IMG/VR virus record: IMGVR_UViG_3300034101_005859
Span: 1 to 64,000 of that record
Source of the DNA: a virus
Length of the DNA stretch: 64,000 nucleotides
Reading direction: 5' to 3' (one strand)
The position numbers and the translations under genes are program-made. A model generated the notes under the pieces. The model did no database searches and was not told where the DNA came from. It was given only the letters and a program-made list of their open reading frames with translations. Shown piece by piece: positions 1-64,000 of the stretch (positions within the stretch are counted from its first letter, which is position 1; each line of letters begins with the position of its first letter).

Positions 1-239
1 GGCTCTGGCTCTGGTGCTGGTGTTGGTGCTGGTGCTGGCTCTGGTGCTGGCTCTGGTGCTGGTGCTGGTTCACCAATCATTTCAATTTCTGATTTAGGAT
101 TAGCTTTCTTAAAACGCTCAATGCATTTTTCCAAACCGCCAGCATCATCAATCGTTTCTTTAGACCATTTGGAAATAATATTGTCATTTTTATCCATAAC
201 AACATATTTCTTTTCTTCTGTTTTAATCTTGTACTTCAT
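1..239 (-). CDS. Partial protein with Pro/Ala/Glu-rich repeat tail (3' end off window)
   Basis: An ATG at 239 opens a frame that runs without a stop to the left edge, so the C-terminus is missing. The first ~55 residues are a charged globular stretch starting MKYKIKTEEKKY. After that comes a low-complexity tail of alternating Pro with Ala or Glu (EPAPAPEPAPEP pattern), encoded by the GGTGCTGGCTCT-type repeat at 1-70. An AAGGAG ribosome binding site sits a few bases upstream of the ATG. The start overlaps the end of the next gene by 17 bases, typical of this packed operon. Such tails are often flexible linkers. No family was recognised. Confidence 0.7.
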   Translation of the reverse strand, partial: MKYKIKTEEKKYVVMDKNDNIISKWSKETIDDAGGLEKCIERFKKANPKSEIEMIGEPAPAPEPAPEPAPAPTPAPEPE

Positions 240-642
240 TTTTAGGACTCCTTTTAACATGAAAGATGCCATCTATTTCTTTACATTCAAATCCATAGTA
301 TTTATACCATTTCAATAATCTTTCCAATTGCAAGCCAGAATAAAAATTGTCATTTCCAGTTATAGAAGGACCAACCAAATTAGGCTGCGCTCTTCCCGTA
401 ATAACCACACCATACTTGTCAGCTAAATTACAAATAAAATAAAGTGTTCTATTGGCCCCAATAGCATCAAAAGAAATTATATTCTGAACTCGAAATTCAT
501 TAGGATCTATAAATTTACACTTCAAAAGAGTTGAAAAATGCTTGAAATGACTTCCGCTTAATTCAACAAAATCCCCGTGTGTCCAATGATGTCCACACGG
601 GGTGCAATTTTTTTCAAAATCTTCCTTAAAAGATAAAATCAT
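223..642 (-). CDS. Hypothetical protein, weak acetyltransferase-like C-terminus
   Basis: 139 residues. The C-terminal third contains LLKWYKYYGFE, a pattern like the end of GNAT N-acetyltransferase folds, after a strand-like LADKYGVVITGRAQ. No clear acetyl-CoA loop was seen, so this is only a hint. The N-terminus has an unpaired CxxC (CTPC). The start lies 3 bases after the stop of the preceding gene with no obvious Shine-Dalgarno, suggesting translational coupling. The function could equally be something else. Confidence 0.55.
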   Translation of the reverse strand: MILSFKEDFEKNCTPCGHHWTHGDFVELSGSHFKHFSTLLKCKFIDPNEFRVQNIISFDAIGANRTLYFICNLADKYGVVITGRAQPNLVGPSITGNDNFYSGLQLERLLKWYKYYGFECKEIDGIFHVKRSPKNEVQD

Positions 643-645
643 ATA

Positions 646-993
646 TCAAGGATTATAATCAGAAGTAAACAAAGCAGATGGACTCTTGATTACAATGAAA
701 TCGACTTCCCTTTTCTTAGTTCCGGTAATGTCAAAGCTTTCAACAAGACCATCGCCATCAAGATTCTTATCAACACCATATGTCTTACCAGAACAAAGAA
801 TAGTCAATTTTTCAGGCACATCTTTAATATTAGATGGTAAATTAACAGTAACTGAACCATCATTATTGTAAATTGTGCCATGCCAGACAACATGTGGATC
901 AAGCAACGATGCGTATTGATCACGAAGATTGCCGGGACCACGGGTGACATCTGCTGCTCCCGCACCGACTCCTGTTACTGAAGATGCTCCCAT
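646..993 (-). CDS. Small probable virion protein with MGASSVTG N-terminus
   Basis: 115 residues, no family recognised. The first eight residues (MGASSVTG) and the following Gly/Ala-rich stretch are shared with the protein at 1259-1840, and the DNA upstream of both starts is duplicated as well. The body looks like a small beta-rich domain with NNDGSVTVNLPSN and a DLDGDG-like acidic loop (NLDGDGLVE). A GGAGG ribosome site precedes the ATG and an ATAAATA box lies about 53 bases upstream, suggesting late expression and hence a structural role. That role is inference. Confidence 0.65.
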   Translation of the reverse strand: MGASSVTGVGAGAADVTRGPGNLRDQYASLLDPHVVWHGTIYNNDGSVTVNLPSNIKDVPEKLTILCSGKTYGVDKNLDGDGLVESFDITGTKKREVDFIVIKSPSALFTSDYNP

Positions 994-1258
994 TTTATCT
1001 CCTCCAAAAAATATTTAATTTTTCTACATAATGAAACATTCAATTTATTTATGCAAACCAACACATATTTAGGAATTCAGCTATGTTTATTTGGTGAAAA
1101 TCATTCCTTTTTCAACCTTCTTTCTTCTTTGCAATCACTTTAACCAAACATATTCCTTGTAAAAATTCTTGTTGCCCCTCGATTCAGTTAAAGGTTCAAA
1201 TGGCAACCAAGTTCCTCCATCTGACTCGCAAACAATTTTATAAGATTTATTTTTCTAT
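994..1258. other. Intergenic region with duplicated leader and coding remnant
   Basis: 265 bases between 646-993 and 1259-1840. Bases 994 to about 1110 are ~80% like 1841-1965, including the ATAAATA box (1046-1052 and 1892-1898). Bases 1138-1254 (minus) form 39 open codons without ATG, ending at 1135, that read like protein (YKIVCESDGGTWLPFE). This could be a fragment or a small gene with unusual start. Confidence 0.5.
1046..1052 (-). promoter_or_regulatory. ATAAATA late-promoter-like box
   Basis: Minus-strand ATAAATA 53 bases before ATG 993. The paralogous copy lies at 1892-1898, 52 bases before ATG 1840. Confidence 0.5.
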
Positions 1259-1840
1259 TTATGTATTCGTGCCAAAGGGATTACTTACAGTTTGACCACC
1301 ATCTGCAATGACATCTCCTTGTATCCAGTAAATAGTTCCCAAACTAATCGCTACCACATAACTTCCTATGATGCCACCAGTGCTATTATTGGTTCCATAT
1401 TCGATTTTGTTACTCGTAGCACTGGCAGCAAAAGTTCTAGTTTCAGCTACGCCATTTTTATATAGCGTTAGACTACCAGTCATTGAATCAGAAAAAGGAT
1501 AGCACTGGATGAAAAATTGATCTGGGCGAACTGTGGTTAAAAATCGAAATTTCTGCCCAATTGTAGTAGTGCTTAATTCTGGCAATGTTATAAATCCATT
1601 TGGTCCATGATCTAATAAAAACAGTTTTCCATCATCGGATGCAGATATCTGATGAACAGGAAGCGATACAACCGAATTGGTATACGACACTATAATCGAA
1701 ATTTCAGAGGAAGATGATGCGTTAGCAATTGCTGAATTCACATCTGCTGCTAGGTTTAGTATTTTTACATTATTTTGAATTCTCGGAAAAGAATTCTCTA
1801 CTGCTCCGTTGCCTGTACCTGTTACTGAAGATGCTCCCAT
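1259..1840 (-). CDS. Probable virion protein, MGASSVTG paralogue N-terminus
   Basis: 193 residues from the ATG at 1840. An earlier in-frame ATG at 1885 exists, but AAGGAG sits just upstream of 1840 and the resulting N-terminus MGASSVTGTGNGA matches the neighbour at 646-993. The rest is Ser/Thr/Ile-rich and beta-like (SIIVSYTNSVVSLPVHQ, GTIYWIQGDVIADG), as in tail or head fibre and decoration proteins. An ATAAATA box lies at the same distance upstream as in the paralogue. Function is inferred from composition and promoter type only. Confidence 0.65.
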   Translation of the reverse strand: MGASSVTGTGNGAVENSFPRIQNNVKILNLAADVNSAIANASSSSEISIIVSYTNSVVSLPVHQISASDDGKLFLLDHGPNGFITLPELSTTTIGQKFRFLTTVRPDQFFIQCYPFSDSMTGSLTLYKNGVAETRTFAASATSNKIEYGTNNSTGGIIGSYVVAISLGTIYWIQGDVIADGGQTVSNPFGTNT

Positions 1841-1891
1841 TTTTCTCCTTGAAAAAATACTTAATTTTTTCATATGATGAAACATCCAATT

Positions 1892-1898
1892 TATTTAT
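1892..1898 (-). promoter_or_regulatory. ATAAATA late-promoter-like box
   Basis: Minus-strand ATAAATA 52 bases before ATG 1840, in the second copy of the duplicated leader. Confidence 0.5.
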
Positions 1899-1946
1899 GT
1901 AAACCAACAAACACTTAGAAATTTGACTATGTCAATTTGGTGAAAA

Positions 1947-2321
1947 TCATTCCTTTTTCAACAATCGGCTTAGATGATATGATTTACCAATAATTTCTAT
2001 TTCACGATCATCAAACCTGACACAATAACAATTGTCGCCACGAAAATCAATAGCAACTATCTCAAAATCAGGAATTTTCAAACCAGCCTTCTCATAATCT
2101 TTAGCAAGCCTAAATAAAGATAAATATGCAGTCTCATATTCACAAAACATCAAAGGGCGATTCAAATCACACTTATCAATAATTCCATCGTATACATCCT
2201 CGCAAACAACCCACCTAGAACCAACAAATCTTAACTGATATCTGGCTATATAAACACCATCATGATTGATTGATGAACAATCATAAAGACGACTTTTTGA
2301 TTGCTTAAAAAAATCAGGCAT
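1947..2321 (-). CDS. Hypothetical protein
   Basis: 124 residues, no family recognised. It has several Cys (DCSS, VVCEDV, KCDL, MFCEYE, NCYC) without a regular zinc-binding spacing. The C-terminal codons (LLKKE-stop) lie inside the segment duplicated upstream of 646-993, so the duplication unit includes the end of this gene. The ribosome site is AAAGG before ATG 2321. It lies in the same direction as its neighbours and is probably co-transcribed. Confidence 0.6.
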   Translation of the reverse strand: MPDFFKQSKSRLYDCSSINHDGVYIARYQLRFVGSRWVVCEDVYDGIIDKCDLNRPLMFCEYETAYLSLFRLAKDYEKAGLKIPDFEIVAIDFRGDNCYCVRFDDREIEIIGKSYHLSRLLKKE

Positions 2322-2356
2322 AAGAAACCTTTATTTTTTCAACAATCACAATTAAT

Positions 2357-3229
2357 TTAATGCTCAACAACAACCCTGATCTTTGAATTATAACCAATAG
2401 GCAAGTTATTTACAATACCACGAAATACACCCTCGTCCTTATCCATCCTGACCATAACACGCAAATTTTTCAAATCCAATAAAATTTGACCAGTCGTATG
2501 CATCAACCATGGACTCTTTGTCCTGTAAGGATTCAAAAATGGATCAGATACATATTTTTTTTTCAAAATGTCCAAAACATCACTTGGCAAATTAACATCC
2601 ACCAAATTCTTCTGAGCCAAATTCATCCTGCTGTGAGAAGACTCCTTCTTCCTACCCTTGTTATAACCAGCTTCTTTGTCATATATGCCATGATTTGTTC
2701 TCACAGTCACAGAATCATCATCCGAAACCCTTTTAACAACCTTGCTATCTTTTGTGATTTCTAAAGCATATAAATTAACACCATCACTTACCAATGTCTG
2801 ACCACGAAGACCAACATTCTTACCCTTTTTATTCTTGCCATTCACAATGCTATGAACCATGTCTTTAAGATTAACATGCGACAAAGCCTGCCTTATCTTA
2901 TTGCCCTCATTTGTTACTATCTTCTTATGCTTGTCGTCAGGAACCTTCTTGCCATTTATAACACGCAATCCTTCCTTCTCATCCTGATTCACCATCAAAC
3001 TACTACTCACCATCCCTAAACCATACTCATTCATCCCTTCACACCAATCTGTATCAATATCATGCCAGTACATAACCTCTGTACCATTAATTAATTCATG
3101 AATTATTTCAACATTGGCCTTGTATCCACGATCACGATTCTTGGCCAATACAACACCATCCTGTAGTCGCACACCAGCAACCACACACTCATTTAATGAT
3201 GCGTTTTCAATAAAATTACGGAATTCCAT
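2357..3229 (-). CDS. Ntn hydrolase (linear amide C-N hydrolase / acyltransferase-like)
   Basis: 290 residues resembling the choloylglycine-hydrolase / acyl-CoA:6-APA acyltransferase group of N-terminal nucleophile hydrolases. The likely nucleophile is Cys15 (NEC-VVAGVRL), followed by LAKNRDR, the usual Arg/Asp loop of the family, then NEYGLGMVSSS, and a late VRTNHGIYDKEAGY segment with R/S-rich SSHSRM. In these enzymes a short propeptide is removed to expose the Cys. Here 14 residues precede it. Family members cleave linear amides such as acyl-peptides or bile salts. The substrate here is unknown. No Shine-Dalgarno is seen, and an ATAAATA box ends 5 bases before the ATG, so the mRNA may be leaderless. 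Confidence 0.72.
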   Translation of the reverse strand: MEFRNFIENASLNECVVAGVRLQDGVVLAKNRDRGYKANVEIIHELINGTEVMYWHDIDTDWCEGMNEYGLGMVSSSLMVNQDEKEGLRVINGKKVPDDKHKKIVTNEGNKIRQALSHVNLKDMVHSIVNGKNKKGKNVGLRGQTLVSDGVNLYALEITKDSKVVKRVSDDDSVTVRTNHGIYDKEAGYNKGRKKESSHSRMNLAQKNLVDVNLPSDVLDILKKKYVSDPFLNPYRTKSPWLMHTTGQILLDLKNLRVMVRMDKDEGVFRGIVNNLPIGYNSKIRVVVEH

Positions 3230-3233
3230 ATGT

Positions 3234-3240
3234 TATTTAT
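3234..3240 (-). promoter_or_regulatory. ATAAATA late-promoter-like box abutting the Ntn hydrolase start
   Basis: ATAAATA on the minus strand, ending 5 bases from ATG 3229. T4-type late promoters are a TATAAATA box about 6 bases before the transcript start, which would put the transcript start at or next to the ATG. Confidence 0.35.
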
Positions 3241-3322
3241 GCAAAACATTCACAACAAAAGTTAAAATAATTTAAGACCTCATCTTTTGAAGATAAAATA
3301 TTGTTTATATTATAAATACTAA

Positions 3323-4852
3323 TTATTTTTTCTTTTTCTTTGACTCATACAGAGCCTTCATCTTCTCAGAACGACAAGGCTTACACATAGTACAATATCC
3401 ATCACGCTTGCTCTTGTCAGGACTAAATTGCTCAAATAATTTAACTTCCTTACACTTATTACATTCCTTCTTACCATCACATGAATGGGGATTATCTTTC
3501 CTCAAACTCAATTTAGGTTTGCTGCCAGCTATATGCCCTCCCTCACGCTCACAAATGTATCGCCCATTCCTAGCTATGTTCTTGTCATAAGTCAGCCTCA
3601 GAGCCGTATGAACCTCATTACAGAAGGCACAGGGGACTTCTACAGTTTTTGTAGCTATATGTTTTTTGTAATGTTTTTTCACACTTTCATTGCGACGATC
3701 TCTTCTTTCTTCTACATAATCAATTCCTTGTATTTCTGAAAGAAACATGTCAGCCCAACAAACAGCTTTGTATTCAGAATCAAATCCCAGTTCTGTCTCT
3801 GTCCACAACTGGAATCTCCAACTGTTTTCACGAGCAATTTTCTTGTTGTCTTCAATTTGTTGCTTACATGCTTCTATTTTGAGTCTTGGTTTGACTTCAA
3901 TTATTGAAACAACGCCAGATTTGTATGTAACGAGAAAATCAATAATTCTTTCCCTTCCGTCAATAGAAGCTGTAACTTGAGTAGTATAAAAATCAACAGC
4001 TTCATCGTTGTCAAGTATTGTTGCCGCTCTTAACTCATAGCTTGATTGATAATAAATTGTTTTCGGTCTGCTTTTTTTAGTTTCATAAAAACCATGCCTG
4101 CGAGTAGCAAATGAATTTGTAACAACTTTTCTAAGTTTGTATATCCAACGCTTTTTTCCAGCGTCATAAACCTGAACCAAACCTCTTTCTTCTGCCCATT
4201 GCCTTTCTGTCATTCCTTCTGGACAGTCAACATTCTGCTTTTTTTGGCTTTGTTTGCTATAAGCCTTTTCAATATTTTCACGCTCAACATAAAAGTAATC
4301 AGGAACCAATTCACTTTCTAAAGTAAAGCCGAGTTTATCATAAACAGTTCCAAGACTGTAACGATTATCACTAAAGCTGATTATCTTATCGATTCCTTGA
4401 GCTTTTGCCCAAACTACAGCAGCATTAAATAATTTACTGGCTCCACCAACTACCCTTACATTATTCTTAAAACACATCCTATCAAGCAAAACATCTTCAT
4501 TGTTGCGATGATGTCTTCCCAAAGAAAGAACTCCTAGAAGCTCATCTCCTTCAAATATTCCAAATGCAATAATCGCAAGGGTGTTTGCTCCTTGAATGTG
4601 ATATTTATTACAGAATTTTCTCATCACATCAGTTTCAATTGCTGTTACTTTGCATTTTCTTGCAAAAACCGATCTCATGTTGTTGCTTGTGTATGAATTA
4701 ACATGTGATTTGATCTGTTGTTCTTTTTTTATGAATTCATGTTTATAGAAAAGGAATGAATTTGGATTTGTTTTGCGGGCAACTTCAAGGACTTCCTTAG
4801 CCCAATGCTTATTCTGATTCAACTCATTCATCACGATGATGTTCGGTTCCAT
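3323..4852 (-). CDS. GNAT-like / PD-(D/E)XK / zinc-finger protein, candidate homing endonuclease
   Basis: 509 residues from ATG 4852, chosen over the upstream in-frame ATG because AGAGGTG precedes it. Residues ~60-190 form the GNAT-like module found in phage homing-endonuclease-like proteins (GVLSLGRHH, RVVGGASKLF, SFSDNRYSLG, YDKLGF). Residues ~268-350 resemble a TnsA-type PD-(D/E)XK nuclease, with E273 (SSYELRA), D305 (IIDFLV) and E319-V-K321 (IIEVKPRL). Two Cys clusters follow: C408/C411/C434 and the HNH-companion motif CNKCKEV...GYCTMCKPC (C464/467/487/490/493). The gene sits alone between the capsid gene and an Ntn hydrolase, a typical spot for a mobile endonuclease. It could also be a defence or DNA-repair nuclease. 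Confidence 0.68.
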   Translation of the reverse strand: MEPNIIVMNELNQNKHWAKEVLEVARKTNPNSFLFYKHEFIKKEQQIKSHVNSYTSNNMRSVFARKCKVTAIETDVMRKFCNKYHIQGANTLAIIAFGIFEGDELLGVLSLGRHHRNNEDVLLDRMCFKNNVRVVGGASKLFNAAVVWAKAQGIDKIISFSDNRYSLGTVYDKLGFTLESELVPDYFYVERENIEKAYSKQSQKKQNVDCPEGMTERQWAEERGLVQVYDAGKKRWIYKLRKVVTNSFATRRHGFYETKKSRPKTIYYQSSYELRAATILDNDEAVDFYTTQVTASIDGRERIIDFLVTYKSGVVSIIEVKPRLKIEACKQQIEDNKKIARENSWRFQLWTETELGFDSEYKAVCWADMFLSEIQGIDYVEERRDRRNESVKKHYKKHIATKTVEVPCAFCNEVHTALRLTYDKNIARNGRYICEREGGHIAGSKPKLSLRKDNPHSCDGKKECNKCKEVKLFEQFSPDKSKRDGYCTMCKPCRSEKMKALYESKKKKK

Positions 4853-4963
4853 GTAACACCTCTTTTTCTTATTGCCCCGCAAAGGTATTATAGTAAGCAA
4901 ATTTTAGAAATCAAGGATTTTTTCAGCAATTTTAAGAAAATATTTAGATGCTTGTAAAAAGGG

Positions 4964-4988
4964 AAAACCCCGGTTTTTCCGGGGTTTT
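4964..4988 (-). terminator. Rho-independent terminator of the capsid gene
   Basis: Perfect 10-bp stem AAAACCCCGG / CCGGGGTTTT with a 5-base loop. Read on the minus strand it is followed by CCCTTTTT. It lies 34 bases beyond the capsid stop codon and separates the highly expressed head genes from the endonuclease gene. Confidence 0.85.
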
Positions 4989-5021
4989 CTTGGGTTTGCG
5001 ATAGTAAATCGTGCATAAAAA

Positions 5022-6458
5022 TCAGATGACGAAATTAGCAATACTGAGGCGTGCGTAAAATTTTGCCCCCTCACGAAGCAGCTTTTTTCCATAGCGAGTG
5101 AGAATTCCCTTGCGTGGGCAGAAGCTCTCTGGATCGAGAACAACTGGTGTCTGGGTCAATGGAACATATGGGCAGTAGAAGTATCCGCTGTCCATGTAAG
5201 AGTCGCCCTTGTAACCCATCAACAACTGATTGCTTGGGAAGAGAGGATCTTTGTAGAGTCTCCAGCGATTGTTCACGGTGCCGACATACTGGATGCCGAG
5301 TGAGCTTGTGAAGGTTTCAGAAGGTGCAGGAGCGAAACCGGCTGTTGCTGTTTCAAAGATTGAAGCAACTTCAGGTGAGGTCACGATGAAGTTTGCGCCA
5401 CCACGAAGGGTCTTTCTGTGGATGACATTGGAAATTTCGACAACCTTAACATAAAGGCTTTCGTACTTTTCCTTGATCGTTTCGCCGAGTGCAGTGTTGA
5501 AGTCCCAAGCTGAGACAGTACCTGCGTTGTTGCGAAGATCGGTGAGAACTTCACGGTCGATTTCGAGGTTGATTTCCTGAGCGAGAACAGCGGTGAGTTC
5601 AGCTTCAGCGTCAAGATTGTGCTGTGAGCGAAGATCCTGCTGTGCTTCATAAGACCATACAGCCTTGAGCTTACGGGTCTTAGCAGCGATTTCTTCTGAT
5701 TCAATTACGAGATTGATTTCAGGAAGATCTTGGTTGCACTCCATGTTGTATTCGTAGCTCAAAACTGCGTTGTTTGAGCCGGGAGCGCCGTTCCAAGTAA
5801 GGGTGAGTTCGCCTGTGGTTGTCTGAAGAGTACCAGATGTAACCTTTGGTGAAGGAGAGCCGATATCTGAGAAGGTGAAAGTTCCGCTAGCAGACACGGT
5901 GAATGTTTGAATAGCAGTAGCGCCATCATAGATAGTGCCTGTTATTGTTCCGGCAAGGATTGGCGTGTGTTCAAGAGGAGCGAACACGCTTACAACACCA
6001 GCGCCAGCATCAGTGCTGGTTGTTTCATTCTGGATGAACTGGCTGGAATAGAAGATGTCGAGATTGGCAGTACCATCGGCTCTCTGCATGAGTGAGTTGG
6101 CATCGTCGCCGGGGAATCCGCCGTTATTGTCAGCACCACGGGTAGCGCCCTTGTTGCTTGAATAACGGAAGCGGAGATAGTAGACCAAGCCGGTTGGGCC
6201 AAGGAGAGGCTGTACGGAAACGATCTTATTTGCGATAAGCTGTGGGTAGATACGACGAACAAGTGGAATTGAAATCCTCTTGAACTGTGCGACATCTCCA
6301 GTATCGGTTGAGACTTCGTTCATGAGTCTCTGGTTTTCGAGCAGAACTGCGGTAGCGGAGCGGACATAACGATCTTGAATGCCTTCAAGGAGTCCGGTCT
6401 GCTTCCAACGAGTTTCTAGCTCCCTAGCCTCGTTCAAAAATCTAGAATTAGCGTTCAT
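5022..6458 (-). CDS. Major capsid protein (T4 gp23 family)
   Basis: 478 residues forming the main shell lattice. Family signatures: ISIPLVRRIYPQLIAN with QPLLGPTGLVYYLRFRYS (residues ~63-100), TRKLKAVWSYEAQQDLRSQH (~261-280), followed by DAEAELT, and the C-terminal PRKGILTRYGKKLL. T4 gp23 is 521 residues. Here the N-terminal pre-domain is short, and residues ~160-240 hold a beta-rich insertion (TGTIYDG, GELTLTWNGAPG) between the N-terminal region and the main fold, in the place where some relatives carry surface insertions. It lies downstream of portal, protease and scaffold in the usual T4 order and ends at a strong terminator. Confidence 0.95.
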   Translation of the reverse strand: MNANSRFLNEARELETRWKQTGLLEGIQDRYVRSATAVLLENQRLMNEVSTDTGDVAQFKRISIPLVRRIYPQLIANKIVSVQPLLGPTGLVYYLRFRYSSNKGATRGADNNGGFPGDDANSLMQRADGTANLDIFYSSQFIQNETTSTDAGAGVVSVFAPLEHTPILAGTITGTIYDGATAIQTFTVSASGTFTFSDIGSPSPKVTSGTLQTTTGELTLTWNGAPGSNNAVLSYEYNMECNQDLPEINLVIESEEIAAKTRKLKAVWSYEAQQDLRSQHNLDAEAELTAVLAQEINLEIDREVLTDLRNNAGTVSAWDFNTALGETIKEKYESLYVKVVEISNVIHRKTLRGGANFIVTSPEVASIFETATAGFAPAPSETFTSSLGIQYVGTVNNRWRLYKDPLFPSNQLLMGYKGDSYMDSGYFYCPYVPLTQTPVVLDPESFCPRKGILTRYGKKLLREGAKFYARLSIANFVI

Positions 6459-6489
6459 ATGTTTTTCCTATTCTTTAAGCTAAAAGGAG

Positions 6490-7389
6490 TTACTTAGTTT
6501 GTTTCAGACCCGACAGGACCAACAATTGGTCCATGTCAGAACCTCCAGCAGAGGAGTTGTTATGTTCCGAAATAACAACATTATCGCTGGAAATGCTTCC
6601 TCTCCCCGATACATTCTTTGCTTTCTGCGCTCTTTCATTCTGTTCGGAAATAACTGCTGACTTCCTTTCCTTGGCCACAAATCTGCGGCTTTCGGTGATG
6701 AGGTCATTAGCTTGACGAACTGCTTCGTTCAGCTTGGTGTTTTCGGTGCTGATACGAATGTTTCTTGCTTCAAGGATTCTCATTTGGCCCCTCATAGCTT
6801 CAACTTCACGGGTAGCTTCTTCAAGTCTTTCGCCGCTTACACCGTATTCATCATTGCTGATGTAGTTTGAGGCGATATTAACGATCTTGTCGAGAGCGAC
6901 CTTGTGTTCTGCAAGTCTTGGGTCTGTGAGAACATCACGGCGGGCTTGTTCGTAGATTTCGCTGCCCTTGATCTGGAGGAACTGATCGACCTTGTCAACG
7001 ATGTATTCTTTCATCTCGGCCAGTTTATGGTCGTATTCTTCATACATATCGACTTCAAGGTTTTCGTTCTTAGCTCTTTCAGATTTAAGCATCTGGTATG
7101 CTTCTTCATATCCTTCTTCGAGAGCGGAGTTATATTCCTGACCTTGAACTTCAAGGCGATTTCTGAGGTCTCCAATTATTGAGTAGGCTTCTTCATAGCC
7201 TTGTTCTGCAATCTTTTCAGCCTCAGCTAGTTCGCTGGTGAGTTCGGCATAGGCTTCCTCAAGTTTCTGATTATACTCAAATTCAAGGGATTCCTTGGCC
7301 TGCTCAAGTAGTTCGCCAACGGCGTTAGCGACTTCATTAACTTCATTCTCCGGTAGGAGATTCTTCAATGCTTCTACGATCTTGTCCAT
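6490..7389 (-). CDS. Prohead core scaffolding protein (gp22 type)
   Basis: 299 residues starting MDKIVEALKNLLPE at ATG 7389, which overlaps the protease stop as TAATG, indicating coupling. Almost the whole length is predicted alpha-helical coiled coil rich in Glu, Ala and Lys (EEAYAELTSELAEAEK, YEEAYQMLKSERAK). This matches phage scaffolds that fill the prohead and are cleaved by the protease before DNA packaging. Position between protease and capsid matches T4 gene 22. The C-terminal SDMDQLLVLSGLKQTK is a plausible capsid-binding tail (inference). Confidence 0.85.
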   Translation of the reverse strand: MDKIVEALKNLLPENEVNEVANAVGELLEQAKESLEFEYNQKLEEAYAELTSELAEAEKIAEQGYEEAYSIIGDLRNRLEVQGQEYNSALEEGYEEAYQMLKSERAKNENLEVDMYEEYDHKLAEMKEYIVDKVDQFLQIKGSEIYEQARRDVLTDPRLAEHKVALDKIVNIASNYISNDEYGVSGERLEEATREVEAMRGQMRILEARNIRISTENTKLNEAVRQANDLITESRRFVAKERKSAVISEQNERAQKAKNVSGRGSISSDNVVISEHNNSSAGGSDMDQLLVLSGLKQTK

Positions 7390-8075
7390 TAGCCTAACCT
7401 CGCTGTAATGTTTCGTGTTTGTTGTTCGATTATTCCGCCCAAACAAGCCAACAATGCATCTTTTCTGACATTATGTATGCGGCTACTTTCGTTTTTAACC
7501 GCATTTTTAGAAATTTCTGCATTATTTGCAGTTGGGGCATAACTTTCTTTCTTACCACTCGACACTTTCTCCTGAAATGCTGAGTGTGTGCTTGGATCTG
7601 CTACAGCATCGAAGGTAATGAGTTTGTAGCTTTCACCAATCACAAGGATTCCATTCTCGTCGCTTCTTCCGTTTCCTACTCCACGGCTTGATATCCCCAC
7701 ACGAACTCCATCGTTCAGTAGGGCCTTTAGAATTTTCCCATGTGGTGTATTGAGGATTTCTCCCTCTCCCATTAGGTTGTTGCCTTCCCACCATAGTTTA
7801 GTAACAATGTGAGAGCATTTTTCAAAGTGGATTATAGAATCGGTTGGGTGATCGAGTTCTCCGATCAGGCCACGGTTTTGGATAATCGGCAGAAGTTTCT
7901 TAACATTTTCGTCAAGAACTCCGTATGGATAGATTCTTTTATTTTTATTGATTGCTTCTGCTTCTTGGAATTTACCTTTGAACTTAGTCAGTCCCCTATC
8001 GGAGACTGACTCGTTAAGACTCATGGTAAATCCTCCGTTGTTGCAGCAATCAACTAGAAGGAATTGATTTTCCAT
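7389..8075 (-). CDS. Prohead maturation protease (gp21 type, S80/U9 family)
   Basis: 228 residues, serine protease of the herpesvirus-assemblin-like fold that processes scaffold and capsid. Visible catalytic pieces are His76 in GELDHPTDS and Ser129/130 in VRVGISSRGVG, with KLITFDAVADPST after it, a typical family segment. An AAGGAG site precedes ATG 8075. It is located directly upstream of the scaffold, and the 674-residue gene at 8086-10110 precedes it. The C-terminus (residues ~175-228) is extra, Ser/Asn-rich and probably removed by self-cleavage (inference). Confidence 0.9.
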   Translation of the reverse strand: MENQFLLVDCCNNGGFTMSLNESVSDRGLTKFKGKFQEAEAINKNKRIYPYGVLDENVKKLLPIIQNRGLIGELDHPTDSIIHFEKCSHIVTKLWWEGNNLMGEGEILNTPHGKILKALLNDGVRVGISSRGVGNGRSDENGILVIGESYKLITFDAVADPSTHSAFQEKVSSGKKESYAPTANNAEISKNAVKNESSRIHNVRKDALLACLGGIIEQQTRNITARLG

Positions 8076-8085
8076 TTATACTCCT

Positions 8086-10110
8086 TTATTTTTGTTGAAT
8101 TAAATCAGTTGCGTGAGGATCTCTTTGCCAAGCGTAGCCAAACTGTGTTAGATCATCCTTGAGTTTTCTTGCAAGTCTAAAGGCTAACTCTTTATCGCCT
8201 TTTCTTCGTGCTGAGTTAATTTGTATTTCAGCATCATTGATCATTTGTCTTGGAATGGCGATCTGACTAGAATTATCTACTTTTCCGTATTTTGTTCCAT
8301 CGAATGATTGTCCGTATCCTTCAACCATTTTTGGCATAACTGGCTTTGGAGCCATTGGGTTGTGGAGGTTTGGCCAAGTATCCTTCTGGAAACTTCCAAG
8401 ACCTTCATCATCGATTACACTTTTTTCTTTCATTTTTGCGAATAATGATTTTGGCGTGAATGGATTTTGAACATTTGGCCAAGTGTCTTTGCCATAGTTT
8501 GCAAGGGCGTTGTGTCCCATTTCATTTGAGTTGCCGTGATAAGACTTGCCATCGCTAACAGGAGCGGCATCTCTCCAGTCGCCGCTATTGTTAGAAGGAA
8601 CAGCATACTGCTTTGCGTTCCACTTGGTCATTGAGTTGTCGCCAAGAGCGTCAATTTCGACACCTTGATCCCATCCTTTTTGTGAATGATCTCCACCTTC
8701 GCTCTCGATGAGTTCTGCGAGGAAGTCAGCGATTGATTCAGCGAGTTCCATGTCTGGAAGTCTGGTTGAGTTCATAATTGCATAACATTCACGCATCATA
8801 TCGGCAACTTCGACTCTTGTTGCTTCATCTCCGCTTTCGTTTGCGATGCGGTAGATGTCGTTGAGTGCGCTGTAAAGGTCGCCAAAGATGCGAACTTCGT
8901 TGTTGTGGTTTTCATCAAGCTGGTTGAACAAATTCTGTGAAACGCTTGAAAATTCACGATAAGCGTCTTCGCAGTCATTGCAGTCGCTGCTTACATCCTT
9001 GCCGTATCCAGCGAGGTGTGCAATCTTGCGAACTCTATCGGTGAACACATTGTGTGCTGTGCGAAGAATTGCTTCTGCCATGAATGAGCAAGTATCGTCA
9101 TCGTAATTGCTGACGCTTGCTGAAGACAAAGCTGAGTCAATCTGCTGTGCAAGTTCTGTTTCGCTGATGTAAAGAATGTCTGGCCATCTGGAAACTATTG
9201 CCTCAAGGGTTTCTTCAAGAGCCCTGTTATCGCTGATATTGTTGTAACGCTTCAGATCAGACATGGCCTTGACGAAAGTTTGATCTTCACTGATATTCTT
9301 CATGTTTCCACGGAGAACTTTTAGTTCTGTGTCCATGGTCTTGAATCCCATGCTTAGAACTTTTCCTTCTTTACGGTTTTTGCTTGAAGGCATGGCCACT
9401 GCGCTTACATTGCCATTATCATCAGACTTGACTGCTGTTTCGCTGAGTACTGATCCATTTTCAACAAAATTGATGTATCCAAGAACATTCTCGCACATTC
9501 TTGCCCATTCCTTCATGGTTTTAGGCTTGAGCTTTGATGCATAGAACTTTGCCTTGCCGCTTTTTTTGCCCTTGGGGCGACCTAGCTTTGCTGCTCTTTC
9601 TGCTGGCGACATTCTGGAAATTTTTGCGTTGCGAGCAAGCTTTCTCTTAAGAATTGTTGCAGGGCTTTGCTTCTTGCCTGCGAGAGGTGATTTCTTCTTT
9701 CCGATCTTAACTGCTTCGTTTACAGACATTTCCCTCTTAACTGAAGGCATTGACATGTAAGACTCGAAAAGTTCACTTGCTGCGTTGTTGTCGTTCTCAA
9801 GAAGCTTGTCGATCATAACGCTGATTGTTTGGCGGGCTGCTGACTTTGCGCTTTCTTCTTCAACAACAAGGAGTTCAATGTTTTCAAGAATCACCTGATT
9901 GTCGGAGACAGTATAGGTGGCATGAATAAAATTGTCGTCTGATGTCTTATAAGTAACATCAGATTCACCAAATGCGTGAAGTTGTACTTCGTCAAGTCCG
10001 AGGCTTGCCGCAAGTAATTCTTCAGCTTCAATGAGTTCCTTTTCCACATGTGTCAATGAGCTTTCTTCAAGATTCTTGAAGACATCGTAAGAAATAAGTT
10101 TTCTCTTCAT
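8086..10110 (-). CDS. Large head-region protein, possible prohead core/internal protein
   Basis: 674 residues, not recognised as a named family. Its position between portal and prohead protease matches the place of T4 core proteins gp67/gp68, so a prohead core or internal role is likely. A basic segment at ~140-200 (KKKSPLAGKKQSP, GRPKGKKSGKAK) could bind DNA. Residues ~260-460 are acidic and helical. Near the C-terminus a unit occurs twice, with core KDTWPNVQNP and KDTWPNLHNP followed by PK and a short Lys/Met stretch. The end is helical again (INSARRKGDKELAFRLARK). GGAG precedes ATG 10110. It is the first gene of the block downstream of the structured intergenic region at 10111-10341. Confidence 0.7.
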   Translation of the reverse strand: MKRKLISYDVFKNLEESSLTHVEKELIEAEELLAASLGLDEVQLHAFGESDVTYKTSDDNFIHATYTVSDNQVILENIELLVVEEESAKSAARQTISVMIDKLLENDNNAASELFESYMSMPSVKREMSVNEAVKIGKKKSPLAGKKQSPATILKRKLARNAKISRMSPAERAAKLGRPKGKKSGKAKFYASKLKPKTMKEWARMCENVLGYINFVENGSVLSETAVKSDDNGNVSAVAMPSSKNRKEGKVLSMGFKTMDTELKVLRGNMKNISEDQTFVKAMSDLKRYNNISDNRALEETLEAIVSRWPDILYISETELAQQIDSALSSASVSNYDDDTCSFMAEAILRTAHNVFTDRVRKIAHLAGYGKDVSSDCNDCEDAYREFSSVSQNLFNQLDENHNNEVRIFGDLYSALNDIYRIANESGDEATRVEVADMMRECYAIMNSTRLPDMELAESIADFLAELIESEGGDHSQKGWDQGVEIDALGDNSMTKWNAKQYAVPSNNSGDWRDAAPVSDGKSYHGNSNEMGHNALANYGKDTWPNVQNPFTPKSLFAKMKEKSVIDDEGLGSFQKDTWPNLHNPMAPKPVMPKMVEGYGQSFDGTKYGKVDNSSQIAIPRQMINDAEIQINSARRKGDKELAFRLARKLKDDLTQFGYAWQRDPHATDLIQQK

Positions 10111-10153
10111 ATTGATTTCTCCGGTTTCTTAGACCACCTGACTCCCTCTACTT

Positions 10154-10174
10154 ATCCGTTATAATTCAACGGAT
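10154..10174. promoter_or_regulatory. 21-bp palindrome ATCCGTT-N7-AACGGAT (operator/promoter candidate)
   Basis: Perfect 7-bp arms around ATAATTC, between two divergent genes. The same 7-7-7 layout with closely related arms and an AT core recurs at 18365-18385, again between divergent genes. It could be the site of a dimeric regulator overlapping a -10-like TATAAT. Confidence 0.5.
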
Positions 10175-10187
10175 TACAAAACATTTC

Positions 10188-10248
10188 ATGCGGTTCGGCT
10201 CTTTCCGATGAGAGTATGTATACTTCATGCTTAAATTTTGAACCGCAT
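10188..10248. other. Long inverted repeat in divergent intergenic region
   Basis: ATGCGGTTC (10188-10196) pairs with GAACCGCAT (10240-10248) across a 43-base loop that itself contains the near-palindrome AGTATGTATACT. A T-rich run (AATTGTTTTTATTTT) follows on the plus strand. This could be a structured RNA, leader or terminator. The 231-base gap 10111-10341 otherwise holds no gene. Confidence 0.4.
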
Positions 10249-10341
10249 AATTGTTTTTATTTTCACTCTATCACCTTGTGACAGATTACTAATCCAACAT
10301 CATATATAAGTATGCAACAACTTGTAAAATTGGACAAATAA

Positions 10342-10704
10342 ATGAAAACATTTCAGCAATATTTGAATATAAAGGAGATTGCCTCCTACGATCACGAACC
10401 AATTCACAACAAGAAAAATGACATGGATCAAAATTCATTGGCTTCTTTAGAGGTTGTCAAAAGGGCTATTAAGAAGATCATGGAAATCAAACCTCAAGAA
10501 TTGGTCGCTTTTTTGAATCAGCATAGGAATGATCCTGAAATAAAAGAAATTTTGAATGATTACAAGCTGGATTCTTTTCAAAATATAGGTAGAAAACATC
10601 ATGGTGGTATGAATGATGATAAAGGTTTGGGCAATTTTGACGGTATAAAGCCGAATGATGATGAGTTATATCCAAACGCAGCAGATGGCTATACGGCTCA
10701 CTGA
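10342..10704 (+). CDS. Hypothetical protein
   Basis: 120 residues, starting MKTFQQYLNIKEIA, a style common among small T4-like phage proteins. The middle is helical and mixed-charge (EVVKRAIKKIMEIKPQELVAFLNQ) and the end is Gly/Asp/Asn-rich with several His. It has no recognised domain and only a weak ribosome site. It precedes the YiiX-like gene by 9 bases and both are probably one transcript ending at the terminator at 11363. Confidence 0.6.
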   Translation: MKTFQQYLNIKEIASYDHEPIHNKKNDMDQNSLASLEVVKRAIKKIMEIKPQELVAFLNQHRNDPEIKEILNDYKLDSFQNIGRKHHGGMNDDKGLGNFDGIKPNDDELYPNAADGYTAH

Positions 10705-10713
10705 GAGATTAAT

Positions 10714-11364
10714 ATGATTAAACTTGGTCCTCTTTACGAAAAAAGAAAAGAAATAGTTAGTTTATTGAAATCTTTGCCACTTAAAAATGGAGACATCGTA
10801 TACAACGCCGCTAATGTTCCCGGTCCATTCGGAATACCATTTTCTAAACTGATTCAATATTTTACAAATTCACCATATTCACATGGAACTTGCATTCTTG
10901 TCGAAGAAGGTGAAACATATGCAGTTGATGTATCAGATTGGGGAACAAGAAAATTGCGTTTGATAGACTGGTTTGATGATTGGCAAATGACTGAATTTTG
11001 TGTTTATCGTTTGAAGAATAGATCATTTTTGGATGATGAGTGTTTTAAGAAAAATATTTATAAATTTTTGGAAGAAGATCCAAGTTATGATTTTAATTTT
11101 AATGATTCTTCAAATTTTTATTGCACTGAATCTGTAAAGTGGATATATGGAAAATGCGGATATGATTTGGGTGGTTCATATTTGTTGAAGGATATTGTTC
11201 CTTGGTGGTTTTATTACATGATTTTGGGCGGAAACTTTTTCACTAAGATTTTTTCTGGAGCATCATTACCCACCAAAATTCCAATTTCAATTGTTGGAAA
11301 TGAAAAAAAAGGAATGAGGGCAAGTAACTTGACTGAATGTGTCTTGAAATATCCAGTCAAATAA
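10714..11364 (+). CDS. YiiX-like permuted NlpC/P60 papain-fold hydrolase
   Basis: 216 residues. The order His first, Cys later is that of the circularly permuted YiiX/DUF830 papain-like group. Segments: KNGDIVYNAAN, then FSKLIQYFTNSPYSHGTCILVEE carrying the likely catalytic His in SH, and later NFYCTESVKWIYG carrying the Cys in YCTES. Members hydrolyse amide or ester bonds in peptidoglycan peptides or lipids. No signal peptide is seen, so action would be cytoplasmic, on the virion, or after lysis. It is one of the eight peptidase-fold genes in this half of the window. Confidence 0.72.
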   Translation: MIKLGPLYEKRKEIVSLLKSLPLKNGDIVYNAANVPGPFGIPFSKLIQYFTNSPYSHGTCILVEEGETYAVDVSDWGTRKLRLIDWFDDWQMTEFCVYRLKNRSFLDDECFKKNIYKFLEEDPSYDFNFNDSSNFYCTESVKWIYGKCGYDLGGSYLLKDIVPWWFYYMILGGNFFTKIFSGASLPTKIPISIVGNEKKGMRASNLTECVLKYPVK

Positions 11365-11398
11365 AAAACACCCAACTTTTTGAGTTGGGTGTTTTTTT
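11363..11398. terminator. Bidirectional rho-independent terminator
   Basis: CACCCAACT / AGTTGGGTG stem with a 5-base loop, flanked by an A-run on one side and T7 on the other, so it works on both strands. It lies between the convergent genes ending at 11364 (+) and 11428 (-). Confidence 0.85.
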
Positions 11399-11427
11399 GA
11401 TTTTTTAAGATTTGAAATTCTTATAAT

Positions 11428-11709
11428 TTAATATTTTTCGCCAAGATCGGTGAGAATTTCTTCAATTTGTTGTTGACTTAGTTTAATATGCACCATTGCG
11501 CCCTTTGAAGAAAGAATTAATTCACTGCCATGAATTACTGCGTGAACCTCTCCAAGCTCATGAGTGCCATGAGATGAATAAGGTGCGGCTTTTCCAGTTG
11601 GATCAAATCTATTAGGACCACCAGTCATAAGAGCTTCGTGATACTGTGCTTCTGTGATGATTCCGCACAGATACTGTGCCTTTAATTTGCTTGCAATTTT
11701 CTTGTTCAT
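11428..11709 (-). CDS. Hypothetical small protein
   Basis: 93 residues. The N-terminal helix KLKAQYLCGIITEAQYHEAL resembles short oligomerisation helices of the SHOCT kind, but this is weak. The C-terminus is beta then helix (AVIHGSELILSSKG, LSQQQIEEILTDLGEKY). Strong AGGAGAAG ribosome site. An ATAAATA box at 11736-11742 is placed as a late promoter. Confidence 0.6.
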   Translation of the reverse strand: MNKKIASKLKAQYLCGIITEAQYHEALMTGGPNRFDPTGKAAPYSSHGTHELGEVHAVIHGSELILSSKGAMVHIKLSQQQIEEILTDLGEKY

Positions 11710-11735
11710 ACTTCTCCTGAATTAAGGGGATGAAT

Positions 11736-11742
11736 TATTTAT
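11736..11742 (-). promoter_or_regulatory. ATAAATA late-promoter-like box
   Basis: Minus-strand ATAAATA 27 bases before ATG 11709, leaving room for a short leader with the AGGAG site. Same box as upstream of several other minus-strand genes. Confidence 0.45.
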
Positions 11743-11768
11743 TCTTCATTTTTTTTTTTTAAGAAAAT

Positions 11769-12026
11769 TCATTTTTTTGTGAACCAAAATTTATTTGCTT
11801 CTTGCAATGACTTATCTGTAATTTCGTAACCTGAATTATCGCCAATCACTGCATCGACATTGCAATGAGGGCATAAGCATGTTTTTTGATTATCTGTGTA
11901 AGATTTTATTTCACTAATTTGAAAAATTTTTCCACAATACATGCATCCAGCTTGTTTAGATGATTCAACTATTGCACGATTTTTCATCGTGACTGTTGGC
12001 AATTGGGAAACACTAATTTTAATCAT
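11769..12026 (-). CDS. Small zinc-ribbon protein
   Basis: 85 residues with paired cysteines CMYCGK and CLCPHCNVDAVIGDNSG, forming a zinc ribbon. The CPHC...DAVIGD block is typical of a small, widespread family of unknown function in bacteria and phages. Its start overlaps the portal stop as TAATG, so it is translated with the portal. It may act as an assembly or regulatory factor (inference). Confidence 0.7.
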   Translation of the reverse strand: MIKISVSQLPTVTMKNRAIVESSKQAGCMYCGKIFQISEIKSYTDNQKTCLCPHCNVDAVIGDNSGYEITDKSLQEANKFWFTKK

Positions 12027-14533
12027 TATTCACCTACGCTATAATCGATGTCTTCTATATCGGACTCTGATTCATAATCTTGTAGTTCAAGATCAAATTT
12101 TTTGACATCATCGCTGCTTGGTTCAGGCAAGATCGTTGGTTCAGATCCAGCTTGTTTAGGGGATTCTCCGCCTTCTGGAGGTGATGGCAATCCTTCTGGA
12201 GGCATAGGAGGCTGTTCTCCTTCTGGACCGGGCATCGGTGATGGGCCTCCCGGTGTAGATCCCAATTCTGGCTGATCTTGGCCTTCTTCTTGACCGGGAA
12301 TACCGACACCCAAAAGTTGTGGGTTTTGGGCCAATACTTGAAGCTTGAGATCTTCAAGCTTTTGAATCTTGAGTCTTGCGAGCATTTCATCTGCTTCATC
12401 ATTGTGATACTTGAGTATCTTAGTCATGATGTCATAGTCTGACATAAGCTGACTACTTTTGAGAGTACCAGCATTTCCATAACGGGCATTAACAACTTCG
12501 GCACGAGAAAGTTCTCTCCAATCGCTTGGAGGAGTCATTTTGACACGAAGGTCACGATAGTTTTCTTGTGGGAAACCTCTTAAAGCAAGATGCCTTTCTG
12601 CCAATTCAAGAAGTCCGTCTTCAAAGTGACTTTGTAGTCTTTCAATCATTCTTGCAAATTTGACATCTTGCGATGAAAGTGTAATCCTAGTTGCACCGGG
12701 GTCTTCATTGTTAAAATAATTCTTTGGAAAATTAAGTGCTGTCAGAAGTTTGTTTCGGAAATATACAGCATCATCAATTTCACCAAGATTCTCAGCACCG
12801 GGAAGAGTATCGATTCTTGTTCCACTATTTGGCCTGACAGGCAACCAATAATCTTCATCTTGCGCTGGTGGCATCCATCTTTCATCGACGGCATTTGCGC
12901 CAACACCACCACTACTATTAGCGACCTTTCTTTTGCGGAATTGATCCTTCATGCGATCCATAAATGCTTCGGCTTTGAATGGAGGTAATTGACCTACATC
13001 TATGTAGAAAACACGCCTTTCCGGCGCTCGAGTCAATCTGTAAACGACCATAGCATCTTCTAGTAATCTGAGGCTATGTGCTGGGGCTCTTGCTGGTTCT
13101 ATAAGGCTTTGGCCGTATGGATAAAAAGTTTTTCTATCATCTCCAATTCGGAAATGAACAACTTGGCTTGGAGCGAATCTGATTGCTGTCGTTTGGTTTA
13201 GTTCGGTATCGGTGAGTTCTACTGGTGATCCTCTAACTATTGCTTGATAATCTGGTCCTTCTTTTGATTGTTGGTATTCGATTACTCTTCCTTTTACTGT
13301 TTCGATTCGATACATTGTTTCGACAGGTAATGGTAGACATCTGTAGATGCCTTCTTTTGGATTGTCGGGATTTATTATAATTTCAACGAAGAAGTCACCA
13401 AATATGCAAAGGTTTTTGAACCAAGTCCAGCCATGACGATTTAGATTTAGCATCCTTCTGTTGAGGAAAAGGAATTCAATTTCTTCTTTGACATCCATGT
13501 TTTCAGATGTCACTTTGAGGATATTGCCGCTTTCATCTCTTTGGCAGTTATGAAGAATGACTGAATCTGTGGCGAAGCACTTGTGTTTTTCTACTGAAAG
13601 GTCGTATACTTCTTGTTCTGGTCCGGGTGATACTCCAACTACTCTTCTTGATTCTCCAAGTCCGTGCAATCTTTTGACTTCTTTGTAAGAAAATCCTTCT
13701 TTGTGCATTCTGTCTTCTATTGTGTGCCAATCCATTTCTATTTGTTGTGATATTTGTCTGGTTGTCAGTCCACCGGCTATCATGCGGCATGCACGATTAA
13801 CAATTTGGTAGTCACGGGTTGTTTTTCCAGTTTTCCAATCATCAATAAATTGTCTTTCGTGAATCCATCCTTTGGCAAATGAAAACAATCTTGGGTATTG
13901 GGAATGTTTTATTTTAGTGATATGTGTTTGTGCTGGAACACGGTAGAATGGCATGAGTTCGTCGCCAAACTTTAGTTTTCCTGTTTCTGTCCATTCGCCA
14001 TTTTTGAGAAGGACACGATGATCTTCTGTTGCGGTATAGGTTGATCCGTTGTCTAGTGTTATTTTTATAGTTGGTGCCGTTTTAACAATTCTTGGGTCGT
14101 ATGCCCAACCTAGGGTATAGTCTTTCTTTTCAAAGTCGTAGCAATAGACAAGAAAACGCTCATCTTTTTTGGTTTCAGCAAGATGTTTAATAGTTGTGAA
14201 ACCAAAAGGTGTGGATATCTTAGTATCTCCAGATATACATGCTTCGTCTGAATATACTGTCATTGACATTTCAATTTCTGGCACATTTCTGAGTCTTTCG
14301 TACTCTTTGTAGCGCATGGCACGATTTGACAGTGTGGTGGTGTCAATCATGTCGTTGGTCTGACGGTAGCTGGACATACCGCCGCTTACTTGACCATTGT
14401 TGATATCTGCGCCTAATGCTTCTGGTTGGCTAATTCCTGCCGAGATGAATTGCCTAGGGTCTTTGCGGCGAGACAAAGGGTCTGGTTCTGCCGAAAAGTT
14501 AAAAATTTTGAAAAAGTCTGACCAAATTGGCAT
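12026..14533 (-). CDS. Portal protein (gp20 type) interrupted by an in-frame intein
   Basis: 835 residues as translated; about 604 after removal of a 231-residue intein (residues 99-329). The extein parts are portal-like: RQFISAGISQPEA, PEIEMSMTVYSDEA before the insertion, then LLEDAMVVYRLTRAPERRVF, DYWLPVRPNSGTRID, and GEIDDAVYFRNKLLTALNFP, all gp20 signatures. The portal dodecamer forms the DNA entry vertex. The C-terminus is Pro/Gly/Glu-rich and acidic, ~100 residues, unusual for gp20. AAAGG precedes ATG 14533. It heads the head-gene strand, with protease, scaffold and capsid following downstream. Confidence 0.93.
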   Translation of the reverse strand: MPIWSDFFKIFNFSAEPDPLSRRKDPRQFISAGISQPEALGADINNGQVSGGMSSYRQTNDMIDTTTLSNRAMRYKEYERLRNVPEIEMSMTVYSDEACISGDTKISTPFGFTTIKHLAETKKDERFLVYCYDFEKKDYTLGWAYDPRIVKTAPTIKITLDNGSTYTATEDHRVLLKNGEWTETGKLKFGDELMPFYRVPAQTHITKIKHSQYPRLFSFAKGWIHERQFIDDWKTGKTTRDYQIVNRACRMIAGGLTTRQISQQIEMDWHTIEDRMHKEGFSYKEVKRLHGLGESRRVVGVSPGPEQEVYDLSVEKHKCFATDSVILHNCQRDESGNILKVTSENMDVKEEIEFLFLNRRMLNLNRHGWTWFKNLCIFGDFFVEIIINPDNPKEGIYRCLPLPVETMYRIETVKGRVIEYQQSKEGPDYQAIVRGSPVELTDTELNQTTAIRFAPSQVVHFRIGDDRKTFYPYGQSLIEPARAPAHSLRLLEDAMVVYRLTRAPERRVFYIDVGQLPPFKAEAFMDRMKDQFRKRKVANSSGGVGANAVDERWMPPAQDEDYWLPVRPNSGTRIDTLPGAENLGEIDDAVYFRNKLLTALNFPKNYFNNEDPGATRITLSSQDVKFARMIERLQSHFEDGLLELAERHLALRGFPQENYRDLRVKMTPPSDWRELSRAEVVNARYGNAGTLKSSQLMSDYDIMTKILKYHNDEADEMLARLKIQKLEDLKLQVLAQNPQLLGVGIPGQEEGQDQPELGSTPGGPSPMPGPEGEQPPMPPEGLPSPPEGGESPKQAGSEPTILPEPSSDDVKKFDLELQDYESESDIEDIDYSVGE
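13547..14239 (-). other. Intein in the portal protein, with helix-turn-helix-like insert
   Basis: In-frame 231-residue protein intron. It starts with the nucleophile Cys99 in CISGDTKI (block A), has TATEDHRVLL (block B, with conserved His), and ends with EVYDLSVEKHKCFA and SVILHN (blocks F/G, terminal His-Asn329). The +1 extein residue is Cys330. All splicing residues are present, so it should be active. No LAGLIDADG or HNH motif is seen. The centre instead holds a helix-turn-helix-like segment (NRACRMIAGGLTTRQISQQI), perhaps a remnant of a DNA-binding homing module. The insertion follows the conserved YSDEA motif. Confidence 0.9.
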
Positions 14534-14599
14534 ACTGTGTACCTTTAACTCTTAATATGGATAGTTAGTTTTCTTTCTAATATTTCTCTCGGATGACCA

Positions 14600-15211
14600 A
14601 TGAAAAAAGTTATTTTCATATGTAGCCATTTATTTTCTGGTTCCAATCAATTATATGCCGCCATGCAACAAAATCCCCGCATTCAGGGATACAAGAGTAA
14701 AAATTTGAACAACTATGAATCAAGTATGAATATTATAAATTTGATGTCGTGCAGACACAAAGCCAATAATAATTCGGCTATTTTCATGGATGAAATTAAT
14801 TTTAATTATCAAATTTCAACTAAGAATGTTTATTCTTCATGCAAGTTTATTTATGTATTGAGAAGTCCAGAACAATGTATTCCGCAAATAATTTCTAATT
14901 TTGGTTATAGGCCTTTGAATGCTGTGAGGTATTACACATTTAGGTTGAGAAGAATTTGTGAAATGGCAAGAAATACTCCCGGTGCTGTTTTGTTGACTTT
15001 TGATGATTTGTTGAATGATAGAGGGGCTGATTTGATCAATGATTACTTAGAATTAGTAAAGCCAATTGATTTCAACCCCAATAATTTTGCTGTCTATAAA
15101 AATACTGTTAGTGATGACTTGCTGGGGTCAGTTCTCCGTTCGCAGGCTTGCGATAAGTATGAGCGATACCTGTATTTTTTGAAAAATCAATCTCTTCGTC
15201 GGCCACTGTGA
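14600..15211 (+). CDS. Sulfotransferase-like protein
   Basis: 203 residues. A P-loop-like start, KVIFICSHLFSGSNQLYAAM, matches the 5'-phosphosulfate binding loop of sulfotransferases, and KFIYVLRSPEQCIPQ matches the 3'-phosphate binding strand (R-S-P). These enzymes move sulfate from PAPS to glycans, lipids or proteins. The protein is shorter than most, with no obvious signal. The last ~100 bases overlap the convergent M14 gene, so one of the two 3' ends may be less well conserved. Confidence 0.6.
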   Translation: MKKVIFICSHLFSGSNQLYAAMQQNPRIQGYKSKNLNNYESSMNIINLMSCRHKANNNSAIFMDEINFNYQISTKNVYSSCKFIYVLRSPEQCIPQIISNFGYRPLNAVRYYTFRLRRICEMARNTPGAVLLTFDDLLNDRGADLINDYLELVKPIDFNPNNFAVYKNTVSDDLLGSVLRSQACDKYERYLYFLKNQSLRRPL

Positions 15212-16172
15212 ATGGGACAATAGGTGCTTCGTTGATGAAAAGCGAGATTGCGCCCTTTGTTTTATTGAACTCGTTGAGAATGTCTGAAAAAGATGGTTTG
15301 TGTTGATGTGTGCCGAATTCAATCACGACAGCCATTGATCCATTTCTGTAGAACCAATCAACTTCTGTTCCTTGTATTGGTCTGCTGTAAAGTTCTGCCG
15401 CATGAATTCTCTTATATCCTGTCATTTCTGACATTTTTCCAACAATTCTTGTGTAATCTTTTTCGTGAAATGATTTGTCATATCTGTCTCCGTATGGAGT
15501 AAGAATAAGTCTGCCAAATGTATGCCCAGAAATTACTGCTGATGGTCTTACTTTCCAGTAAAGATCGATTAGTGCAGCAACGCTTGGGCTGCTTTGATGA
15601 TTTGGAAATTTAGGGCTTGAAAAATCTCTGTTTGGATCAACTCCGTCAACCATTCTTGAGTCTGGATAGCTGTCTGGAGATACTACTGGAACAAAATATA
15701 AATCTCTAGTTTTGACAAGATCGGTTATTTCTCTGTTTTTATTGTATTGTTCCAATAAATTGCCAATATAGGCCATGACTATTCCAGATGCAAGAGGTTC
15801 ATTACCATGAATGCAGGCAGTAATTAGAACTTTTGGTTTTACTTTTTTTTCATCAGAATTGACACGAATGTAATAAAGGTCTGTTCCTTTTTTTGTTTTT
15901 CCATATTTTTCTACTTGAACTATTTCGCTTGCTTCTTCTTTCCATTTTTTGATTTGTTCTACTGTTTGCGGATAGGTTAAAAACTCTGGTATTTTTGTTG
16001 AAATATTAAAAGTTTTTAATTTTTCTGTTTCTTTTGATTGAATTTCAATTACTTCCGTCTCTTTTGGAGAGGAATTTATGATTATTTTAGAAGAAGACTT
16101 TTTATTGTAAGTGGCAAAAATAGCTGCCGAAAGCAGAAGGACGACAATTGTCTTAATAAGACTATTTTTCAT
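15108..16172 (-). CDS. Exported/anchored M14 zinc carboxypeptidase
   Basis: 354 residues from ATG 16172 (AAGGAG upstream; an earlier in-frame start at 16202 lacks one). Residues 5-21 are a hydrophobic signal or anchor (IKTIVVLLLSAAIFATY). Catalytic pieces of M14: H122/E125 in IHGNEP, R182 in DPNRDF, H217 in SGHTFGR, and E285 in VVIEFGTH. The zinc site is therefore complete. M14 enzymes trim C-terminal residues or split muropeptide bonds. The substrate cannot be told. An exported phage carboxypeptidase could act on periplasmic proteins or murein peptides. A TATATAGT box lies ~30 bases upstream. Confidence 0.85.
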   Translation of the reverse strand: MKNSLIKTIVVLLLSAAIFATYNKKSSSKIIINSSPKETEVIEIQSKETEKLKTFNISTKIPEFLTYPQTVEQIKKWKEEASEIVQVEKYGKTKKGTDLYYIRVNSDEKKVKPKVLITACIHGNEPLASGIVMAYIGNLLEQYNKNREITDLVKTRDLYFVPVVSPDSYPDSRMVDGVDPNRDFSSPKFPNHQSSPSVAALIDLYWKVRPSAVISGHTFGRLILTPYGDRYDKSFHEKDYTRIVGKMSEMTGYKRIHAAELYSRPIQGTEVDWFYRNGSMAVVIEFGTHQHKPSFSDILNEFNKTKGAISLFINEAPIVPFTVADEEIDFSKNTGIAHTYRKPANGELTPASHH

Positions 16173-16202
16173 AACACTCCTTGTTATAAAAGAATCCGAC
16201 AA

Positions 16203-16212
16203 ACTATATATC
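16203..16212. promoter_or_regulatory. ACTATATA box between divergent genes
   Basis: ACTATATATC between the minus-strand M14 gene and the plus-strand small gene at 16268. It is one base different from the identical 10-mers at 20591-20600 and 30098-30107. Confidence 0.35.
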
Positions 16213-16267
16213 GATTATGGAGCGATCTTTTTTCAATTGGTTACAAAAAAGAGAAAATTATGGAGGA

Positions 16268-16429
16268 ATGACTGGTGCGCCTTCTTTTGCGTCACCGGGG
16301 CCTGATGGATTTGGCTCTTCTGTTCCTACAACTGCAATGAACACATATATGTCTGATGAGAAGCCTCCTACTATTTTAGATAAAATGAAAAAAATGAAAA
16401 AGGGTTGTAATTGTAAGAATAAAAAGTGA
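16268..16429 (+). CDS. Small hypothetical protein with Lys/Cys tail
   Basis: 53 residues from ATG 16268, where GGAGG lies directly upstream; a longer in-frame version from 16217 has no ribosome site. The N-terminus is Gly/Pro/Ser-rich (MTGAPSFASPGPDGFG). The C-terminus is very basic with two Cys (KKMKKGCNCKNKK). No family was recognised. Confidence 0.55.
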   Translation: MTGAPSFASPGPDGFGSSVPTTAMNTYMSDEKPPTILDKMKKMKKGCNCKNKK

Positions 16430-16431
16430 TT

Positions 16432-17124
16432 TCATCTAGGCATTTGTAAATTATTTTCAAAAATAGTTTGTTCTATTTCGGGCCAGTTGAAAATAACTTG
16501 TTCCCAAGGAAGTCTGTTGAGTTTTTTGTCTGGAAGAAGAAGTTTTTTTGTCTCTTCGGGTTTGATTATCTTTGCTTTGATGAATTCAAAACATTTTTCC
16601 AAGTGTTCCATTCCATTTTCGCCGTACAAGTCTTCGTATGTTATTTGGATGGATTTGGATTCCACAACAAGATAAAGTTTTGTCATATTCTCAATTTTTT
16701 GAACATAGTTCAAAAAATTTTCTTTATCTATAATTACATTTTTTGCATAATCTATTTGTTCTTTTACTTGTTCTGGAAACCATATTTTTGTTTGTTTTGC
16801 TGTCAAAAAACTGAGTGCTGTGTTGACAATATTTTTTCTGTAGATGAAAATTGTTGGAAATTTTTTGAGCAATATTACATTTTGATTAAATTCCAAATGG
16901 TCACGCTCATGTTTGAATCCTTGGCACAATGACATTATTGATTTTAATGTATCATCCATTCCGTTTTCAATGAAAGATTCCAGATAAACACCTTTGTGAT
17001 AACCTCTGCTGAATGGCTCGTACATGGTTTTGATGTCATTTGTGTTAAGTATTTTTGTCAATTGTGTTGATCCACACCTTGCATGAGCAAATATCATAAA
17101 TGGATTTTTTGGAAATTTTATCAT
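16432..17124 (-). CDS. Sulfotransferase-family protein
   Basis: 230 residues from ATG 17124, overlapping region with the upstream stop (TGAAAATG). MIFAHARCGSTQLTKILN is a clear 5'-phosphosulfate loop and TIFIYRKNIVNTALSFL the 3'-phosphate binding segment. The spacing is as in bacterial Stf0-type sulfotransferases. With the gene at 14600-15211 this makes two sulfotransferase-like genes within 2.5 kb. It may modify a surface glycan of phage or host. No signal peptide, so cytoplasmic. Confidence 0.72.
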   Translation of the reverse strand: MIKFPKNPFMIFAHARCGSTQLTKILNTNDIKTMYEPFSRGYHKGVYLESFIENGMDDTLKSIMSLCQGFKHERDHLEFNQNVILLKKFPTIFIYRKNIVNTALSFLTAKQTKIWFPEQVKEQIDYAKNVIIDKENFLNYVQKIENMTKLYLVVESKSIQITYEDLYGENGMEHLEKCFEFIKAKIIKPEETKKLLLPDKKLNRLPWEQVIFNWPEIEQTIFENNLQMPR

Positions 17125-17126
17125 TT

Positions 17127-17867
17127 TCAATTCTTTGATGGTTGCAAGATATATTCTTTGTCGTATATTCCTTGTTGGCTATTTCTGTCTATGATGGGTA
17201 ATTGTGGAATTTGAGGTGAATATTTTTGTGGTACTATATCATTATCGGCATAAATTACTGAAACCCATCCTTCAAATCTTTTATTGAATTCAGCCATTGT
17301 CCAAGTTCTTATTGCCAATGATCTATCTGAGTTATTGAAGTATTTTACAATTCCTTTTTTCTCATCGTAATGAACCATAACCATTGCATGACCGGGGACG
17401 CAGAACATACATCCTCTTCTTTCTTGCACGACTGACTTTTTAATTAAATTTCTTTCACTTGTATCATATGTCATTTGGTATTTTACGCCACGCTCTTTCA
17501 TTTTCCGTGAATAACTTGCTGGTCCAGCGTAGCTTTTACATTCTGGGTCGTCTGTGAGGTTGATTAGTTTTGGTTCTTCTGCGTATCTTCCCAGTGCTTC
17601 TGTTGATGCCCATACGCATTGAATTCCTGTTCTGTTGAATACTCGATCTCTCATTGGTATGGGAACCATGAGGTCAGAAAGATCTTCGTCAATAGCGCCG
17701 TCATAGGCGACTATTGGATTTGTATCGACAGCAAGGTAAACGCTTGGGAATTGTTTGATGCTTGGTTTTTGAGGGAATGTTCTTTCTTCAAATGGAATTG
17801 GTGGTTTTTCAGCCAAGACCATGAAGTTGGTGGCAAAAAATAACATCAAACAAAAGAATCTTGCCAT
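17127..17867 (-). CDS. Secreted papain-fold cysteine peptidase-like protein
   Basis: 246 residues from ATG 17867 (TGAGGA upstream). The first 19 residues are a signal peptide (RFFCLMLFFATNFMVLA). The Gln/Cys/His/Asn set of papain-like enzymes is visible: Q83-C84-W86 in GIQCVWASTEALGRY, H160 in PGHAMVMVHYD, and N178 in YFNNSD. A close C39-like arrangement is likely. A second Cys pair (CMFC) near 153-156 may form a disulfide. Predicted to act outside the cytoplasm. Its stop is followed within 3 bases by the sulfotransferase start, so the two are coupled. Confidence 0.68.
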   Translation of the reverse strand: MARFFCLMLFFATNFMVLAEKPPIPFEERTFPQKPSIKQFPSVYLAVDTNPIVAYDGAIDEDLSDLMVPIPMRDRVFNRTGIQCVWASTEALGRYAEEPKLINLTDDPECKSYAGPASYSRKMKERGVKYQMTYDTSERNLIKKSVVQERRGCMFCVPGHAMVMVHYDEKKGIVKYFNNSDRSLAIRTWTMAEFNKRFEGWVSVIYADNDIVPQKYSPQIPQLPIIDRNSQQGIYDKEYILQPSKN

Positions 17868-17890
17868 AAAATCCTCATAGGTTTTGTAAA

Positions 17891-17896
17891 TATATA
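17891..17896 (-). promoter_or_regulatory. TATATA -10-like box
   Basis: TATATA (minus strand, in ACTCTATATATTTACA), 24 bases before ATG 17867 and just downstream of the terminator of the Asp-rich gene, giving the peptidase its own transcript start. Confidence 0.35.
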
Positions 17897-17910
17897 GAGT
17901 CTTTATAAAC

Positions 17911-17942
17911 AAAAAAGGGAGTCCATATTATCATGGACTCCC
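17911..17942 (-). terminator. Rho-independent terminator of the Asp-rich gene
   Basis: GGGAGTCCAT / ATGGACTCCC stem, 6-base loop. On the minus strand it is followed by a T6 run. It lies 25 bases past the stop at 17968. Confidence 0.85.
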
Positions 17943-17967
17943 TTGGAATTATTGTTTTATTTTTTAA

Positions 17968-18339
17968 TCAATAATTATCTTCTTCATCTTCATCTTCGTC
18001 ATCCCAGTCATCATCGTCATCATCGTCATCATCGTCATCGTCATCTTCGTCGTCGTCCCAATCATCGTCATCATCGTCATCATCGTCATCTTCGTCATCA
18101 TCGTCATCTTCGTCGTCGTCCCAATCATCTTCATCGTCTTCATCATCATCTTCGTCTTCGTTGTCATTCCAAATATAGTCTTCATCATCGTCATCATCGT
18201 CACCATCTTCGTCGTCTTCGTCGTCTTCGTCGTCTTCATCTTCATCAAAATCAACTTTGCTGAACAACGATGAAGACCATGATTTTTCAACTTCTTCTAA
18301 GCAATAAAGCATAAAGATTTCTCTTAATTCATCACTCAC
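17968..18339 (-). CDS. Asp/Glu-rich low-complexity protein (GTG start)
   Basis: 123 residues from GTG 18339, with AAGGAG upstream. The first ~30 residues are a normal helix (SDELREIFMLYCLEEVEKSW). The remaining ~90 are almost only Asp and Glu, broken by Trp (DDWDDDEDD units), encoded by GATGAC-type repeats. Extreme acidity suggests a DNA mimic, a chaperone for basic proteins, or a metal-binding tail. No family fits. The repeat also keeps frames open on the other strand, but only this frame has start signals. Confidence 0.7.
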   Translation of the reverse strand: MSDELREIFMLYCLEEVEKSWSSSLFSKVDFDEDEDDEDDEDDEDGDDDDDDEDYIWNDNEDEDDDEDDEDDWDDDEDDDDDEDDDDDDDDDDWDDDEDDDDDDDDDDDDDWDDEDEDEEDNY

Positions 18340-18364
18340 GGTTAGGTCTCCTTATATTGAGGTT

Positions 18365-18385
18365 ATCTGTTATATTTTAACAGAT
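18365..18385. promoter_or_regulatory. 21-bp palindrome ATCTGTT-N7-AACAGAT (operator/promoter candidate)
   Basis: Perfect 7-bp arms around ATATTTT between the divergent Asp-rich and lipoprotein genes. It has the same design as 10154-10174, with a compensating change in both arms (C to T, G to A), which suggests selection for the palindrome. Confidence 0.5.
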
Positions 18386-18425
18386 TTATGAAATATTGCG
18401 ATACTAACTATCATAGGAGAAGACT

Positions 18426-18863
18426 ATGAAAAAATTAGTATTGTTTTTGAGTTTTTTTGTTTGCGGCTGCTCTGTAGCTCCATTCCTAGTTGGTCCTATT
18501 ATAACTGGGGTTGTAATGTGGAAACAAGGAGAGGCTAAAAAATATTACAACGAAGATTTGATGATCATTTACAGGGCTACAAAAAATTCCCTTAAAGAAC
18601 TGGACCATCAAATTCATAGTGACGAAAAGACTAAGGATGGTTATTTTTTGACTGCTGGTGAAAAAAATAAATTCAAGATAACAATAAGACAAGTTAAACT
18701 TAAAATTGTTGAAGTGTCTGTTCGCATCAATTTGATGGGCGACAAGCCATATGCTGAACTTTTATACACAAAAATTGATGCGAACACAAACACGATTTTT
18801 TATAATGATAAAGGACAACCTGTTAAAAACACATATAATGTTATACTAACAGACCTTCCTTGA
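18426..18863 (+). CDS. DUF3568-like lipoprotein
   Basis: 145 residues with a lipoprotein signal: MKKLVLFLSFFVCGCS, lipobox around Cys15. The mature part fits the DUF3568 family: GQ/GEAKKYYNEDL near the N-terminus, a strand-rich middle, and VSVRINLMGDKPYAELLYTKID near the end. Family function is unknown. TAGGAG precedes the ATG. A phage-made outer- or inner-membrane lipoprotein could block superinfection or serve in lysis, but neither is shown. The last 18 bases overlap the convergent M4-like gene. Confidence 0.75.
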   Translation: MKKLVLFLSFFVCGCSVAPFLVGPIITGVVMWKQGEAKKYYNEDLMIIYRATKNSLKELDHQIHSDEKTKDGYFLTAGEKNKFKITIRQVKLKIVEVSVRINLMGDKPYAELLYTKIDANTNTIFYNDKGQPVKNTYNVILTDLP

Positions 18864-20558
18864 AGTTTTATTGCCGACTCTTATACTTGTTGTTTTGCAT
18901 GTTGATGATGTTGTATAACATCCAGTTTTAGGTGGTGCTGGAGGCGTAGGGCTGGTGCAATCACATGATTTAGGCAAACAGTTTTGATTTCGGCATTTAA
19001 TACAACCAGCGTTGTTTTTAGGCTTCCAAGGTTTTTGATACTCGGGTGATCCGGGTATGCAATAATTAGGTTTATTACATCCGCATGCAGCAATCTTTGT
19101 TCTTTGAAGTTTTCCATCAACAAGTTCAAATTGTGCTTTGTCACTTTCGCCTAGCCAATTTTTCTTATCGATTAGGTTAAGACAGTTTGTTGCGCTCTGT
19201 AATATTTCTGCTTCAGTAGATTCTATTGCTTCTTGAAGTATCATGTTTTCATCGAAGTAATATGATGATTTTGCCGCAACCTCTATTTCTGCTGAGAACA
19301 ATGGGTTCATAGCCAAAGAGGCTACACCAACAGAATCAGAAAGTTTTATTGTTTTACTTGATCCTACATGTAAAGCTTTGATTGTCCCGTGGTCTTGGTA
19401 TTCAAAATCCTGATCAATATTCTTAATGACATCGTCATAAGTTAATTTACTAAGCATTTTGATTGGAGATTCATACATCTTCCATTCAACAAATATTGAC
19501 ATGAAAAGATTTTGGAATCTTCCTCCTGCTTTTTTATCTGCAATTATAATTTCTTGACACACTGATCTAAAAAACTTGTTATTTGCTGATGCGCTGCTTA
19601 CAGCAACAAGTAAATAAACTGACATAGTATCTCTTGCTTTCACCAAAGCAGCTTTGGGTGCGAGTTTATCTACTAAAATGTATGAATTTGCAACTTGTAC
19701 GAGAATATACCAAAACATGCTTGAGAAAACCCGACTGAAGCTATGAGGCTCATTGATAATTTGATCATCTCTTCCATCACTAGGGAGACTTGATGGGCTA
19801 ACATATTGGAATTTTTGTGAAATGTCACGAAGGCAATTATTCAATTCGCCGCTTGTTCCTTTTGTTAAACCATATAGTCCTATTCCCATGTCTGCCGCAA
19901 GTCTTGTTAAGACGCTTGATTTTGTCAGGTCTGTAGTTTCTTTTGTAGCCGCATCGATTAATGCTTCATATTGAAGGTTGTTGAGCATGGCTACCATATC
20001 GCCAAATGCTTCATGAAATGCCCAAATCTCATCTGAAACCAAGTTCCAAAGATCAGGTCTTAGAATATCGAGGAGAGCATGACCAAATTCGTGTGAAACT
20101 ACAGTTCTTGAGTCGCATGCAAATACTGTTTTTTTTCTTAATTTGTCTGTGAAGTAAAAGAACTTCAAAGCTTTTCTGTCATAAAAGGCATTGATGTCAG
20201 TTCCTGCTCTGGATACGAGAGAAATATTTGATGTAGCTGCCCATTTTACAATTTTCTTGGGGGATTTTGCCATCATGTAAACAAGTGCTTCATTCACGAT
20301 TTGCTTTAGACCAGCAGCTTGCTGTTGTGATGTTCCAAGAGCATATCCTCCACCAGATTCTCCTTGAGAAGTCATTGGTAAAGCCGTTGATATTGGCATT
20401 AATTTTTCGATTACGAGAGATGGTGCTGAAGCGTCGATTAAGTATGTTTTGTTGAGATTATTTTTTGTTGTTGGAATTGCTTGAGAATCAACAAGTGGAT
20501 CGTTCTCAAAAATGAATCTAGTGTTTTGTCTAAACCAATTCAGTATTCCTTGCAACAT
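18846..20558 (-). CDS. M4-like (thermolysin-type) zinc metallopeptidase with Cys-rich tail
   Basis: 570 residues. The zinc helix VVSHEFGHALLD gives H156, E157 and H160. The second helix AFHEAFGDMVAML gives E183 as the likely third ligand, as in gluzincins of the M4 type. No signal peptide is seen at the N-terminus (MLQGILNWFRQNTRF). After residue ~470 there is a Cys-rich module (CGCNKPNYC, CIKCRNQNC, CDC) and a Pro linker (TPPAPPKTG). AAGGAG precedes ATG 20558. A metallopeptidase of this type is unusual in a T4-like phage. It may be released at lysis or carried in the virion (inference). Confidence 0.75.
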   Translation of the reverse strand: MLQGILNWFRQNTRFIFENDPLVDSQAIPTTKNNLNKTYLIDASAPSLVIEKLMPISTALPMTSQGESGGGYALGTSQQQAAGLKQIVNEALVYMMAKSPKKIVKWAATSNISLVSRAGTDINAFYDRKALKFFYFTDKLRKKTVFACDSRTVVSHEFGHALLDILRPDLWNLVSDEIWAFHEAFGDMVAMLNNLQYEALIDAATKETTDLTKSSVLTRLAADMGIGLYGLTKGTSGELNNCLRDISQKFQYVSPSSLPSDGRDDQIINEPHSFSRVFSSMFWYILVQVANSYILVDKLAPKAALVKARDTMSVYLLVAVSSASANNKFFRSVCQEIIIADKKAGGRFQNLFMSIFVEWKMYESPIKMLSKLTYDDVIKNIDQDFEYQDHGTIKALHVGSSKTIKLSDSVGVASLAMNPLFSAEIEVAAKSSYYFDENMILQEAIESTEAEILQSATNCLNLIDKKNWLGESDKAQFELVDGKLQRTKIAACGCNKPNYCIPGSPEYQKPWKPKNNAGCIKCRNQNCLPKSCDCTSPTPPAPPKTGCYTTSSTCKTTSIRVGNKTSRKVC

Positions 20559-20590
20559 GTTGCTCCTTTGAGTTAGTTATTCACGACATG

Positions 20591-20600
20591 AATATATAGT
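20591..20600. promoter_or_regulatory. ACTATATATT box between divergent genes
   Basis: ACTATATATT on the minus strand (AATATATAGT on plus), about 33 bases before the M4-like start and 17 bases before the plus-strand start at 20618. Identical to the 10-mer at 30098-30107. Confidence 0.35.
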
Positions 20601-20617
20601 GATCAGAGGTGGCAAAG

Positions 20618-21139
20618 ATGAATCGTGAGCAAATGATTCGTGAGGCAAGAACAATTGAGGCTATGCGCCGAGGATATATGGGAATGGAGGGCAAAATCTC
20701 TGTAATTGCCAAGCGTCTAGGCCAACCTATAATTCAACAAGGTAGTCGATCATTTGAACAGACATTTCTGAGCGATCCTTTTGCCTTAGAAAAAGACGAT
20801 GAAATGCCTACTATAGGAGAGAACGATCACAGTTATGAGATAGGTTTGCATTATGATGGTTTGTCCCGTGGTATAAATCTTTCAGTTTATGTGCATTTTC
20901 ATCATCGTGAAATAATTTGCGAATTTAATGGTCAAAAGGTTTATTGGGAAATAGGTGGCGAGTTAGAATCTTATGTGCCTCACGAGTCTTGGGAAAATCA
21001 GTTGGAAAAAATTTATGATAACGCCAAGAAAGTAGAAAGATTACAGAGACCTCAAGAAAGAAAGAAGTTGGTAGAAGCTGCCAACAAGAAAAGGCAAGAA
21101 TTGCTTAATGAGTTCAAACAAAAGTGGGGCCTAACATAG
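20618..21139 (+). CDS. Hypothetical protein
   Basis: 173 residues from ATG 20618 (AGAGG 8 bases upstream; a GTG at 20609 is in frame but too close to the site). Helical ends (MNREQMIREARTIEAMRRGY and KKLVEAANKKRQELLNEFKQ) flank a beta-rich centre with HFHHREIICEFNGQKVYW. No family was recognised. It is the first of four plus-strand genes that run to 22315. Confidence 0.6.
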   Translation: MNREQMIREARTIEAMRRGYMGMEGKISVIAKRLGQPIIQQGSRSFEQTFLSDPFALEKDDEMPTIGENDHSYEIGLHYDGLSRGINLSVYVHFHHREIICEFNGQKVYWEIGGELESYVPHESWENQLEKIYDNAKKVERLQRPQERKKLVEAANKKRQELLNEFKQKWGLT

Positions 21140-21148
21140 GGGTGTCGT

Positions 21149-21511
21149 ATGAGCGAAGAATTGCGTGACATCATTCTCAATGGATTTTTGGTTTATCCAA
21201 GCAATGGTAAATTTATTGTTAAAAAAGAAGCCGTTCCAGAAAGCAACTTCACAATCGAGGCAAAAGAATGTGACAGTTATGGACAAGCAATTGAGTTTGC
21301 GATAGAAATGTTGAAAAAACCAAGGATTTTGAAATGGTCTGGTGTGGTTAGATACAATAGGGGTTTGGGCATTGAATATAAAAACCTTAGTTTTATTGAA
21401 TCAGAAAACTACGAACAAGCATGTGAAGTTGCCAAATTACAAGTTGAAGATTTTTTCAAGAATCAAAAAGTAATTATTTCTGAAATAAAAGTGAGATTAA
21501 AGAGTAAATAG
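21149..21511 (+). CDS. Hypothetical protein
   Basis: 120 residues, alpha/beta, ending in a basic strand (VIISEIKVRLKSK). It contains two similar helix-forming stretches, YGQAIEFAIEMLKK and YEQACEVAKLQVEDF, suggesting an internal repeat of two small alpha-beta units. No family recognised. It starts 9 bases after the previous stop. Confidence 0.6.
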   Translation: MSEELRDIILNGFLVYPSNGKFIVKKEAVPESNFTIEAKECDSYGQAIEFAIEMLKKPRILKWSGVVRYNRGLGIEYKNLSFIESENYEQACEVAKLQVEDFFKNQKVIISEIKVRLKSK

Positions 21512-21542
21512 TATAGCTAATTCCTTAAAAAAAGGGGTGATT

Positions 21543-22100
21543 ATGGACGATGTGAAAATCGAAAAGTGGACTCTTGAAGACGGTCGCAGGGCTGAACGCA
21601 GAGTTACTGAAATCAAAAACTCCAACGGAGAATGCGAAAAAGTTGTTGAATTATTGGTTGAAGACGAACGCCCTTTGAAACTACAACAAAGGGTCGTTGA
21701 AAAATGCAAACCCATGCTTTATGAACGAAAACTAGAAACAATCGACCCTAATACTGGAAATGTTGTTGAGCAAAAGATCGAATCTTTGGAATCAAAGGTT
21801 CCGATGCAAGTTGTTGAACACATTGCAGCATCATCCAATCCTCAATCTGATCTAGGCGAAAACAAGCCTGTTACCAAGCAGGAGATGATTGATGCAATAG
21901 TTGCAGCTATCAAAGCAAACCGTGAGTTGTCTTTGGCTTCTCATGCTGAGAAGAAGTGTGTGAAAGCTCAAGGACTAGCAGAAGAGTTCCAGAAATTGCA
22001 AATTCCTCAAAAAGATGGTATGTCAATGATGGATAAGATTCTTTTGGTGGTTATTGCATCACAAGTTGTTGGTCTTGGATACATCCTTTTCTTTATGTGA
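21543..22100 (+). CDS. Hypothetical C-terminally anchored membrane protein
   Basis: 185 residues from ATG 21543 (AGGGGTG upstream). The soluble part is charged and rich in Glu/Lys. The last 20 residues (ILLVVIASQVVGLGYILFFM) form one transmembrane helix, so it is a tail-anchored protein with most of its mass in the cytoplasm. No family recognised. Confidence 0.6.
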   Translation: MDDVKIEKWTLEDGRRAERRVTEIKNSNGECEKVVELLVEDERPLKLQQRVVEKCKPMLYERKLETIDPNTGNVVEQKIESLESKVPMQVVEHIAASSNPQSDLGENKPVTKQEMIDAIVAAIKANRELSLASHAEKKCVKAQGLAEEFQKLQIPQKDGMSMMDKILLVVIASQVVGLGYILFFM

Positions 22101-22111
22101 TATGAGGTAAT

Positions 22112-22315
22112 ATGACCAGCAACGGCTGGCGTTCACTACTTAATAATGAATGGGCAGATTGTGTGCTTCACAATCTGCCTTTTTTTGTCAAAGAAAAAAT
22201 AATTAAAAAACCACAGACAATAAGCATAAGTGGCTATCAAGAATCAGCAGCCACTTGGAATTGGTATGATTTTCAAGAAAAAATGTCAAGGGTCAAGAAT
22301 GTCAGAATCGGTTAA
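22112..22315 (+). CDS. Small hypothetical protein
   Basis: 67 residues, start with GAGGTAAT upstream. Aromatic-rich (NGWRSLLNNEWADC, WNWYDFQEKM). The C-terminal 30 bases overlap the convergent gene ending at 22286. No family recognised. A bacteriocin-like or host-takeover peptide cannot be excluded. Confidence 0.5.
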   Translation: MTSNGWRSLLNNEWADCVLHNLPFFVKEKIIKKPQTISISGYQESAATWNWYDFQEKMSRVKNVRIG

Positions 22316-23290
22316 AATATACGGCATTTCTGTTACTGTGACAGGAGTTGTTGCTGCTCCAGAATAGGTGTAAAGAGTTCTCTTTCCGAGCATGCCTGCT
22401 GTAGCGCCTGTTGCGTATATGATTTGCTTGGTAATTCTGCCTGATCCGTCAAGAGTATTAACTGCAAATGTGAATGATTCGCATCTTCCTTTTAGATGTT
22501 CATAATCTTTCAAAAGATTTGTGTAGTCAATGTTTAGATCGTTGAGAAGATTGTATTCATCTTCTGTGAAGAATTCTGCAAAAGTACCTGCAACTGTAAC
22601 ATTTACTGGAATAGTAAATGTATTTGGTCCTGTAGAAGTAACAGTTTGCAGACCATTTAGAGAGGGTGTGCTATTGCTGTTGGCAATATAAATTGAGTCC
22701 CCGTTTGAAAGTCCATGTCCTGTACAAGTGCATTGAGTTGGATTGTTAACGGTATTTGCAGTAATTATTTTTCCCAACCTGATAAGCGTGTTGTTCGCTG
22801 TATCGGTCAAAAATCTATTAGCAATTGTGTCTTTGTCGAAATAAGAAGGAATGTCTGCAATTCCAATTTTCTTATTGAATCTTAGTTCGATTTCAGCACT
22901 TGTATTGGAAATGTAAGTTCTAAATGAAGAAGTAGGCCTTTTTTGTCTAATTGCAATTTGTGATGAGTTGTAAACGCTTGCTATGTACCAAGATGAAAAA
23001 TTGGAATTTGAGTTAAGTATTCCAACTATTTCGTAAGATGTCGTTGTTGCTGCATTTACACCAGCAATGTTTACACTAAATGAAGACCAATTCTTATAAG
23101 ATGGATCGAAGGCATAATTAAATGTCAATACACTATTTACTGAAAGGTTGAAAGGTCCACTATTCCAACAGATAAAGAATTCGCCTATATTTTTATTGGC
23201 TGGAACCTTAAAAGTAAGTTTATAACTTGATGAATCGCCTACTGTATAGTAGCCGTAATAATCACTAAAAGGGTTCAAATAAAAAGACAT
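22286..23290 (-). CDS. Probable virion fibre/structural protein with FCCH-like domain
   Basis: 334 residues, Ser/Thr/Asn/Tyr-rich and beta-like. Residues ~175-225 carry the pattern CTGHGLSNGDSIYIANS with a following LNGLQTVTSTGPNTFTI, a small domain common in phage tail and adhesin-like proteins. The same pattern is present in the 1150-residue baseplate protein at 51431-54883. GGGGAA precedes ATG 23290. A tail or fibre component is the likeliest role. Confidence 0.6.
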   Translation of the reverse strand: MSFYLNPFSDYYGYYTVGDSSSYKLTFKVPANKNIGEFFICWNSGPFNLSVNSVLTFNYAFDPSYKNWSSFSVNIAGVNAATTTSYEIVGILNSNSNFSSWYIASVYNSSQIAIRQKRPTSSFRTYISNTSAEIELRFNKKIGIADIPSYFDKDTIANRFLTDTANNTLIRLGKIITANTVNNPTQCTCTGHGLSNGDSIYIANSNSTPSLNGLQTVTSTGPNTFTIPVNVTVAGTFAEFFTEDEYNLLNDLNIDYTNLLKDYEHLKGRCESFTFAVNTLDGSGRITKQIIYATGATAGMLGKRTLYTYSGAATTPVTVTEMPYILTDSDILDP

Positions 23291-23368
23291 TTTTCTTTCC
23301 CCACTATCATTAAAGACAGATTTCTAAAAAATTAAATGATTTGAATTGAAAATCAAACCACGAAAAAA

Positions 23369-23396
23369 AAGACACTACTTTATTTAGTAGTGTCTT
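23369..23396 (-). terminator. Rho-independent terminator
   Basis: AAGACACTACT / AGTAGTGTCTT stem with 6-base loop. On the minus strand a run of T follows. It terminates the gene ending at 23421 and insulates the structural gene at 22286-23290. Confidence 0.85.
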
Positions 23397-23420
23397 GAAG
23401 ACATTTATTCAGAATTTGCT

Positions 23421-23723
23421 TCAAATTCCACTTTCGATAAGATCAATAAGTGGTTTTCGGACAAGAGTTGATTTAATTTGACCTTTGTTTCTAAGTGGAT
23501 TATCTTGTCTCAAGTTATTTGTCTTGGCAATTTTTGATCTTGTAAAGGTTTTTACGGGAGCATACTTAGCTGGTCTAATTTTACTTCCTTCACGAAGTTC
23601 ATAACCTGTGATGGAATTCTTGTCTTGTGTTGTTACCAAAATAGTTCTGCGAACAGGATGGCTATGGTTGCCTTTGTACCAAAAACGAGCAACAGGCAAA
23701 TCAGAAACAATATTATACTTCAT
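23421..23723 (-). CDS. Small basic protein
   Basis: 100 residues, strongly basic. Pattern VRRTILVTTQDKNSITGYELREG suggests a small beta-barrel, followed by Lys/Arg-rich stretches (TFTRSKIAKTNNLRQDNPLRNKG). Nucleic-acid binding is plausible. GAGGG precedes the ATG. It has its own terminator. No family recognised. Confidence 0.55.
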   Translation of the reverse strand: MKYNIVSDLPVARFWYKGNHSHPVRRTILVTTQDKNSITGYELREGSKIRPAKYAPVKTFTRSKIAKTNNLRQDNPLRNKGQIKSTLVRKPLIDLIESGI

Positions 23724-23817
23724 GTTTATTCCCTCTTAGTTCCGCACTCTCATGAAGTGACGGATTTATGAAGAATTCATCCATTAAATTGTATAGAGCG
23801 AGAAGATAACAATCAAG

Positions 23818-24246
23818 TTATATCCCACGCAGAATTTGTCTGAATTGATCGACATCTTGACGACTGTGTTCCACCTGTTTTTCCAAAAATATTTCAAGCC
23901 ATTTGCCATCAACTCCACCCAGTTCTTCGGCATGATTGATTCTTTGAGTGTAGTTTTCAACCACTCTTGCCTCCATATCCAGAGCGTATTGAATGATTTC
24001 TTTTGGTTCTGAATACTTGAAGAATTGATTTGAATCATCGGTTGGATGTCCTCCTAATCCAACAATTACATCTGAAAATTCAGTAATATGCTTCATTTCA
24101 CTTGCTGCGTGTTCGATAAGCATTTCTTTGTATTCAACGCTATGCAGTCCAGTTACTTGGCTAGCATGAAAAAGATAGAATTTCAGATGCATCCATTCAT
24201 TTTTAAGGTCATCGTTCAGCAGCTTGATCATTTCATCTTTAGTCAT
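23818..24246 (-). CDS. Ferritin-like diiron protein
   Basis: 142 residues, all alpha. NDDLKNEWMHLKFYLFHA and EHAASEMKHITEF give the Glu and ExxH ligands of a ferritin-like four-helix bundle; LDMEARVVENYTQRI and EKQVEHSRQDVDQF give the second pair. Ferritin-like proteins store iron or protect DNA from oxidation. ATG 24246 overlaps the stop of the M28 peptidase (ATGA), so the two are translated together. Confidence 0.72.
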   Translation of the reverse strand: MTKDEMIKLLNDDLKNEWMHLKFYLFHASQVTGLHSVEYKEMLIEHAASEMKHITEFSDVIVGLGGHPTDDSNQFFKYSEPKEIIQYALDMEARVVENYTQRINHAEELGGVDGKWLEIFLEKQVEHSRQDVDQFRQILRGI

Positions 24247-25382
24247 GGCATTTCCTCTAGTGGCATGTCTTTTTGACCGTGGTCGTGAAGCAAATCCATT
24301 TCCTTGAATGACCCATAGTCAAACTCGACTCTTTCAACTGCATTGCATACGGTCCACGCCAATTCAAAACCGTATCTTGCAACTTTTTCAAGACCTTCAT
24401 AATTGATCTTGTCAGCAGTATCTCTGGGGGTGTGATAGTATTCATGCAATCCAGTATGAAGGAACGCTATCGGCACTCTTTTATTATAGAAGGGTGCGTG
24501 ATCACTTCCACCAGAGCCTCTCAAAGTTACATTTTTTGCAAAAGAATATTTTTCTGTCAGTTGCTTAATGATAAAGCCAATATCTGGCGAACTTGATCCA
24601 TCATCAAAAGCAACTGTTTTGCTTTTGCCAAGATAACCAATCATGTCCATATTCAACATGAAAATGTGTTTCTTGATATTTGGATTTCCTTTTGGGAATT
24701 TGGGATTGTTCACATAATGGATACTACCAAGAAGTCCCATTTCTTCTGCTGAGAATGCCATAAGAACAATCGTTCTTTTGTTTTGCCCTTTCATAGCAGA
24801 CAATGCTTCTGCCATTTCAATCAAGGCCGCAGTTCCACTTGCATTATCGTCTGCTCCATTATGAATCCTTCCTCCTCCTGTGCGACTGTATGTTGGACCA
24901 TATCCTATATGGTCCATGTGGGCACCAATCACAACTACTTCATCCTTAAGGACAGGATCGTTTCCTTCTAGAACTGCATAGATGTTCTGTGTAAAATCAT
25001 CGCCAATTTCATTCTTGGGGCCGGGATTGACTCTTTTGATGTTGAATTTATCGTATTCCGCTGAAAGTCCTTTGTCGTCAAATTTCTTCTTGATGTATTC
25101 AGCAGCAGTTTTATTGCCCTTCTTGCCAGACATTCTTCCTTCTAATTCATTTGAAGCAAGGTATTCAAGATGTGTCCTCAAATCGATTCTGTCGATTTTG
25201 GATATTGCCTCTGCAATTGTTAATTTGGGAGGTTCTTCTTTTTTTTCTGGTTTCTTTTCTACTTTATTTTCAAAGGGGCTTTCTGGATGATTTTGTTCAT
25301 GTTGTGAATTTCTTTCCTTATTTAACAGTATTGCCAACAGTAAGAAGCCAAGAGCCAACACGCATATGTGCAACTTTTTCAT
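24243..25382 (-). CDS. Exported/anchored M28 zinc aminopeptidase
   Basis: 379 residues. Residues 4-20 are a hydrophobic signal or anchor (LHICVLALGFLLLAILL), followed by a charged Glu/Lys/Pro linker. All M28 metal and catalytic residues are visible: H155/D157 in GAHMDHIGYG, D178 in NGADDNASG, E213/E214 in SAEEMGLLGS, D246 in LNMDMIG, and a late His in HEYYHTPRDT. This family removes N-terminal residues from peptides using two zincs. It would act in the periplasm or at the membrane. GAGGT precedes the ATG and a TATATAGT box lies ~30 bases upstream. Confidence 0.88.
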   Translation of the reverse strand: MKKLHICVLALGFLLLAILLNKERNSQHEQNHPESPFENKVEKKPEKKEEPPKLTIAEAISKIDRIDLRTHLEYLASNELEGRMSGKKGNKTAAEYIKKKFDDKGLSAEYDKFNIKRVNPGPKNEIGDDFTQNIYAVLEGNDPVLKDEVVVIGAHMDHIGYGPTYSRTGGGRIHNGADDNASGTAALIEMAEALSAMKGQNKRTIVLMAFSAEEMGLLGSIHYVNNPKFPKGNPNIKKHIFMLNMDMIGYLGKSKTVAFDDGSSSPDIGFIIKQLTEKYSFAKNVTLRGSGGSDHAPFYNKRVPIAFLHTGLHEYYHTPRDTADKINYEGLEKVARYGFELAWTVCNAVERVEFDYGSFKEMDLLHDHGQKDMPLEEMP

Positions 25383-25409
25383 ATAGACCTCTGTTTTGGA
25401 ATAGCCTAA

Positions 25410-25417
25410 ACTATATA
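25410..25417. promoter_or_regulatory. ACTATATA box between M28 and terminase genes
   Basis: ACTATATA on plus (TATATAGT on minus) in the 77-base gap between the divergent M28 and terminase genes. Confidence 0.3.
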
Positions 25418-25459
25418 CATTATCTTAGTTTTGTCTTAAAAAAACTATAAATTAATTGG

Positions 25460-27322
25460 ATGCAAATGGAAGAAACCCGTTATTTCAAAAGCGCAAAAGA
25501 TTCCGTCTGGAGAAGTAATTTCAAAAGCTTGGATGATTATTACCGTTCTGGAGGCAATTATGATCCAGAAATAGGAAGGTTGCAGTATGATCCAAAGTAT
25601 TACAACTTCGACAAATTTGAATTGCAAATAGATCCTGATGAACCTTTAGAAAATATTGAAAAATATGATCCTATCAGACGCAAAAAGGAAATGATAAAAT
25701 GCTCTGATAGTTTTGCATACTTTTGTCACAAGTATGTCAAAATTCTTCACCCAATGCGTGGATTAATTCCTTTTGTGCTTTACAAATACCAAAGAAAAAC
25801 CATATACGATTACGAGACCAATCGTTTCAATATTATTTCAAAATTCCGTCAGGGCGGTTTGACTACCGTAACTCTTTTGTGGGGTTTGTGGAGATGCATG
25901 TTTCAGTTAGACCAGCAAATCATGCTTATTTCCAAAACAGATCGTGAAGCCACCGACATCGGCATGATGGCAGACCGTGCTTGCGAAAACTTGCCAGAAT
26001 GGCTCAAGCCTAAGAAAGATGGAAAGTGGAACGACCACTTAAAGCAATTCACTGATACTGGTTCTGCTTTGAAGTTTTACTCTCCAGAAGCTGCCCGTGG
26101 TAAATCAGTAACATTCCTTATTGTTGACGAATGTGCGTTCATTGATGACATGGAAAAGCACTGGAAAGCCATGTGGCCCATTCTTTCAACAGGTGGTTCA
26201 TGCACATTGATTTCAACGGTAAATGGTTTGGGAAACTGGTATGAACAAACTTATCGTGAAGCTAAAGACCGCTTAAACAAGTTCCATGTGATTGATCTCG
26301 ATTATTGGGAACATCCAGACTACAACGATGAGAGTTGGGTATCTGAACAAAAAGCGCAGCTTGGAGAAAAGGGTTTTCGCCAAGAAGTTTTGCGTGAGTT
26401 TCAAGGATCAGGAGAAACTTATTTTAGTGCCAAGATCATCAACGGCTTGACCGAACAAACAAGAAGTAATTATCCAAGTCGTAAGTTATTTCCCAAATGG
26501 GCAAACCAAGCTGGAAGAGTTGCTCAACTTGATAACGACGATAACAAGGGAGCTATGTGGATTTGGAAAGAACCTGTTGAAGGTCATGAGTATATTCTTT
26601 CCGCCGACTGTGCCGAAGGTCAGGCTGAAAACAATGATAGCAGCGTTTTTCATATCATTGACACAGCGACTCTTGAACAGGTTGTGGAATTTTATTCCAA
26701 TCTAATCATCCCACACGAATTTTCCCAAGTTATCAATGAGGTTGCAACATTTTACAATAACGCATTAGTGGTTGTTGAGAATATGGGTCCGGGCACCGCT
26801 GTTCTTAGCGCCTTGCAGCACACTCTTTATTACGATAACTTATATTTTGAAAACAACAAAAACGCAAATGCGAAACCGGGCATAAAGATAGGCCAATCTA
26901 ACAGATCACTTTATCTTGAATCTTTGCAAAATAGGCTCACTAATCAAACAGTCAGAATCAACAGTATGAGATTTGTTTGTGAGCTACAAACTTTTGAATA
27001 TAATAAAGTAACAAGAAAGGCTCAGGCTCAAAAAGGCAAACACGATGATGCAATCATGGCAATGTGCATAGCACTTTATGTTCGTGATACTCTTCTCCGT
27101 GATTTGCCTATGGGAGCAGAAAGACCAAAAGAATCAGTTCAGATAATCAAGAATGCTGTTTATGAAGAAATTAAAAAACAACTTTTGGAAGGTTCTCCAG
27201 AAGATTTGCTAGCCGATGATGAAATTGATATTCTAGCACCAGAAAAAGATTCATACTATGGTGGTTATACTTACATACCTGAAAGAAAGTATGACAAATT
27301 ACTCAGGGAATTTGGATTTTGA
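25460..27322 (+). CDS. Terminase large subunit (gp17 type)
   Basis: 620 residues, the packaging motor that pumps and cuts DNA at the portal. ATPase part: Walker A-like SKFRQGGLTT (127-136), Walker B FLIVDE (219-224) with E224 catalytic, and coupling motif LISTVNG. Nuclease part: ILSADCAEG, VVVENMGPG and KHDDAIMAMCIA supply the acidic residues of the RNase H-like fold. Length matches T4 gp17 (610). The start at 25460 has a weak ribosome site. No small terminase was recognised nearby. Confidence 0.95.
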   Translation: MQMEETRYFKSAKDSVWRSNFKSLDDYYRSGGNYDPEIGRLQYDPKYYNFDKFELQIDPDEPLENIEKYDPIRRKKEMIKCSDSFAYFCHKYVKILHPMRGLIPFVLYKYQRKTIYDYETNRFNIISKFRQGGLTTVTLLWGLWRCMFQLDQQIMLISKTDREATDIGMMADRACENLPEWLKPKKDGKWNDHLKQFTDTGSALKFYSPEAARGKSVTFLIVDECAFIDDMEKHWKAMWPILSTGGSCTLISTVNGLGNWYEQTYREAKDRLNKFHVIDLDYWEHPDYNDESWVSEQKAQLGEKGFRQEVLREFQGSGETYFSAKIINGLTEQTRSNYPSRKLFPKWANQAGRVAQLDNDDNKGAMWIWKEPVEGHEYILSADCAEGQAENNDSSVFHIIDTATLEQVVEFYSNLIIPHEFSQVINEVATFYNNALVVVENMGPGTAVLSALQHTLYYDNLYFENNKNANAKPGIKIGQSNRSLYLESLQNRLTNQTVRINSMRFVCELQTFEYNKVTRKAQAQKGKHDDAIMAMCIALYVRDTLLRDLPMGAERPKESVQIIKNAVYEEIKKQLLEGSPEDLLADDEIDILAPEKDSYYGGYTYIPERKYDKLLREFGF

Positions 27323-27324
27323 AA

Positions 27325-28302
27325 ATGTATAAAAATTTATCAGACTATATCTCAAAAAAATCAATTCAACTTACAACTGTTAGAATGTCTCTTGATTTTT
27401 ATCGTGAGAATTTGACAACATCGCTATCTGGACTTGTAATGAAAAGCGATGATAAAAGCCGTGATGCTCTAAGAAGAACTATAGACTGTGAAAAAATAAA
27501 AAATGCATTGGAAGAAGCGGATTATCCTTTTATAGAATCCTTTATGATCTGCCTTGAACAAGGCAATTCAAAAAAAATATTAAACCATATACAAAAAATT
27601 GAAGATTGGATTTTTGAGAATTCTCTCGATGAATCAATTGTCAATTTGATTGAATCTGAATTTTGGCTTTATCAATCAAACATATTAAAAAAAGAAATAG
27701 AACCTGAAGATGTTGATTATGCAATCGAATCATTAACTGATAAGTCAACATTTGTCCTTGAAGAAATGGTATTGAAAATAGAAAATGAATTGAGCAAAAT
27801 TGAATGGGATAATCATCCAATTATGATAAAAGCTTTGCCTTCTGATAAATGGATTGCTGAAAAAGCTCGTGTTGAAATAGGAAATCAATTTGTTTCAAGT
27901 TTTGATTTACTCAAAGAGACAAATGGTTTTGTTATTGAAAATATTGTTTTGAGTGAAATGCCTGAAAGAATGAAGAATCAAATTCAGGCTTTAATGCAAA
28001 GACTCAAGGAAAGCCCAAAAATTAAGCAATTGGTAACTTTGTACATGTCGAAACCTGTAGTGAATAGAGACTTATTTGAAAATAAGAGAAAACAAATAGC
28101 TTTGGGAATAAAAACATTTCTTCCTAAAGGAACAATCCTCACGAATGTTCCGATTGATGAAAACCAAGATATATGGAAAGTAAAAATAGAGAAAATAAAT
28201 CTTCTTAAGTCTCTTCAAGAAGGAGATGTTTCTGGATTCAAGATTATTGGTGAATCTAATTTGAGATGGATAGAATTGTTTAGGAGACAAAATGAAAAAT
28301 AA
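27325..28302 (+). CDS. Hypothetical protein downstream of terminase
   Basis: 325 residues from ATG 27325, 2 bases after the terminase stop; a TTG at 27319 is possible. Mostly helical and charged with no Cys cluster or known motif. The C-terminus is beta-like (WKVKIEKINLLKSLQEG, FKIIGESNLRWIELF). Co-transcription with terminase suggests a head-completion or packaging role, which is inference. Confidence 0.6.
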   Translation: MYKNLSDYISKKSIQLTTVRMSLDFYRENLTTSLSGLVMKSDDKSRDALRRTIDCEKIKNALEEADYPFIESFMICLEQGNSKKILNHIQKIEDWIFENSLDESIVNLIESEFWLYQSNILKKEIEPEDVDYAIESLTDKSTFVLEEMVLKIENELSKIEWDNHPIMIKALPSDKWIAEKARVEIGNQFVSSFDLLKETNGFVIENIVLSEMPERMKNQIQALMQRLKESPKIKQLVTLYMSKPVVNRDLFENKRKQIALGIKTFLPKGTILTNVPIDENQDIWKVKIEKINLLKSLQEGDVSGFKIIGESNLRWIELFRRQNEK

Positions 28303-28633
28303 TACCGAAGCACTCAAGAATTCACTTCGTCAAGCGTTGTTGAATGCTCCAGATGACTTTGCTCTCAATGATGCCAAGTCATTGATTGTCCGTGCATTGG
28401 ATGTTGTGGAATCTTTAGAAAAAAAGAGATCAATTCGTGAATCAAATCAAGAGAAAAGAAAATTAGAATTATCAGTCAAAAAATATGATTATTTCAACAC
28501 ACTAAAGGTAATCGACAAAGAAATTAATTCTGAGAAAACAAAGTTGGAAGAAATTAAAAATAAACGAAATTCCAAAAAACTCTTGGATTATCCAGAAGAA
28601 GAAAGCGGAGAAATACAAAATGTTTTTGGATAA
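28292..28633 (+). CDS. Small coiled-coil protein
   Basis: 113 residues, overlapping the previous gene by 11 bases with AGGAG upstream. Mainly one long helix with heptad character (DKEINSEKTKLEEIKNKRNSKK). No family recognised. It is in the terminase operon. Confidence 0.6.
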   Translation: MKNNTEALKNSLRQALLNAPDDFALNDAKSLIVRALDVVESLEKKRSIRESNQEKRKLELSVKKYDYFNTLKVIDKEINSEKTKLEEIKNKRNSKKLLDYPEEESGEIQNVFG

Positions 28634-29132
28634 TTCTTATATCATAGCTGAATTACCAGATTTAATTTCAGATGAAATTATTTCTTGGTGTTATGATCAA
28701 GTTGAAGATAGTTGTTTATATATCAACGGAGATCAATACGGTAGAGTTCACGATGTTCATGTTACTGTTTTAAGTAATTTGAAAAAACAATCTATAAGAA
28801 ATATAAAACAATCTATTGTAGAAGAAAGTTTATTTAATTGTATATTAGGTGATATAAAATTATTTACGACAAACAGTAAGTTTGATGTTTTATATGTTGA
28901 AATAACAAACAACGATATAATAGATGTAAACAAAAAACTTTCAAAAAACATAGATTTCGATAATTTTTATTCTTTTTTTATTCCTCATGTTACAATTTGC
29001 TACATGAAAAAAGGAATAGGAGAAAAATTCTTGGGTAATAAATACTTTAACGGTAAGAGTTTCAATGTGAGAGAATTAATTTATTCTTCTCCAGAAAATC
29101 AAATAAAATTTAGTCTTGGAGATTTCAAATGA
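28620..29132 (+). CDS. 2H phosphoesterase-like protein, candidate anti-CBASS nuclease
   Basis: 170 residues with the two HxT motifs of the 2H phosphoesterase fold: H47-V-T49 in VHDVHVTVL and H123-V-T125 in FFIPHVTICYM, each on a strand, 76 residues apart. The family includes 2',3'-cyclic phosphodiesterases, RNA ligases and phage Acb1 (T4 57B), which destroys cyclic nucleotide signals of CBASS immunity. Size and His spacing are close to Acb1. The alternative is RNA end repair. GGAG upstream, overlaps the preceding gene by 14 bases. Confidence 0.68.
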   Translation: MFLDNSYIIAELPDLISDEIISWCYDQVEDSCLYINGDQYGRVHDVHVTVLSNLKKQSIRNIKQSIVEESLFNCILGDIKLFTTNSKFDVLYVEITNNDIIDVNKKLSKNIDFDNFYSFFIPHVTICYMKKGIGEKFLGNKYFNGKSFNVRELIYSSPENQIKFSLGDFK

Positions 29133-29638
29133 CAAATAATTGGCGTGGAATATTGAAAATAGAAACAATTCAACATATTAGGAATGGCAAAGTCATTTGG
29201 GAAGACCGTAATATTCACAATACTCTTCATCAATTGGGTGAAGCGTTTCTTTTAACAGCATGTTTTGCAAATGATGGCTCTATATTGCCAAACAATTATT
29301 ACTTTGGACTCGATAACAGAACAACAATTTCAATTAATGATACAATTTCATCATTGATTGATGAGCCAGTATCTGGAGGATATGCCAGAATTCCAATAAG
29401 TTCGTCGAGTGGATTCACAATCACTTCAATAGGAGGCATCTATCGTGCAGTAACGCCAACTCTGATTTATACTGGAGCATCATCAGGATTCGGACCTGTT
29501 AAAAATCTTTTCATGGTCACAACTCCCGACAACACAGGAACACTTGTCTCATCTGCGCCACTTAGTTCTTCTATAACATTGGCAAGCGGAGATAGTGTTA
29601 ACCTGAAAATGTCATTGCAACTACACGATTGCCCCTAA
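29129..29638 (+). CDS. Probable tail/fibre protein
   Basis: 169 residues. Pattern NGKVIWEDRNIHNTLHQLGEAFLL near the N-terminus then beta-rich Ser/Thr/Gly segments, like small phage tail proteins that start with a strand-helix cap; the gene at 50952-51434 has the same architecture (NTVLNNGREALAASL). It overlaps the 2H gene by 4 bases (ATGA). Ends convergent with the gene at 29635. Confidence 0.55.
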   Translation: MTNNWRGILKIETIQHIRNGKVIWEDRNIHNTLHQLGEAFLLTACFANDGSILPNNYYFGLDNRTTISINDTISSLIDEPVSGGYARIPISSSSGFTITSIGGIYRAVTPTLIYTGASSGFGPVKNLFMVTTPDNTGTLVSSAPLSSSITLASGDSVNLKMSLQLHDCP

Positions 29639-30081
29639 CCCATAGTGTCAAGCAGAATTTCAATAGGCTTTATTTCAATAAAATGCACAAGGTGGTGCAA
29701 AGAATCATTGATTAACAATTTTTGATATAATTTGAAATCGCATTTAGATTCTCCTCCATCTTTATAATCAAGCAAATTTTCCGAAGTTCCTATTTTCTTT
29801 TGGATGGCAATTTTTCCTTCTCCTTCAATGTATTCTTCATCTTTATTGATGCTTGGCATCCAAATCTCAAATCCTTCATCATCTTGTTTAATGTTTGCGC
29901 CAGTTTTCGGATTATAAATTTTGTATTTACAAAAAATTTCCTGTGCTGGTTCTGATGTGTTTCCTTTTTGGAACCATACTGGTACGCAAACTCCAACTGT
30001 TTTTATTTCTTTGCCTTGATTCAGTTCATATCTTTGTTCCTTGGTAAGGTAAAGATGATGAGAAACGGTCAGTGTCGCCAT
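29635..30081 (-). CDS. Hypothetical protein
   Basis: 148 residues from ATG 30081 (GGAG upstream; an earlier in-frame ATG lies beyond the promoter-like box). Beta-rich with charged loops; ATLTVSHHLYLTKEQRYEL opens the protein. No family recognised. It faces the trypsin-like gene across a 51-base gap. Confidence 0.6.
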   Translation of the reverse strand: MATLTVSHHLYLTKEQRYELNQGKEIKTVGVCVPVWFQKGNTSEPAQEIFCKYKIYNPKTGANIKQDDEGFEIWMPSINKDEEYIEGEGKIAIQKKIGTSENLLDYKDGGESKCDFKLYQKLLINDSLHHLVHFIEIKPIEILLDTMG

Positions 30082-30097
30082 GATTGTTTTCTCCAAT

Positions 30098-30107
30098 ACT
30101 ATATATT
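30098..30107. promoter_or_regulatory. ACTATATATT box between divergent genes
   Basis: ACTATATATT (plus), 26 bases before ATG 30133 of the protease and 17 bases before ATG 30081 on the other strand. Identical to the minus-strand copy at 20591-20600. Confidence 0.4.
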
Positions 30108-30132
30108 TTACACAAATTATTGTGGAGTTCAA

Positions 30133-31029
30133 ATGCTTAAAAAATTAATTTATTCTCTTGCTTTGTGGATTTTTGCAATTACTCCTGTTAATTCATATCA
30201 AGACAATCCAAGGTTTTTTGATATTGATTCCCTTGACAGGATGCCGATTCTTGAGAGAGACAAGTTCGGCAATGAAAATCCAGCACCAATAGCTAGGCGT
30301 GGTCCTGAGTTCAGGAAATATTTGGCTCCTTCTGTAAAGATCATGGTAGGTGGAGCATCAGGATCAGGAACAATAATTCATTTCGATAATTTCAAAAAAA
30401 CAGCATATGTTGCTACATGTGGCCACTTGTGGGAACAAGGCATAATGAATGCAGAAGAAGGCAAAAAACGCAATTTGAAATGTAAAGTAATTGTTTGGTA
30501 TCACAACGACCAAAAACTAGATGCTCCTAAATCTTATGATGCAAATGTTATTTTCTATAGCTACATTAATGGCCAAGATACAGGTCTGATTACATTCAAA
30601 CCAGACTGGGAACCAAACTTTTTTCCTATTGGCCCTTCGGATTACAGGTATGTAAAGGGTCAGCATTCACATTCTGTTGGTTGTGATTCTGGAACAGAAA
30701 CAGCGCATTATGACATTGAAATGCTTGGCATAGATGGCGACGATTTGGTTACCCGCAATAATTCACCAAGGCCCGGAAGGAGTGGCGGAGGACTTATAGA
30801 TGATGATGGTAGTTATATAGGAACATGTTGGGGAACCCAGTACCGTGATGGTACTGGCAAAGGTTACTTTACACCATTGTTTGTAATTCATAAATTCTGG
30901 TCAAAACAAAAAGGATATGAATTCCTACTTAATCAAAAACAAGTAAGCGGAAATGCCAAGCAAATTAAAATCAAAGATCATAGTGGTTCAAAAGAGGAAT
31001 TCAGACCAGAATATATTTTGTTGCCCTGA
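30133..31029 (+). CDS. Exported trypsin-like serine protease
   Basis: 298 residues from ATG 30133 (GTGGAG upstream). The first ~21 residues are a signal peptide (KKLIYSLALWIFAITPVNS). The chymotrypsin-fold triad is present: H98 in VATCGHLW, D149 in GQDTGLITF, and S217 in PGRSGGGLI, which is the GDSGG-type motif with Arg for Asp. Predicted to act outside the cytoplasm. Trypsin-fold proteases with signals are unexpected in a tailed phage. It could cleave host surface or periplasmic proteins, or aid lysis. Confidence 0.82.
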   Translation: MLKKLIYSLALWIFAITPVNSYQDNPRFFDIDSLDRMPILERDKFGNENPAPIARRGPEFRKYLAPSVKIMVGGASGSGTIIHFDNFKKTAYVATCGHLWEQGIMNAEEGKKRNLKCKVIVWYHNDQKLDAPKSYDANVIFYSYINGQDTGLITFKPDWEPNFFPIGPSDYRYVKGQHSHSVGCDSGTETAHYDIEMLGIDGDDLVTRNNSPRPGRSGGGLIDDDGSYIGTCWGTQYRDGTGKGYFTPLFVIHKFWSKQKGYEFLLNQKQVSGNAKQIKIKDHSGSKEEFRPEYILLP

Positions 31030-31033
31030 AAAA

Positions 31034-31810
31034 TTATGAAGTCCTAAATGCTGGACAGATTTTTCTCCAGTCGCATCTTCGGCATTGATCGCCAACTTTT
31101 CCATATGTGTCATCTGGATTTGTTGAGCGAATATGCTTGTATGTTTCATGAAGTTCTTGTTCTGCCGTCATGATGCTTTCTTCTGTAAACCTAGTCGATA
31201 TAAGATCGCCACCATCCAAATAGTATAGGGCTGCTCGGATGTTCTCTGGTTTAGCTCCAAAATGCTTATTGACTACTCTTGCATAGCATCTTAGTTGCAA
31301 GTCTTTTCCAATTGTGCTTGCGTTTTTACGCCACTTACCTTTTTTAGTTGTTTTGTAATCAAGTATGAAAAACTTGTCGCCACGAATAATCAGTCTGTCT
31401 ATCACGCCAGTAATCATGTGATTGTCAGGTGGATTCATGTCATATTTGAACATCCATTCGAGTTCTCCATCAAATCCTATAGTATCGCTTATTTTTTTGA
31501 TGTTTCTAATGTGTTCGGGAAGTTTTCTTTTATATTCAGTGTCTAAAACAAAAGGAGGCTTTCCTTCTTCGACAACAATTTCGCCTTTTATGCATGAAGA
31601 GGCGATTTCTTCAATTGGTTTTTTGCCTTGATTTTCCACATAAACTTCTGCTATTTTATGGACAAGTTTTCCGTAGCCGAAATAAGGTTGCACAGGTTCT
31701 TCGGAAACAAGCTTGAGGTGGTAGCGATATTTATATGCCAACTGGCAAGAGTCCCAAGTTTGTTTCCTTGAAACAGAGATATGTTCGCAAATTAGTTTAT
31801 TTTCTTCCAT
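31034..31810 (-). CDS. Cas4/RecB-like PD-(D/E)XK nuclease with Fe-S cysteines
   Basis: 258 residues from ATG 31810. The nuclease core has GKLVHKIAEVY, ITGVIDRLI (D) and FFILDYKTTKKG (D-x-K). An early Cys in QTWDSCQLAYKYRY plus three C-terminal Cys in QCRRCDWRKICPAF match the 4Fe-4S cluster of Cas4/AddB-like nucleases. Such enzymes process DNA ends in recombination. No CRISPR array or cas1/cas2 is present, so this is probably a phage recombination or replication nuclease. Divergent from the primase gene. Confidence 0.8.
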   Translation of the reverse strand: MEENKLICEHISVSRKQTWDSCQLAYKYRYHLKLVSEEPVQPYFGYGKLVHKIAEVYVENQGKKPIEEIASSCIKGEIVVEEGKPPFVLDTEYKRKLPEHIRNIKKISDTIGFDGELEWMFKYDMNPPDNHMITGVIDRLIIRGDKFFILDYKTTKKGKWRKNASTIGKDLQLRCYARVVNKHFGAKPENIRAALYYLDGGDLISTRFTEESIMTAEQELHETYKHIRSTNPDDTYGKVGDQCRRCDWRKICPAFRTS

Positions 31811-31849
31811 ATGATATTTTAGTATTATTGTTTGATAAAGGGAAGTGAA

Positions 31850-32914
31850 ATGGGTGTTTCTTTCAAGCATTTTGAGAAATGGGCCAAAGATCGATTTGGC
31901 GATGAAAATGTTTTGGTTCGTAGTCCAGAAATTAGGATACACAGTATATTTGAACCGGGAGACGATGATTTTCACTTGTGGTGCAGCCCAGATGGCGGCA
32001 AGCTCAAGCGTAAAAATGGTGCATATCATTGTTTCAAAACTGATAAAAAAGGAAGCCTTGTCAAACTGATCATGATTGTGGATTCCTGTGACCATGACAC
32101 TGCTCTGTCAAGGTTAAATGGAAGCAGGAGCATCCGTGATCTTGAGAAAGAATTGGAGGAAATGTTCTTAAAAGAAGATGGTCCTGTTATAGAATTCGAC
32201 ATAAAACCAATTGGACTGCCAATGCCCAGTGGTTGTCTTTTAATTTCAGATCTTGGACTCAATAACAGATGGAGGCAAAAAGCAGAGGGTTATTTGAATG
32301 GTCGAAAACTGCCAATTGATGGTTTGTATATTTGCGTGGATGGGAGATATAAGAACAGGATCGTCATACCATATTATGACAAAAAGGGAAAATTAATTTA
32401 TTACAATGGTCGTGCGCTACACGATTCAAAATGCAAATATCTCGGCCCACCTAAAGATGTTGGTGTTGGCAAGGAAGATGTTGTATTTATGGCTGGAAAA
32501 TGGCCAGAAGATGGAAGTCTTGTATACATCTGTGAAGGTGAATTCAACTCATTGAGCCTTAAACAGGCAGAACTAAATGCCGTTGCTTGCGGTGGCAAGA
32601 ACATGAGCGAAAAGCAGGCATTGATTCTTAAAAACTATAGAACAGTTCTTTGCCTAGACAGAGATCATGCTGGAAAGGCCGGAACGGCCAAGATGAGTTC
32701 AATGATAGCAACATTAGAAACTGCCAAAAACTCATCTGAAAAACTAATGTATGTGATTCCACCAAAAGGATACAACGACTGGAATGAGTTTTTGGTCAGG
32801 AACAGTCCAGCTATGTTGCATCATTACATCATCAAAAACCAAAGGCCCCTTGATTATTCGGGGCCTAGGGGTACTGTCGGAGATTACTTCGCATTTAGCG
32901 ATATATGGCAATAG
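31850..32914 (+). CDS. DNA primase (TOPRIM; DnaG/gp61 type)
   Basis: 354 residues from ATG 31850 (GGAAG upstream). The N-terminus carries a CHC2-like zinc-finger remnant (HLWCSPDGG, GAYHCFKTDKKGS). The TOPRIM core has VYICEGEFNSL (Glu), ACGGKN, and VLCLDRDHAGKAG (DxD). It makes RNA primers for lagging-strand synthesis. The last 30 codons contain a 7-bp hairpin (32843-32866). The Cas4-like nuclease is divergent. No helicase was seen in the window. Confidence 0.85.
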   Translation: MGVSFKHFEKWAKDRFGDENVLVRSPEIRIHSIFEPGDDDFHLWCSPDGGKLKRKNGAYHCFKTDKKGSLVKLIMIVDSCDHDTALSRLNGSRSIRDLEKELEEMFLKEDGPVIEFDIKPIGLPMPSGCLLISDLGLNNRWRQKAEGYLNGRKLPIDGLYICVDGRYKNRIVIPYYDKKGKLIYYNGRALHDSKCKYLGPPKDVGVGKEDVVFMAGKWPEDGSLVYICEGEFNSLSLKQAELNAVACGGKNMSEKQALILKNYRTVLCLDRDHAGKAGTAKMSSMIATLETAKNSSEKLMYVIPPKGYNDWNEFLVRNSPAMLHHYIIKNQRPLDYSGPRGTVGDYFAFSDIWQ

Positions 32915-33418
32915 TTATTTTTTCATCCAGTTACCTTTTCTTTTTCTCAACGCACTAGCAAGCGCCCCAGCACCAGCAGCAGCACCAATAGCTCCACCTA
33001 ATCCAACTCTTTTTCCCGTTGACATATTTGCAAATACATCCTTAGCTGTATCTGTTGCTCCAAGAGCATGATGCAATCTATATTCAGGATCATACTCTTT
33101 CGCATAAGGCGCAGCCGCTCCTAAACCCGCTCCAATACCTGCACCTGCTAAACCAGCCAATAATATGCTTTTCGCATTTTCATCATAAATTTCACCATGA
33201 TTATTTTTAAGCCATTCAGAAAAAGTGGGGAAACCTACAGGAGCAACTTCGTTACGAAGCTCTTTTCTTTTTTGATCACTTGCTCTTTTTTCTCTTTTGT
33301 CAGCATGATAGCCTTGTCCACTAAATCTTGGTAAAGCGCCTCTGGCAATTTTTGTTTGATCAACATTGCCTTTAATATCATCGCTTTTTGGTGGCCGATT
33401 TTGTTTCATTTGTCTCAT
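32915..33418 (-). CDS. Glycine-zipper membrane-associated protein
   Basis: 167 residues. Basic N-terminal half (MRQMKQNRPPKSDDIKGN, KREKRASDQKRKE). The C-terminal half has two Gly/Ala-rich hydrophobic segments, LLAGLAGAGIGAGLGAAAP and GLGGAIGAAAGAGALASAL, each a glycine zipper likely to pack in membranes or multimers. AAGAGG precedes ATG 33418 just after an ATAAATA box. Ends 1 base from the primase stop. Possible internal virion, holin-like or membrane-pore role is open. Confidence 0.6.
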   Translation of the reverse strand: MRQMKQNRPPKSDDIKGNVDQTKIARGALPRFSGQGYHADKREKRASDQKRKELRNEVAPVGFPTFSEWLKNNHGEIYDENAKSILLAGLAGAGIGAGLGAAAPYAKEYDPEYRLHHALGATDTAKDVFANMSTGKRVGLGGAIGAAAGAGALASALRKRKGNWMKK

Positions 33419-33433
33419 AATTTACCTCTTTTT

Positions 33434-33440
33434 TATTTAT
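33434..33440 (-). promoter_or_regulatory. ATAAATA late-promoter-like box
   Basis: Minus-strand ATAAATA 16 bases before ATG 33418, leaving a very short leader that contains the AAGAGG site. Confidence 0.4.
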
Positions 33441-33485
33441 CTGATTTTTTTATTTTTTTCTCTTATAATTTAGTGGAGATTCAAA

Positions 33486-34058
33486 ATGGACAAAAATTAC
33501 GAAGAATTAAAAGTAGATGATGAATTAATCTTATCTGGGTTGCAAAAGGTCATAGATACAATTAATTATGAACCCAAAAAAGTTGAGCGTAAATTATACA
33601 AGTCAGAAATAACTAACGAGTTTGCATTATCAAGGGTTGATGAAAAGGCGTTGCAAGAATATCTTGAAAAAGATAGAGAAGTGGCAACATACGATTGCAA
33701 TGTATACAAATTTAACAATATAAACTTTGATTTTCTGACAAATCGTATTAGCAGATATGTAAAAGACAAAAATATCAAAAAAATAGGCATAAGTGGTAGG
33801 ATTTGGTATCCAAACAATGGATACATGGGATGGCATACTAATAGCAACAACAAAGGATTCAGGTTATATTGCACTTATGCAAGAGAGAGCAATAAATCTT
33901 TTTTCAGGTATCGTGATCCAGATGATGGAGAGATCGTTACTTCATGGGACAAAGAAGGCTGGAATTTTAGAATGTTTCGCATTTCTGAAAATCTTCTTTG
34001 GCATTGTGTTTACTCTGAGACTGATAGGTTTAGCATAGGATATAGTTTGTACACATGA
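33486..34058 (+). CDS. 2OG-Fe(II) oxygenase-like protein
   Basis: 190 residues. C-terminal half fits the double-stranded beta-helix oxygenases: MGWHTNSNNKGFRLY gives the first His with H-x-N in place of the usual H-x-D, LLWHCVYS gives the distal His, and DRFSIGYSL the 2-oxoglutarate-binding Arg. Similar proteins are common in T4-like cyanophages. The substrate is unknown; protein or nucleic acid hydroxylation is plausible. GTGGAG upstream. Confidence 0.68.
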   Translation: MDKNYEELKVDDELILSGLQKVIDTINYEPKKVERKLYKSEITNEFALSRVDEKALQEYLEKDREVATYDCNVYKFNNINFDFLTNRISRYVKDKNIKKIGISGRIWYPNNGYMGWHTNSNNKGFRLYCTYARESNKSFFRYRDPDDGEIVTSWDKEGWNFRMFRISENLLWHCVYSETDRFSIGYSLYT

Positions 34059-34474
34059 AAATTACAACAATTAAAAAATTACAAGAACAGTTTGTCAATA
34101 AAGTATGCACGGTTTTGACAACCGGAATAGGCAAAAATAATTTACAAGATCATCAATTTGCTGATTTCTTTACTGGAATAGTAGAATCAATAGATGAGGA
34201 TGGAATATTTACAAGGCATCATTTAACTGGATGTAAGAATTTTTATTCTATGCAATTTGTAGTCGGATTACTTGAAGAGCAAGTAATAGATGAAAATAAT
34301 CCCGAATATGAAAATATAGTCAATCAAGTCAAAAAGAATACACCCAACAATAATCCCATGATTATTGGAGTTGATCCTTCAGCATCGCCATATGTTGATC
34401 CAGCGACTCTTGCTGCGCTCTCAAAACAAGCGCAAGAATTTAACAAGAAGATGATTAACAAGGGAGGCAGTTAA
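34055..34474 (+). CDS. Hypothetical protein coupled to the oxygenase
   Basis: 139 residues, start overlapping the oxygenase stop (ATGA). Segment DFFTGIVESIDEDGIFTRH and MQFVVGLLEEQVIDENNPEY appear in phage proteins of unknown function (recollection, not a search). The C-terminus is Pro/Ser/Ala-rich then helical. Operon partner of the oxygenase. Confidence 0.6.
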   Translation: MKITTIKKLQEQFVNKVCTVLTTGIGKNNLQDHQFADFFTGIVESIDEDGIFTRHHLTGCKNFYSMQFVVGLLEEQVIDENNPEYENIVNQVKKNTPNNNPMIIGVDPSASPYVDPATLAALSKQAQEFNKKMINKGGS

Positions 34475-35709
34475 TCATCTCCCAATTTCATCAATATAGT
34501 TGTAGCTAATTTAAGGAAATTTATTGGATTATCAGTTTCTTCAATTTGTTTTCTTAAATGTTTTCTTTCCTTAGTTTCCAAATTTTTGATTTCATCTAAT
34601 AAAATATCTGTTACAAATGAATAAAAGTCGTCTATTCGACTTGGCCAATTTTTCAAAGTATCTTTTATTTCTTGACTCAGCTTTTTTTGATTTTCTAAAA
34701 CATGAACAAATCTTTTGACTATTGCTGGAACATTTTCTAAATTATCTTCAACAGTCTTTGTTTCTTCTTTTCCCGATACAGTCGGCTTTGTTTCAGTTGA
34801 TACAGTTGGCTTTGTTTCTTCTTTTCCTGATACAGTTGGCTTTGTTTCTTCTTTTCCTGATACAGTTGGCTTTGTTTCTTCTTTTCCTGATACAGTTGGC
34901 TTTGTTTCTTCTTTTCCTGATACAGTTGGCTTTGTTTCAGTTGAAGTCTTTTTCAAGCCACGAAAACTTGAAGAACTACCAACTACTGGTTTTTGTTTAT
35001 CGTCTGTTTTTTCTTGGTCTTTTATTATATATTTATTTATAATTTTTAGAACTTTTTCTTTTTCGTCTTTTTCAATTGGAGCTTTTTCAATAGCTTTTTT
35101 AACATTTGGAATTTCCGTATCAGATTTTTGTCTCACCAATTCTATTTCTTTTGGGGAAAGTTGATACGACAAAGCTGGCATGGCACTTGAAGATTTGCTT
35201 GCAACTGTAAATAAATCTTTCAATTTTTTTCTTAATTCATTTGCATGTTTGTCAATTATTTGGAAAATCTTAATACTTGAAGTATTTGATTCTTCTGACA
35301 GCATGGAAAATATCTCTTGAAAATTTCTATAGTCTTCAAGAGACATTTTGTTTTGATACTTACCAGTCCACAACTTTTTGAAATCTGTCTTATCATTTGC
35401 TGCGGTTTTCGGTTTTTGATAAGACCCTGACCAATACTGACTGAAGTCTGGAGAAAGATTTTTGCCAAAAATCATTCTTCTAGGAGATTTTGTTTGTATC
35501 AATCCCTGAGGAGTAATACTTACATTATCAATAAAATCTTTGAATTTATCCCAAAGGTTTCTGTCAACATCTGTTGTTCCAGTAATCAGTTCCTTTTTCA
35601 AGAGTGATGACCAAGAGTCAACCAAGTCATCAATCTGTTTTTCAACTTCCTGTAGTCCTTCTACAAGATTCAAATTTATTTTTTCTGTTATTTTACGAGA
35701 TTTCAACAT
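34471..35709 (-). CDS. Helical protein with ETKPTVSGKE decapeptide repeats
   Basis: 412 residues. N-terminal ~230 residues and C-terminal ~100 residues are helical and charged. Between them, residues ~255-315 hold five copies of a ten-residue unit ETKPTVSGKE, exact at DNA level as a 30-bp array (34801-34920). This is a hydrophilic linker of Thr/Lys/Glu. It overlaps the convergent gene by 4 bases. Possibly a virion or scaffold spacer; function unknown. Confidence 0.65.
   Translation of the reverse strand: MLKSRKITEKINLNLVEGLQEVEKQIDDLVDSWSSLLKKELITGTTDVDRNLWDKFKDFIDNVSITPQGLIQTKSPRRMIFGKNLSPDFSQYWSGSYQKPKTAANDKTDFKKLWTGKYQNKMSLEDYRNFQEIFSMLSEESNTSSIKIFQIIDKHANELRKKLKDLFTVASKSSSAMPALSYQLSPKEIELVRQKSDTEIPNVKKAIEKAPIEKDEKEKVLKIINKYIIKDQEKTDDKQKPVVGSSSSFRGLKKTSTETKPTVSGKEETKPTVSGKEETKPTVSGKEETKPTVSGKEETKPTVSTETKPTVSGKEETKTVEDNLENVPAIVKRFVHVLENQKKLSQEIKDTLKNWPSRIDDFYSFVTDILLDEIKNLETKERKHLRKQIEETDNPINFLKLATTILMKLGDD
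34801..34920. repeat. 30-bp tandem repeat array (4 exact copies)
   Basis: Unit TACAGTTGGCTTTGTTTCTT plus CTTTTCCTGA, four exact copies with partial copies on both sides, encoding the ETKPTVSGKE repeats on the minus strand. Confidence 0.9.
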
Positions 35710-35776
35710 ATGTGTTACAACCTTCCATCATTGTTTGATGGTTTTGGCCAATTTCTAACTTTATATATTGAATTTT

Positions 35777-36235
35777 TTAATATTGTTCGCTGATATATTC
35801 ACCGATTTTCTTCAAAGACATAAGGCATGAATCGAATCTATGAAAATCGCTGCTTATGTATTCCAAAGCTATTTCGTCGAATTTATCTGCTGAAATATCG
35901 TCCACATCAAAGTAAATTGCTTTTCCTCTCTTGCCAACAACTTTATATTTGTGCATTAGAATATAAGCTGCTGCTCCAAGATCGGTAACAAATCGAAAAT
36001 TATGTGGATTAAAATTATATTCACCGATTTTCTTGAGACTCATGATGCAAGCATCAAATCGATGGAATTCACTTGACAAATAATCAAGAGTAAATTGATC
36101 AAATTGTTCAGATGTATGTTTATGGTCAAGGATAAAATAAATATCTTTGCCTTTTCTACCAATTACCTTGAAATCATGCATTAGCAAATATGCAGCGGCA
36201 CCAAGGTCGCTTATGCATTTCTGATTAACTTTCAT
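35777..36235 (-). CDS. Tandem DUF5659-like protein
   Basis: 152 residues made of two near-identical ~72-residue halves. Each begins SDLGAAAYLLM / TDLGAAAYILM, has an acidic loop, and ends FHRFD..IMSLKKIGEY. This resembles DUF5659, a small alpha-beta domain of unknown function, duplicated in tandem. AGAAAGG precedes the ATG. It may be a pseudo-dimer. Confidence 0.65.
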   Translation of the reverse strand: MKVNQKCISDLGAAAYLLMHDFKVIGRKGKDIYFILDHKHTSEQFDQFTLDYLSSEFHRFDACIMSLKKIGEYNFNPHNFRFVTDLGAAAYILMHKYKVVGKRGKAIYFDVDDISADKFDEIALEYISSDFHRFDSCLMSLKKIGEYISEQY

Positions 36236-36291
36236 TCTTTACCTTTCTATACAGTTCACTAATTAATTCGCCACAAGAAGACGACTATTCT

Positions 36292-37299
36292 TCACTTCGA
36301 TGCTTCTGCGGCTACCAAGCAACCTCTGGCCACCGAATACAATGGATCAGATGGCTTGATAACATCGCCAATTTTAATTGGCAATTCAACTTTACTTATT
36401 GTTTCCTTGAACAATTCAGTAAATCCATTAGGAGAACTTGTTCCTCCTGCAATTACGACATCAACTTCACCATCAGTTCTTACAGTTTTGTTAACATCGC
36501 TAAATCCTTTTTTCAAACCGTTTACGGTATGTTCAATCATGAGTTGATATTGTGTGTGAATCGCTCTTTCAACAAGAGTTGATGGAGGCTTTGTCAAATC
36601 AATCTTGGTTTTTTCCTTGTTGATGAAACTGATGCTTTCTCCAGTTGCCTTGGCTGCTTGACGATCAATCCAGTCTCCTGAATTTACAATAGCAAAAGTA
36701 AAAACTGGCGATCCATACATCGCATAGCAAATGTTTACCATGCCAGCACCAAAACTTGCAGAAATTCCCGTATATGCTTTCTTGCCCAATTCAGCATAAA
36801 CAAGTGCGAGTGCTTCATTGATTGGATGTGCATCAACCTTATATCCTGTTTCACTTTTGTAAGCTTTGAAAATGGCATCGAGAATTCTTTGATGGTAATC
36901 AGCATCTGTTTCTTGATTGACTGCATTTGCTGGAACACAATAATATAATGTTTCGCCGTCTTTTTGAACATTATTGATTAGGCTATGAATCATGATGCTC
37001 ATGATCTGGAAAGCGTCTTTTTCTTTTGGGTTAACGCAACCATGTGTCATTGGCCTTTTAAGTTCTAAAGCACTCATAGTATAAGTCATGTTGACTGCTG
37101 CTTCTCCAAGAGCGTATGCTCTCTTTTCACGCTCGATTAGAGGAACTCCTGCCCTTTTCATCATGTCGAAAACGAATCTGTTTTCCAAAGGCATTTCAAG
37201 GAATGCGTTTACTTCTCTGTGATATTCAAAATTTCCATTTTTGTCCCTGTTACAATGAACCAAGTTATATGTTCCGCAATCAAAACCATGACTAGCCAT
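36292..37299 (-). CDS. Actin-like ATPase
   Basis: 335 residues of the actin/Hsp70/ParM fold. Phosphate-1 loop FDCGTYNLV near the N-terminus, connect-1 INEALALVYAEL, phosphate-2 SASFGAGMVNICYA, and adenosine motif VDVVIAGGTSSPNGF. Actin-like filaments in phages and plasmids organise DNA or replication sites. The neighbour 12 bases upstream (37312-37554) may be its partner. AAAGGAG precedes the ATG. Whether it polymerises is unknown. Confidence 0.72.
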   Translation of the reverse strand: MASHGFDCGTYNLVHCNRDKNGNFEYHREVNAFLEMPLENRFVFDMMKRAGVPLIEREKRAYALGEAAVNMTYTMSALELKRPMTHGCVNPKEKDAFQIMSIMIHSLINNVQKDGETLYYCVPANAVNQETDADYHQRILDAIFKAYKSETGYKVDAHPINEALALVYAELGKKAYTGISASFGAGMVNICYAMYGSPVFTFAIVNSGDWIDRQAAKATGESISFINKEKTKIDLTKPPSTLVERAIHTQYQLMIEHTVNGLKKGFSDVNKTVRTDGEVDVVIAGGTSSPNGFTELFKETISKVELPIKIGDVIKPSDPLYSVARGCLVAAEASK

Positions 37300-37311
37300 T
37301 TTTATTCTCCT

Positions 37312-37554
37312 TTACGCTTTCTTTCCAAATTCAACTTTAGGCATGGGAGCAAAATCAGGTATTTCCCACATTGGCTCTTCAATTTTTTGAGTTGCAACCT
37401 TTTGTTCCATTTGTGGAACAACAACACTTGGAGCAGCAGTAACTTTAAGGTTATCACTGTTAAGGTTTATCGTGATTTCCAAGGAGATGGTCACATGCAT
37501 TTCTCCATCTTTGGTCACAACTTTGACTGTATTGGGTTTAAGTAATTGTCCCAA
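37312..37554 (-). CDS. Small protein next to actin-like ATPase
   Basis: About 80 residues. No ATG is available. The TTG at 37554 with GGAGGG just upstream is the likely start; a TTG at 37569 is the alternative. Beta-rich N-terminal half (TVKVVTKDGEMHVTISLEITIN) and Pro/Met-rich C-terminus ending EFGKKA. Twelve bases before the actin-like gene, so possibly a filament adaptor (inference). Confidence 0.5.
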   Translation of the reverse strand: MGQLLKPNTVKVVTKDGEMHVTISLEITINLNSDNLKVTAAPSVVVPQMEQKVATQKIEEPMWEIPDFAPMPKVEFGKKA

Positions 37555-37608
37555 GCACCCTCCACGCAAACCGTCACAATCATTATAGTTATCTCTAGCA
37601 ATATTAAA

Positions 37609-38556
37609 TTAACTAATCAAAATGGGCCATTTTTTGAACATTTTATTTATGCCTTCTTTGATTTCCTTTTCTGTCAACTCTGTCAAACAAGGCTTTAGTT
37701 CTTTTTGTGTCTTGGGACAAATTCGATAATTGTAACAAGGTCCGCAATCCCAATTTCCATCATCCATATGTTTTTGCACAAGAATAAAATCATAATATTT
37801 TCCATATGTTTTTCCATTAGCGAAAGTGAATATGCCAGTCATTGGTATTCCAAGACCTCCAGCAAGATGGAATGTTGCTGTATCAACAGTTACGACATAA
37901 TCGGCGCATGCCGTGTAGTAAATCCACTCATCAATTGTTGTGTTTGAAATGGTATTGATGTTAAATTTTTTCAGTTCTTTGTCTTCTTTTTTTTCAATTA
38001 CAAACACATTGAAATCAATTAATTCTTCTATTACAGCTTTTATTTGATTTGGCTGAAGACACTTGGTTGTAATTGCAGATTTAGGACTGAATACAACGAT
38101 TGGTTTTTTTTCATCTTTTACCATTTCTTGCATTCTTTTTTTGTATATTGCAATTTTTCCCTTATGCAAATCAAAATGCATATTGGGATCTTTTATTTCA
38201 TAACCGCAAAAAAGCCCCCATACTTCGGCACGATGTAGTTTGCATTCTTTACCATAATGACTTTCGTACTTGTTGGATGTTTTCACACAAGTTTGATAAA
38301 AAACAAGATATTTTTCTTTTTTTAGGTCTTCTGGGAAAATAATTTTATCAACAAGAGGATGATCTTTTATTGCATCTTGATATTGATTAAGGCAACAAAA
38401 GTGTATTTTTGCTTCTGGAATTATTTTTTTAACATCATCAAATATTAAGCGATGAATAAGAACATCTCCAAGCCCTCCCCAATCAGATATGAACAAGATT
38501 GAATTTCTTGCCTCGTTGAATTCCTTTAATGACATGTTTTTTCTTGATTCTTGCAT
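37609..38556 (-). CDS. Glycosyltransferase family 9-like (heptosyltransferase type)
   Basis: 315 residues, GT-B fold. GGLGDVLIHRLIFDDVKK near the N-terminus (nucleotide-sugar enzyme opening) and ADYVVTVDTATFHLAGGLGIP in the C-terminal half, the GT9 donor-site signature. A Cys-rich insertion (WDCGPCYNYRICP) is unusual. It transfers sugar to LPS-core-like acceptors in bacteria. In the phage it may alter host surface or virion glycans. Confidence 0.72.
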   Translation of the reverse strand: MQESRKNMSLKEFNEARNSILFISDWGGLGDVLIHRLIFDDVKKIIPEAKIHFCCLNQYQDAIKDHPLVDKIIFPEDLKKEKYLVFYQTCVKTSNKYESHYGKECKLHRAEVWGLFCGYEIKDPNMHFDLHKGKIAIYKKRMQEMVKDEKKPIVVFSPKSAITTKCLQPNQIKAVIEELIDFNVFVIEKKEDKELKKFNINTISNTTIDEWIYYTACADYVVTVDTATFHLAGGLGIPMTGIFTFANGKTYGKYYDFILVQKHMDDGNWDCGPCYNYRICPKTQKELKPCLTELTEKEIKEGINKMFKKWPILIS

Positions 38557-38567
38557 GACTTAAAATA

Positions 38568-38603
38568 GTTAAGCCCAGCCTTGAAATAGAGGCCGGGCTT
38601 AAC
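38568..38603 (-). terminator. Terminator-like hairpin
   Basis: GTTAAGCCC / GGGCTTAAC outer stem with partially paired inner bases; minus-strand transcripts of the gene ending at 38621 then run into TATTTTA. It separates that gene from the GT9 gene. Confidence 0.65.
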
Positions 38604-38620
38604 ACGATTAATCATGAAAA

Positions 38621-39199
38621 TCAGCTATAGCAAATGCTTCTTGCCGATACGATAACCTGAACTGTCTGATTAGAACCACTTGTGTTCTCAAAATTCAATT
38701 TGGTTACAGCAAGGTCACCATAGTTGAAAACTTGAGTGTCTCCGGCTTTAAGGTCAAAAATTGCTCCAGCAAGACCATTAAGCTTCACTTTTACATCACC
38801 GCCAGCAGCATCAGTTGAAGCAATCTGAACGAAGTTGGCTGGAGATCCTGTGTCGTCAACGATGTCCGCTTCATGATCAACATAAACATCACCATCAAGA
38901 ACAGTGAAATTATAAACCAAAGGATATGTATTTTCTTCTGGAATGTCGCTATAAATTGAACCATCATCTGTTACGACTTCAATGAAAGACTGATCATAGC
39001 TAACTTGTGGATAAGCAAATCTTTTCCAATAATTGCAATCAGTAAACTGATCGCCATCATTAAGTTTACGATAAATTTTGTTTGGACCAGTTACATAAAT
39101 GGTGCGCTGAATTGAATCGACAAACTTTACCCCTGTTGCAGGATTTAAGTCTAAACTACCTTGAGTAATGTTATTCAAATTCACCTTGAATACGCTCAT
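38621..39199 (-). CDS. Probable virion (decoration-like) protein
   Basis: 192 residues from ATG 39199, where AAGGAG is placed correctly; an in-frame upstream ATG at 39268 lies before the promoter-like box. Beta-rich: NLNNITQGSLDLNP, GDVYVDHEADIVDD, GDVKVKLNGLAGAIFDLKAG. Composition and ATAAATA box suggest a late structural product. No family recognised. Ends at a terminator. Confidence 0.6.
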   Translation of the reverse strand: MSVFKVNLNNITQGSLDLNPATGVKFVDSIQRTIYVTGPNKIYRKLNDGDQFTDCNYWKRFAYPQVSYDQSFIEVVTDDGSIYSDIPEENTYPLVYNFTVLDGDVYVDHEADIVDDTGSPANFVQIASTDAAGGDVKVKLNGLAGAIFDLKAGDTQVFNYGDLAVTKLNFENTSGSNQTVQVIVSARSICYS

Positions 39200-39242
39200 T
39201 TTTCTCCTTGGAGATAAAAAGGGATCAAAACTACCTCTTACA

Positions 39243-39249
39243 TATTTAT
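39243..39249 (-). promoter_or_regulatory. ATAAATA late-promoter-like box
   Basis: Minus-strand CATAAATA 44 bases before ATG 39199. Confidence 0.45.
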
Positions 39250-39264
39250 GCACAAGTGATTCAT

Positions 39265-39876
39265 TCACAAAGGAATATTCAAGATTTCAGATTTCGGGAA
39301 CATCATCTTGAAAATATTTTCACCAATTCCATTAGAAATGAGGGTTACTTTCTTTCCTGAAGAAGCAGCCTCGTACAATAATTCATTTTCAACTCCCACA
39401 ATCCATTCAAAATTATTCCAGTCTTTGTTAATTTGGCAGGTGCAATTTTTCGATGCAATATATTCTAATGAAAATTGTATTTGTTTGTGATTTAAGCTAT
39501 TTATTGGATAAACGCCATTTGTGAGAAGGTTAGCTGGTCCATATTTACTAAAAGAAGTGCATATTGGTTTAATTTTCAAATCAGATTCGATAAAAAGCTG
39601 CTCAATTGGATGTTCTCCTTCTTTATAAGAAATTTCTCTGACATAAGCAAATTGATTCTTTTCTGCAAAAAGTTTTGATTTAACCAATGTTCTTGGTTCT
39701 CCATGAAATAAATAAAAGAGATCATCTCTGCAACAAAGATAAACTTTGATGCCGGGAAAGGCTTGTTCCATTTGAGGCCTGAGAAGACGAAGCTGTGTCA
39801 AATATTCTTTGTTGTAACCAAAATACGATATGCAGTAATTATCTTTGATCTTCGCATAATCTGGTAAAGCTATCAT
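39265..39876 (-). CDS. Glycosyltransferase-like protein (weak)
   Basis: 203 residues from ATG 39876 (GGTGG upstream; an earlier start at 39933 has none). Alternating strands and helices, with LRPQMEQAFPGIKVYLCCRDD and WIVGVENELLYEAASSGKKVTLIS reminiscent of GT-B folds like the neighbour at 37609-38556. No catalytic motif is certain. May be a divergent member acting in the same pathway. Confidence 0.5.
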   Translation of the reverse strand: MIALPDYAKIKDNYCISYFGYNKEYLTQLRLLRPQMEQAFPGIKVYLCCRDDLFYLFHGEPRTLVKSKLFAEKNQFAYVREISYKEGEHPIEQLFIESDLKIKPICTSFSKYGPANLLTNGVYPINSLNHKQIQFSLEYIASKNCTCQINKDWNNFEWIVGVENELLYEAASSGKKVTLISNGIGENIFKMMFPKSEILNIPL

Positions 39877-40033
39877 GAAAAACCACCAAAATGAAATTAA
39901 TTCCACGGTTGACGCATTGCAAGAATTCGTCAAGCAATTTGATGCAAATGACGACTATACTAAATTAGTAATCGAAATTTTACTAGAAGAGCTTTTTTTA
40001 AGCAATAAAAATCTAAAAAATTCAGGTAATTAA
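39875..40033 (+). CDS. Small hypothetical protein
   Basis: 52 residues, opening on the CATG shared with the divergent gene start. Acidic amphipathic helix content (TVDALQEFVKQF, YTKLVIEILLEELFL) looks coding. The ribosome site is weak. It fills an otherwise empty 160 bases before the next plus-strand gene. Confidence 0.4.
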   Translation: MKNHQNEINSTVDALQEFVKQFDANDDYTKLVIEILLEELFLSNKNLKNSGN

Positions 40034-40037
40034 AATC

Positions 40038-40406
40038 ATGGCAGCTAATCAAACCACAAACATTTATATTTATTTGGCCAGAAGAGACAAATCATCTGTC
40101 AAAATTTTAATTGTTGCAAAGGGCAAAGAAATACTCGCATCAAGGCTTGATAATCCTGAAATATTGAACTTGCCTTCAAATATGACAGATGAATTAGTTC
40201 AATTAATTTACGATAACAGGATGTTTTGGGAGCCTTGGGCCGAGTCAGCCGATAAATTTGAAGACTTAAGGGCTGCTCTCAAAGATCGTGGTTACACTAA
40301 TATACCTTTGAGTTCGCAGCCTCAAATAACCATAAAAACAACAATACCCAAAATTAACACTAATCAATTGCCACAGAAGATAACAATGATCAGGAAAAAA
40401 ACTTAG
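40038..40406 (+). CDS. Hypothetical protein
   Basis: 122 residues, alpha/beta N-terminal domain (NIYIYLARRDKSSVKILIVAKG) and a flexible Thr/Ile/Lys tail. No family recognised. The stop overlaps the convergent gene by 4 bases. Confidence 0.55.
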   Translation: MAANQTTNIYIYLARRDKSSVKILIVAKGKEILASRLDNPEILNLPSNMTDELVQLIYDNRMFWEPWAESADKFEDLRAALKDRGYTNIPLSSQPQITIKTTIPKINTNQLPQKITMIRKKT

Positions 40407-40717
40407 CAATCTGATTTTTTCAAATGCATTTTGTGGATCATAAATGAGCCGCTATCAACAGCGACATACATGTAATGTCCGTTTTCTTCTGTGATTTTAC
40501 CACCGTTTTTCTTAAAATCTTTTGCCACTTCAAGTAATTCGCCATCTTGGGTTTCAATTCTTGAAACGAGTTTTTTGAGGGGTATTTTTGATTCAACTTG
40601 AACACCGACCATACTTGATCTGCCGTTTTCTTGTTGCTGCGACATCCATTTTTTGAAGTCGCTGAAATTGAATGGTCCAAAAGGATCATCATCGTTTTTA
40701 TAATTCCATCTAGTCAT
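40403..40717 (-). CDS. Hypothetical protein
   Basis: 104 residues from ATG 40717 (AAGGTGG upstream; an ATG-like start at 40729 is less well placed). N-terminus acidic/aromatic (DDDPFGPFNFSDFKKW), C-terminus beta (GHYMYVAVDSGSFMIHKMHL). Overlaps the preceding gene by 8 bases. No family recognised. Confidence 0.55.
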   Translation of the reverse strand: MTRWNYKNDDDPFGPFNFSDFKKWMSQQQENGRSSMVGVQVESKIPLKKLVSRIETQDGELLEVAKDFKKNGGKITEENGHYMYVAVDSGSFMIHKMHLKKSDC

Positions 40718-41579
40718 ATTTTTCACCACCTTGTTGAAAAAAAGGAAGTAATTCTTCCTCTCTTATATATGGTGCATGTTTATATTCTTTAGTGCTTGAA
40801 TGATCACTTAATTTAGTTTCAAAATGAGGATGATTTTTTATCCAATAGAAAAATCCATCAATTATTCCGTGAGCTATAGAATGTTGTGGATATTCATATA
40901 ATCCATTTTCAAGTTTTATAGCACCGGGTCTTTCACCATCAAAACTGTCATCACAACAAAATAACATTATATTTTCAGCACCAAAACGATAAGCTATATT
41001 GAGTGCGGCGCATATAGAGTTCCTATAATCATCAACCTGCCATTGGGTTTCCTTTAACCCAAATCCAGAATATTTCTTTTCATTGACAGGATAATATTTA
41101 TATTTTATTCCTTTGTACGCACTCATAAATTGATGATTTGTTCTGCATGAAGCTATGCATTTTGGCATGATACGATTTCTTCTGGGAAGATATTTCATGC
41201 ATTCTCTATATGGATTATTCACCACATACCAGTTCATGACTCTATCGGTTAGGTTCCATTTTATCAAAGAACCATTTACACCTATGATTGTTGTTGACTT
41301 TGGCAATTTAGAAAGAATTTTCTGTTTGTTCTGAAAACCATAACCATCAGAAACAATCACAACATCACGCATTTGAAAACTTTCGCTATCAATCCAAGCA
41401 CATTTTTCCAGACTATTTTTTGTTTCGTTTTCCAAGAAGGTAAAATAATCTTTGTTGTCTATAGTATTATTCAGGTCAACAAAAGGAAATTGATCAGATG
41501 TGAAATCTCTGACCCACATCCCTTCCTCTGTTAAATAATACTTGTTACCATCAGTTGTTTTTTTAATTCTATCAGACAT
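40710..41579 (-). CDS. Rossmann-like protein, possible DUF115/MAF-type glycan enzyme
   Basis: 289 residues. RDVVIVSDGYGFQNKQKIL then STTIIGVNGSLIKWN and a later NIAYRFGAENIMLFCCDDSF resemble the fold of DUF115 and MAF flagellin-modification proteins, which handle sialic-acid-like sugars. This is a pattern impression. Many phages carry relatives of unknown role. Starts 3 bases after the stop of the decapeptide-repeat gene without its own ribosome site, so is translationally coupled. Confidence 0.5.
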   Translation of the reverse strand: MSDRIKKTTDGNKYYLTEEGMWVRDFTSDQFPFVDLNNTIDNKDYFTFLENETKNSLEKCAWIDSESFQMRDVVIVSDGYGFQNKQKILSKLPKSTTIIGVNGSLIKWNLTDRVMNWYVVNNPYRECMKYLPRRNRIMPKCIASCRTNHQFMSAYKGIKYKYYPVNEKKYSGFGLKETQWQVDDYRNSICAALNIAYRFGAENIMLFCCDDSFDGERPGAIKLENGLYEYPQHSIAHGIIDGFFYWIKNHPHFETKLSDHSSTKEYKHAPYIREEELLPFFQQGGEKYD

Positions 41580-41581
41580 TT

Positions 41582-44500
41582 TTACGCCGGTTTGTTGCAG
41601 GGTACTAAGGCAAAGCAGGGTTGTTCGCCATTTTCTCCAGTTAATTTTGTCACATCCAGATTGATCTTCACATCAATTGGAGCCCCCTTATAAACAAGTT
41701 CGATTTCCGGTTTTTCTGGCATGACCAACTTGATTTCCGAAGGAGCGCCTATCAATTCAATTGCAGATGGTATTCCAACAACTTGAATTTTTTCTGGTAT
41801 TCCAGAAGCATCAATCTTTATTGTTGGCATAACATTTGGAACTTCTAATTTAATTGAACTTGGAAGATTTGATGTCTCAAGCTTAATTGATGATGGTATG
41901 TTAGTGGCCAAAAGCTCTATTGTTGAAGGAACATTTTCAGAATTAATTCTGATTTCATTTGGTATGGGCACATCTGGAGCAATAATCCTAATATCAGGAA
42001 TTTTTGGCGACTCAACCCTGATTATTGCGGGTATGTCATGCAAAACCTTGATGTCTGGTATCTCGGGAATTTTCAAAGTAATTTCTGATGGTATTCCAAC
42101 TTCTTCAGCTTGGATTCTTACAGGCTCCAATGGACTGAATGAATCCTGCTCTGAAAACAAATCCTTGACTTTAGTGAATGGCGTACTTGCTGGGGCACAT
42201 TGCACGGTCACAACAGCACTCAGTTTTGGAGGAGTTCCCCACGAAACAGGGATGTAGGGCGGTGTTCCCCAATCTACTGATATAGGCCCTAATTTTGGTG
42301 CTGGGGCAAATTGAATCTTCGGGAAAGTTGGCGCTGGACCAAATGAAATTCTTGATGGCAAATCATCAATAACCTGAATGAAAAGGGGAATATCATCAAC
42401 CAGAACAATTGCATCAGGAATATCATCATAAAGCTCAATAATAGTTGGTATGTCTGATGCCAAAGTTATTGTCTCAGGAAGATCATCTGCCAAATTAATT
42501 GATGTTGGAAGATCATCATTGAGGTCTATGCTTTCTGGCAGGTTTGCAATTAAATTTATGTTTTCTGGAATAGTACCAACTAAATTTATGCTCCTTGGTA
42601 GATTTTCTACAAGTGTAATGATATCTGGTACAGTAGACTCAAGCGTAATAACATCTGGAATATCTTCCATAACATTTATTTCACTTGGTATATTATCAAT
42701 TACATTGATATTTGATGGCAAATCATGACTCAAAGAAATAACAGATGGAATTTCACTAGTAACAGAAATAACAGATGGTATGTTTCCAGTTATTGATATT
42801 AGTGTTGGTATAGTTGCCGTTACTTGAATCGAAATTATTGATGGTATTTCTAGACCAATCACAGTAATAGTTGAAGGAATGTCTTCAAGAATTGAAATTA
42901 TTCTTGTTATGTCATCAATAATTGAAATAACTGTAGGCAAGTCGTCATACAACTCAATATATGGAGGCAAATCATCCAAAAATGGTATATTGGTTGGTAA
43001 TGAGTCAAATACTGTAATAACTGGGTCAATATCATCTTCTACTATAATGACAGGAGTGATATCATCTTCTACTATAATGACAGGAGTGATATCATCTTCT
43101 ACTGTAATGACAGGAGTGATATCGTCTTCTACTGTAATGACAGGAGTGATATCGTCATTCACTATTATGATTGTTGGCAAACTATCTGTTACTACAATCG
43201 TGGTAGGCAAATCATCGTCTATTGTAATAGTTGTAGGTAAATCATCATCTACTGTAATAGTTGTAGGCACATCATCAATAATATTTATAATTGTTGGTAT
43301 ATCTTCAACAATGGCTATTGTAGTAGGAATGTCTTCTATTATTGTGATGATTTCAGGTATATCGTCATCAATGGTGATATTTGTCGGAATATCACTATTT
43401 ACATTAATTTCAGTTGGAATATCACTATTTACATTAATCTCAGTTGGCAAATCATCTACTATTGGTATTTCAGTTGGTAAATCATCTACTATTGGTATTT
43501 CAGTTGGTAAATCATCTACTATTGGTATTTCAGTTGGTAAATCATCGTTTATGTTGATTTCATTCGGAATATCATCTATTACATTAATTTCAGTTGGGAT
43601 AATATTGCCAGTGATAATAATTTCATTGGGCACAACTGAAATAATGCTGGGAACATTCAAAGGCGTAATTGAAACAATGGACGGAATGACAATAGGTGGA
43701 ACAACACTAATGACGCTTGGGACAATAATTGGCCCAACAGGCCCAATATTCAAATAAGGAAATACAATTGGTGGAATTTGTGGAGTAAGAGATGGAACAG
43801 TTATATCTGGTAGTGTAATAAAAGGAAAGTCTGGAATAGTTGGTATTGGTATTTCCAAAACAGGTGTTACAGCCTGTTGTGGAATTTCTGTTAAAACTTC
43901 TCTTTCAATCGGAGTTTGGACTATGGCACATTGGCTATTTGAAATAGTTAAAACAGGGTCGATTTTTGAGTTTGGAGCGTAAGTGTGAGTTCCACTTGTC
44001 GATGTCGTTGTAAAATTGCCATCTCCAAAATCAAGCCTGTAGTTTGTAAAAATTCCTGTAATGGTTATGGCATAACTCATGACTGTGCCAGTAACAGGGT
44101 TTTCGCTCAATATGCTTTTGTCAAAAACAACATCTGGACATGAAAAATCATCAAAAATTGGATTTAACTGTTGAAGATTTCTTATTCTCCAATCCAATGT
44201 GGTTTTGTCTGGAGTAAAGTTATATCCAATGAATTTTTCAGTCTGAACTATAGCATCAACAAGCTGATTGTGATGCTCCGCAATTACGAAACCACGAACT
44301 TCACTTCCGGCCTGAGTTTTATGAGTATGAGTCCCGCCTAAATTTCTTGAGCAACGCTTAAACTTGTTTATTTTTCCATTTTCATCATATGCAACTGAAT
44401 CGTAGTAAAATAATTCACCATCAATATTTGCAAAACCATTAGTTGACCATTGCTCTTGTAATTCTGCCGCAACAGGAACAATATCAATTTCCTGAGCCCA

Positions 44501-44614
44501 AGGCAGATTTTCTCCGCTTGTTAATGTTTCTGATGTGTTGTAAACCAGAAACAAAGTTTGTTCACTGTCGTAATTTTTAGGGTAGACAGGAGTTGGTGGA
44601 AAGTAATTGGCCAC
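41582..44614 (-). CDS. Decapeptide-repeat tail/fibre protein with PKD-like domain (GTG start)
   Basis: 1010 residues from GTG 44614. Domains: N-terminal ~130 residues ending in AEHHNQLVDAIVQTEKFIG, a module shared with the two next genes; a PKD-like domain at ~180-225 (YRLDFGDGNFTTT); a Pro-rich link; then ~42 consecutive ten-residue repeats at ~331-755 with consensus DD(L/I)PTxIxΦx, proline at every tenth position; a Cys-poor middle; and a second zone (~800-985) of looser (I/V)PSxIxL repeats. The regular strand-turn pattern suggests a beta-solenoid or fibrous shaft. An ATAAATA box lies ~31 bases upstream. No known family fits the repeat. Confidence 0.8.
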   Translation of the reverse strand: MANYFPPTPVYPKNYDSEQTLFLVYNTSETLTSGENLPWAQEIDIVPVAAELQEQWSTNGFANIDGELFYYDSVAYDENGKINKFKRCSRNLGGTHTHKTQAGSEVRGFVIAEHHNQLVDAIVQTEKFIGYNFTPDKTTLDWRIRNLQQLNPIFDDFSCPDVVFDKSILSENPVTGTVMSYAITITGIFTNYRLDFGDGNFTTTSTSGTHTYAPNSKIDPVLTISNSQCAIVQTPIEREVLTEIPQQAVTPVLEIPIPTIPDFPFITLPDITVPSLTPQIPPIVFPYLNIGPVGPIIVPSVISVVPPIVIPSIVSITPLNVPSIISVVPNEIIITGNIIPTEINVIDDIPNEININDDLPTEIPIVDDLPTEIPIVDDLPTEIPIVDDLPTEINVNSDIPTEINVNSDIPTNITIDDDIPEIITIIEDIPTTIAIVEDIPTIINIIDDVPTTITVDDDLPTTITIDDDLPTTIVVTDSLPTIIIVNDDITPVITVEDDITPVITVEDDITPVIIVEDDITPVIIVEDDIDPVITVFDSLPTNIPFLDDLPPYIELYDDLPTVISIIDDITRIISILEDIPSTITVIGLEIPSIISIQVTATIPTLISITGNIPSVISVTSEIPSVISLSHDLPSNINVIDNIPSEINVMEDIPDVITLESTVPDIITLVENLPRSINLVGTIPENINLIANLPESIDLNDDLPTSINLADDLPETITLASDIPTIIELYDDIPDAIVLVDDIPLFIQVIDDLPSRISFGPAPTFPKIQFAPAPKLGPISVDWGTPPYIPVSWGTPPKLSAVVTVQCAPASTPFTKVKDLFSEQDSFSPLEPVRIQAEEVGIPSEITLKIPEIPDIKVLHDIPAIIRVESPKIPDIRIIAPDVPIPNEIRINSENVPSTIELLATNIPSSIKLETSNLPSSIKLEVPNVMPTIKIDASGIPEKIQVVGIPSAIELIGAPSEIKLVMPEKPEIELVYKGAPIDVKINLDVTKLTGENGEQPCFALVPCNKPA
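43031..43160. repeat. 30-bp tandem repeat array in the decapeptide gene
   Basis: Unit with core CAGGAGTGATATCATCTTCT and an ACTATAATGA end, about four near-identical copies, encoding DDITPVITVE repeats on the minus strand. Confidence 0.85.
43441..43560. repeat. 30-bp tandem repeat array in the decapeptide gene
   Basis: Unit CAGTTGGTAAATCATCTACT plus ATTGGTATTT, three to four nearly exact copies, encoding DDLPTEIPIV repeats. Confidence 0.85.
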
Positions 44615-44644
44615 TTTTTGATTTATCCCTTTTTTGTATCAAAG

Positions 44645-44651
44645 TATTTAT
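44645..44651 (-). promoter_or_regulatory. ATAAATA late-promoter-like box
   Basis: Minus-strand ATAAATA 31 bases before GTG 44614, in the 46-base gap behind the PKD-domain gene. Confidence 0.45.
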
Positions 44652-44660
44652 CTCTATAAG

Positions 44661-47012
44661 TTAAAAAATGGTCATGTTCCATTGATCACCACTTGGCCTG
44701 CTGGTAACACTACTGAATGTTGTGTCTGTTTCATTAAATTTTATAAATGCTTTTGCACTATAGTCAAAACTTAAATAAGCCAGCTTGTCTCCGTCAGAAG
44801 CTGCCAATAATGTTTGGCTTTCGCTATCGAATCCAGAGACTGTACTGTCCTGAAGAGCCTTGAATGCTGGAGAGTTAACTCCCGGCCCGCCAGTGCCCCA
44901 AACGCCTGTAGTGGGGTTATAAGCCGCAACTGCGCCAGAGTTGCTAAAGAAATAAACACCAGTTGAAAGCGCAACCAATTGCCCTTCTACCTTAGACGAA
45001 CCTGTCATATCTGGAAGTTTCTTGATATTAATAAATGGTTCTGATGTATTTCCACTTGTTCTGTAAAAACTTTTGATTCTGAAAAATGTTCCAGTTCCTT
45101 GGTTTCTGAGAAAAAATCCTGCATCGTCCTTCCAACAACTACGGTAAACACTCATGTTTCCTTGTTCTGCTATGCCAGAAATATTGAATGTCACCTCATT
45201 TTCCTGTAATTCTTCTGCTCCGTTTTGATAATTATCATTTGCTAAAATGGTTGCTGGTATCACGGCAGATAAAGTGCTTAGAGGAACAACATCCTTGGTT
45301 TGATTTGTTGGTGATGTATTGGGAGATATTGATCCAATTACTCCTCCAAACACAAAATAAATTTTTTGTGTTGAAGCCAACCCAATCCAGTTCCAAGGTC
45401 TTTGGATATCAACACCAGCGTTATCAATCCCACTTGTGTAAACTTGAGTGAAACCATTGAATTGCGAGCTAAGAATTTTTTCATTTAGAACAGAACTGTT
45501 AGCGGGTCTTCCACTTGCCCAGTAAAGAATTCCTGTCCCAGCATTACCGGAACTTGCTGATGTTCTAGGAGCAAATCCAACATTTCTGTTGAATTCCCTA
45601 AGTTGCTGTGCCGAATTAACAACTGGATTGGAAACTGTATTCACAAGAAATGACTGGTTTACATTTAATGTCAAAGGAGCGGTAGTTGACTTGAATGTTT
45701 CGCTTAGAAGTCCAAATTCAGATACAGAAGCTTGCGTTTTATTGGTGTTATACAACCAAAGCCAAAGGTTATATTTTTCCACAATGTCAAATGCGCTTTC
45801 ATATACTGTGATTCTGTATGCGCCCAATTTTGTGTCGCATCTTAAAACCATGTCATATATTCCACCAACGCTATAAACTGCTCTTGCGACAGTGGAATTT
45901 CCATGTGTCAAATCATCCGTGAAAGACCAAGTGTAAGTTTCGATAGGATCAATAATCGTTCCGTCTATCATGGTTTCGCCAGAATATGTCACTCCCGGTG
46001 TGTTTGGATTAGTTCCAGTTGGAATGTACATGTCAATGATTGAATTGATTGGGGCACGAATAACTGGAGTTGTCGTGTAAGGGCCTCCAGATGGCACTCC
46101 GGCTGTGGTAATTATTTGATTGGCTCTTGCAACAAATGTAATGCATGCTTCGCTTGGAGCAGGAAATTTGGCTTCTATGAGATCATCAAATATTACTGTG
46201 TCTTCTCCAAAATCATTAACTATTTTAAGCTGCACGGTGTATACGCCCGGCTCAGTATAAACCTTACTAATTGTGCCGCCATCAATATCTTCCACAATAA
46301 TATTGGATATATTGTTTGGAACATAAGATGCTAAAGAAATTACTGAAGGTAAAACTGACATTACTTCTAATGTGGATATTCCTCCAATAACTGATATGAA
46401 TGAAATGGTAGATGTTGTATTGTCGCCAAAATTCCAAAAATATTGAATATTCGATGATGATCCATCAGTGCCAAGACGAAAACTTAAGTCTGTGAAAGTA
46501 ACCGTAAGAGGTGCTAGACCACTAGTCTTATCAACCTTGAACCAAGCTTTCGGCTGCAATGCTATTTGTCTTAAATAATTAATTCTTTCTTCCATCGTTC
46601 CTTCGAGAGGCCCTGTTGCAACTTCACCTTTTTTTCCAACAAACTCTTGAATTCCTATCAATGCATCTTTGATTGCATTGTGGTGTTCTGCCATTACATT
46701 CTGAATGACATTGGTTACATTTTTTGGCTTGGCATTATCAACAAATCCAGATAGAAGTGTCAGACCTTCAAATGTTGTAAGTGTTCTGGATGTGTAGGAA
46801 AAGCTCAGGGCACGAAGAGATGGTTCACTACATTGTTCGGTGAGAGTGATGATTCCGGTGTTGTTAAACAACCTCATGGTTGATTCGTCGCCAAGAACCG
46901 TAATGGTGGTATCGCCGGGATTGTAATCCTCTGCAAGAAATACTCTTAACCCATCACTAACCTTGTAAAGGTTTAGATTGGTATCAAAAGATACAGGATA
47001 ATTTGTTGCCAT
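44661..47012 (-). CDS. PKD-domain tail protein with C-terminal beta-propeller-like region
   Basis: 783 residues. N-terminal module ending AEHHNAIKDALIGIQEF is shared with its two neighbours. A PKD domain follows (FKVDKTSGLAPLTVTF, IQYFWNFGDNTTS, YTEPGVYTVQLKI), then a second one (ETYTWSFTDDLTHGN). The C-terminal 250 residues show repeated strand motifs (VYFFSNSGAVAAYNPTTGVW), as in kelch-like or beta-propeller folds. PKD domains bind carbohydrates or act as spacers in adhesins. Start overlaps the upstream stop as TAATG. Probably a baseplate-linked receptor-binding or spacer protein. Confidence 0.72.
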   Translation of the reverse strand: MATNYPVSFDTNLNLYKVSDGLRVFLAEDYNPGDTTITVLGDESTMRLFNNTGIITLTEQCSEPSLRALSFSYTSRTLTTFEGLTLLSGFVDNAKPKNVTNVIQNVMAEHHNAIKDALIGIQEFVGKKGEVATGPLEGTMEERINYLRQIALQPKAWFKVDKTSGLAPLTVTFTDLSFRLGTDGSSSNIQYFWNFGDNTTSTISFISVIGGISTLEVMSVLPSVISLASYVPNNISNIIVEDIDGGTISKVYTEPGVYTVQLKIVNDFGEDTVIFDDLIEAKFPAPSEACITFVARANQIITTAGVPSGGPYTTTPVIRAPINSIIDMYIPTGTNPNTPGVTYSGETMIDGTIIDPIETYTWSFTDDLTHGNSTVARAVYSVGGIYDMVLRCDTKLGAYRITVYESAFDIVEKYNLWLWLYNTNKTQASVSEFGLLSETFKSTTAPLTLNVNQSFLVNTVSNPVVNSAQQLREFNRNVGFAPRTSASSGNAGTGILYWASGRPANSSVLNEKILSSQFNGFTQVYTSGIDNAGVDIQRPWNWIGLASTQKIYFVFGGVIGSISPNTSPTNQTKDVVPLSTLSAVIPATILANDNYQNGAEELQENEVTFNISGIAEQGNMSVYRSCWKDDAGFFLRNQGTGTFFRIKSFYRTSGNTSEPFINIKKLPDMTGSSKVEGQLVALSTGVYFFSNSGAVAAYNPTTGVWGTGGPGVNSPAFKALQDSTVSGFDSESQTLLAASDGDKLAYLSFDYSAKAFIKFNETDTTFSSVTSRPSGDQWNMTIF

Positions 47013-48070
47013 TATTCCACCACTATGCTGTCAGCAAGAACAGACCTTTTCACTTTTTGGTTTTCATACACGATCAATAATGATGGAGTGTATTTTCCGG
47101 GTTTATCGTAGGTATAGGAAGTAAAATGGATATTTGGATCAAGTTCCGTAATTGTTTGTGAAGGAACAAGTACACCATTTTGATAACCAACACCATCAAA
47201 AACCCAGTATCTTTGAATGATGTCGCCGTCTGCTTGGTCAACAAAGTTGAATTTTGTCGCCAAATTAGAATCTCCCAAGGAAATGGCAGTCTGCATTGAA
47301 ATTCCTGTTTTTGGAAGAATATAGAAAAATGGCAAAGCTGCATCGTTACTTATTGTGATGTAATTTTTCTTTTCAGCAATTCCCTGAGCCCCGCTCTCAG
47401 TAATGATGTTCAATTTGATCGAAAAAACACCTTCCTTGTAATATGTGTGTGATGGAGATTTTTCTATTGAAGTAGTTCCGTCTCCAAAGTCCCAAAGATA
47501 TCTAATTATTGGTCCAGAACTGAAGTTCTGGAATCTTATTTTTTTACCGGGCAAGGCAATTGTTGGATAACTTCTGAAAACTGGTCTTGGTGCTAAAAAT
47601 CTGTTTTCTTGAGTCTTAAGGATACCATTGAGGGAAGTAGATAATGGATTTGTTTCAACTCCAACATTTGTTTCGATGTTGATTATGGCATCCTTGATAC
47701 TATTGTGATGTTCTGCGAAAACTGCGCTTGTAACATAACTTCCAACTGGCCAAGGATTTTGCCTTGATCCAGCGAATCCCCTTATCAAATTCTTAAAAAT
47801 CCCTTGAGATTTATTGTCGTAATAAATCATCTCTGCGGCACCGGATTGGCCGGGAGGAGGACCAATCCTGATGATGCCTGTTGATGGAAAACTATCATTG
47901 TTTTCGACTAAAATAAATTTTGCAGTATATGTTAATGATTGAGATAATTTAGTTTCGGCATTGTTTTTTGCCTCATAAAGCTGATATCTTGAATCTATCG
48001 CCTCTGGATAAAGAGATAAATTTCCTGTAACATAACCAGTATCATACGATGATATTTTTGTTACTGCCAT
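47012..48070 (-). CDS. PKD-domain tail protein
   Basis: 352 residues from ATG 48070, overlapping the previous stop as TGATG; a TTG one codon earlier is possible. The AEHHNSIKDAIINIETNVG module (~120-138) precedes a clear PKD domain (IRYLWDFGDGTTSIEKSPS, HTYYKEGVFSIKL) and a second, divergent one (YTYDKPGKYTPSLLIVY). A shorter relative of 44661-47012. Presumably a tail or baseplate component. Confidence 0.72.
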   Translation of the reverse strand: MAVTKISSYDTGYVTGNLSLYPEAIDSRYQLYEAKNNAETKLSQSLTYTAKFILVENNDSFPSTGIIRIGPPPGQSGAAEMIYYDNKSQGIFKNLIRGFAGSRQNPWPVGSYVTSAVFAEHHNSIKDAIINIETNVGVETNPLSTSLNGILKTQENRFLAPRPVFRSYPTIALPGKKIRFQNFSSGPIIRYLWDFGDGTTSIEKSPSHTYYKEGVFSIKLNIITESGAQGIAEKKNYITISNDAALPFFYILPKTGISMQTAISLGDSNLATKFNFVDQADGDIIQRYWVFDGVGYQNGVLVPSQTITELDPNIHFTSYTYDKPGKYTPSLLIVYENQKVKRSVLADSIVVE

Positions 48071-48777
48071 CAAGTCTCCTTCAAATTCTTAGATTCAAGT
48101 TTTTTGGCTGTTTCTGAAAGTTTAACAAGTATTTCATTTTGTTTTAAGTTTAATGTTTGTAGTGTTTGTTGTTTGATTTTTAAGTCGTCTGGCAAAGCCA
48201 CAATTGTTTCAATAAGATCGACATCAATTGTGTTCTGGGTCAACATCTTAAGATTAACTTTTTGGGTAAGTTTTTCTTGCCAGTATTCCTTTTGAGCCTC
48301 CAAATCATCAAAATGTTTGAGTGGTTCAATCTTTTCCAGATTTTTGAATGTTTCCAGAAAAAACTTACCTTCCTCTGATATCCAACGCCTTCTTTCTTGA
48401 ATATCCTTATAACTTTGTTCCAAAGCCTTTTTTTGACGATCCAACTGGCGAATTTTAATGTCACATTCTTTCATAAAAAGATCATGTAAAATCTTATCTT
48501 CAGGTAGGGATTTATCCTTGTCATGTTTTACTTTTTGGACATTAATATCTAGTAGCTCCAACTTATCTTTTAACTCTTCAGTTTCAAGATCAATGCTTTT
48601 CAAGCTTTCGCTTCTATTTTTCATTTCCCGAAGGCATTGCCACATTTTTGATTGCATTGTCGGCTCTTTGCCAATCAAAAAATACTTTAACTGAAAATAA
48701 CTATGTCTTTGATTGATTTCTCTTTTTGAAATCACTTCATCAATTTCTTTCAGCAATTCATTTTTTACAAGTTCCAT
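48070..48777 (-). CDS. Long coiled-coil protein
   Basis: 235 residues, almost all heptad helix (ETEELKDKLELLDINVQKVK, QLDRQKKALEQSYKDIQERR). AAGGAG precedes the ATG. Coupled to the PKD gene by TGATG overlap. A structural rod or chaperone for tail assembly is plausible. No family recognised. Confidence 0.6.
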   Translation of the reverse strand: MELVKNELLKEIDEVISKREINQRHSYFQLKYFLIGKEPTMQSKMWQCLREMKNRSESLKSIDLETEELKDKLELLDINVQKVKHDKDKSLPEDKILHDLFMKECDIKIRQLDRQKKALEQSYKDIQERRRWISEEGKFFLETFKNLEKIEPLKHFDDLEAQKEYWQEKLTQKVNLKMLTQNTIDVDLIETIVALPDDLKIKQQTLQTLNLKQNEILVKLSETAKKLESKNLKET

Positions 48778-48787
48778 GTCATGCTCC

Positions 48788-49318
48788 TTAGCACATTTTA
48801 CTGCCTACTATTGCCTTGAACTTACAACCATATTCGACAGCTTCCGCTGCCCAAGCAAGTTTAACCATGTCAAGAGAGCCACTTTCCTGCATTTCTCCAA
48901 CTTCCCTGAATGTTTTGCGATTTATAAACAATCCATTCAAAGTGGCATCAATAAAATTATATTTGTAATTTGCAACTGGATAAAGAATATCTTTTTCATT
49001 TGCAACATAGAATGAAAATTTGGAATCAAGGTTTGGTCTTACATTTGTTCCAGCTATTACAAGAAAAACCCATTCGGCAGGAGAGTGGCGCATTCCAACA
49101 TTTATAAGAGAACTTATTGTTTCATTTCCCTTGTATACAGGGCATATTTTTTTAATTTCAGCCACATCTTCTTTGATTGCTGATGATTCCGTAATTGTTA
49201 TAAAAGGTAATTTTGGATAGTGGTATTTGATCGAACTGGCTGTATTTTTGATTAGATTAACAGCACAATCTGGCGATAAAATTACAAAACACACTTTCAA
49301 ATCTTTGTTTGAAAACAT
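48788..49318 (-). CDS. Glycosyltransferase-A-like protein (GT2-like, weak)
   Basis: 176 residues from ATG 49318; an in-frame GTG just upstream (GGAGG-spaced) is the alternative. KVCFVILSPDCAVNLIKNTASS and WVFLVIAGTNVRPN follow the opening and DxD-region layout of GT-A folds, without a clear DxD. The family is uncertain. It lies in the tail operon, like fibre-glycosylating enzymes in other phages. Confidence 0.45.
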   Translation of the reverse strand: MFSNKDLKVCFVILSPDCAVNLIKNTASSIKYHYPKLPFITITESSAIKEDVAEIKKICPVYKGNETISSLINVGMRHSPAEWVFLVIAGTNVRPNLDSKFSFYVANEKDILYPVANYKYNFIDATLNGLFINRKTFREVGEMQESGSLDMVKLAWAAEAVEYGCKFKAIVGSKMC

Positions 49319-49368
49319 AGTCACAATAAGCACTCCTCCGTAATTATAAGAGAAATGCTTTGATACAA

Positions 49369-50091
49369 TCAAACAGAAAAAGTATTGATTGTGTCAACTC
49401 GGTCAAATCCTTCTTTCGGATCTATAGCTTCAAAACTTTGAATCATTCTATTGACGACATCTTCGCCAATTGTTTTGCTTCCTCCCTGCTTTCTAATCTT
49501 ATCGCTTCTTTCTTTCATTCTTCTCATCAATTCAGGAAGATCAGAATCCTGAAATGTAAAAACCACCGCTCTTTTGAAATAATCTTTTTTGTCTGCATGT
49601 TTCAAAGCGTTCTTGCGAACAGAAGCTGTCATGTTTGTCATATCAACAACAATATTCAGGTCAGAATTTACTGCATCAGCAAATCTTTTTTGCAATAAAT
49701 TATTTATTCTATCATTCGCTTCTTGAACTCTATCGAAAACCACGGGAGTCCATTTCATCCACAAAGGAGCTTTTTGCACATTCCCATACTTTTCCATTCC
49801 AGCCACGCTAGTATTTGGCAAAGCATCTTTTGGAGGTAATGCAAACATATCATCATATGTCATGTCGTAATCTTTTGATACACGATCAACTATTTCATCA
49901 CGACTTACAACAAAAACATCATCTGAATGAAATTTTTGAGCTATATATGTGCTTTTGCCAACTGCTGGAGGTCCGACCAGAACAACAAGTTCTTTTTTGC
50001 TGTCTGTATTTTCATTGCCATACTCATCCTGCAAGATGAACTCACAATAAAGATCATTATCTCTATTCTTCACCCAGTTTATAAATGACAT
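49369..50091 (-). CDS. P-loop kinase (polynucleotide-kinase-like, AAA_33 type)
   Basis: 240 residues. Walker A GPPAVGKST (40-48) after LVVLV, then FVVSRDEIVDRV, IVVDMTNMTASVRKNAL and RAVVFTFQDSDLPELMRRMKER. This is the T4 Pnk-type 5'-kinase / zeta-like P-loop group, which phosphorylates 5'-OH of RNA or DNA or other small substrates. It lacks a phosphatase half. It could counter tRNA-cleaving defence together with a ligase, but no ligase was seen here. GGAG upstream. Confidence 0.75.
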   Translation of the reverse strand: MSFINWVKNRDNDLYCEFILQDEYGNENTDSKKELVVLVGPPAVGKSTYIAQKFHSDDVFVVSRDEIVDRVSKDYDMTYDDMFALPPKDALPNTSVAGMEKYGNVQKAPLWMKWTPVVFDRVQEANDRINNLLQKRFADAVNSDLNIVVDMTNMTASVRKNALKHADKKDYFKRAVVFTFQDSDLPELMRRMKERSDKIRKQGGSKTIGEDVVNRMIQSFEAIDPKEGFDRVDTINTFSV

Positions 50092-50099
50092 GCAAGCTC

Positions 50100-50936
50100 C
50101 TATGTTACAGCTACATCAAAATCAATTCTGATTATATCAGAAGCATTGATTGCAGTCGCAAGCGCAAATGTCCCAGCAAGATGACTTGGAGTGAACCTAT
50201 TGGAAGTCCATGTGCTTACGGTGTTGTTTGGAACATATACATTATACTCTGAATTAAGTCTCACACCATTGATATAAACTCGCAAACTGTCTTCCATGTA
50301 TGGAGTAGATGGGCTATTGACCTGAAAATTGATGTAATTGCTAGTTATTGGTTCTAAATCATAATAATGACGATGGGCAAAAGCAATAGAAAATTTAATT
50401 TCCGGCTTTACGCTATTCGGGCCTTCAAATGTCCATCCAATACTAGTTGACTCAGCCAAGACAAGATTGTCAATACCACCATCACCGAATGTATAAACAA
50501 GAGATGGCGTGTTGACATCAACCAACAACTTAGTGGCTTCATCTGCAACAAGAGAAAGCTTATCTCTCTCCGCCTCTAGCATCCTCACAAAAGGAACAGG
50601 ATTGCTTACTGTCACATAACCAAGATTTTGGTAATCTGTAAGATCAGAACCAGAAACGGTAGTACTACCATCTGTATGTTTTGCAATATTGTGCAAGGCA
50701 TCATTAACAGCACTAGTAAGCAAATTACCATCATCTTGAATCGATTGATCAAGACGATTAGCCAATGTTCCTACAGTGCCAGCACTATTTCTTAAAATCT
50801 CTTGATGAGTGTCTACAACAGCATTGATCAGATCATCCCTATCAGCCAATGTTTGCAAAGGCAGATTGTCATATTCCCAGTGATAAGGCTGGCCAGCATT
50901 GTATTGTGGAACTGGTAAACCATTTAAGTCAGGCAT
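50100..50936 (-). CDS. Probable tail fibre/baseplate protein
   Basis: 278 residues. Helical N-terminal third (LADRDDLINAVVDTHQEIL, LANRLDQSIQDDGNLL) then beta-rich domain (SLRVYINGVRLNSEYNVYVP, IIRIDFDVAV). This helix-then-jelly-roll-like layout is frequent in fibre or collar proteins. GGGGG-type ribosome site. Between the kinase and small tail gene. No family recognised. Confidence 0.55.
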   Translation of the reverse strand: MPDLNGLPVPQYNAGQPYHWEYDNLPLQTLADRDDLINAVVDTHQEILRNSAGTVGTLANRLDQSIQDDGNLLTSAVNDALHNIAKHTDGSTTVSGSDLTDYQNLGYVTVSNPVPFVRMLEAERDKLSLVADEATKLLVDVNTPSLVYTFGDGGIDNLVLAESTSIGWTFEGPNSVKPEIKFSIAFAHRHYYDLEPITSNYINFQVNSPSTPYMEDSLRVYINGVRLNSEYNVYVPNNTVSTWTSNRFTPSHLAGTFALATAINASDIIRIDFDVAVT

Positions 50937-50951
50937 TTTCCCCCTTCAATA

Positions 50952-51434
50952 TTAGATAAAGCTTAGAGTCCAATTCCAAATGATACTCATCTGATCTGTT
51001 TTAGTCAAATCAGGAAATGTAACCATACTGTACAAATCACCAGTGGCCATTTGTAATGCCATCTCGTTGAGAGTTTCGCCAACTGCATCACCAGTTGCCA
51101 AAACAGAGGTCAAAATTATCTGCGAATTAACATTAGGATCAATTGCGGATATGACGGGCTTTGATGAAACTGGAGAACCACAAAACAAACCATTTCTACC
51201 AGCATCAACGAATTTTACATTTCCGCCAGTAGTTCCACCAGTTCCAAAAATCATCCTGTTAATGTAGAAACTATAATTTCCAGTAAATTTGTTTCCGAGA
51301 GAAGCAGCTAGAGCTTCACGACCATTATTTAATACCGTGTTTGGAAACTCAATAATCTCACGCTTTCCACAAGCATAATCTATTATCATCTGCACATCGC
51401 CACGGGTCTTGATACTGTTAATTAGATCTTTCAT
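50952..51434 (-). CDS. Small tail protein
   Basis: 160 residues. IIEFPNTVLNNGREALAASL near the N-terminus and beta strands after it (YSFYINRMIFGTGGT, NWTLSFI) parallel the plus-strand gene at 29129-29638. Start overlaps the baseplate gene stop by 4 bases (ATGA). Probably a tail-end or fibre-adaptor protein. Confidence 0.55.
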   Translation of the reverse strand: MKDLINSIKTRGDVQMIIDYACGKREIIEFPNTVLNNGREALAASLGNKFTGNYSFYINRMIFGTGGTTGGNVKFVDAGRNGLFCGSPVSSKPVISAIDPNVNSQIILTSVLATGDAVGETLNEMALQMATGDLYSMVTFPDLTKTDQMSIIWNWTLSFI

Positions 51435-54400
51435 AGTGTGCCTTCTTCTCCGCTTCCATTGGAATAAACAATTTTATACGAGATTGATTCTTTCTGCTTT
51501 ATGTTTTCCTTCGGCATTCCCTGATCTTCAACACTCAGAGAAGCGACTATCGCATCATTCAACTCATTTGTCCCAGTAACATTAGGACTTCCTGATCTAT
51601 CCAGCTTTTGGAAAGTATGAGTTGGTTGACCTGATTGTTGGCCGGGAATCGTTGATCCCAAGCTATTGTATTTATACATATTGACTGTAACTGATGTTCC
51701 TCCGTTTAGCAAAGTTCTCCAATAAATGTCAGGACCACTTAAATTTATTGTAGTATCGCCTGCTGGACTATTTCCGTTAATACCCGACATCCAATAATTT
51801 ACACCATCAACTTCGACAATATAATTAGCCATGAAATTATTTACTACAGGATCAACATATGGTAAAATATTGTTTGATCCATCTTGAATTCCAAGGCTTG
51901 TTTCGTAGTCAATTCCAGAAAATTGAATGTTCATGCCACGATGACTCATGTAGCCAATGACATTGTCAACCATTCTTTTAGTGATAACCATATTAAGTCC
52001 AGCTATAGTACCACCATTATAACCGCTTATATAAAACTGGTCTGTTGTTCCATCAACCAAACTGGATATTTCATAATCAATTGAACTAACATTATGATAA
52101 AAATTTGGTCCAGTTATCATGCTGCTTATTGGTAGCAAAGACGAATTCAAAACTGTAACCCGGCCTCTGGTGGTAACAGTTAGAAAACCTAATGTTCCTG
52201 TGGTAACTGGAGTAGCACCGTTATAAATTGTGTAGCTTATATTTGTAGAGGAAGAAGAAGGAAGAGTACTGTCATAATCTATAGTTAAATTTCCGCTAGG
52301 ATCAACATTCAATATTGTATAATTTGTTAGTCCGTAAGCGGGAATAGAAATTTCATAAGCAGATAAAGCAGTTCCTTGATTAACATCAAATTGCGACTTG
52401 ATGCCAAGTAATCCAAAATCCTTAGAAGAATCGCCAAATACAACAAGATTGTCCTGAATTATATTGCACAAAGATCCATAGTTGTAATTGTCAATAATTG
52501 GATTAATGATTCTGAAAGGAAATGAACATGTACTCAATGATCCAGACCACGAGAATATGTTATTGCACCCATCAATTGGCTCTGTTGGTGAAGTATTGAA
52601 ATAAACAATTCTGTCATCAACGCCGTATACTATATAAGAACCTTGATATGCACCATCAAGAATTTGCAATATTGCACTATGATCGCCCCTTATTGCAAAT
52701 CCAGCTAATGGTTGACTTGGACAATAAACAACGATGTCGGAGTTATAGGCAGTAGCTGTAGCCGATGTTACAACTTGTGTTTTTGTTGCAAGTTCATTTC
52801 TAAAGATGCATTGGCTATTTGGAAGGTCATTAAGATTGCTGAGTCTCATAGATCTATTGAAATAAGTCTGACCTTCTCCAGAAATGCAATATTGCAGTTG
52901 AGCAACCTTTACTAAGCATTCAATGGTTTCTTGTGGAGAAGCAATGAATTCTTGTAGTCCTCCATAGAAATTTACAGTATTCAACAAAGCATGAAATGGC
53001 ATGTTTTCTGCCAAAACTTCATAAAACTCATTTATTCTATCATTTGACAATGCGTCTATTTGAACATCTATGTTATAACTACTGCTTATGCAGGATGAAC
53101 AAGGATCAACAAATTCCCTTCCTATGTCGCAAGGAACCTTGGAATTTCTAATACTACCGTTGTACTCTTCCATATTGTAAATGTTTTCCGAATAAGGAAA
53201 TTCAGTCCTTATCTGGCCAAAAATTAAGAAATCATGAAATGGATTTCTTGAAGGAACAATCAAATTAAATAAAACATCGTCTTGTTCAATTCCACGAACA
53301 TTCCAATTCTTCAAAGGATATATTTGACTTCTTTCGTCACGCTTGTCTATTAACTCAAGAGTTCTAACATAATTTTCCAAATCTTGTTCAACAGGACTTG
53401 GAATTGTTGAATATTGATACAAAACTCTAATTGTATCTCCAGAAATCAATGTAATTGGATCAACTGAAAGAGTATCACCAACCCAAGTCATAGTTGTTAT
53501 GCCATCTACTGTTGAGAATGACACATAACTAGATGTCAATATCGTATATGCGTCTGAATTATAAGGTCTTATCCACAAATAAAAATTATTTAGATCAATA
53601 GGTTCAATTAAAACTTTTTCTAATTCCCAAGCATAAATTATGCCTTCATATGTAAATGATTCTTGCCATGTATACCTTGAAACAACTTGCCACAATGGCT
53701 TATATGAAACAAGTTTCATTCCTGCATGACCAAACGATTCTTCTAACGCATTCCTTGTTCCTTTATTTTTGAAAAGAGGAATTGCTCTTGCTATTTGTCC
53801 ACGCCATCTTGTCGGATCATTGCTTTTTAATTTCAAATTGAACAAATTTGACAAATAAGGCAATAGTGGTTCTGCTATGACATTTGGATCTTGAAGGTCA
53901 ACAATCTGATTGGCTAAGTTTTCAAGAGTTGTAAATCCAAGAGCCACTGATTGATTGAACCTGTCAATTACAGATGGTGTTTCATCAACATCAGAAATGA
54001 GTGTTTTGAACATTTCTGGAGTATACTTTTCTAACAAAGTTTTGTATTTTTCAGGATTTGTAAAATGAGTTGGTATACTTGTTGTTACATGCGTGTTTCC
54101 AGATAAACTAAACTTAATGTGAGAAGAAATTGAATCTCCACCCACCAATGGTGTCCACTTCCAACAAATGAAATAGTCACCCTCTCTAACTCCCCTTGGC
54201 TCCCAAAGATACTCAAAAAGGCCAATTGTTGTCTGATTGTTGACAACTACAGGCTGAACAAAATTATTGCTGTTTTCCAGTGATGTGAACCACATGCCGT
54301 CCGTACCGGCAGTATAACTTGGATCGCTTAAATCAAAATCAATTGAAAAAGTATTCGATGTTAAATATGTTATTTCATATTCGCCGTCAACTGGAGGGGC

Positions 54401-54883
54401 GGAATTTGTTGCGTATATGTAAACTGTATCGCCTGTGTTTAAGCCGTGACTTGCTGATGTTATTACAACAGGATTTGTTGCACTTATTCCAGTTATTTCA
54501 TGACCAGTAATCCAAGCTGGTTCAGTATTTTTACCAACAATTTTTATTGGATTGGCTTGATTAAAATAAAAAAAAGATGAAGCAACAGTTTGTTCGGCTA
54601 ATGCTCTTGCCCTTTTCGCTGCTGCTATATTATCTGATGTTGGGTTTGCACAAGCTGTCGCCTCAAGCTCTTCTGCTGAAGCAATTTTCTTTGGATCATA
54701 GCTTTTTTCATTGTATGCGCTTGTGTTTCCACTAGAAAAATCTCTTTCAACAAAGTAAATGGTGATGCTGTCAAACTTGTACGGCATCGTCAAAAAGCAA
54801 CCGTTATAATCAGGTGTCAAAAGACGAAACCTGACAGTGTCGGTTATTGTGGGATTTTTTTCAAGATCGACTATTGCCACCAT
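51431..54883 (-). CDS. Large baseplate wedge/tail protein with P2 gpI-like domain
   Basis: 1150 residues; start ATG 54883 (GTG at 54886 or 54880 possible, AAGGAG adjacent). Residues ~140-200 have the FCCH-like pattern TSASHGLNTGDTVYIYATNS...VDGEYEITYL. Residues ~335-420 resemble tail protein I: LPYLSNLFNLKLKSNDPTRW, IPLFKNKGTRNALEESFGHAG. The rest is beta-rich with Gly/Asn loops. gpI-type proteins join wedge and fibre. At this size it is a gp7-like wedge scaffold by position. Overlaps the previous and next genes closely, so tightly operonic. Confidence 0.75.
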   Translation of the reverse strand: MVAIVDLEKNPTITDTVRFRLLTPDYNGCFLTMPYKFDSITIYFVERDFSSGNTSAYNEKSYDPKKIASAEELEATACANPTSDNIAAAKRARALAEQTVASSFFYFNQANPIKIVGKNTEPAWITGHEITGISATNPVVITSASHGLNTGDTVYIYATNSAPPVDGEYEITYLTSNTFSIDFDLSDPSYTAGTDGMWFTSLENSNNFVQPVVVNNQTTIGLFEYLWEPRGVREGDYFICWKWTPLVGGDSISSHIKFSLSGNTHVTTSIPTHFTNPEKYKTLLEKYTPEMFKTLISDVDETPSVIDRFNQSVALGFTTLENLANQIVDLQDPNVIAEPLLPYLSNLFNLKLKSNDPTRWRGQIARAIPLFKNKGTRNALEESFGHAGMKLVSYKPLWQVVSRYTWQESFTYEGIIYAWELEKVLIEPIDLNNFYLWIRPYNSDAYTILTSSYVSFSTVDGITTMTWVGDTLSVDPITLISGDTIRVLYQYSTIPSPVEQDLENYVRTLELIDKRDERSQIYPLKNWNVRGIEQDDVLFNLIVPSRNPFHDFLIFGQIRTEFPYSENIYNMEEYNGSIRNSKVPCDIGREFVDPCSSCISSSYNIDVQIDALSNDRINEFYEVLAENMPFHALLNTVNFYGGLQEFIASPQETIECLVKVAQLQYCISGEGQTYFNRSMRLSNLNDLPNSQCIFRNELATKTQVVTSATATAYNSDIVVYCPSQPLAGFAIRGDHSAILQILDGAYQGSYIVYGVDDRIVYFNTSPTEPIDGCNNIFSWSGSLSTCSFPFRIINPIIDNYNYGSLCNIIQDNLVVFGDSSKDFGLLGIKSQFDVNQGTALSAYEISIPAYGLTNYTILNVDPSGNLTIDYDSTLPSSSSTNISYTIYNGATPVTTGTLGFLTVTTRGRVTVLNSSLLPISSMITGPNFYHNVSSIDYEISSLVDGTTDQFYISGYNGGTIAGLNMVITKRMVDNVIGYMSHRGMNIQFSGIDYETSLGIQDGSNNILPYVDPVVNNFMANYIVEVDGVNYWMSGINGNSPAGDTTINLSGPDIYWRTLLNGGTSVTVNMYKYNSLGSTIPGQQSGQPTHTFQKLDRSGSPNVTGTNELNDAIVASLSVEDQGMPKENIKQKESISYKIVYSNGSGEEGTL

Positions 54884-54889
54884 CACTCC

Positions 54890-56449
54890 TTACTCAAATG
54901 TAAATGTGATCGTTGTCACATCTGGCCTTATAATCTCAAAGAATCTTGAGTTGACTATATTGCCGCTATTATTAGGATTGTCTGTTGTGAAAGATACATC
55001 AATACTTGTTATTTCTTTCAAATCCGACAGAGTCTTTGTAATATCGATTTCCTTCAATTGCTCACCAAATTCCCAATTGGATATTGCAAAAAATTGATCA
55101 AGTCTTCTCTGTATTTTTACCCTAAATTCTTCTTCAAACTTTCTATAAAGCCTGTCCATTACAATGTCTATATTTATGTCTACTGGTATAATGAATCCAT
55201 TTCTTATACAAATAAAATCAGTAATCATTTTTACATCATTAAGATATCTTTCTAAAGCAACTTTCAAGTCTGGTCCTGCCTCTTGAAGACCATCTATGCC
55301 ATTTCTGGCCAAAATATAAATATCAACAATGTTGCCAGAACATCCACTGTTTCTTAGTACAGCCGTGCTTTTTCCAATTTGACCCTGATATGGAGTTGAA
55401 AATTGATCAGTCAATGTCTTGTAATCCAAACCAGTAACAGCCCTGTTTTGAGACCTTACCCAAGCTGGAAGCTTAAGTCTGATATCGTCAATAGTGTCCC
55501 CATCATATCCAAATTCACCTCTAGTATAATTTCTCATAACAATTGGAATTCCATATGGAATTCCCGGCACATTGATGATTGCCTGCTTTTCAATAGTTCC
55601 ACTTACAATGTTTCCTACAGTTCCGCCTCCCTGTCTGTAAATCACACGAATGTTACTTCCACTATTTGGAACCAAACCAGTTTGATTATTTCCAAAAATT
55701 ACATAAGCCGTATATGTTGAATCATATTCAATCCTGTATTCTCTTCTTGGTTGTGAATCTGTGAAATAAGGCACTTGGTCCCATTTGATTCCGTCAACAT
55801 AAACCCTGATCGAATCAAAAATAACAGGGTTTTGTCCCAAGGTTATTACTTGTCCAACAGCACCTGTTCCAGCAATCAAGATATTTCTTGTTTTGCCCTC
55901 AAGACCAACTATGCTTGCATTAACAAGATTGCCAGCCGGAATAATGATGTCCTCATCAAAAATAGGGTTGTTTTCTGAATCTGCTGGGAATAGCTCAACA
56001 GTTATTGCTGTTCCTCCAGCATTGATCTGAACATCAAATGGCGCTGGTATTGGAACATCGCTTAAAACAGGATTATTCAAGGTTGCAGTCCACAATGATC
56101 TGGCTGCTATTGGAGGTTGTGGCTGATAACCAACCAAATTAGCCAACCTGAAGGCATTCTCAAGCTCTGTTACCGTGTCAATGAAAATTTCATTAGCAAT
56201 CTGATCCATCTTGAAAGACAATGTGTCAGCAAGAAAAGCCCAGTTTTCAATTAACATCATCGCCAAAGATGACTCAACAAAGTCAGAAAAATCCGTGCTG
56301 AATTTCTGCCTGATAAATTCAACAAGACGGGTCTTCATGCTCCAAAAATCTTGGTTTGTATAATTGAGGCTGAAAATACTAGGCGTTGTAATCAGTTGAG
56401 ACTGAGTATATGGCGTAATATCAAATGGGCAATTATTGTTTGTCGCCAT
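54890..56449 (-). CDS. Baseplate wedge protein (gp6 / J family)
   Basis: 519 residues. N-terminal WSMKTRLVEFIRQKFSTDFS and FVESSLAMMLIENWAFLADTLS, then VGYQPQPPIAAR, and the J-type core (FGNNQTGLVPNSGSNIRVIYR, RGEFGYDGDTIDDIRLKLP, RAVTGLDYKTLT). These are the common signatures of gp6/Baseplate_J, the ring-forming wedge protein. C-terminal QRRLDQFFAISNWEFGEQL matches. AGGAG precedes the ATG. Next to gp25-type gene, in the classical order. Confidence 0.92.
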   Translation of the reverse strand: MATNNNCPFDITPYTQSQLITTPSIFSLNYTNQDFWSMKTRLVEFIRQKFSTDFSDFVESSLAMMLIENWAFLADTLSFKMDQIANEIFIDTVTELENAFRLANLVGYQPQPPIAARSLWTATLNNPVLSDVPIPAPFDVQINAGGTAITVELFPADSENNPIFDEDIIIPAGNLVNASIVGLEGKTRNILIAGTGAVGQVITLGQNPVIFDSIRVYVDGIKWDQVPYFTDSQPRREYRIEYDSTYTAYVIFGNNQTGLVPNSGSNIRVIYRQGGGTVGNIVSGTIEKQAIINVPGIPYGIPIVMRNYTRGEFGYDGDTIDDIRLKLPAWVRSQNRAVTGLDYKTLTDQFSTPYQGQIGKSTAVLRNSGCSGNIVDIYILARNGIDGLQEAGPDLKVALERYLNDVKMITDFICIRNGFIIPVDINIDIVMDRLYRKFEEEFRVKIQRRLDQFFAISNWEFGEQLKEIDITKTLSDLKEITSIDVSFTTDNPNNSGNIVNSRFFEIIRPDVTTITFTFE

Positions 56450-56457
56450 TTTTTCTC

Positions 56458-56874
56458 CTAACTTAGTGGAATTTCAAGTACAAGTTGTTCCACCTGTTTA
56501 ATATTCTGTGGATCAACGAAAATTATTTTAACAGATATAATGCTATCTATAGAGCTTCTGTCATCATCATTATTCAAAGAATTTTCGTCAATTTGAGAAG
56601 AAACCTCAATATTTTGCACAACAATTCTAGGCTCCCACTTTTTTATAGCAGAAGATATAACTCTTTTCACTTCATTCCTCAAAACAACATCATTTTGCTC
56701 AAATAATAGTTTTTTAAGAGGAGTGCCAAAATCTGGAATCATTACCCTTTCACCCGGATTTGTCAAAAGAAGACAAAGCAAATCAGACTTGATCTGACTG
56801 CTTCCAGTCTGTGAATACCAATAACCCCTTGGTGTTTTTACTGTTGGGTAGGGAACACCGCCAAATGTAGCCAT
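56458..56874 (-). CDS. Baseplate wedge protein gp25-type
   Basis: 138 residues. Contains the gp25 pattern: IKSDLLCLLLTNPGERVMIPDFGTPL with KKLLFEQN, VKRVISSAIKKWEPRI (the EPR motif) and VQNIEVSS. gp25 is the lysozyme-like-fold wedge component that joins the sheath and baseplate. ATAAATA box 62 bases upstream of the start. Confidence 0.93.
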   Translation of the reverse strand: MATFGGVPYPTVKTPRGYWYSQTGSSQIKSDLLCLLLTNPGERVMIPDFGTPLKKLLFEQNDVVLRNEVKRVISSAIKKWEPRIVVQNIEVSSQIDENSLNNDDDRSSIDSIISVKIIFVDPQNIKQVEQLVLEIPLS

Positions 56875-56935
56875 ATTATATTATTTCCTCCCGCCAAATT
56901 ATGACGGTTTTCCTAAAATACTTTTTATTTATCAA

Positions 56936-56942
56936 TCTTACA
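56936..56942 (-). promoter_or_regulatory. ATAAATA late-promoter-like box
   Basis: Minus-strand ATAAATA in the 87-base gap before the gp25-type gene, 62 bases from ATG 56874. Confidence 0.45.
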
Positions 56943-56961
56943 AACTTGTACAACAAATTAT

Positions 56962-59091
56962 TTATCCAGTAGTCGGTGGAGTTGTTGGAGGTTCTTTATA
57001 GAATGGTTTCAACTGAAACATACTCAAAACCGTAGCATCGGGAGATGCACTTGCAAAAACACGATCACTAGCTCTAATAGCACCATCCTTAAGAACACAA
57101 ACAGGAGCTAAACATGGTCCAGAAGGGCCTCCCTCTGGGTCTGGACAGTCAGTACCAGCCAAAAGAATAATTTTATCTTTCGCCAAAAATAAATGAGATG
57201 TATCAGTAATATTCATGTAAGCATCTTTGGAATAAACCAAGTTATACTTTGTTACAAACTCAATTAAACTACTGTCTTCATTTGTTCCGACAATCGTATA
57301 ATGGTTAATTGCGGTCATGTTAATGTAGTTGCCACCAACTCTCAGAAATACTAATCCGGGTGAGGGATCAGTTGCTTCCTGCATCCTGAAAATATGAGGT
57401 CCATTCACATTTTGCTTGTGAGGACAATATATCTGAATGTTTTGGTTTTCCGCAGTTTCCTGATTTGAATCATCATTAAAACTCATCTCAAGACCATAAC
57501 CAGAACGAATCTTGACAAAGGCTTTCTTTGCTTTGGCTACAGGATTCCCGCCTTCGACTCGACATGGTCCACATTGTTCATTGCCTTCATCAGACATTTG
57601 AATAATGTGATTACTAGTGCTTTGAAGAAGAATACCTCTTCTCTCTCCAGCAATATTGGGAGGACAACCCTTGCAATCTGGCTCGGATTGAGTGTGGTCA
57701 TTCAGTTCAATTTTATTGCCAGTAGCTGTTTTTATCCTAATGTAATTATCTTCACCACGAATTGCACCTTTGTCACTACCAGACTCACCTTCAACATCAC
57801 TTAATTCTATGCTATGTCCAGTTGCCGACTTCCAATAACTTCTTCCAACATACTTGTTGTTGCAACCAAAATCAAATTCTCTGTCCCATGTCGGTGAACC
57901 ACTTGGTTCCTCAACTGAGTCATCCATTACGAAAGAATGACCAGATATTGATTGAATCTGAATTCCACTTTGCGGTAAATCAGCAGAATTATTCTGCGGA
58001 GTAGGCGGACCCTTGTAAGGACGACACTCCTGCCTTTGCTTAAAAAAAGGATTAGAACCTATTTGTTTTTTGTAATATGTTGATCTGGGAGAACCTGTGT
58101 TTGGGTGTCCTCCAATGATTTTTTTGTTGCTCTTTTTTCCTTCACAAGAATTTTCTTCAAGTTTTTTTCCAGACTCGGGACTCAAGTCTGTTGTATTTTG
58201 TGCTTGTTCAATTGTTCCTCCAGATGATATGTTGTCAATTTGATTCTGCGTGTAAGCATCTTCAACACAACTTGTTTCACCTTCTTTGACCACTCCTCCG
58301 CAATCAGGGTGAGCCCACTGACCGGCATAATGCAAATGATCGTCTTTTAACATAATCCAGTTTCCACAACTGGACATGATTTCAAATCTTTTCCACTTTC
58401 TATTACACTTAGGGTCTCCATCGACCATCTTAATCATATGCTTTTCTGGAGTTTTGAATCCGTATATGTTTGGATATGTCAAAAGCCTTTGTGCTTCTGG
58501 ATTGGAATTAAAGTCAATTACTGATGTGAGATCAAAACCATTATAGTTTTCAGTATTCCAAGGAGGCAAAACTTGAGATCCATCGTCTGGTCCCACTAAA
58601 TAACCATTTCTTGTTCCTTCCCATATTTTATAATATTCATTTATGTTGTAGCCCCAAGTATGTTGACCACTAGGACCACGATCTCGATGCCATGTTGTTC
58701 CAAGGTAATAAGGAGAACTACGACTACCATTTTCAAACATAATGACAACAGTTGATCCTGCTGGAGGAACCCATGTCAATCCGGTATCATCAAATCCTCC
58801 CATGGCGCTTACTGCATTAGCCCAAGGAAGTTGTTCAACTTTCATTTGAGGGTTCTGAAAAAGAGGCGAATAAAAACGAATTCTGTTCTGCTTCCATATA
58901 TCCAAAGTGTCAACACACAAAGCCGTATAAAGACCATATTGCATTTGTGACTGGTCAATTACTTTGGAATTTGACAAAATTTCTGCACGAACAACTTGTC
59001 TCATATCATAATTAAGTCCTCCCATTTGATTGACAATTGTGTCAACTTTTTTCTTTAGAGATTGAAAATCTTTATGTGATACAAATGTCAT
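56962..59091 (-). CDS. Baseplate hub/spike protein (gp5-type OB fold, no lysozyme domain)
   Basis: 709 residues. After a helical N-terminus (~1-55) comes the gp5/VgrG OB-fold: LYTALCVDTLDIWKQNRIRF, LPWANAVSAMGGFDDTG, PPAGSTVVIMFENGS. Repeating strand units follow: GHSFVMDDS, GHSIELSDVEG, GNKIELNDHTQ and NHIIQMSDEG, as in the spike beta-helix. T4 gp5 carries a lysozyme between OB fold and spike; here no such domain is seen, and the middle is Cys-rich instead (GCPPN, CGPC). Puncturing role in infection is inferred. Confidence 0.82.
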   Translation of the reverse strand: MTFVSHKDFQSLKKKVDTIVNQMGGLNYDMRQVVRAEILSNSKVIDQSQMQYGLYTALCVDTLDIWKQNRIRFYSPLFQNPQMKVEQLPWANAVSAMGGFDDTGLTWVPPAGSTVVIMFENGSRSSPYYLGTTWHRDRGPSGQHTWGYNINEYYKIWEGTRNGYLVGPDDGSQVLPPWNTENYNGFDLTSVIDFNSNPEAQRLLTYPNIYGFKTPEKHMIKMVDGDPKCNRKWKRFEIMSSCGNWIMLKDDHLHYAGQWAHPDCGGVVKEGETSCVEDAYTQNQIDNISSGGTIEQAQNTTDLSPESGKKLEENSCEGKKSNKKIIGGHPNTGSPRSTYYKKQIGSNPFFKQRQECRPYKGPPTPQNNSADLPQSGIQIQSISGHSFVMDDSVEEPSGSPTWDREFDFGCNNKYVGRSYWKSATGHSIELSDVEGESGSDKGAIRGEDNYIRIKTATGNKIELNDHTQSEPDCKGCPPNIAGERRGILLQSTSNHIIQMSDEGNEQCGPCRVEGGNPVAKAKKAFVKIRSGYGLEMSFNDDSNQETAENQNIQIYCPHKQNVNGPHIFRMQEATDPSPGLVFLRVGGNYINMTAINHYTIVGTNEDSSLIEFVTKYNLVYSKDAYMNITDTSHLFLAKDKIILLAGTDCPDPEGGPSGPCLAPVCVLKDGAIRASDRVFASASPDATVLSMFQLKPFYKEPPTTPPTTG

Positions 59092-59099
59092 TTTATTCC

Positions 59100-60635
59100 T
59101 TATAGTGTACTCTTAGCAGGAGCATCAACGAAGCTTTGTTCCAAACTACCACAACCGTTTCCGCCAAGACTGGCATCCCAATCTATATCAATGTTCGGCA
59201 CATTCAATTGAAGTTGCAAAGTGGTTGTGTAGCTTCCGGCACTAATACTGTGATTTACTCTTTTAATCATATATCTTTTATTGCTTAACATTGTATTGCA
59301 TAGTGATGTTTGAAGCCATGTTGAATTAGCTTCATTGCCAAAATAATATGGGTTTATAAAAAGTATTGATACTGATTTTCCAAGGAAGTTATATACATTA
59401 GTATAGAAAGGATCGCCCATTATTTTCAAATCAGCAGACCATGCTGGAGTTCCTCCTGAAAGACCCGGTCCTGTCTTCTCTTCTGCGTCCATAGCTGCAC
59501 CAATAGCTTTGTTTGCATTATCAGCTTGATCTTTAGGAGGAATGAAATTCCAAACATGAGATTCCATTGTTGGACTAGTTTGAGAACCTGTGTCCTGAAT
59601 GTTGTTGATTGGTTCAAGAAGAGGTGCATTTCCGCCAGAAGCACCACCATTAGTACCACCCTTGCCGGGAACCATGGTTGGTGCCCATTGAACAGATGGA
59701 CTGAATTCAATAACAGGACTGCAATTCCCTCCATTGACAATATAGGTGGCAACACTTGTAGTGCAACATCCAGAATTTTGTCCGCTAGGGTCCAATGGGT
59801 CTTCTTGGATTATAATTCCATTATTGGCAGCATCGTAAAGAATCATAAGTCCTCTACCATCAGCAGATGTTACTGTTGAAAGCCAAGATCTTACACAAGA
59901 CAAAACACTCATCTGATCTTTTGGCCAAACTGATGGCGGACCCTTTTCTCCACCTTTTGATTTTTCAAATTCTAAATTATTGTCTGCACCCGCATCTTCA
60001 AATGAAGATGCACTTCTAAAAGAAACATTTGAAAACAAAGGCTGTTCTCCATCAACCAAAACATTCCTGATGGCAGTTTTTAAGTCCATAAGCTGATCAT
60101 TGCTTCCTTCCGAACCTGTTTGGGCTGATCCAATGTCTTGAGGAGCCGTTATTTTTACTTTAATCTTGACATTGCCTCCTGCAAAACTTGTTTCAACAGA
60201 TGTCATCACTCCAGTTAATACTGTTCCAATTGTAGTTCTACTTGTTTTCAATCTAGAATTGCCATCTTCATCGCTTATTATCCATCCAAAATCAATTGCT
60301 ATAAATTCCGCTTCTTGTTTTTGAGTGACGAATGATTTGTTCAGGTTTCTGATGATTTCTTTATACATGGCTCCTCCATGATCCATGATTTCAATATCAA
60401 TTTGATATCCGCTTGATCCTTCTTGTCCATATTCAAATGAATTAATTACCGCTAAGTTTCCTGTAGGCGCTGAGTTATTACCAACTGTTAAAACTACTTG
60501 TTCTTCTGGATTTGATGACCCAAATCTCATTTCTACATATGCAGCGTAAACCGCTCCTTCTATGGGTGCTTCTGGAGTGGCACAACCAAACATTTTAAGC
60601 AATCCATTTTCAACAACACAAGATTGAACAGGCAT
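59100..60635 (-). CDS. Baseplate hub protein (gp27 type)
   Basis: 511 residues. The C-terminal half ends YMIKRVNHSISAGSYTTTLQ, followed by LQLNV, the common end of tail-hub (gpD/gp27-like) proteins. Beta-rich N-terminal half (YAAYVEMRFG, YQIDIEIMDHGGAMYKEI). A Gly/Ser/Pro linker at ~335-360. It precedes the gp53-type gene and follows the gp5-type gene, as expected. GGATAA-type ribosome site. Confidence 0.78.
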   Translation of the reverse strand: MPVQSCVVENGLLKMFGCATPEAPIEGAVYAAYVEMRFGSSNPEEQVVLTVGNNSAPTGNLAVINSFEYGQEGSSGYQIDIEIMDHGGAMYKEIIRNLNKSFVTQKQEAEFIAIDFGWIISDEDGNSRLKTSRTTIGTVLTGVMTSVETSFAGGNVKIKVKITAPQDIGSAQTGSEGSNDQLMDLKTAIRNVLVDGEQPLFSNVSFRSASSFEDAGADNNLEFEKSKGGEKGPPSVWPKDQMSVLSCVRSWLSTVTSADGRGLMILYDAANNGIIIQEDPLDPSGQNSGCCTTSVATYIVNGGNCSPVIEFSPSVQWAPTMVPGKGGTNGGASGGNAPLLEPINNIQDTGSQTSPTMESHVWNFIPPKDQADNANKAIGAAMDAEEKTGPGLSGGTPAWSADLKIMGDPFYTNVYNFLGKSVSILFINPYYFGNEANSTWLQTSLCNTMLSNKRYMIKRVNHSISAGSYTTTLQLQLNVPNIDIDWDASLGGNGCGSLEQSFVDAPAKSTL

Positions 60636-60637
60636 AA

Positions 60638-60964
60638 TTATCCTAAAATGGCATCTGGCAAACGAATATTCAAACCAGCCTTAAAATTAAAAATATCTTT
60701 GATGTCATTGGCTTCCATGATTTTCCACCAATAATCTACAGTGCCATAAGCCGCCAAAGACACTAAGTCTGGCCTATATTCTCTGCCAGCAGTAATTACA
60801 TAGTATCTATCCCTGTTGGTCTTTGGTATAACTGTTTTTTTATATGTCGCAAATGTCATTAACTTGTTTTCTGTATAATAAACAACAGGCGATTCATAGT
60901 ACCTACTCGATATGGGAACAAATCTAGATGGTTGTATTTTTGTGTATTCTATGTAGTTTGCCAT
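60638..60964 (-). CDS. Baseplate wedge protein gp53-type (LysM-like)
   Basis: 108 residues. RDRYYVITAGREYRPDLVSL, followed by AAYGTVDYWWKI, and NFKAGLNIRLP match T4 gp53 and tail protein X-like LysM modules. It stabilises wedge contacts in T4. Starts 25 bases after the next upstream gene's stop. Confidence 0.82.
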   Translation of the reverse strand: MANYIEYTKIQPSRFVPISSRYYESPVVYYTENKLMTFATYKKTVIPKTNRDRYYVITAGREYRPDLVSLAAYGTVDYWWKIMEANDIKDIFNFKAGLNIRLPDAILG

Positions 60965-60988
60965 TTTTAATCCTGTAATATTTTATTT

Positions 60989-61549
60989 TCAATCATTTAA
61001 TATTTTATTTGAATCGGGTAAATTTGATTGATCATAAATTATATCAAAATTCATATCAATATCAAACTTATAGGGTAAAAATGTATTTTCGTCCCAAGGA
61101 ACAGAAGTATCAAATTTTATAGTATAGCTTTTCATTATTGCATTAAGAGGTAGTTTTGACAATAGATCTCCACATTGCAATTTACAAATTGGAGGAGGAG
61201 CATAAGGAGCGCCTCCCAATCCTCCTTGACTGCTTCTGCTATCAAATGGATATACTGCTGCCTGTATTGCACGAATGTATCCAAAAAATTTTTCTATATG
61301 ATCTTTTTTTGTCACCATAAAGTGAGCAGTCCAGCTTATGGTTCTATTATCAGAATTGTTATATGTCTTAAATGGTGTACTTCTACCTATTGATGTTTCA
61401 TCGGAATAACTTGCGCCTTTAGTATCTGATATATCTGGAAGACTTTGCATTACTATTGTTTCATCTATTCCATTTCCTATTATATCGATATAACATTTTT
61501 GTTCAAAAATAAACTCATTCAAATCTCCACTTGGCAATGTTGCATTCAT
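60989..61549 (-). CDS. Tail/baseplate assembly protein (gp48/54-like, weak)
   Basis: 186 residues, beta-rich. Position between the probable tape measure and gp53-type gene suggests a tail-tube initiator or baseplate cap protein. RTISWTAHFMVTKKDHIEKF and FDIDMNFDIIYDQS resemble tube-like beta proteins. No firm signature; the role is inferred from gene order. GAGGTT ribosome site. Confidence 0.6.
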   Translation of the reverse strand: MNATLPSGDLNEFIFEQKCYIDIIGNGIDETIVMQSLPDISDTKGASYSDETSIGRSTPFKTYNNSDNRTISWTAHFMVTKKDHIEKFFGYIRAIQAAVYPFDSRSSQGGLGGAPYAPPPICKLQCGDLLSKLPLNAIMKSYTIKFDTSVPWDENTFLPYKFDIDMNFDIIYDQSNLPDSNKILND

Positions 61550-61564
61550 TTAATTAACCTCAAA

Positions 61565-64000
61565 TTACAGTCTTATTGGTAGCAAGGTATTCACTTGCTT
61601 TGCTGGTCCCTGTCCAACCCTTCCGGTCACAGCCCTAGGAAACATGGGACTCTTGGCAGGTGGTCTATTCAACGAAGTATCAGGAGTTTCACCAGCTACA
61701 CTTCCACCACCTCCTCCCGATGCGGGAGAAGGTTTAAGTGCATCGACGACCTTCTGGAATAATGTAATAAGCGTGTCAAGTTTTGCGTTTTGATCAGAAG
61801 AATTTTTAGATATATCTTGCAATTCTTTCGATGTAACTTTATTTGTCGCTGGCTCTTCTCCAGCTTTCTTGGCAGCGACTTTATTCTCAATTGCGGCATT
61901 TGTTGAGCCGGATGCTGCTGTAGATACTGCCGCTCCTGCTGGAGAATTTGCAACTGCTGCTCCAACAGGTGTGATTGCCGCTTGCGCCCCACTTTGTGCT
62001 ATATTTGCCAAAGCCAACAACTTATCCATTGGCATTGTATTAATTTGGCTCATATCGACTCCCATCTTGCCAATTGATGAGAATGTTGCTCCAAGTGAGT
62101 TCATGACCTCTTCAAGCTTATTTAATACTTGTCCAAGCAAAGCAAGCTTATCAACAACGATCTGAAGCTCAGATGCTTTCGGGAAAAGATTTGTGATCGG
62201 CTCTATGATTCCACTCTTTAAGCTTATCGCCATTCCCGTGAATGATTTCTGGAAGAAGTGTTGATCCCATCTGCCAGTAAGTGATGAGAAAATATTTGTT
62301 GCTGATGCGAAGTTGTTGAATGTCTGATTCATTCTGCTCATAACAACTCCAGCAGTATAAACAACTTCTGACATCAAATTTAATTTATTTAACATTTCAT
62401 CAAGCTCTTCTGAGTCTGGCATCATTCTGATTGGATTGATAACACCTTCAATTAAAAGATTGGAAATATAACCAAAAGTTCCTGTAAATACCGCCACGCT
62501 AAACATTGTTCCAAAACCAACAATATTGGTTCCAAGATCATTAATTGTTTTATTCAATTGTTGAATAAATGGAGGAATTTGAGTGATAAGCAAAAGCATG
62601 TTTTTCATTCTGCCATTTGCCTCCTTCATATCATCTTCTGAAGGGAATCCGTGCAATATGGGATTCGCAATTCCATCAACCAAAAATCCAATTACAGCCC
62701 CAAAGAATTCCTGATAAATTGGTGCCATTCTAGCAATCATAGGTATAGGAGCTTCTTTCAAACATTGGTTTGGATCAAGTGATCCACCAAACAATTTAAC
62801 CAAATTTTTGATTACTCCAGAAACATTGTTTAACAGCATGTTCATTCCAAGCATGATTCTTCCCGCTGTTTGAATGGTCTTAGAGTCTGGCATTTCTTGT
62901 ATTACTGGATTTACAATTCCGTCACGCAAGAAAGCTGTAACATTCCTGAAGAATATTGCAAATTTTTCTTTTCCTGCATCTATTTTCTCAGCAGGAGTAT
63001 CCCTTAAATCTGTGTCTGCACTTACAACCAATGGAAGAACATTATTTGCAAAGTTTTTGATTACTAGTGGAATATTTGTCAACAAAGAATTCATAGCCAA
63101 CAAAGTTCTTGATGCCTGTTGAATCTGTTTAAGATCGCCCATTTGTTGCAAAATAGGCATTACCACGCCGTCTCTCAAAAATATTGCAGTAGTATTGAAA
63201 AATTTAGCAAATTTATCCTTGCTGGCAATTATTTTGTCCATTGGAAAATCGGTGTCTATGCTTTCTTCTCCTCCTTCGCTCACCATGCCAACTGCCGATG
63301 CCATGTTCTTGATGAGTGGAGATATATTTCTTGCAATTGTGGCCATAGCCATGATTATTTTTTGAGCCTTGCCCATGTCTACATCACCAAGATTCGTGAA
63401 AACAGGTATTATAATTCCAGTTTTCATGAATTCGGCAATTGATATGAACCAACCCTTAAATTTTTCTTTATTGTCTACAATTTTTTGCATCGGAGCAACT
63501 CCGAAGAATGTGGGAGCATCTGTTGCCAATGAAATTGCTTCTGCAAGATTTTTAATGAGAGGAACAAGTCTTATCGCAATTAGACTCATGGCCTTGATTA
63601 TAACTGCCGCCTTATTCAATTGAGTCGTATCGGTAAATATGGCCACAACAGGATCAACAATCCCATCACGAACAAATACGGCAATTGAATCAAACCAATC
63701 TGTAAATTGTTTTTTGTTATTGACAATTTTTTCCATGGGAGAATCAAAAAACAAACTAACAGGGTCCATCAGAGCCATTACTTCAGCAAGAGATTTGATT
63801 GTTTTTCCTGTAGCGCAAGCAATTGTTGCAACTCCAATTAAAATTGTCTGAGCTTTTCTTAAGTCTTCTGTATTTGGCATAGCAAAGAGAATTGGCCAAA
63901 CAATTCCCCAAGTAACCAAATCAGCTATTTCAAGGAAATATTCTGCAAATTGATTTTTATACTTAGAAATTTTACTTATTGGCGATTCTTGGAAGAAGCT
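61565..64000 (-). CDS. Probable tape measure protein, repeat-rich (5' end off window)
   Basis: At least 812 residues; the frame stays open past a TTG at 63919 to the right edge, so the N-terminus is missing. It carries eight repeats of ~83-90 residues, each with a PMxKI.xxKxxF opening, a helix, GIVxP (e.g. RDGIVDP, KTGIIIP, RDGVVMP, VDGIANP, KSGIIEP) and a helix with IKNLA. The C-terminus is Ala-rich, then Gly/Pro with SPMFPRAVTGRVGQG. Long helical repeats, size and position next to baseplate genes point to the tape measure that sets tail length. Repeats of this kind are unusual for T4 gp29. Confidence 0.6.
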   Translation of the reverse strand, partial: SFFQESPISKISKYKNQFAEYFLEIADLVTWGIVWPILFAMPNTEDLRKAQTILIGVATIACATGKTIKSLAEVMALMDPVSLFFDSPMEKIVNNKKQFTDWFDSIAVFVRDGIVDPVVAIFTDTTQLNKAAVIIKAMSLIAIRLVPLIKNLAEAISLATDAPTFFGVAPMQKIVDNKEKFKGWFISIAEFMKTGIIIPVFTNLGDVDMGKAQKIIMAMATIARNISPLIKNMASAVGMVSEGGEESIDTDFPMDKIIASKDKFAKFFNTTAIFLRDGVVMPILQQMGDLKQIQQASRTLLAMNSLLTNIPLVIKNFANNVLPLVVSADTDLRDTPAEKIDAGKEKFAIFFRNVTAFLRDGIVNPVIQEMPDSKTIQTAGRIMLGMNMLLNNVSGVIKNLVKLFGGSLDPNQCLKEAPIPMIARMAPIYQEFFGAVIGFLVDGIANPILHGFPSEDDMKEANGRMKNMLLLITQIPPFIQQLNKTINDLGTNIVGFGTMFSVAVFTGTFGYISNLLIEGVINPIRMMPDSEELDEMLNKLNLMSEVVYTAGVVMSRMNQTFNNFASATNIFSSLTGRWDQHFFQKSFTGMAISLKSGIIEPITNLFPKASELQIVVDKLALLGQVLNKLEEVMNSLGATFSSIGKMGVDMSQINTMPMDKLLALANIAQSGAQAAITPVGAAVANSPAGAAVSTAASGSTNAAIENKVAAKKAGEEPATNKVTSKELQDISKNSSDQNAKLDTLITLFQKVVDALKPSPASGGGGGSVAGETPDTSLNRPPAKSPMFPRAVTGRVGQGPAKQVNTLLPIRL

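Follow-up and report, generated by a model that had tools for sequence, protein, structure and literature searches.

A 13-residue N-terminal tag heads diverse, probably virion-borne proteins of very large T4-type phages and may mark a seam for their exchange

Our results suggest that MGASSVTG, the common start of two tandem phage genes, is the head of a 13-residue tag which, in a group of very large T4-type phages, is carried by a wide variety of proteins that are probably part of the virion. The tag, which is likely flexible, would most likely dock each protein at a common site on the particle. The body behind it would be interchangeable (a lectin-like knob, a collagen stalk, a Collar fibre and others), and the DNA of leader and tag would form a seam where bodies are gained, lost or exchanged through homologous recombination. 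We consider it rather probable that the tag docks interchangeable virion proteins and that leader plus tag form the recombination seam.

The window (the whole 64,000-nt stretch of DNA analysed) forms the extreme left end of a viral record of 136,667 bases. Genes A and B stand in tandem on its minus strand, with a gp23-type major capsid gene 3-4 kb upstream of them (Table 1), and a T4-type prohead protease gene (PF03420) is also present. Six-frame translation of the window located MGASSVTG at two loci only, the minus-strand ATGs at 993 and 1840. The original prediction was that the ~120 bases upstream of these ATGs are ~80% alike. The two leaders are indeed direct repeats, with 104 of 123 nt identical (85%), far above the next-best match of the 123-mer in the whole 64 kb on both strands (58/123; mean 35, sd 5.3). 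The promoter-like box said to be shared was also recovered: CATAAATA sits ~53 nt upstream of the ATG in both leaders and resembles the consensus of T4-type late promoters. The motif YATAAATA occurs 18 times in the window, 16 of them on the minus strand, when 8.1 (sd 2.8) were expected, and it was found upstream of 15 of 93 tagged genes (shuffle mean 4.4). This excess, together with the leader boxes, fits a T4-type late promoter. The proposal that the preceding gene ends in LLKKE-stop at both leaders stood for B, which follows a 124-aa ORF with that C-terminus; before A there is instead a 15-nt vestige after the 3′ end of a different gene. The two products were said to share MGASSVTG and then to diverge. 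In a profile-profile comparison the alignment is confined to residues 1-16 (E 2.3e-6, identity 69%), with nothing past that, so the shared part runs somewhat further than predicted (MGASSVTGxGxGA).

Table 1. Coordinates of genes A and B and of neighbouring features in the window
Feature	Coordinates	Strand	Remarks
Gene A	646..993	minus	115 aa; tag and predicted beta-sandwich body
Tag of A, codons 1-14, MGASSVTGVGAGAA	952..993	minus	
Gene B	1259..1840	minus	193 aa; tag and body unrelated to that of A
Tag of B, codons 1-14, MGASSVTGTGNGAV	1799..1840	minus	likeness to A falls after ~codon 8
Leader of A, repeat copy 1	994..1116	minus	
Leader of B, repeat copy 2	1841..1962 (direct repeat 1840..1962)	minus	
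CATAAATA box, leader A	1046..1053	minus	resembles T4 late promoter
CATAAATA box, leader B	1892..1899	minus	resembles T4 late promoter
Vestigial LKKE-stop copy, leader A	1101..1115	minus	within no ORF
3′ remnant of 224-aa gene	1135..1236	minus	complete before leader and A in L005, L018
124-aa ORF, C-terminus LLKKE-stop	1947..2321	minus	directly precedes leader and A in L003
gp23-type major capsid gene	5022..6458	minus	PF07068, E 4.4e-87; phrog_138

From its sequence, gene B of the window looks chimeric, with an A-type leader and a B-type body. It carries the leader of A and near-A DNA over codons 1-8 (identity 1.00 and 0.92 in two 12-nt blocks), and from codon 9 onward its identity is 0.67-0.95 to other B genes versus 0.17-0.58 to A. 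The B genes of five other loci (L008, L010, L011, L012 and L013) have leaders unrelated to that of A. Within the tag the A-B junction is blurred: the B gene in the array of L010 matches window B in codons 4-8 as closely as A does. Since the B tags of L010 and L011 are also close to that of window B, the leader is the decisive part for the chimera.

Alternative states of the locus are found in relatives, whose capsid protein is 97-100% identical in L006, L017 and L018 (it is incomplete in L003 and L005). The order in the window is 124-aa gene, leader, B, 3′ end of the 224-aa gene, leader, A. The 224-aa gene, the leader region and A follow one another in L005 and L018 and, as judged by leader alignment, also in L019, L020, L021 and L023. 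In L003 it is 124-aa gene, leader, A, with no B. The L003 leader has the A state at 19 of the 19 sites that differ between the window leaders, and the 300 nt upstream of it are 99.7% identical to the B side and 29% to the A side. By these identities, L003 appears to have arisen when the two leaders recombined, which places the crossover in the ~28 identical bases at the leader start. It may be that L003 lost B, or that the window gained it. The B leader of L006 differs from that of the window at three sites, at least two of which have the A state. That the distal part is swapped behind a fixed N-terminus had been suggested for this locus, and three observations agree with it: i) B has the leader of A, and its body stands behind other leaders elsewhere, ii) relatives show alternative states that include an apparent leader-leader recombinant, and iii) the tag precedes many unrelated bodies. 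In the window the B body, which related phages carry in a separate array of tagged genes, stands behind a copy of the A leader and tag beside the capsid gene. With the apparent product and a recombinant relative both present, the swap seems to have been caught close to the event.

Other repeated leaders were seen in L012 (46 nt) and L141 (35 nt, identical), and a weaker one in L146; most other arrays tested had none, and the tag, not the leader, is therefore the general feature. The leader as a functionally fixed element was rejected, as L004 and L005 retain A behind different leaders.

The consensus of the tag is M-G/A-A-S/T-S/T-x-T/E/Q-G-x-G-x-G-S/A. Scans of IMG/VR with degenerate DNA patterns retrieved 13, 67 and 20 stretches; in the first of these scans L095, L098, L103 and L106 had no tagged ORF, and the 59-aa ORF of L096 was taken to be a chance match. 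A regular expression run over 186 loci yielded 94 distinct tagged ORFs, counts that are biased in abundance because many loci were retrieved via the tag itself. At blastp 1e-4 they fell into 10 body clusters (sizes 63, 10, 9, 3, 3, 2 and four of 1). The independent folds are fewer than ten, since a few of the singletons are likely to be A types that have diverged or been truncated, and since profiles relate the B cluster to the third cluster. Sorted by simple regular expressions, 107 tagged proteins comprised 63 of the A type, 30 of a 'P.I.NG.VK..NI' type that includes B, and five of an 'LRG..L.N' type; the others fitted none of these types. The B profile matches the L012-type cluster across most of its length (E 2e-8).

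The tag was also recovered when it was not the bait. HMMs built on bodies only and run on 80 capsid-gene loci found 17 A homologues, all 17 tagged (the regular expression flagged 12; the tags of L084, L068, L050, L047 and L025 were read by eye), and four B bodies, every one tagged. Relatives of B found with body peptides had a tag-like start in 10 of 10 cases. The N-terminus is thus conserved in homologues of both genes found by their bodies, and the lack of conservation that would have refuted the original prediction was not seen. In the capsid-gene loci the tag regular expression gave 19 matches, against none in reversed and a mean of 0.15 in shuffled sequences, and the tag DNA pattern matched 13 of 25 records (reversed control, 0). 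Pairwise identity was 63% in the tag versus 37% in the body for 14 of the 17 A homologues, the near-duplicates L019, L020 and L021 being omitted. An ungapped filter was fitted by 87 of the 94 tags; the invariance of G8, G10 and G12 is imposed by this filter and was not counted as evidence. Across records, codon choice within the tag varies while the residues stay. Sequence evidence supports conservation of the tag, diversity of the bodies, the chimeric B and the leader recombinant.

MG..S is an N-myristoylation-like motif. This reading was dropped, because 11 of the 87 filtered tags have A at residue 2 and some other tags (L068) have S there, and because none of the six ORFs that passed a loose regular expression, among 64 pattern stretches from cellular genomes, was convincing as a tagged gene. 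A and B gave no match in PHROGs at E 0.1 and nothing useful in Pfam, where the sole match, to DUF3761, was below cut-off (A residues 32-75); tblastn against annotated phages gave no match for either. Among the marks of modular receptor binding, a catalogued N-terminal family was not found for A or B in Pfam and PHROGs, and a conserved N-terminus with unrelated distal parts was found. Searches of the open-licence literature brought up no description of the tag. Very large phages encode mostly unannotated proteins, and with the tag as a simple criterion, sets of probable virion proteins can be recognised from sequence among genes without a family match.

Tagged genes can be consecutive, with six in L012 and five in L008. 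A search past the left edge, which the original prediction had recommended, was possible in the sister contig G013, which holds the capsid-B-A block of the window and runs beyond it. Two further tagged genes are present there, at 23815 and 24391; by eye, their flanking ORFs are similar to those of the L012 array, so that the neighbourhoods look alike. A presumably endonuclease-like ORF containing 'YGTILGGSSI' borders the array of tagged genes in both L211 (646-1218) and L012 (2750-3316).

All seven capsid-fetched contigs of at least 100 kb (L032, L042, L053, L071, L073, L074 and L084) have an A-type tagged gene. A gp23-family gene is present in 33 of 44 pattern-fetched records, many of which are fragments. 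Out of 22 records, several fetched via the tag, 18 contain a complete capsid gene. An A-type gene occurs in 17 of the 18, and in 14 it lies on the same strand within 25 kb downstream of the capsid gene. The exceptions are LR756511 (opposite strand, 22 kb), G034 (59 kb), G037 (38 kb) and G018 (no A). Proximity to the major capsid gene, a weak mark of capsid decoration proteins, is therefore seen. In six named T4-type phages with more distant capsid genes (XacN1, RAS14, Mel-JY01, LR756508, RM378 and Syn33) no A-type gene was matched at E ≤ 1; the A profile did match LR756511, the positive control, whose capsid protein is 81% identical. A loose tag pattern had two matches in the six phages, neither of which reads as a tag, and this is a weak test because the known tags of LR756511 were also missed. 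Since the six have no detectable A-type gene, the tag appears confined to the group around LR756511.

The A protein was modelled from 47 sequences (mean pLDDT 75). The first ~30 residues are of low confidence, and a beta-sandwich is predicted at ~33-103. Its best structural match was the C-terminal domain of the Pam1 tailspike (7eea; Z 8.5, rmsd 1.9, 65 residues aligned), followed at lower Z by discoidins (Z 6-7), other lectin-like and tailspike C-terminal domains, and PL26 lyases, which have Z values similar to those of the lectins. The same Pam1 tailspike was the only match of the A profile in the PDB (E 0.027). The fold match is modest (best Foldseek E 0.048), and structure searches in PDB and BFVD returned nothing at E ≤ 0.001. 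The LKA1 tailspike is also among the matches, and its C-terminal domain has been termed discoidin-like (PMC5701251). The matches of the model support, rather than prove, that the A body is a sugar-binding or trimerising knob. A weak C-terminal knob match was also seen in the second tagged protein of LR756511 (domain E 0.0076, one-sequence search). AlphaFold2 gave no usable fold for B (pLDDT 36.9).

Other tagged bodies include a tail Collar domain (L049) and collagen-like repeats (L104). Very long collagen-like GPTGPTG ORFs, the longest of at least 2461 aa and cut off by the end of its stretch, lie beside tagged genes in L097 (1-7385) and L104 (1196-9508). From residue 46 onward the L012 protein matches the product of the gene that immediately follows the major head gene in Rhizobium phage RHph_Y25; only two residues of this relative precede the match, so it is untagged. 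From residue 30 onward, in the best matches, the L049 protein matches minor tail proteins of Microbacterium phages. Since the outside relatives of both bodies match from after the tag, the tag looks as if it was grafted onto borrowed bodies; conversely, a tag may have been lost.

A conserved and probably flexible N-terminus heading many unrelated fibre- or knob-like bodies is what leads to the reading as a docking peptide. From this we infer a virion location, docking, a docking site in common and a role in adhesion or decoration. The surface placement, also part of the original prediction, is suggested by gene neighbourhood and by the types of body. A broader version is that of a general display system, in which one 13-residue peptide would dock up to ~six adhesins or stalks at a repeated site of the T4-type capsid, the bodies being captured from unrelated phages by recombination at leader and tag. 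We put this forward tentatively, as possible but doubtful. If docking is true, the system would be a natural plug-in system.

Known decoration proteins offer partial parallels. T5 pb10, T4 Hoc and SPP1 gp12 have Ig-like or collagen-like parts, as here (PMC5292684, PMC7602432), although pb10 binds via a helical domain and Hoc probably via its C-terminal part, unlike the N-terminal tag (PMC5292684, PMC7602432). Some decoration proteins, such as P74-26 gp87, attach by an N-terminal arm that becomes ordered only on binding (PMC7602432). The extracts of these two sources (PMC5292684, PMC7602432) describe no tag common to unrelated decoration proteins. In adenovirus the fibre, which has a knob at its C-terminus, is attached to the capsid by a short conserved peptide at its N-terminus, of which ~11 residues make contact; that virus is unrelated and has one fibre type at its pentons, whereas the tagged phages have many bodies each (PMC12796354). 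The fibritin of T4-type phages is also a fibre of the virion, and its C-terminal domain has been swapped as a unit, but it is a single gene, in which swapping is ancient and has since ceased (PMC3797505).

The tag might instead dock on the tail, baseplate or neck, as the shared N-terminal modules of multi-tailspike phages do. We regard this as improbable, yet with enough in its favour to be kept in mind. The Collar body, with relatives among tail proteins, points to tail-type proteins, and the A body resembles tailspike C-terminal domains. The N-terminal anchor of tailspikes and receptor-binding proteins is a folded domain; the tag differs from it as a 13-residue, Gly-rich, probably flexible peptide, on proteins down to ~110 aa. 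Ackermannviridae tailspikes do resemble the tagged set, with an N-terminus common to several proteins per phage and recombined distal parts, and such tailspikes, with their conserved N-terminal domains, can be gained whole (PMC11414711). Against a tail site stand the closeness of A-type genes to the capsid gene and the position of the gene for the untagged relative of the L012 body, directly behind a phage major head gene; neither fixes the site.

Conserved flanks at the variable loci of T-even internal proteins were reportedly described by Repoila et al. in 1994, and [LI]xE is the cut-site consensus of the T4-type prohead protease. A serious rival of the docking tag, although we give it a small chance, is that the tag would be a capsid-targeting signal of the kind found in these internal proteins, with varied cargo taken into the prohead for injection and the tagged proteins lying inside. 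The capsid targeting sequence is the main conceptual precedent for the tag in the same superfamily. Like the tagged set, the T-even internal proteins belong to the T4 superfamily and join a short fixed N-terminus to highly diverse proteins; their conserved sequence acts inward (PMC3012670). The pattern of diverse bodies behind a fixed N-terminus is shared, and the prohead protease gene of the window also speaks for this rival. However, the tag differs in sequence, and [LI]xE occurs in none of the 107 tagged proteins within the first 20 residues and in 3 of 107 within the first 40. Internal proteins are injected inhibitors, whereas the tagged bodies look like fibres or knobs (Collar, collagen-like repeats, tailspike C-terminus), and most tagged proteins are acidic (median -2.6 per 100 aa), which also speaks against the inward route. 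A position outside is favoured over one inside, though not settled, by the missing cut site and by the kinds of body.

In the window one duplication covers both leader and tag, so the first codons might serve translation or expression, as start-site context, and not the protein; this is very unlikely, as the codons vary while the residues stay and leaders differ among tagged genes. Least credible of all is that the common start has no function and only records a duplication or gene conversion that occurred recently in this lineage: in the window the two tags are near-identical in DNA and run on into the leader repeat, but recent duplication alone was rejected, since all body-found homologues keep the tag, at the protein level, with varied codons and across unrelated leaders.

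Three further features of the window were noted. A 290-aa ORF (2357-3229) adjoins the head genes and has a weak, below-cut-off match to acyl-CoA:6-aminopenicillanic acid acyltransferase (PF03417). Between it and the capsid gene lies a 525-aa ORF (3323-4900) with Mom/GNAT-like, TnsA-like and endonuclease-like parts; it is absent from the equivalent place in L006, and other ORFs are found there in L003, a patchy presence such as a mobile endonuclease would show. At the left end, positions 1-90 encode a Pro-Ala/Glu repeat that forms a low-complexity C-terminus (APAPEPAPEP...), the length of which varies among relatives.

Follow-up and report, generated by a model that had tools for sequence, protein, structure and literature searches.

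The window, by which is meant the whole 64,000-nt stretch (positions 1 to 64,000) of the virus record IMGVR_UViG_3300034101_005859 that was analysed in the present work, carries on its minus strand an intact open reading frame of 509 amino acids, which opens with an ATG at 4852, closes with a stop codon at 3323-3325, and begins 169 bp behind the stop codon of a major capsid gene of the T4 gp23 type. A position behind the capsid terminator had been proposed for this gene in a sequence-only reading of the DNA, and it is borne out by the Pfam assignment of the capsid gene and by a terminator-like hairpin that lies between the two genes (Table 1). The inserted segment starts immediately past the T run of this hairpin (4989-4963). 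A candidate promoter of the sigma-70 type lies upstream of the nuclease gene, in a region in which the count of promoter-like sites is not above that of shuffled sequences. A search of the genome for copies of the nuclease gene, including the part outside the window, gave one match.

Table 1. Features of the capsid-nuclease region, in window coordinates
Feature	Position	Strand	Evidence or remark
T4 gp23-type major capsid gene, proposed target gene	5022..6458	-	Pfam Gp23, E 4e-87
Last 73 nt of capsid gene (YGKKLLREGAKFYARLSIANFVI-stop)	5022..5094	-	Left exchange junction, proposed target/co-conversion region
Terminator-like hairpin behind capsid gene	4963..4989	-	Between capsid and nuclease genes
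Candidate sigma-70-type promoter	4887..4914	-	TTGATT-16-TATAAT, upstream of nuclease gene
Mobile unit, 1,655 bp	3300..4954	-	Absent from empty allele L014 (blastn, L014 vs window)
CDS, GNAT(Mom-like)-TnsA nuclease-zinc module, proposed free-standing homing endonuclease	3323..4852	-	509 aa
GNAT/Mom-like module, residues 36-241	4130..4747	-	Pfam Mom, PHROG 3339, Foldseek Mu Mom 8bv8
TnsA-type PD-(D/E)XK nuclease, residues 250-385	3698..4105	-	Alignment A3, Foldseek 1t0f, Pfam PF08722
Catalytic codon E273	4034-4036	-	
Catalytic codon D305	3938-3940	-	
Catalytic codon E319	3896-3898	-	
Catalytic codon K321	3890-3892	-	
Zinc module, residues 390-509	3326..3685	-	Invariant Cys in A3, PHROG 1035, tblastn
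Right exchange junction, codons 389-405	3640..3688	-	Changepoints in 14 pairs with different heads
Zinc-module stretch, 288 bp	3353..3640	-	99.65% DNA identity with L011/L012 TnsA-Zn allele

The gp23-type capsid is found at 75-100% identity across environmental phage contigs of up to 532 kb, and the capsid of the window is 81% identical to that of a 595-kb uncultured phage record. Isolated phages, among the matches listed, reach only ~30-42% capsid identity, and the clade of this capsid seems to have no cultured member. The head gene cluster of the window holds a second selfish element, an intein (Pfam Intein_splicing, 2e-10, residues 114-329) in the T4-type portal gene at 12026-14533 on the minus strand (Pfam Portal_T4, 5e-75); no endonuclease domain was found in this intein with Pfam at E 0.001. 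Elsewhere in the window lie three cell-type peptidases (M28, M14 zinc carboxypeptidase and trypsin-like, at 24243-25382, 15108-16202 and 29968-31029) and, at 41582-44614 on the minus strand, a protein of 1010 aa that is rich in short 'DDLPTEIPIV'-type repeats and has no Pfam match.

The product of the nuclease gene had been described in the earlier reading as a three-part protein that joins a GNAT module, a TnsA-like nuclease and a zinc finger, and Pfam, the PHROGs and the fold comparison agree on these three parts. The Pfam matches to Mom (residues 68-251, E 7e-10), to GNAT (residues 96-176, E 1e-4) and to TnsA-like N (residues 299-352, E 7e-6) each exceed the curated cut-off; the GNAT module matches PHROG 3339 (1e-41), and the zinc module matches PHROG 1035, endonuclease VII (2e-7), and resembles in tblastn the zinc parts of endonuclease VII-type phage proteins. 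In the AlphaFold2 model of the whole protein (mean pLDDT 88.6) a low-confidence linker, residues 242-251, separates the GNAT from the nuclease. The best Foldseek match of the N-terminal part is phage Mu Mom (8bv8, E 4.9e-9) and that of the C-terminal part is Tn7 TnsA (1t0f/1f1z, E 1.2e-5), with which the weak TnsA matches (1e-4) of a PDB sequence search are consistent; ubiquitin matches in the PDB sequence searches are repeat artefacts and were disregarded.

The four residues that had been named as the nuclease core, E273, D305, E319 and K321, are numbered exactly and align in all 37 sequences of the TnsA-Zn alignment A3, where they are invariant, and the protein thus combines the TnsA fold with the catalytic E, D and E/Q-x-K of the TnsA-like PD-(D/E)XK family (PF08722). 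The two proposed Cys clusters likewise correspond to two zinc sites, C408/C411/(H415)/C434 and C464/C467/C490/C493, of which the seven cysteines are invariant among the same 37 relatives. The dN/dS ratio is ~0.03-0.33 in most full-length pairs for all three domains, and 0.42 for the zinc part of one close pair, the window and L001; since purifying selection acts on all three domains, the gene is a real one and not a chance open reading frame. No full-length GNAT-TnsA-Zn homologue was found among phage isolates in a search of a phage collection.

The GNAT module had been likened to those of phage endonuclease-like proteins, and this likeness can be refined: the module is Mom-like, and Hef-type homing endonucleases (PHROG 3339/559) carry the same module at their C-terminus. 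The Mom family (PF25680) is recognised both by the Mom-type GNAT fold and by the conserved active-site motif, in which Mom S124 aligns with S139 of a GGASK motif (the 8bv8 structure is named as the inactive mutant S124A) and SFxDxR..G..Y is common to the two proteins. The module matches 300 records in the phage collection, in up to 10 places per genome, and in the four phages that were examined (Caulobacter phage Cr30, Vibrio phage Bakedbeans, CP30A and RaK2) it follows a Vsr-like nuclease in every case; the Hef-type gene lies directly behind the major capsid gene in Cr30 and Bakedbeans, and between other core genes in CP30A and RaK2. The module evolves under strong purifying selection (dN/dS 0.03-0.11), and it is optional, since TnsA-Zn alleles that lack it occur at the same site and others bear zinc or repeat modules in its place.

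The earlier reading had proposed that a clean presence or absence in close phages, on comparison of the region 3230-5021, would support homing, and such a pattern is found in two lineages. The contig L014, aligned with the window by blastn, is 99.3% identical to it over 8090-4955 and 99.65% identical over 3299-986, and in L014 the two parts are joined directly, so that it lacks exactly the 1,655 bp (window 3300-4954) that hold the nuclease gene; no target duplication was evident by eye at the insertion boundary between L014 and the window. In the second lineage, in which the flanks are 90-98% identical, L084 is empty, its capsid gene being followed after ~110 bp by the next gene; the slot holds a zinc-TnsA protein in L082 and an HNH-GNAT fusion in L087. 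Occupied and empty alleles at one site, which are a hallmark of homing, are therefore represented by L014 against the window and by L084 against L082 and L087. The contigs L011 and L012 are near-identical to the window on both flanks and have a different gene in the slot, namely one for a 277-aa TnsA-Zn protein without a GNAT, which is followed by a 189-aa open reading frame of no known family. The close relatives all come from metagenome contigs. The empty twin is represented by one contig of 5.45 kb, L014, though most alleles recur in several samples.

The TnsA-type domain also forms the T4-type head completion nucleases (gp4), and the adjacency of the gene to the capsid gene might suggest that it encodes a packaging or head-maturation nuclease of this kind, a suggestion with which a match of residues 258-339 to PHROG 218, head closure (2e-8), and BFVD matches to head completion nucleases would agree. 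The gp4 proteins resemble the present one in placing a TnsA-type domain in a T4-like phage, but gp4 is a virion nuclease, conserved in all close relatives, whereas the gene described here is dispensable and mobile: it is missing from near-identical phages, as the empty alleles L014 and L084 attest, it is interchangeable with HNH and Vsr-like enzymes, and it is separated from the capsid gene by the terminator-like hairpin. The head-completion role was accordingly rejected, and a gp4-like function is considered extremely improbable. Tn7-like transposition was also rejected. The nuclease fold and the E/D/E-x-K catalytic set are like those of Tn7 TnsA (PF08722; 1t0f, 1f1z). TnsA operates with TnsB and TnsC in transposition, whereas here no TnsB is fused or adjacent, no TnsB-like protein having been found among the neighbouring open reading frames that were read, and neither a target duplication nor the transposon ends expected of a Tn7-like element were evident.

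The association of the nuclease family with the capsid gene was evaluated in two directions. A scan seeded with the gene family, which used zinc-module patterns and no capsid query, recovered 66 contigs with a TnsA or zinc part, not all of which are independent viruses, and a gp23-type capsid gene was adjacent in 66 of 66. Recurrent association with one conserved target gene is a second mark of homing. The capsid genes in question are 75-100% identical, and the distance from the nuclease to the capsid end is mostly 115-215 bp; where it exceeds ~400 bp, other sequence lies between, in many cases another nuclease, for instance an antisense zinc-repeat-TnsA gene. In one case (L157) the nuclease is convergent to the capsid gene, on the opposite strand. 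Double occupancy behind the capsid gene, with an antisense gene followed by a sense GNAT-TnsA-Zn gene, was observed in L041, L120, L124 and L128, the antisense gene of L041 encoding a zinc-repeat(DUF7487)-TnsA protein. In L119 a second capsid-like match, perhaps a duplicate or a remnant, ends at 8899, ~5 kb behind the first (~3822).

The converse scan, seeded with the capsid and counting loci with at least 700 bp downstream (n=68), recognised a nuclease module behind the capsid in 46 loci and none in the other 22. The nuclease is therefore not a conserved phage gene, and the slot is instead a hotspot at which nucleases of three or more folds occur. The modules that occupy it are GNAT-TnsA-Zn, TnsA-Zn, Zn-TnsA(-Zn) in either orientation, HNH, HNH-GNAT and Vsr-like-GNAT.

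If the nuclease has spread into resident genomes, then it should be younger than the genes that surround it, and the synonymous divergences are graded in this way. Between the window and L001, dS drops from 1.13 (scaffold gene) through 0.47 (capsid gene) to 0.09 (nuclease gene), and between L001 and L019 the corresponding values are 0.69, 0.07 and 0.01. Identity climbs toward the nuclease, the final 60 nt of the capsid gene being identical in the window and L001. The gradient is what would be expected from a recent spread of the nuclease that dragged the capsid flank along with it.

The capsid ends themselves bear the traces of exchange. Pairs of capsid genes were chosen that differ by at most 5% in the 5' 600 nt, which leaves a breakpoint free to fall anywhere in the remaining 840 nt. 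With different downstream alleles, 20 of 25 such pairs, many of which share members and are not independent, diverge by 5.8-22.5% in the last 120 nt, and the four pairs with the same downstream allele diverge there by 0-1.7%. When lineages are counted instead, seven of the eight with a clear breakpoint have it within the last 190 nt, and in four of the eight its distance from the end is 72-73 nt (L008/L011; L024/L028; L030/L031/L034; L120/L123/L125 vs L155/L158); in most informative lineages the breakpoint lies 57-100 nt before the end of the gene. The changes are synonymous in the sequences that were read, the window lineage retaining the encoded YGKKLLREGAKFYARLSIANFVI. Recoding in L030/L031 affects an internal stretch, from ~-76 to -27, and leaves the final 27 nt identical. 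The pairs L104/L149 and L030/L034 have different alleles and yet a capsid end in common.

Assembly chimerism was rejected as an explanation for most of these mosaic ends because contigs of different samples carry the same alleles (for example L001-L005; L011 and L012; L120-L123; L030, L033 and L040), although single contigs such as L014 remain unproven in this respect. The simplest reading is that they record co-conversion of flanking target-gene sequence, as expected of homing, after a cut near the 3' end of the capsid gene, with the recoding also protecting the carrier. The cut site is placed there by the breakpoints alone, and their positions may in part reflect where homology permits a crossover, since a crossover resolves only in conserved sequence.

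A second exchange junction lies within the nuclease gene, where the zinc module begins. Among alleles that differ in their heads, 14 pairs show a rise in DNA identity from 41-58% to 76-100% at residues 389-405, so that the heads differ upstream of this point and the DNA is common downstream of it. The amino acid identities of the TnsA and zinc parts are 41% and 87% for the window and L011, 41% and 94% for L001 and L010, and 45% and 95% for L105 and L055. Exchange extends to the cargo that follows the zinc module: the window has no gene there, L001, L007 and L010 have a methyltransferase, and L011 has the 189-aa open reading frame. From these swaps of head and cargo it follows that the slot has two constant anchors, the 3' end of the capsid gene and the zinc module. 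The methyltransferase gene is of Type II (L001 7524-8198, and also in L007 and L010; PADLOC MTase_II, 3e-40); in these three contigs it either overlaps the nuclease stop codon or lies directly against it, and it is absent from the window allele. The L011 open reading frame (4880-5449) overlaps the stop codon of the TnsA-Zn gene, and its DFDIIYNDKRFDVKTKK resembles a further PD-(D/E)XK motif.

Exchange at the capsid end could in principle take place without any contribution from the nuclease, if the capsid 3' end were a general recombination boundary and the nuclease an interchangeable passenger gene rather than the driver. About one third of the capsid loci have no recognised nuclease, downstream cargo genes are swapped too, and a capsid-end breakpoint also separates L024 and L028, neither of which has a recognised nuclease, from which it follows that recombination at the capsid end is not tied only to recognised nucleases. 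A passive role would nevertheless not account for the dominance of a single slot by nucleases of at least three folds, for the finding of the TnsA/Zn family only at the capsid slot, for the invariance of the catalytic residues, or for the nuclease being the youngest segment, and it is judged very improbable.

The explanation that is regarded as highly probable is that the gene is a mobile, site-specific, free-standing homing endonuclease directed at the 3' end of gp23-type capsid genes. The protein would be expressed from its own promoter. To judge from the fold and the conserved residues, its TnsA-type PD-(D/E)XK domain would act on a co-infecting phage, cutting close to the 3' end of the capsid gene at a site bound by the zinc module and the N-terminal module. 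Repair from the carrier genome would then place in the recipient a copy of the nuclease cassette and of the terminal part of the capsid gene, and the pattern that this step predicts, consisting of empty sites, replaced capsid ends and a nuclease younger than its flanks, is seen. The synonymous recoding of the carrier capsid end, which is observed, would block self-cutting, and rival nucleases would be swapped by recombination between the two anchors, at which mosaic junctions are seen. The GNAT is a head that some alleles lack, and it is related to the DNA-modifying enzyme Mom. The self-mobile element that had been suggested from the insertion point alone thus gains support from the empty alleles, the capsid association and the pattern of co-conversion; it is one allele in a pool of mutually replacing nuclease cassettes rather than a single gene.

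The relationship to Mom raises a different interpretation, in which the protein is a one-protein system for restriction-modification or superinfection exclusion whose Mom-like domain marks the phage's own DNA and whose TnsA-type domain destroys unmarked DNA of the host or of rivals. The same has been proposed for the Mom-REase fusions of jumbo phages (Iyer et al. 2021, PMC7824862), which also combine a Mom-like GNAT with a REase-fold nuclease, and the retention of Mom-type residues in the GNAT under strong purifying selection, as well as the Type II methyltransferase gene at the nuclease stop codon in L001, L007 and L010, would suit it. It does not explain, however, why the gene should be restricted to the position behind gp23 capsid genes (66 of 66 contigs) or why a recoded capsid end should travel along with it, and the same site is also taken by TnsA-Zn alleles without a GNAT and by HNH enzymes. 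Moreover, Hef-type GNAT fusions occur in up to 10 copies per phage genome and lie, where they were read, between core genes, as homing genes do, and PADLOC matches no defence family in the 509-aa protein. A restriction-modification role is therefore thought improbable, and the genomic evidence at this locus favours homing.

Within the homing interpretation, the preferred reading of the GNAT is that it serves the recognition of target DNA and perhaps also its modification. It is conceivable, though rather unlikely, that the Mom-like domain acylates adenines at or near the capsid target in the carrier, which would make the protein a homing endonuclease with its own modification immunity, and that the overlapping Type II methyltransferase does a similar job in the sister alleles. 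If this were true, the element would be a hybrid of a homing gene and a restriction-modification system, and the recurrence of Mom-like modules with unrelated nucleases (TnsA, Vsr-like and HNH) would be explained.

Several known systems share individual features with the locus. The Hef-type enzymes (Cr30, RaK2, CP30A and Bakedbeans) have the same Mom-like GNAT and are encoded by free-standing genes between core phage genes, but in these the GNAT is C-terminal, behind a Vsr-like nuclease, while here it is N-terminal, before an unrelated TnsA-type nuclease and a zinc module; only the GNAT is common, and the protein does not belong to the Hef type, which includes hef of phage U5 and for which the likeness was established on Hef-like proteins other than the U5 Hef itself. 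The segD gene of T4 is a free-standing homing endonuclease gene in the same genomic slot, between gene 23 and gene 24, but it belongs to the GIY-YIG family and is antisense to gene 23; its activity has not been determined and its target is unknown (PMC2988022). Free-standing enzymes that have been studied cut hundreds to thousands of bp from their own gene (PMC2988022), unlike the breakpoint signal observed here, which adjoins the nuclease gene. The T5orf172/HNH homing genes (Barth et al. 2023, PMC10448857) undergo domain shuffling and form HEG islands, and they are alike in lying near essential genes and exchanging DNA-binding and nuclease domains; TnsA and GNAT receive no mention in that work, and its sections consulted here describe no fixed two-anchor exchange at a capsid end.

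It was thus already known that free-standing homing genes lie near essential genes, and that co-conversion and domain shuffling occur (PMC2988022, PMC10448857); what appears to be new is the GNAT-TnsA-Zn architecture and the two-anchor exchange of cassettes. In a literature coverage that was incomplete, no description was found of TnsA-type homing endonucleases, of this architecture or of two-anchor capsid-end exchange, nor was any work found that links Hef, homing endonucleases, GNAT and phages; judged by title and abstract, the few works that bring homing endonucleases together with GNAT and bacteriophages, or with TnsA and phages, do not seem to describe such proteins.

On the interpretation favoured here, the TnsA-type nuclease would join the repertoire of likely homing endonucleases, and the Mom-like GNAT of the Hef-type enzymes, which has so far been read as a part of restriction-modification, would be placed in a homing context. 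The target of T4 segD and the role of the GNAT become directly testable questions. The end of the major capsid gene would be a contested harbour for selfish nucleases across the T4-like phages (TnsA, HNH and Vsr-like enzymes, and GIY-YIG in T4), with the 3' end of the capsid gene being rewritten when the occupant of the slot changes. Recombination at gp23, which is widely used as a marker gene for the diversity of T4-like phages, may then be nuclease-driven.
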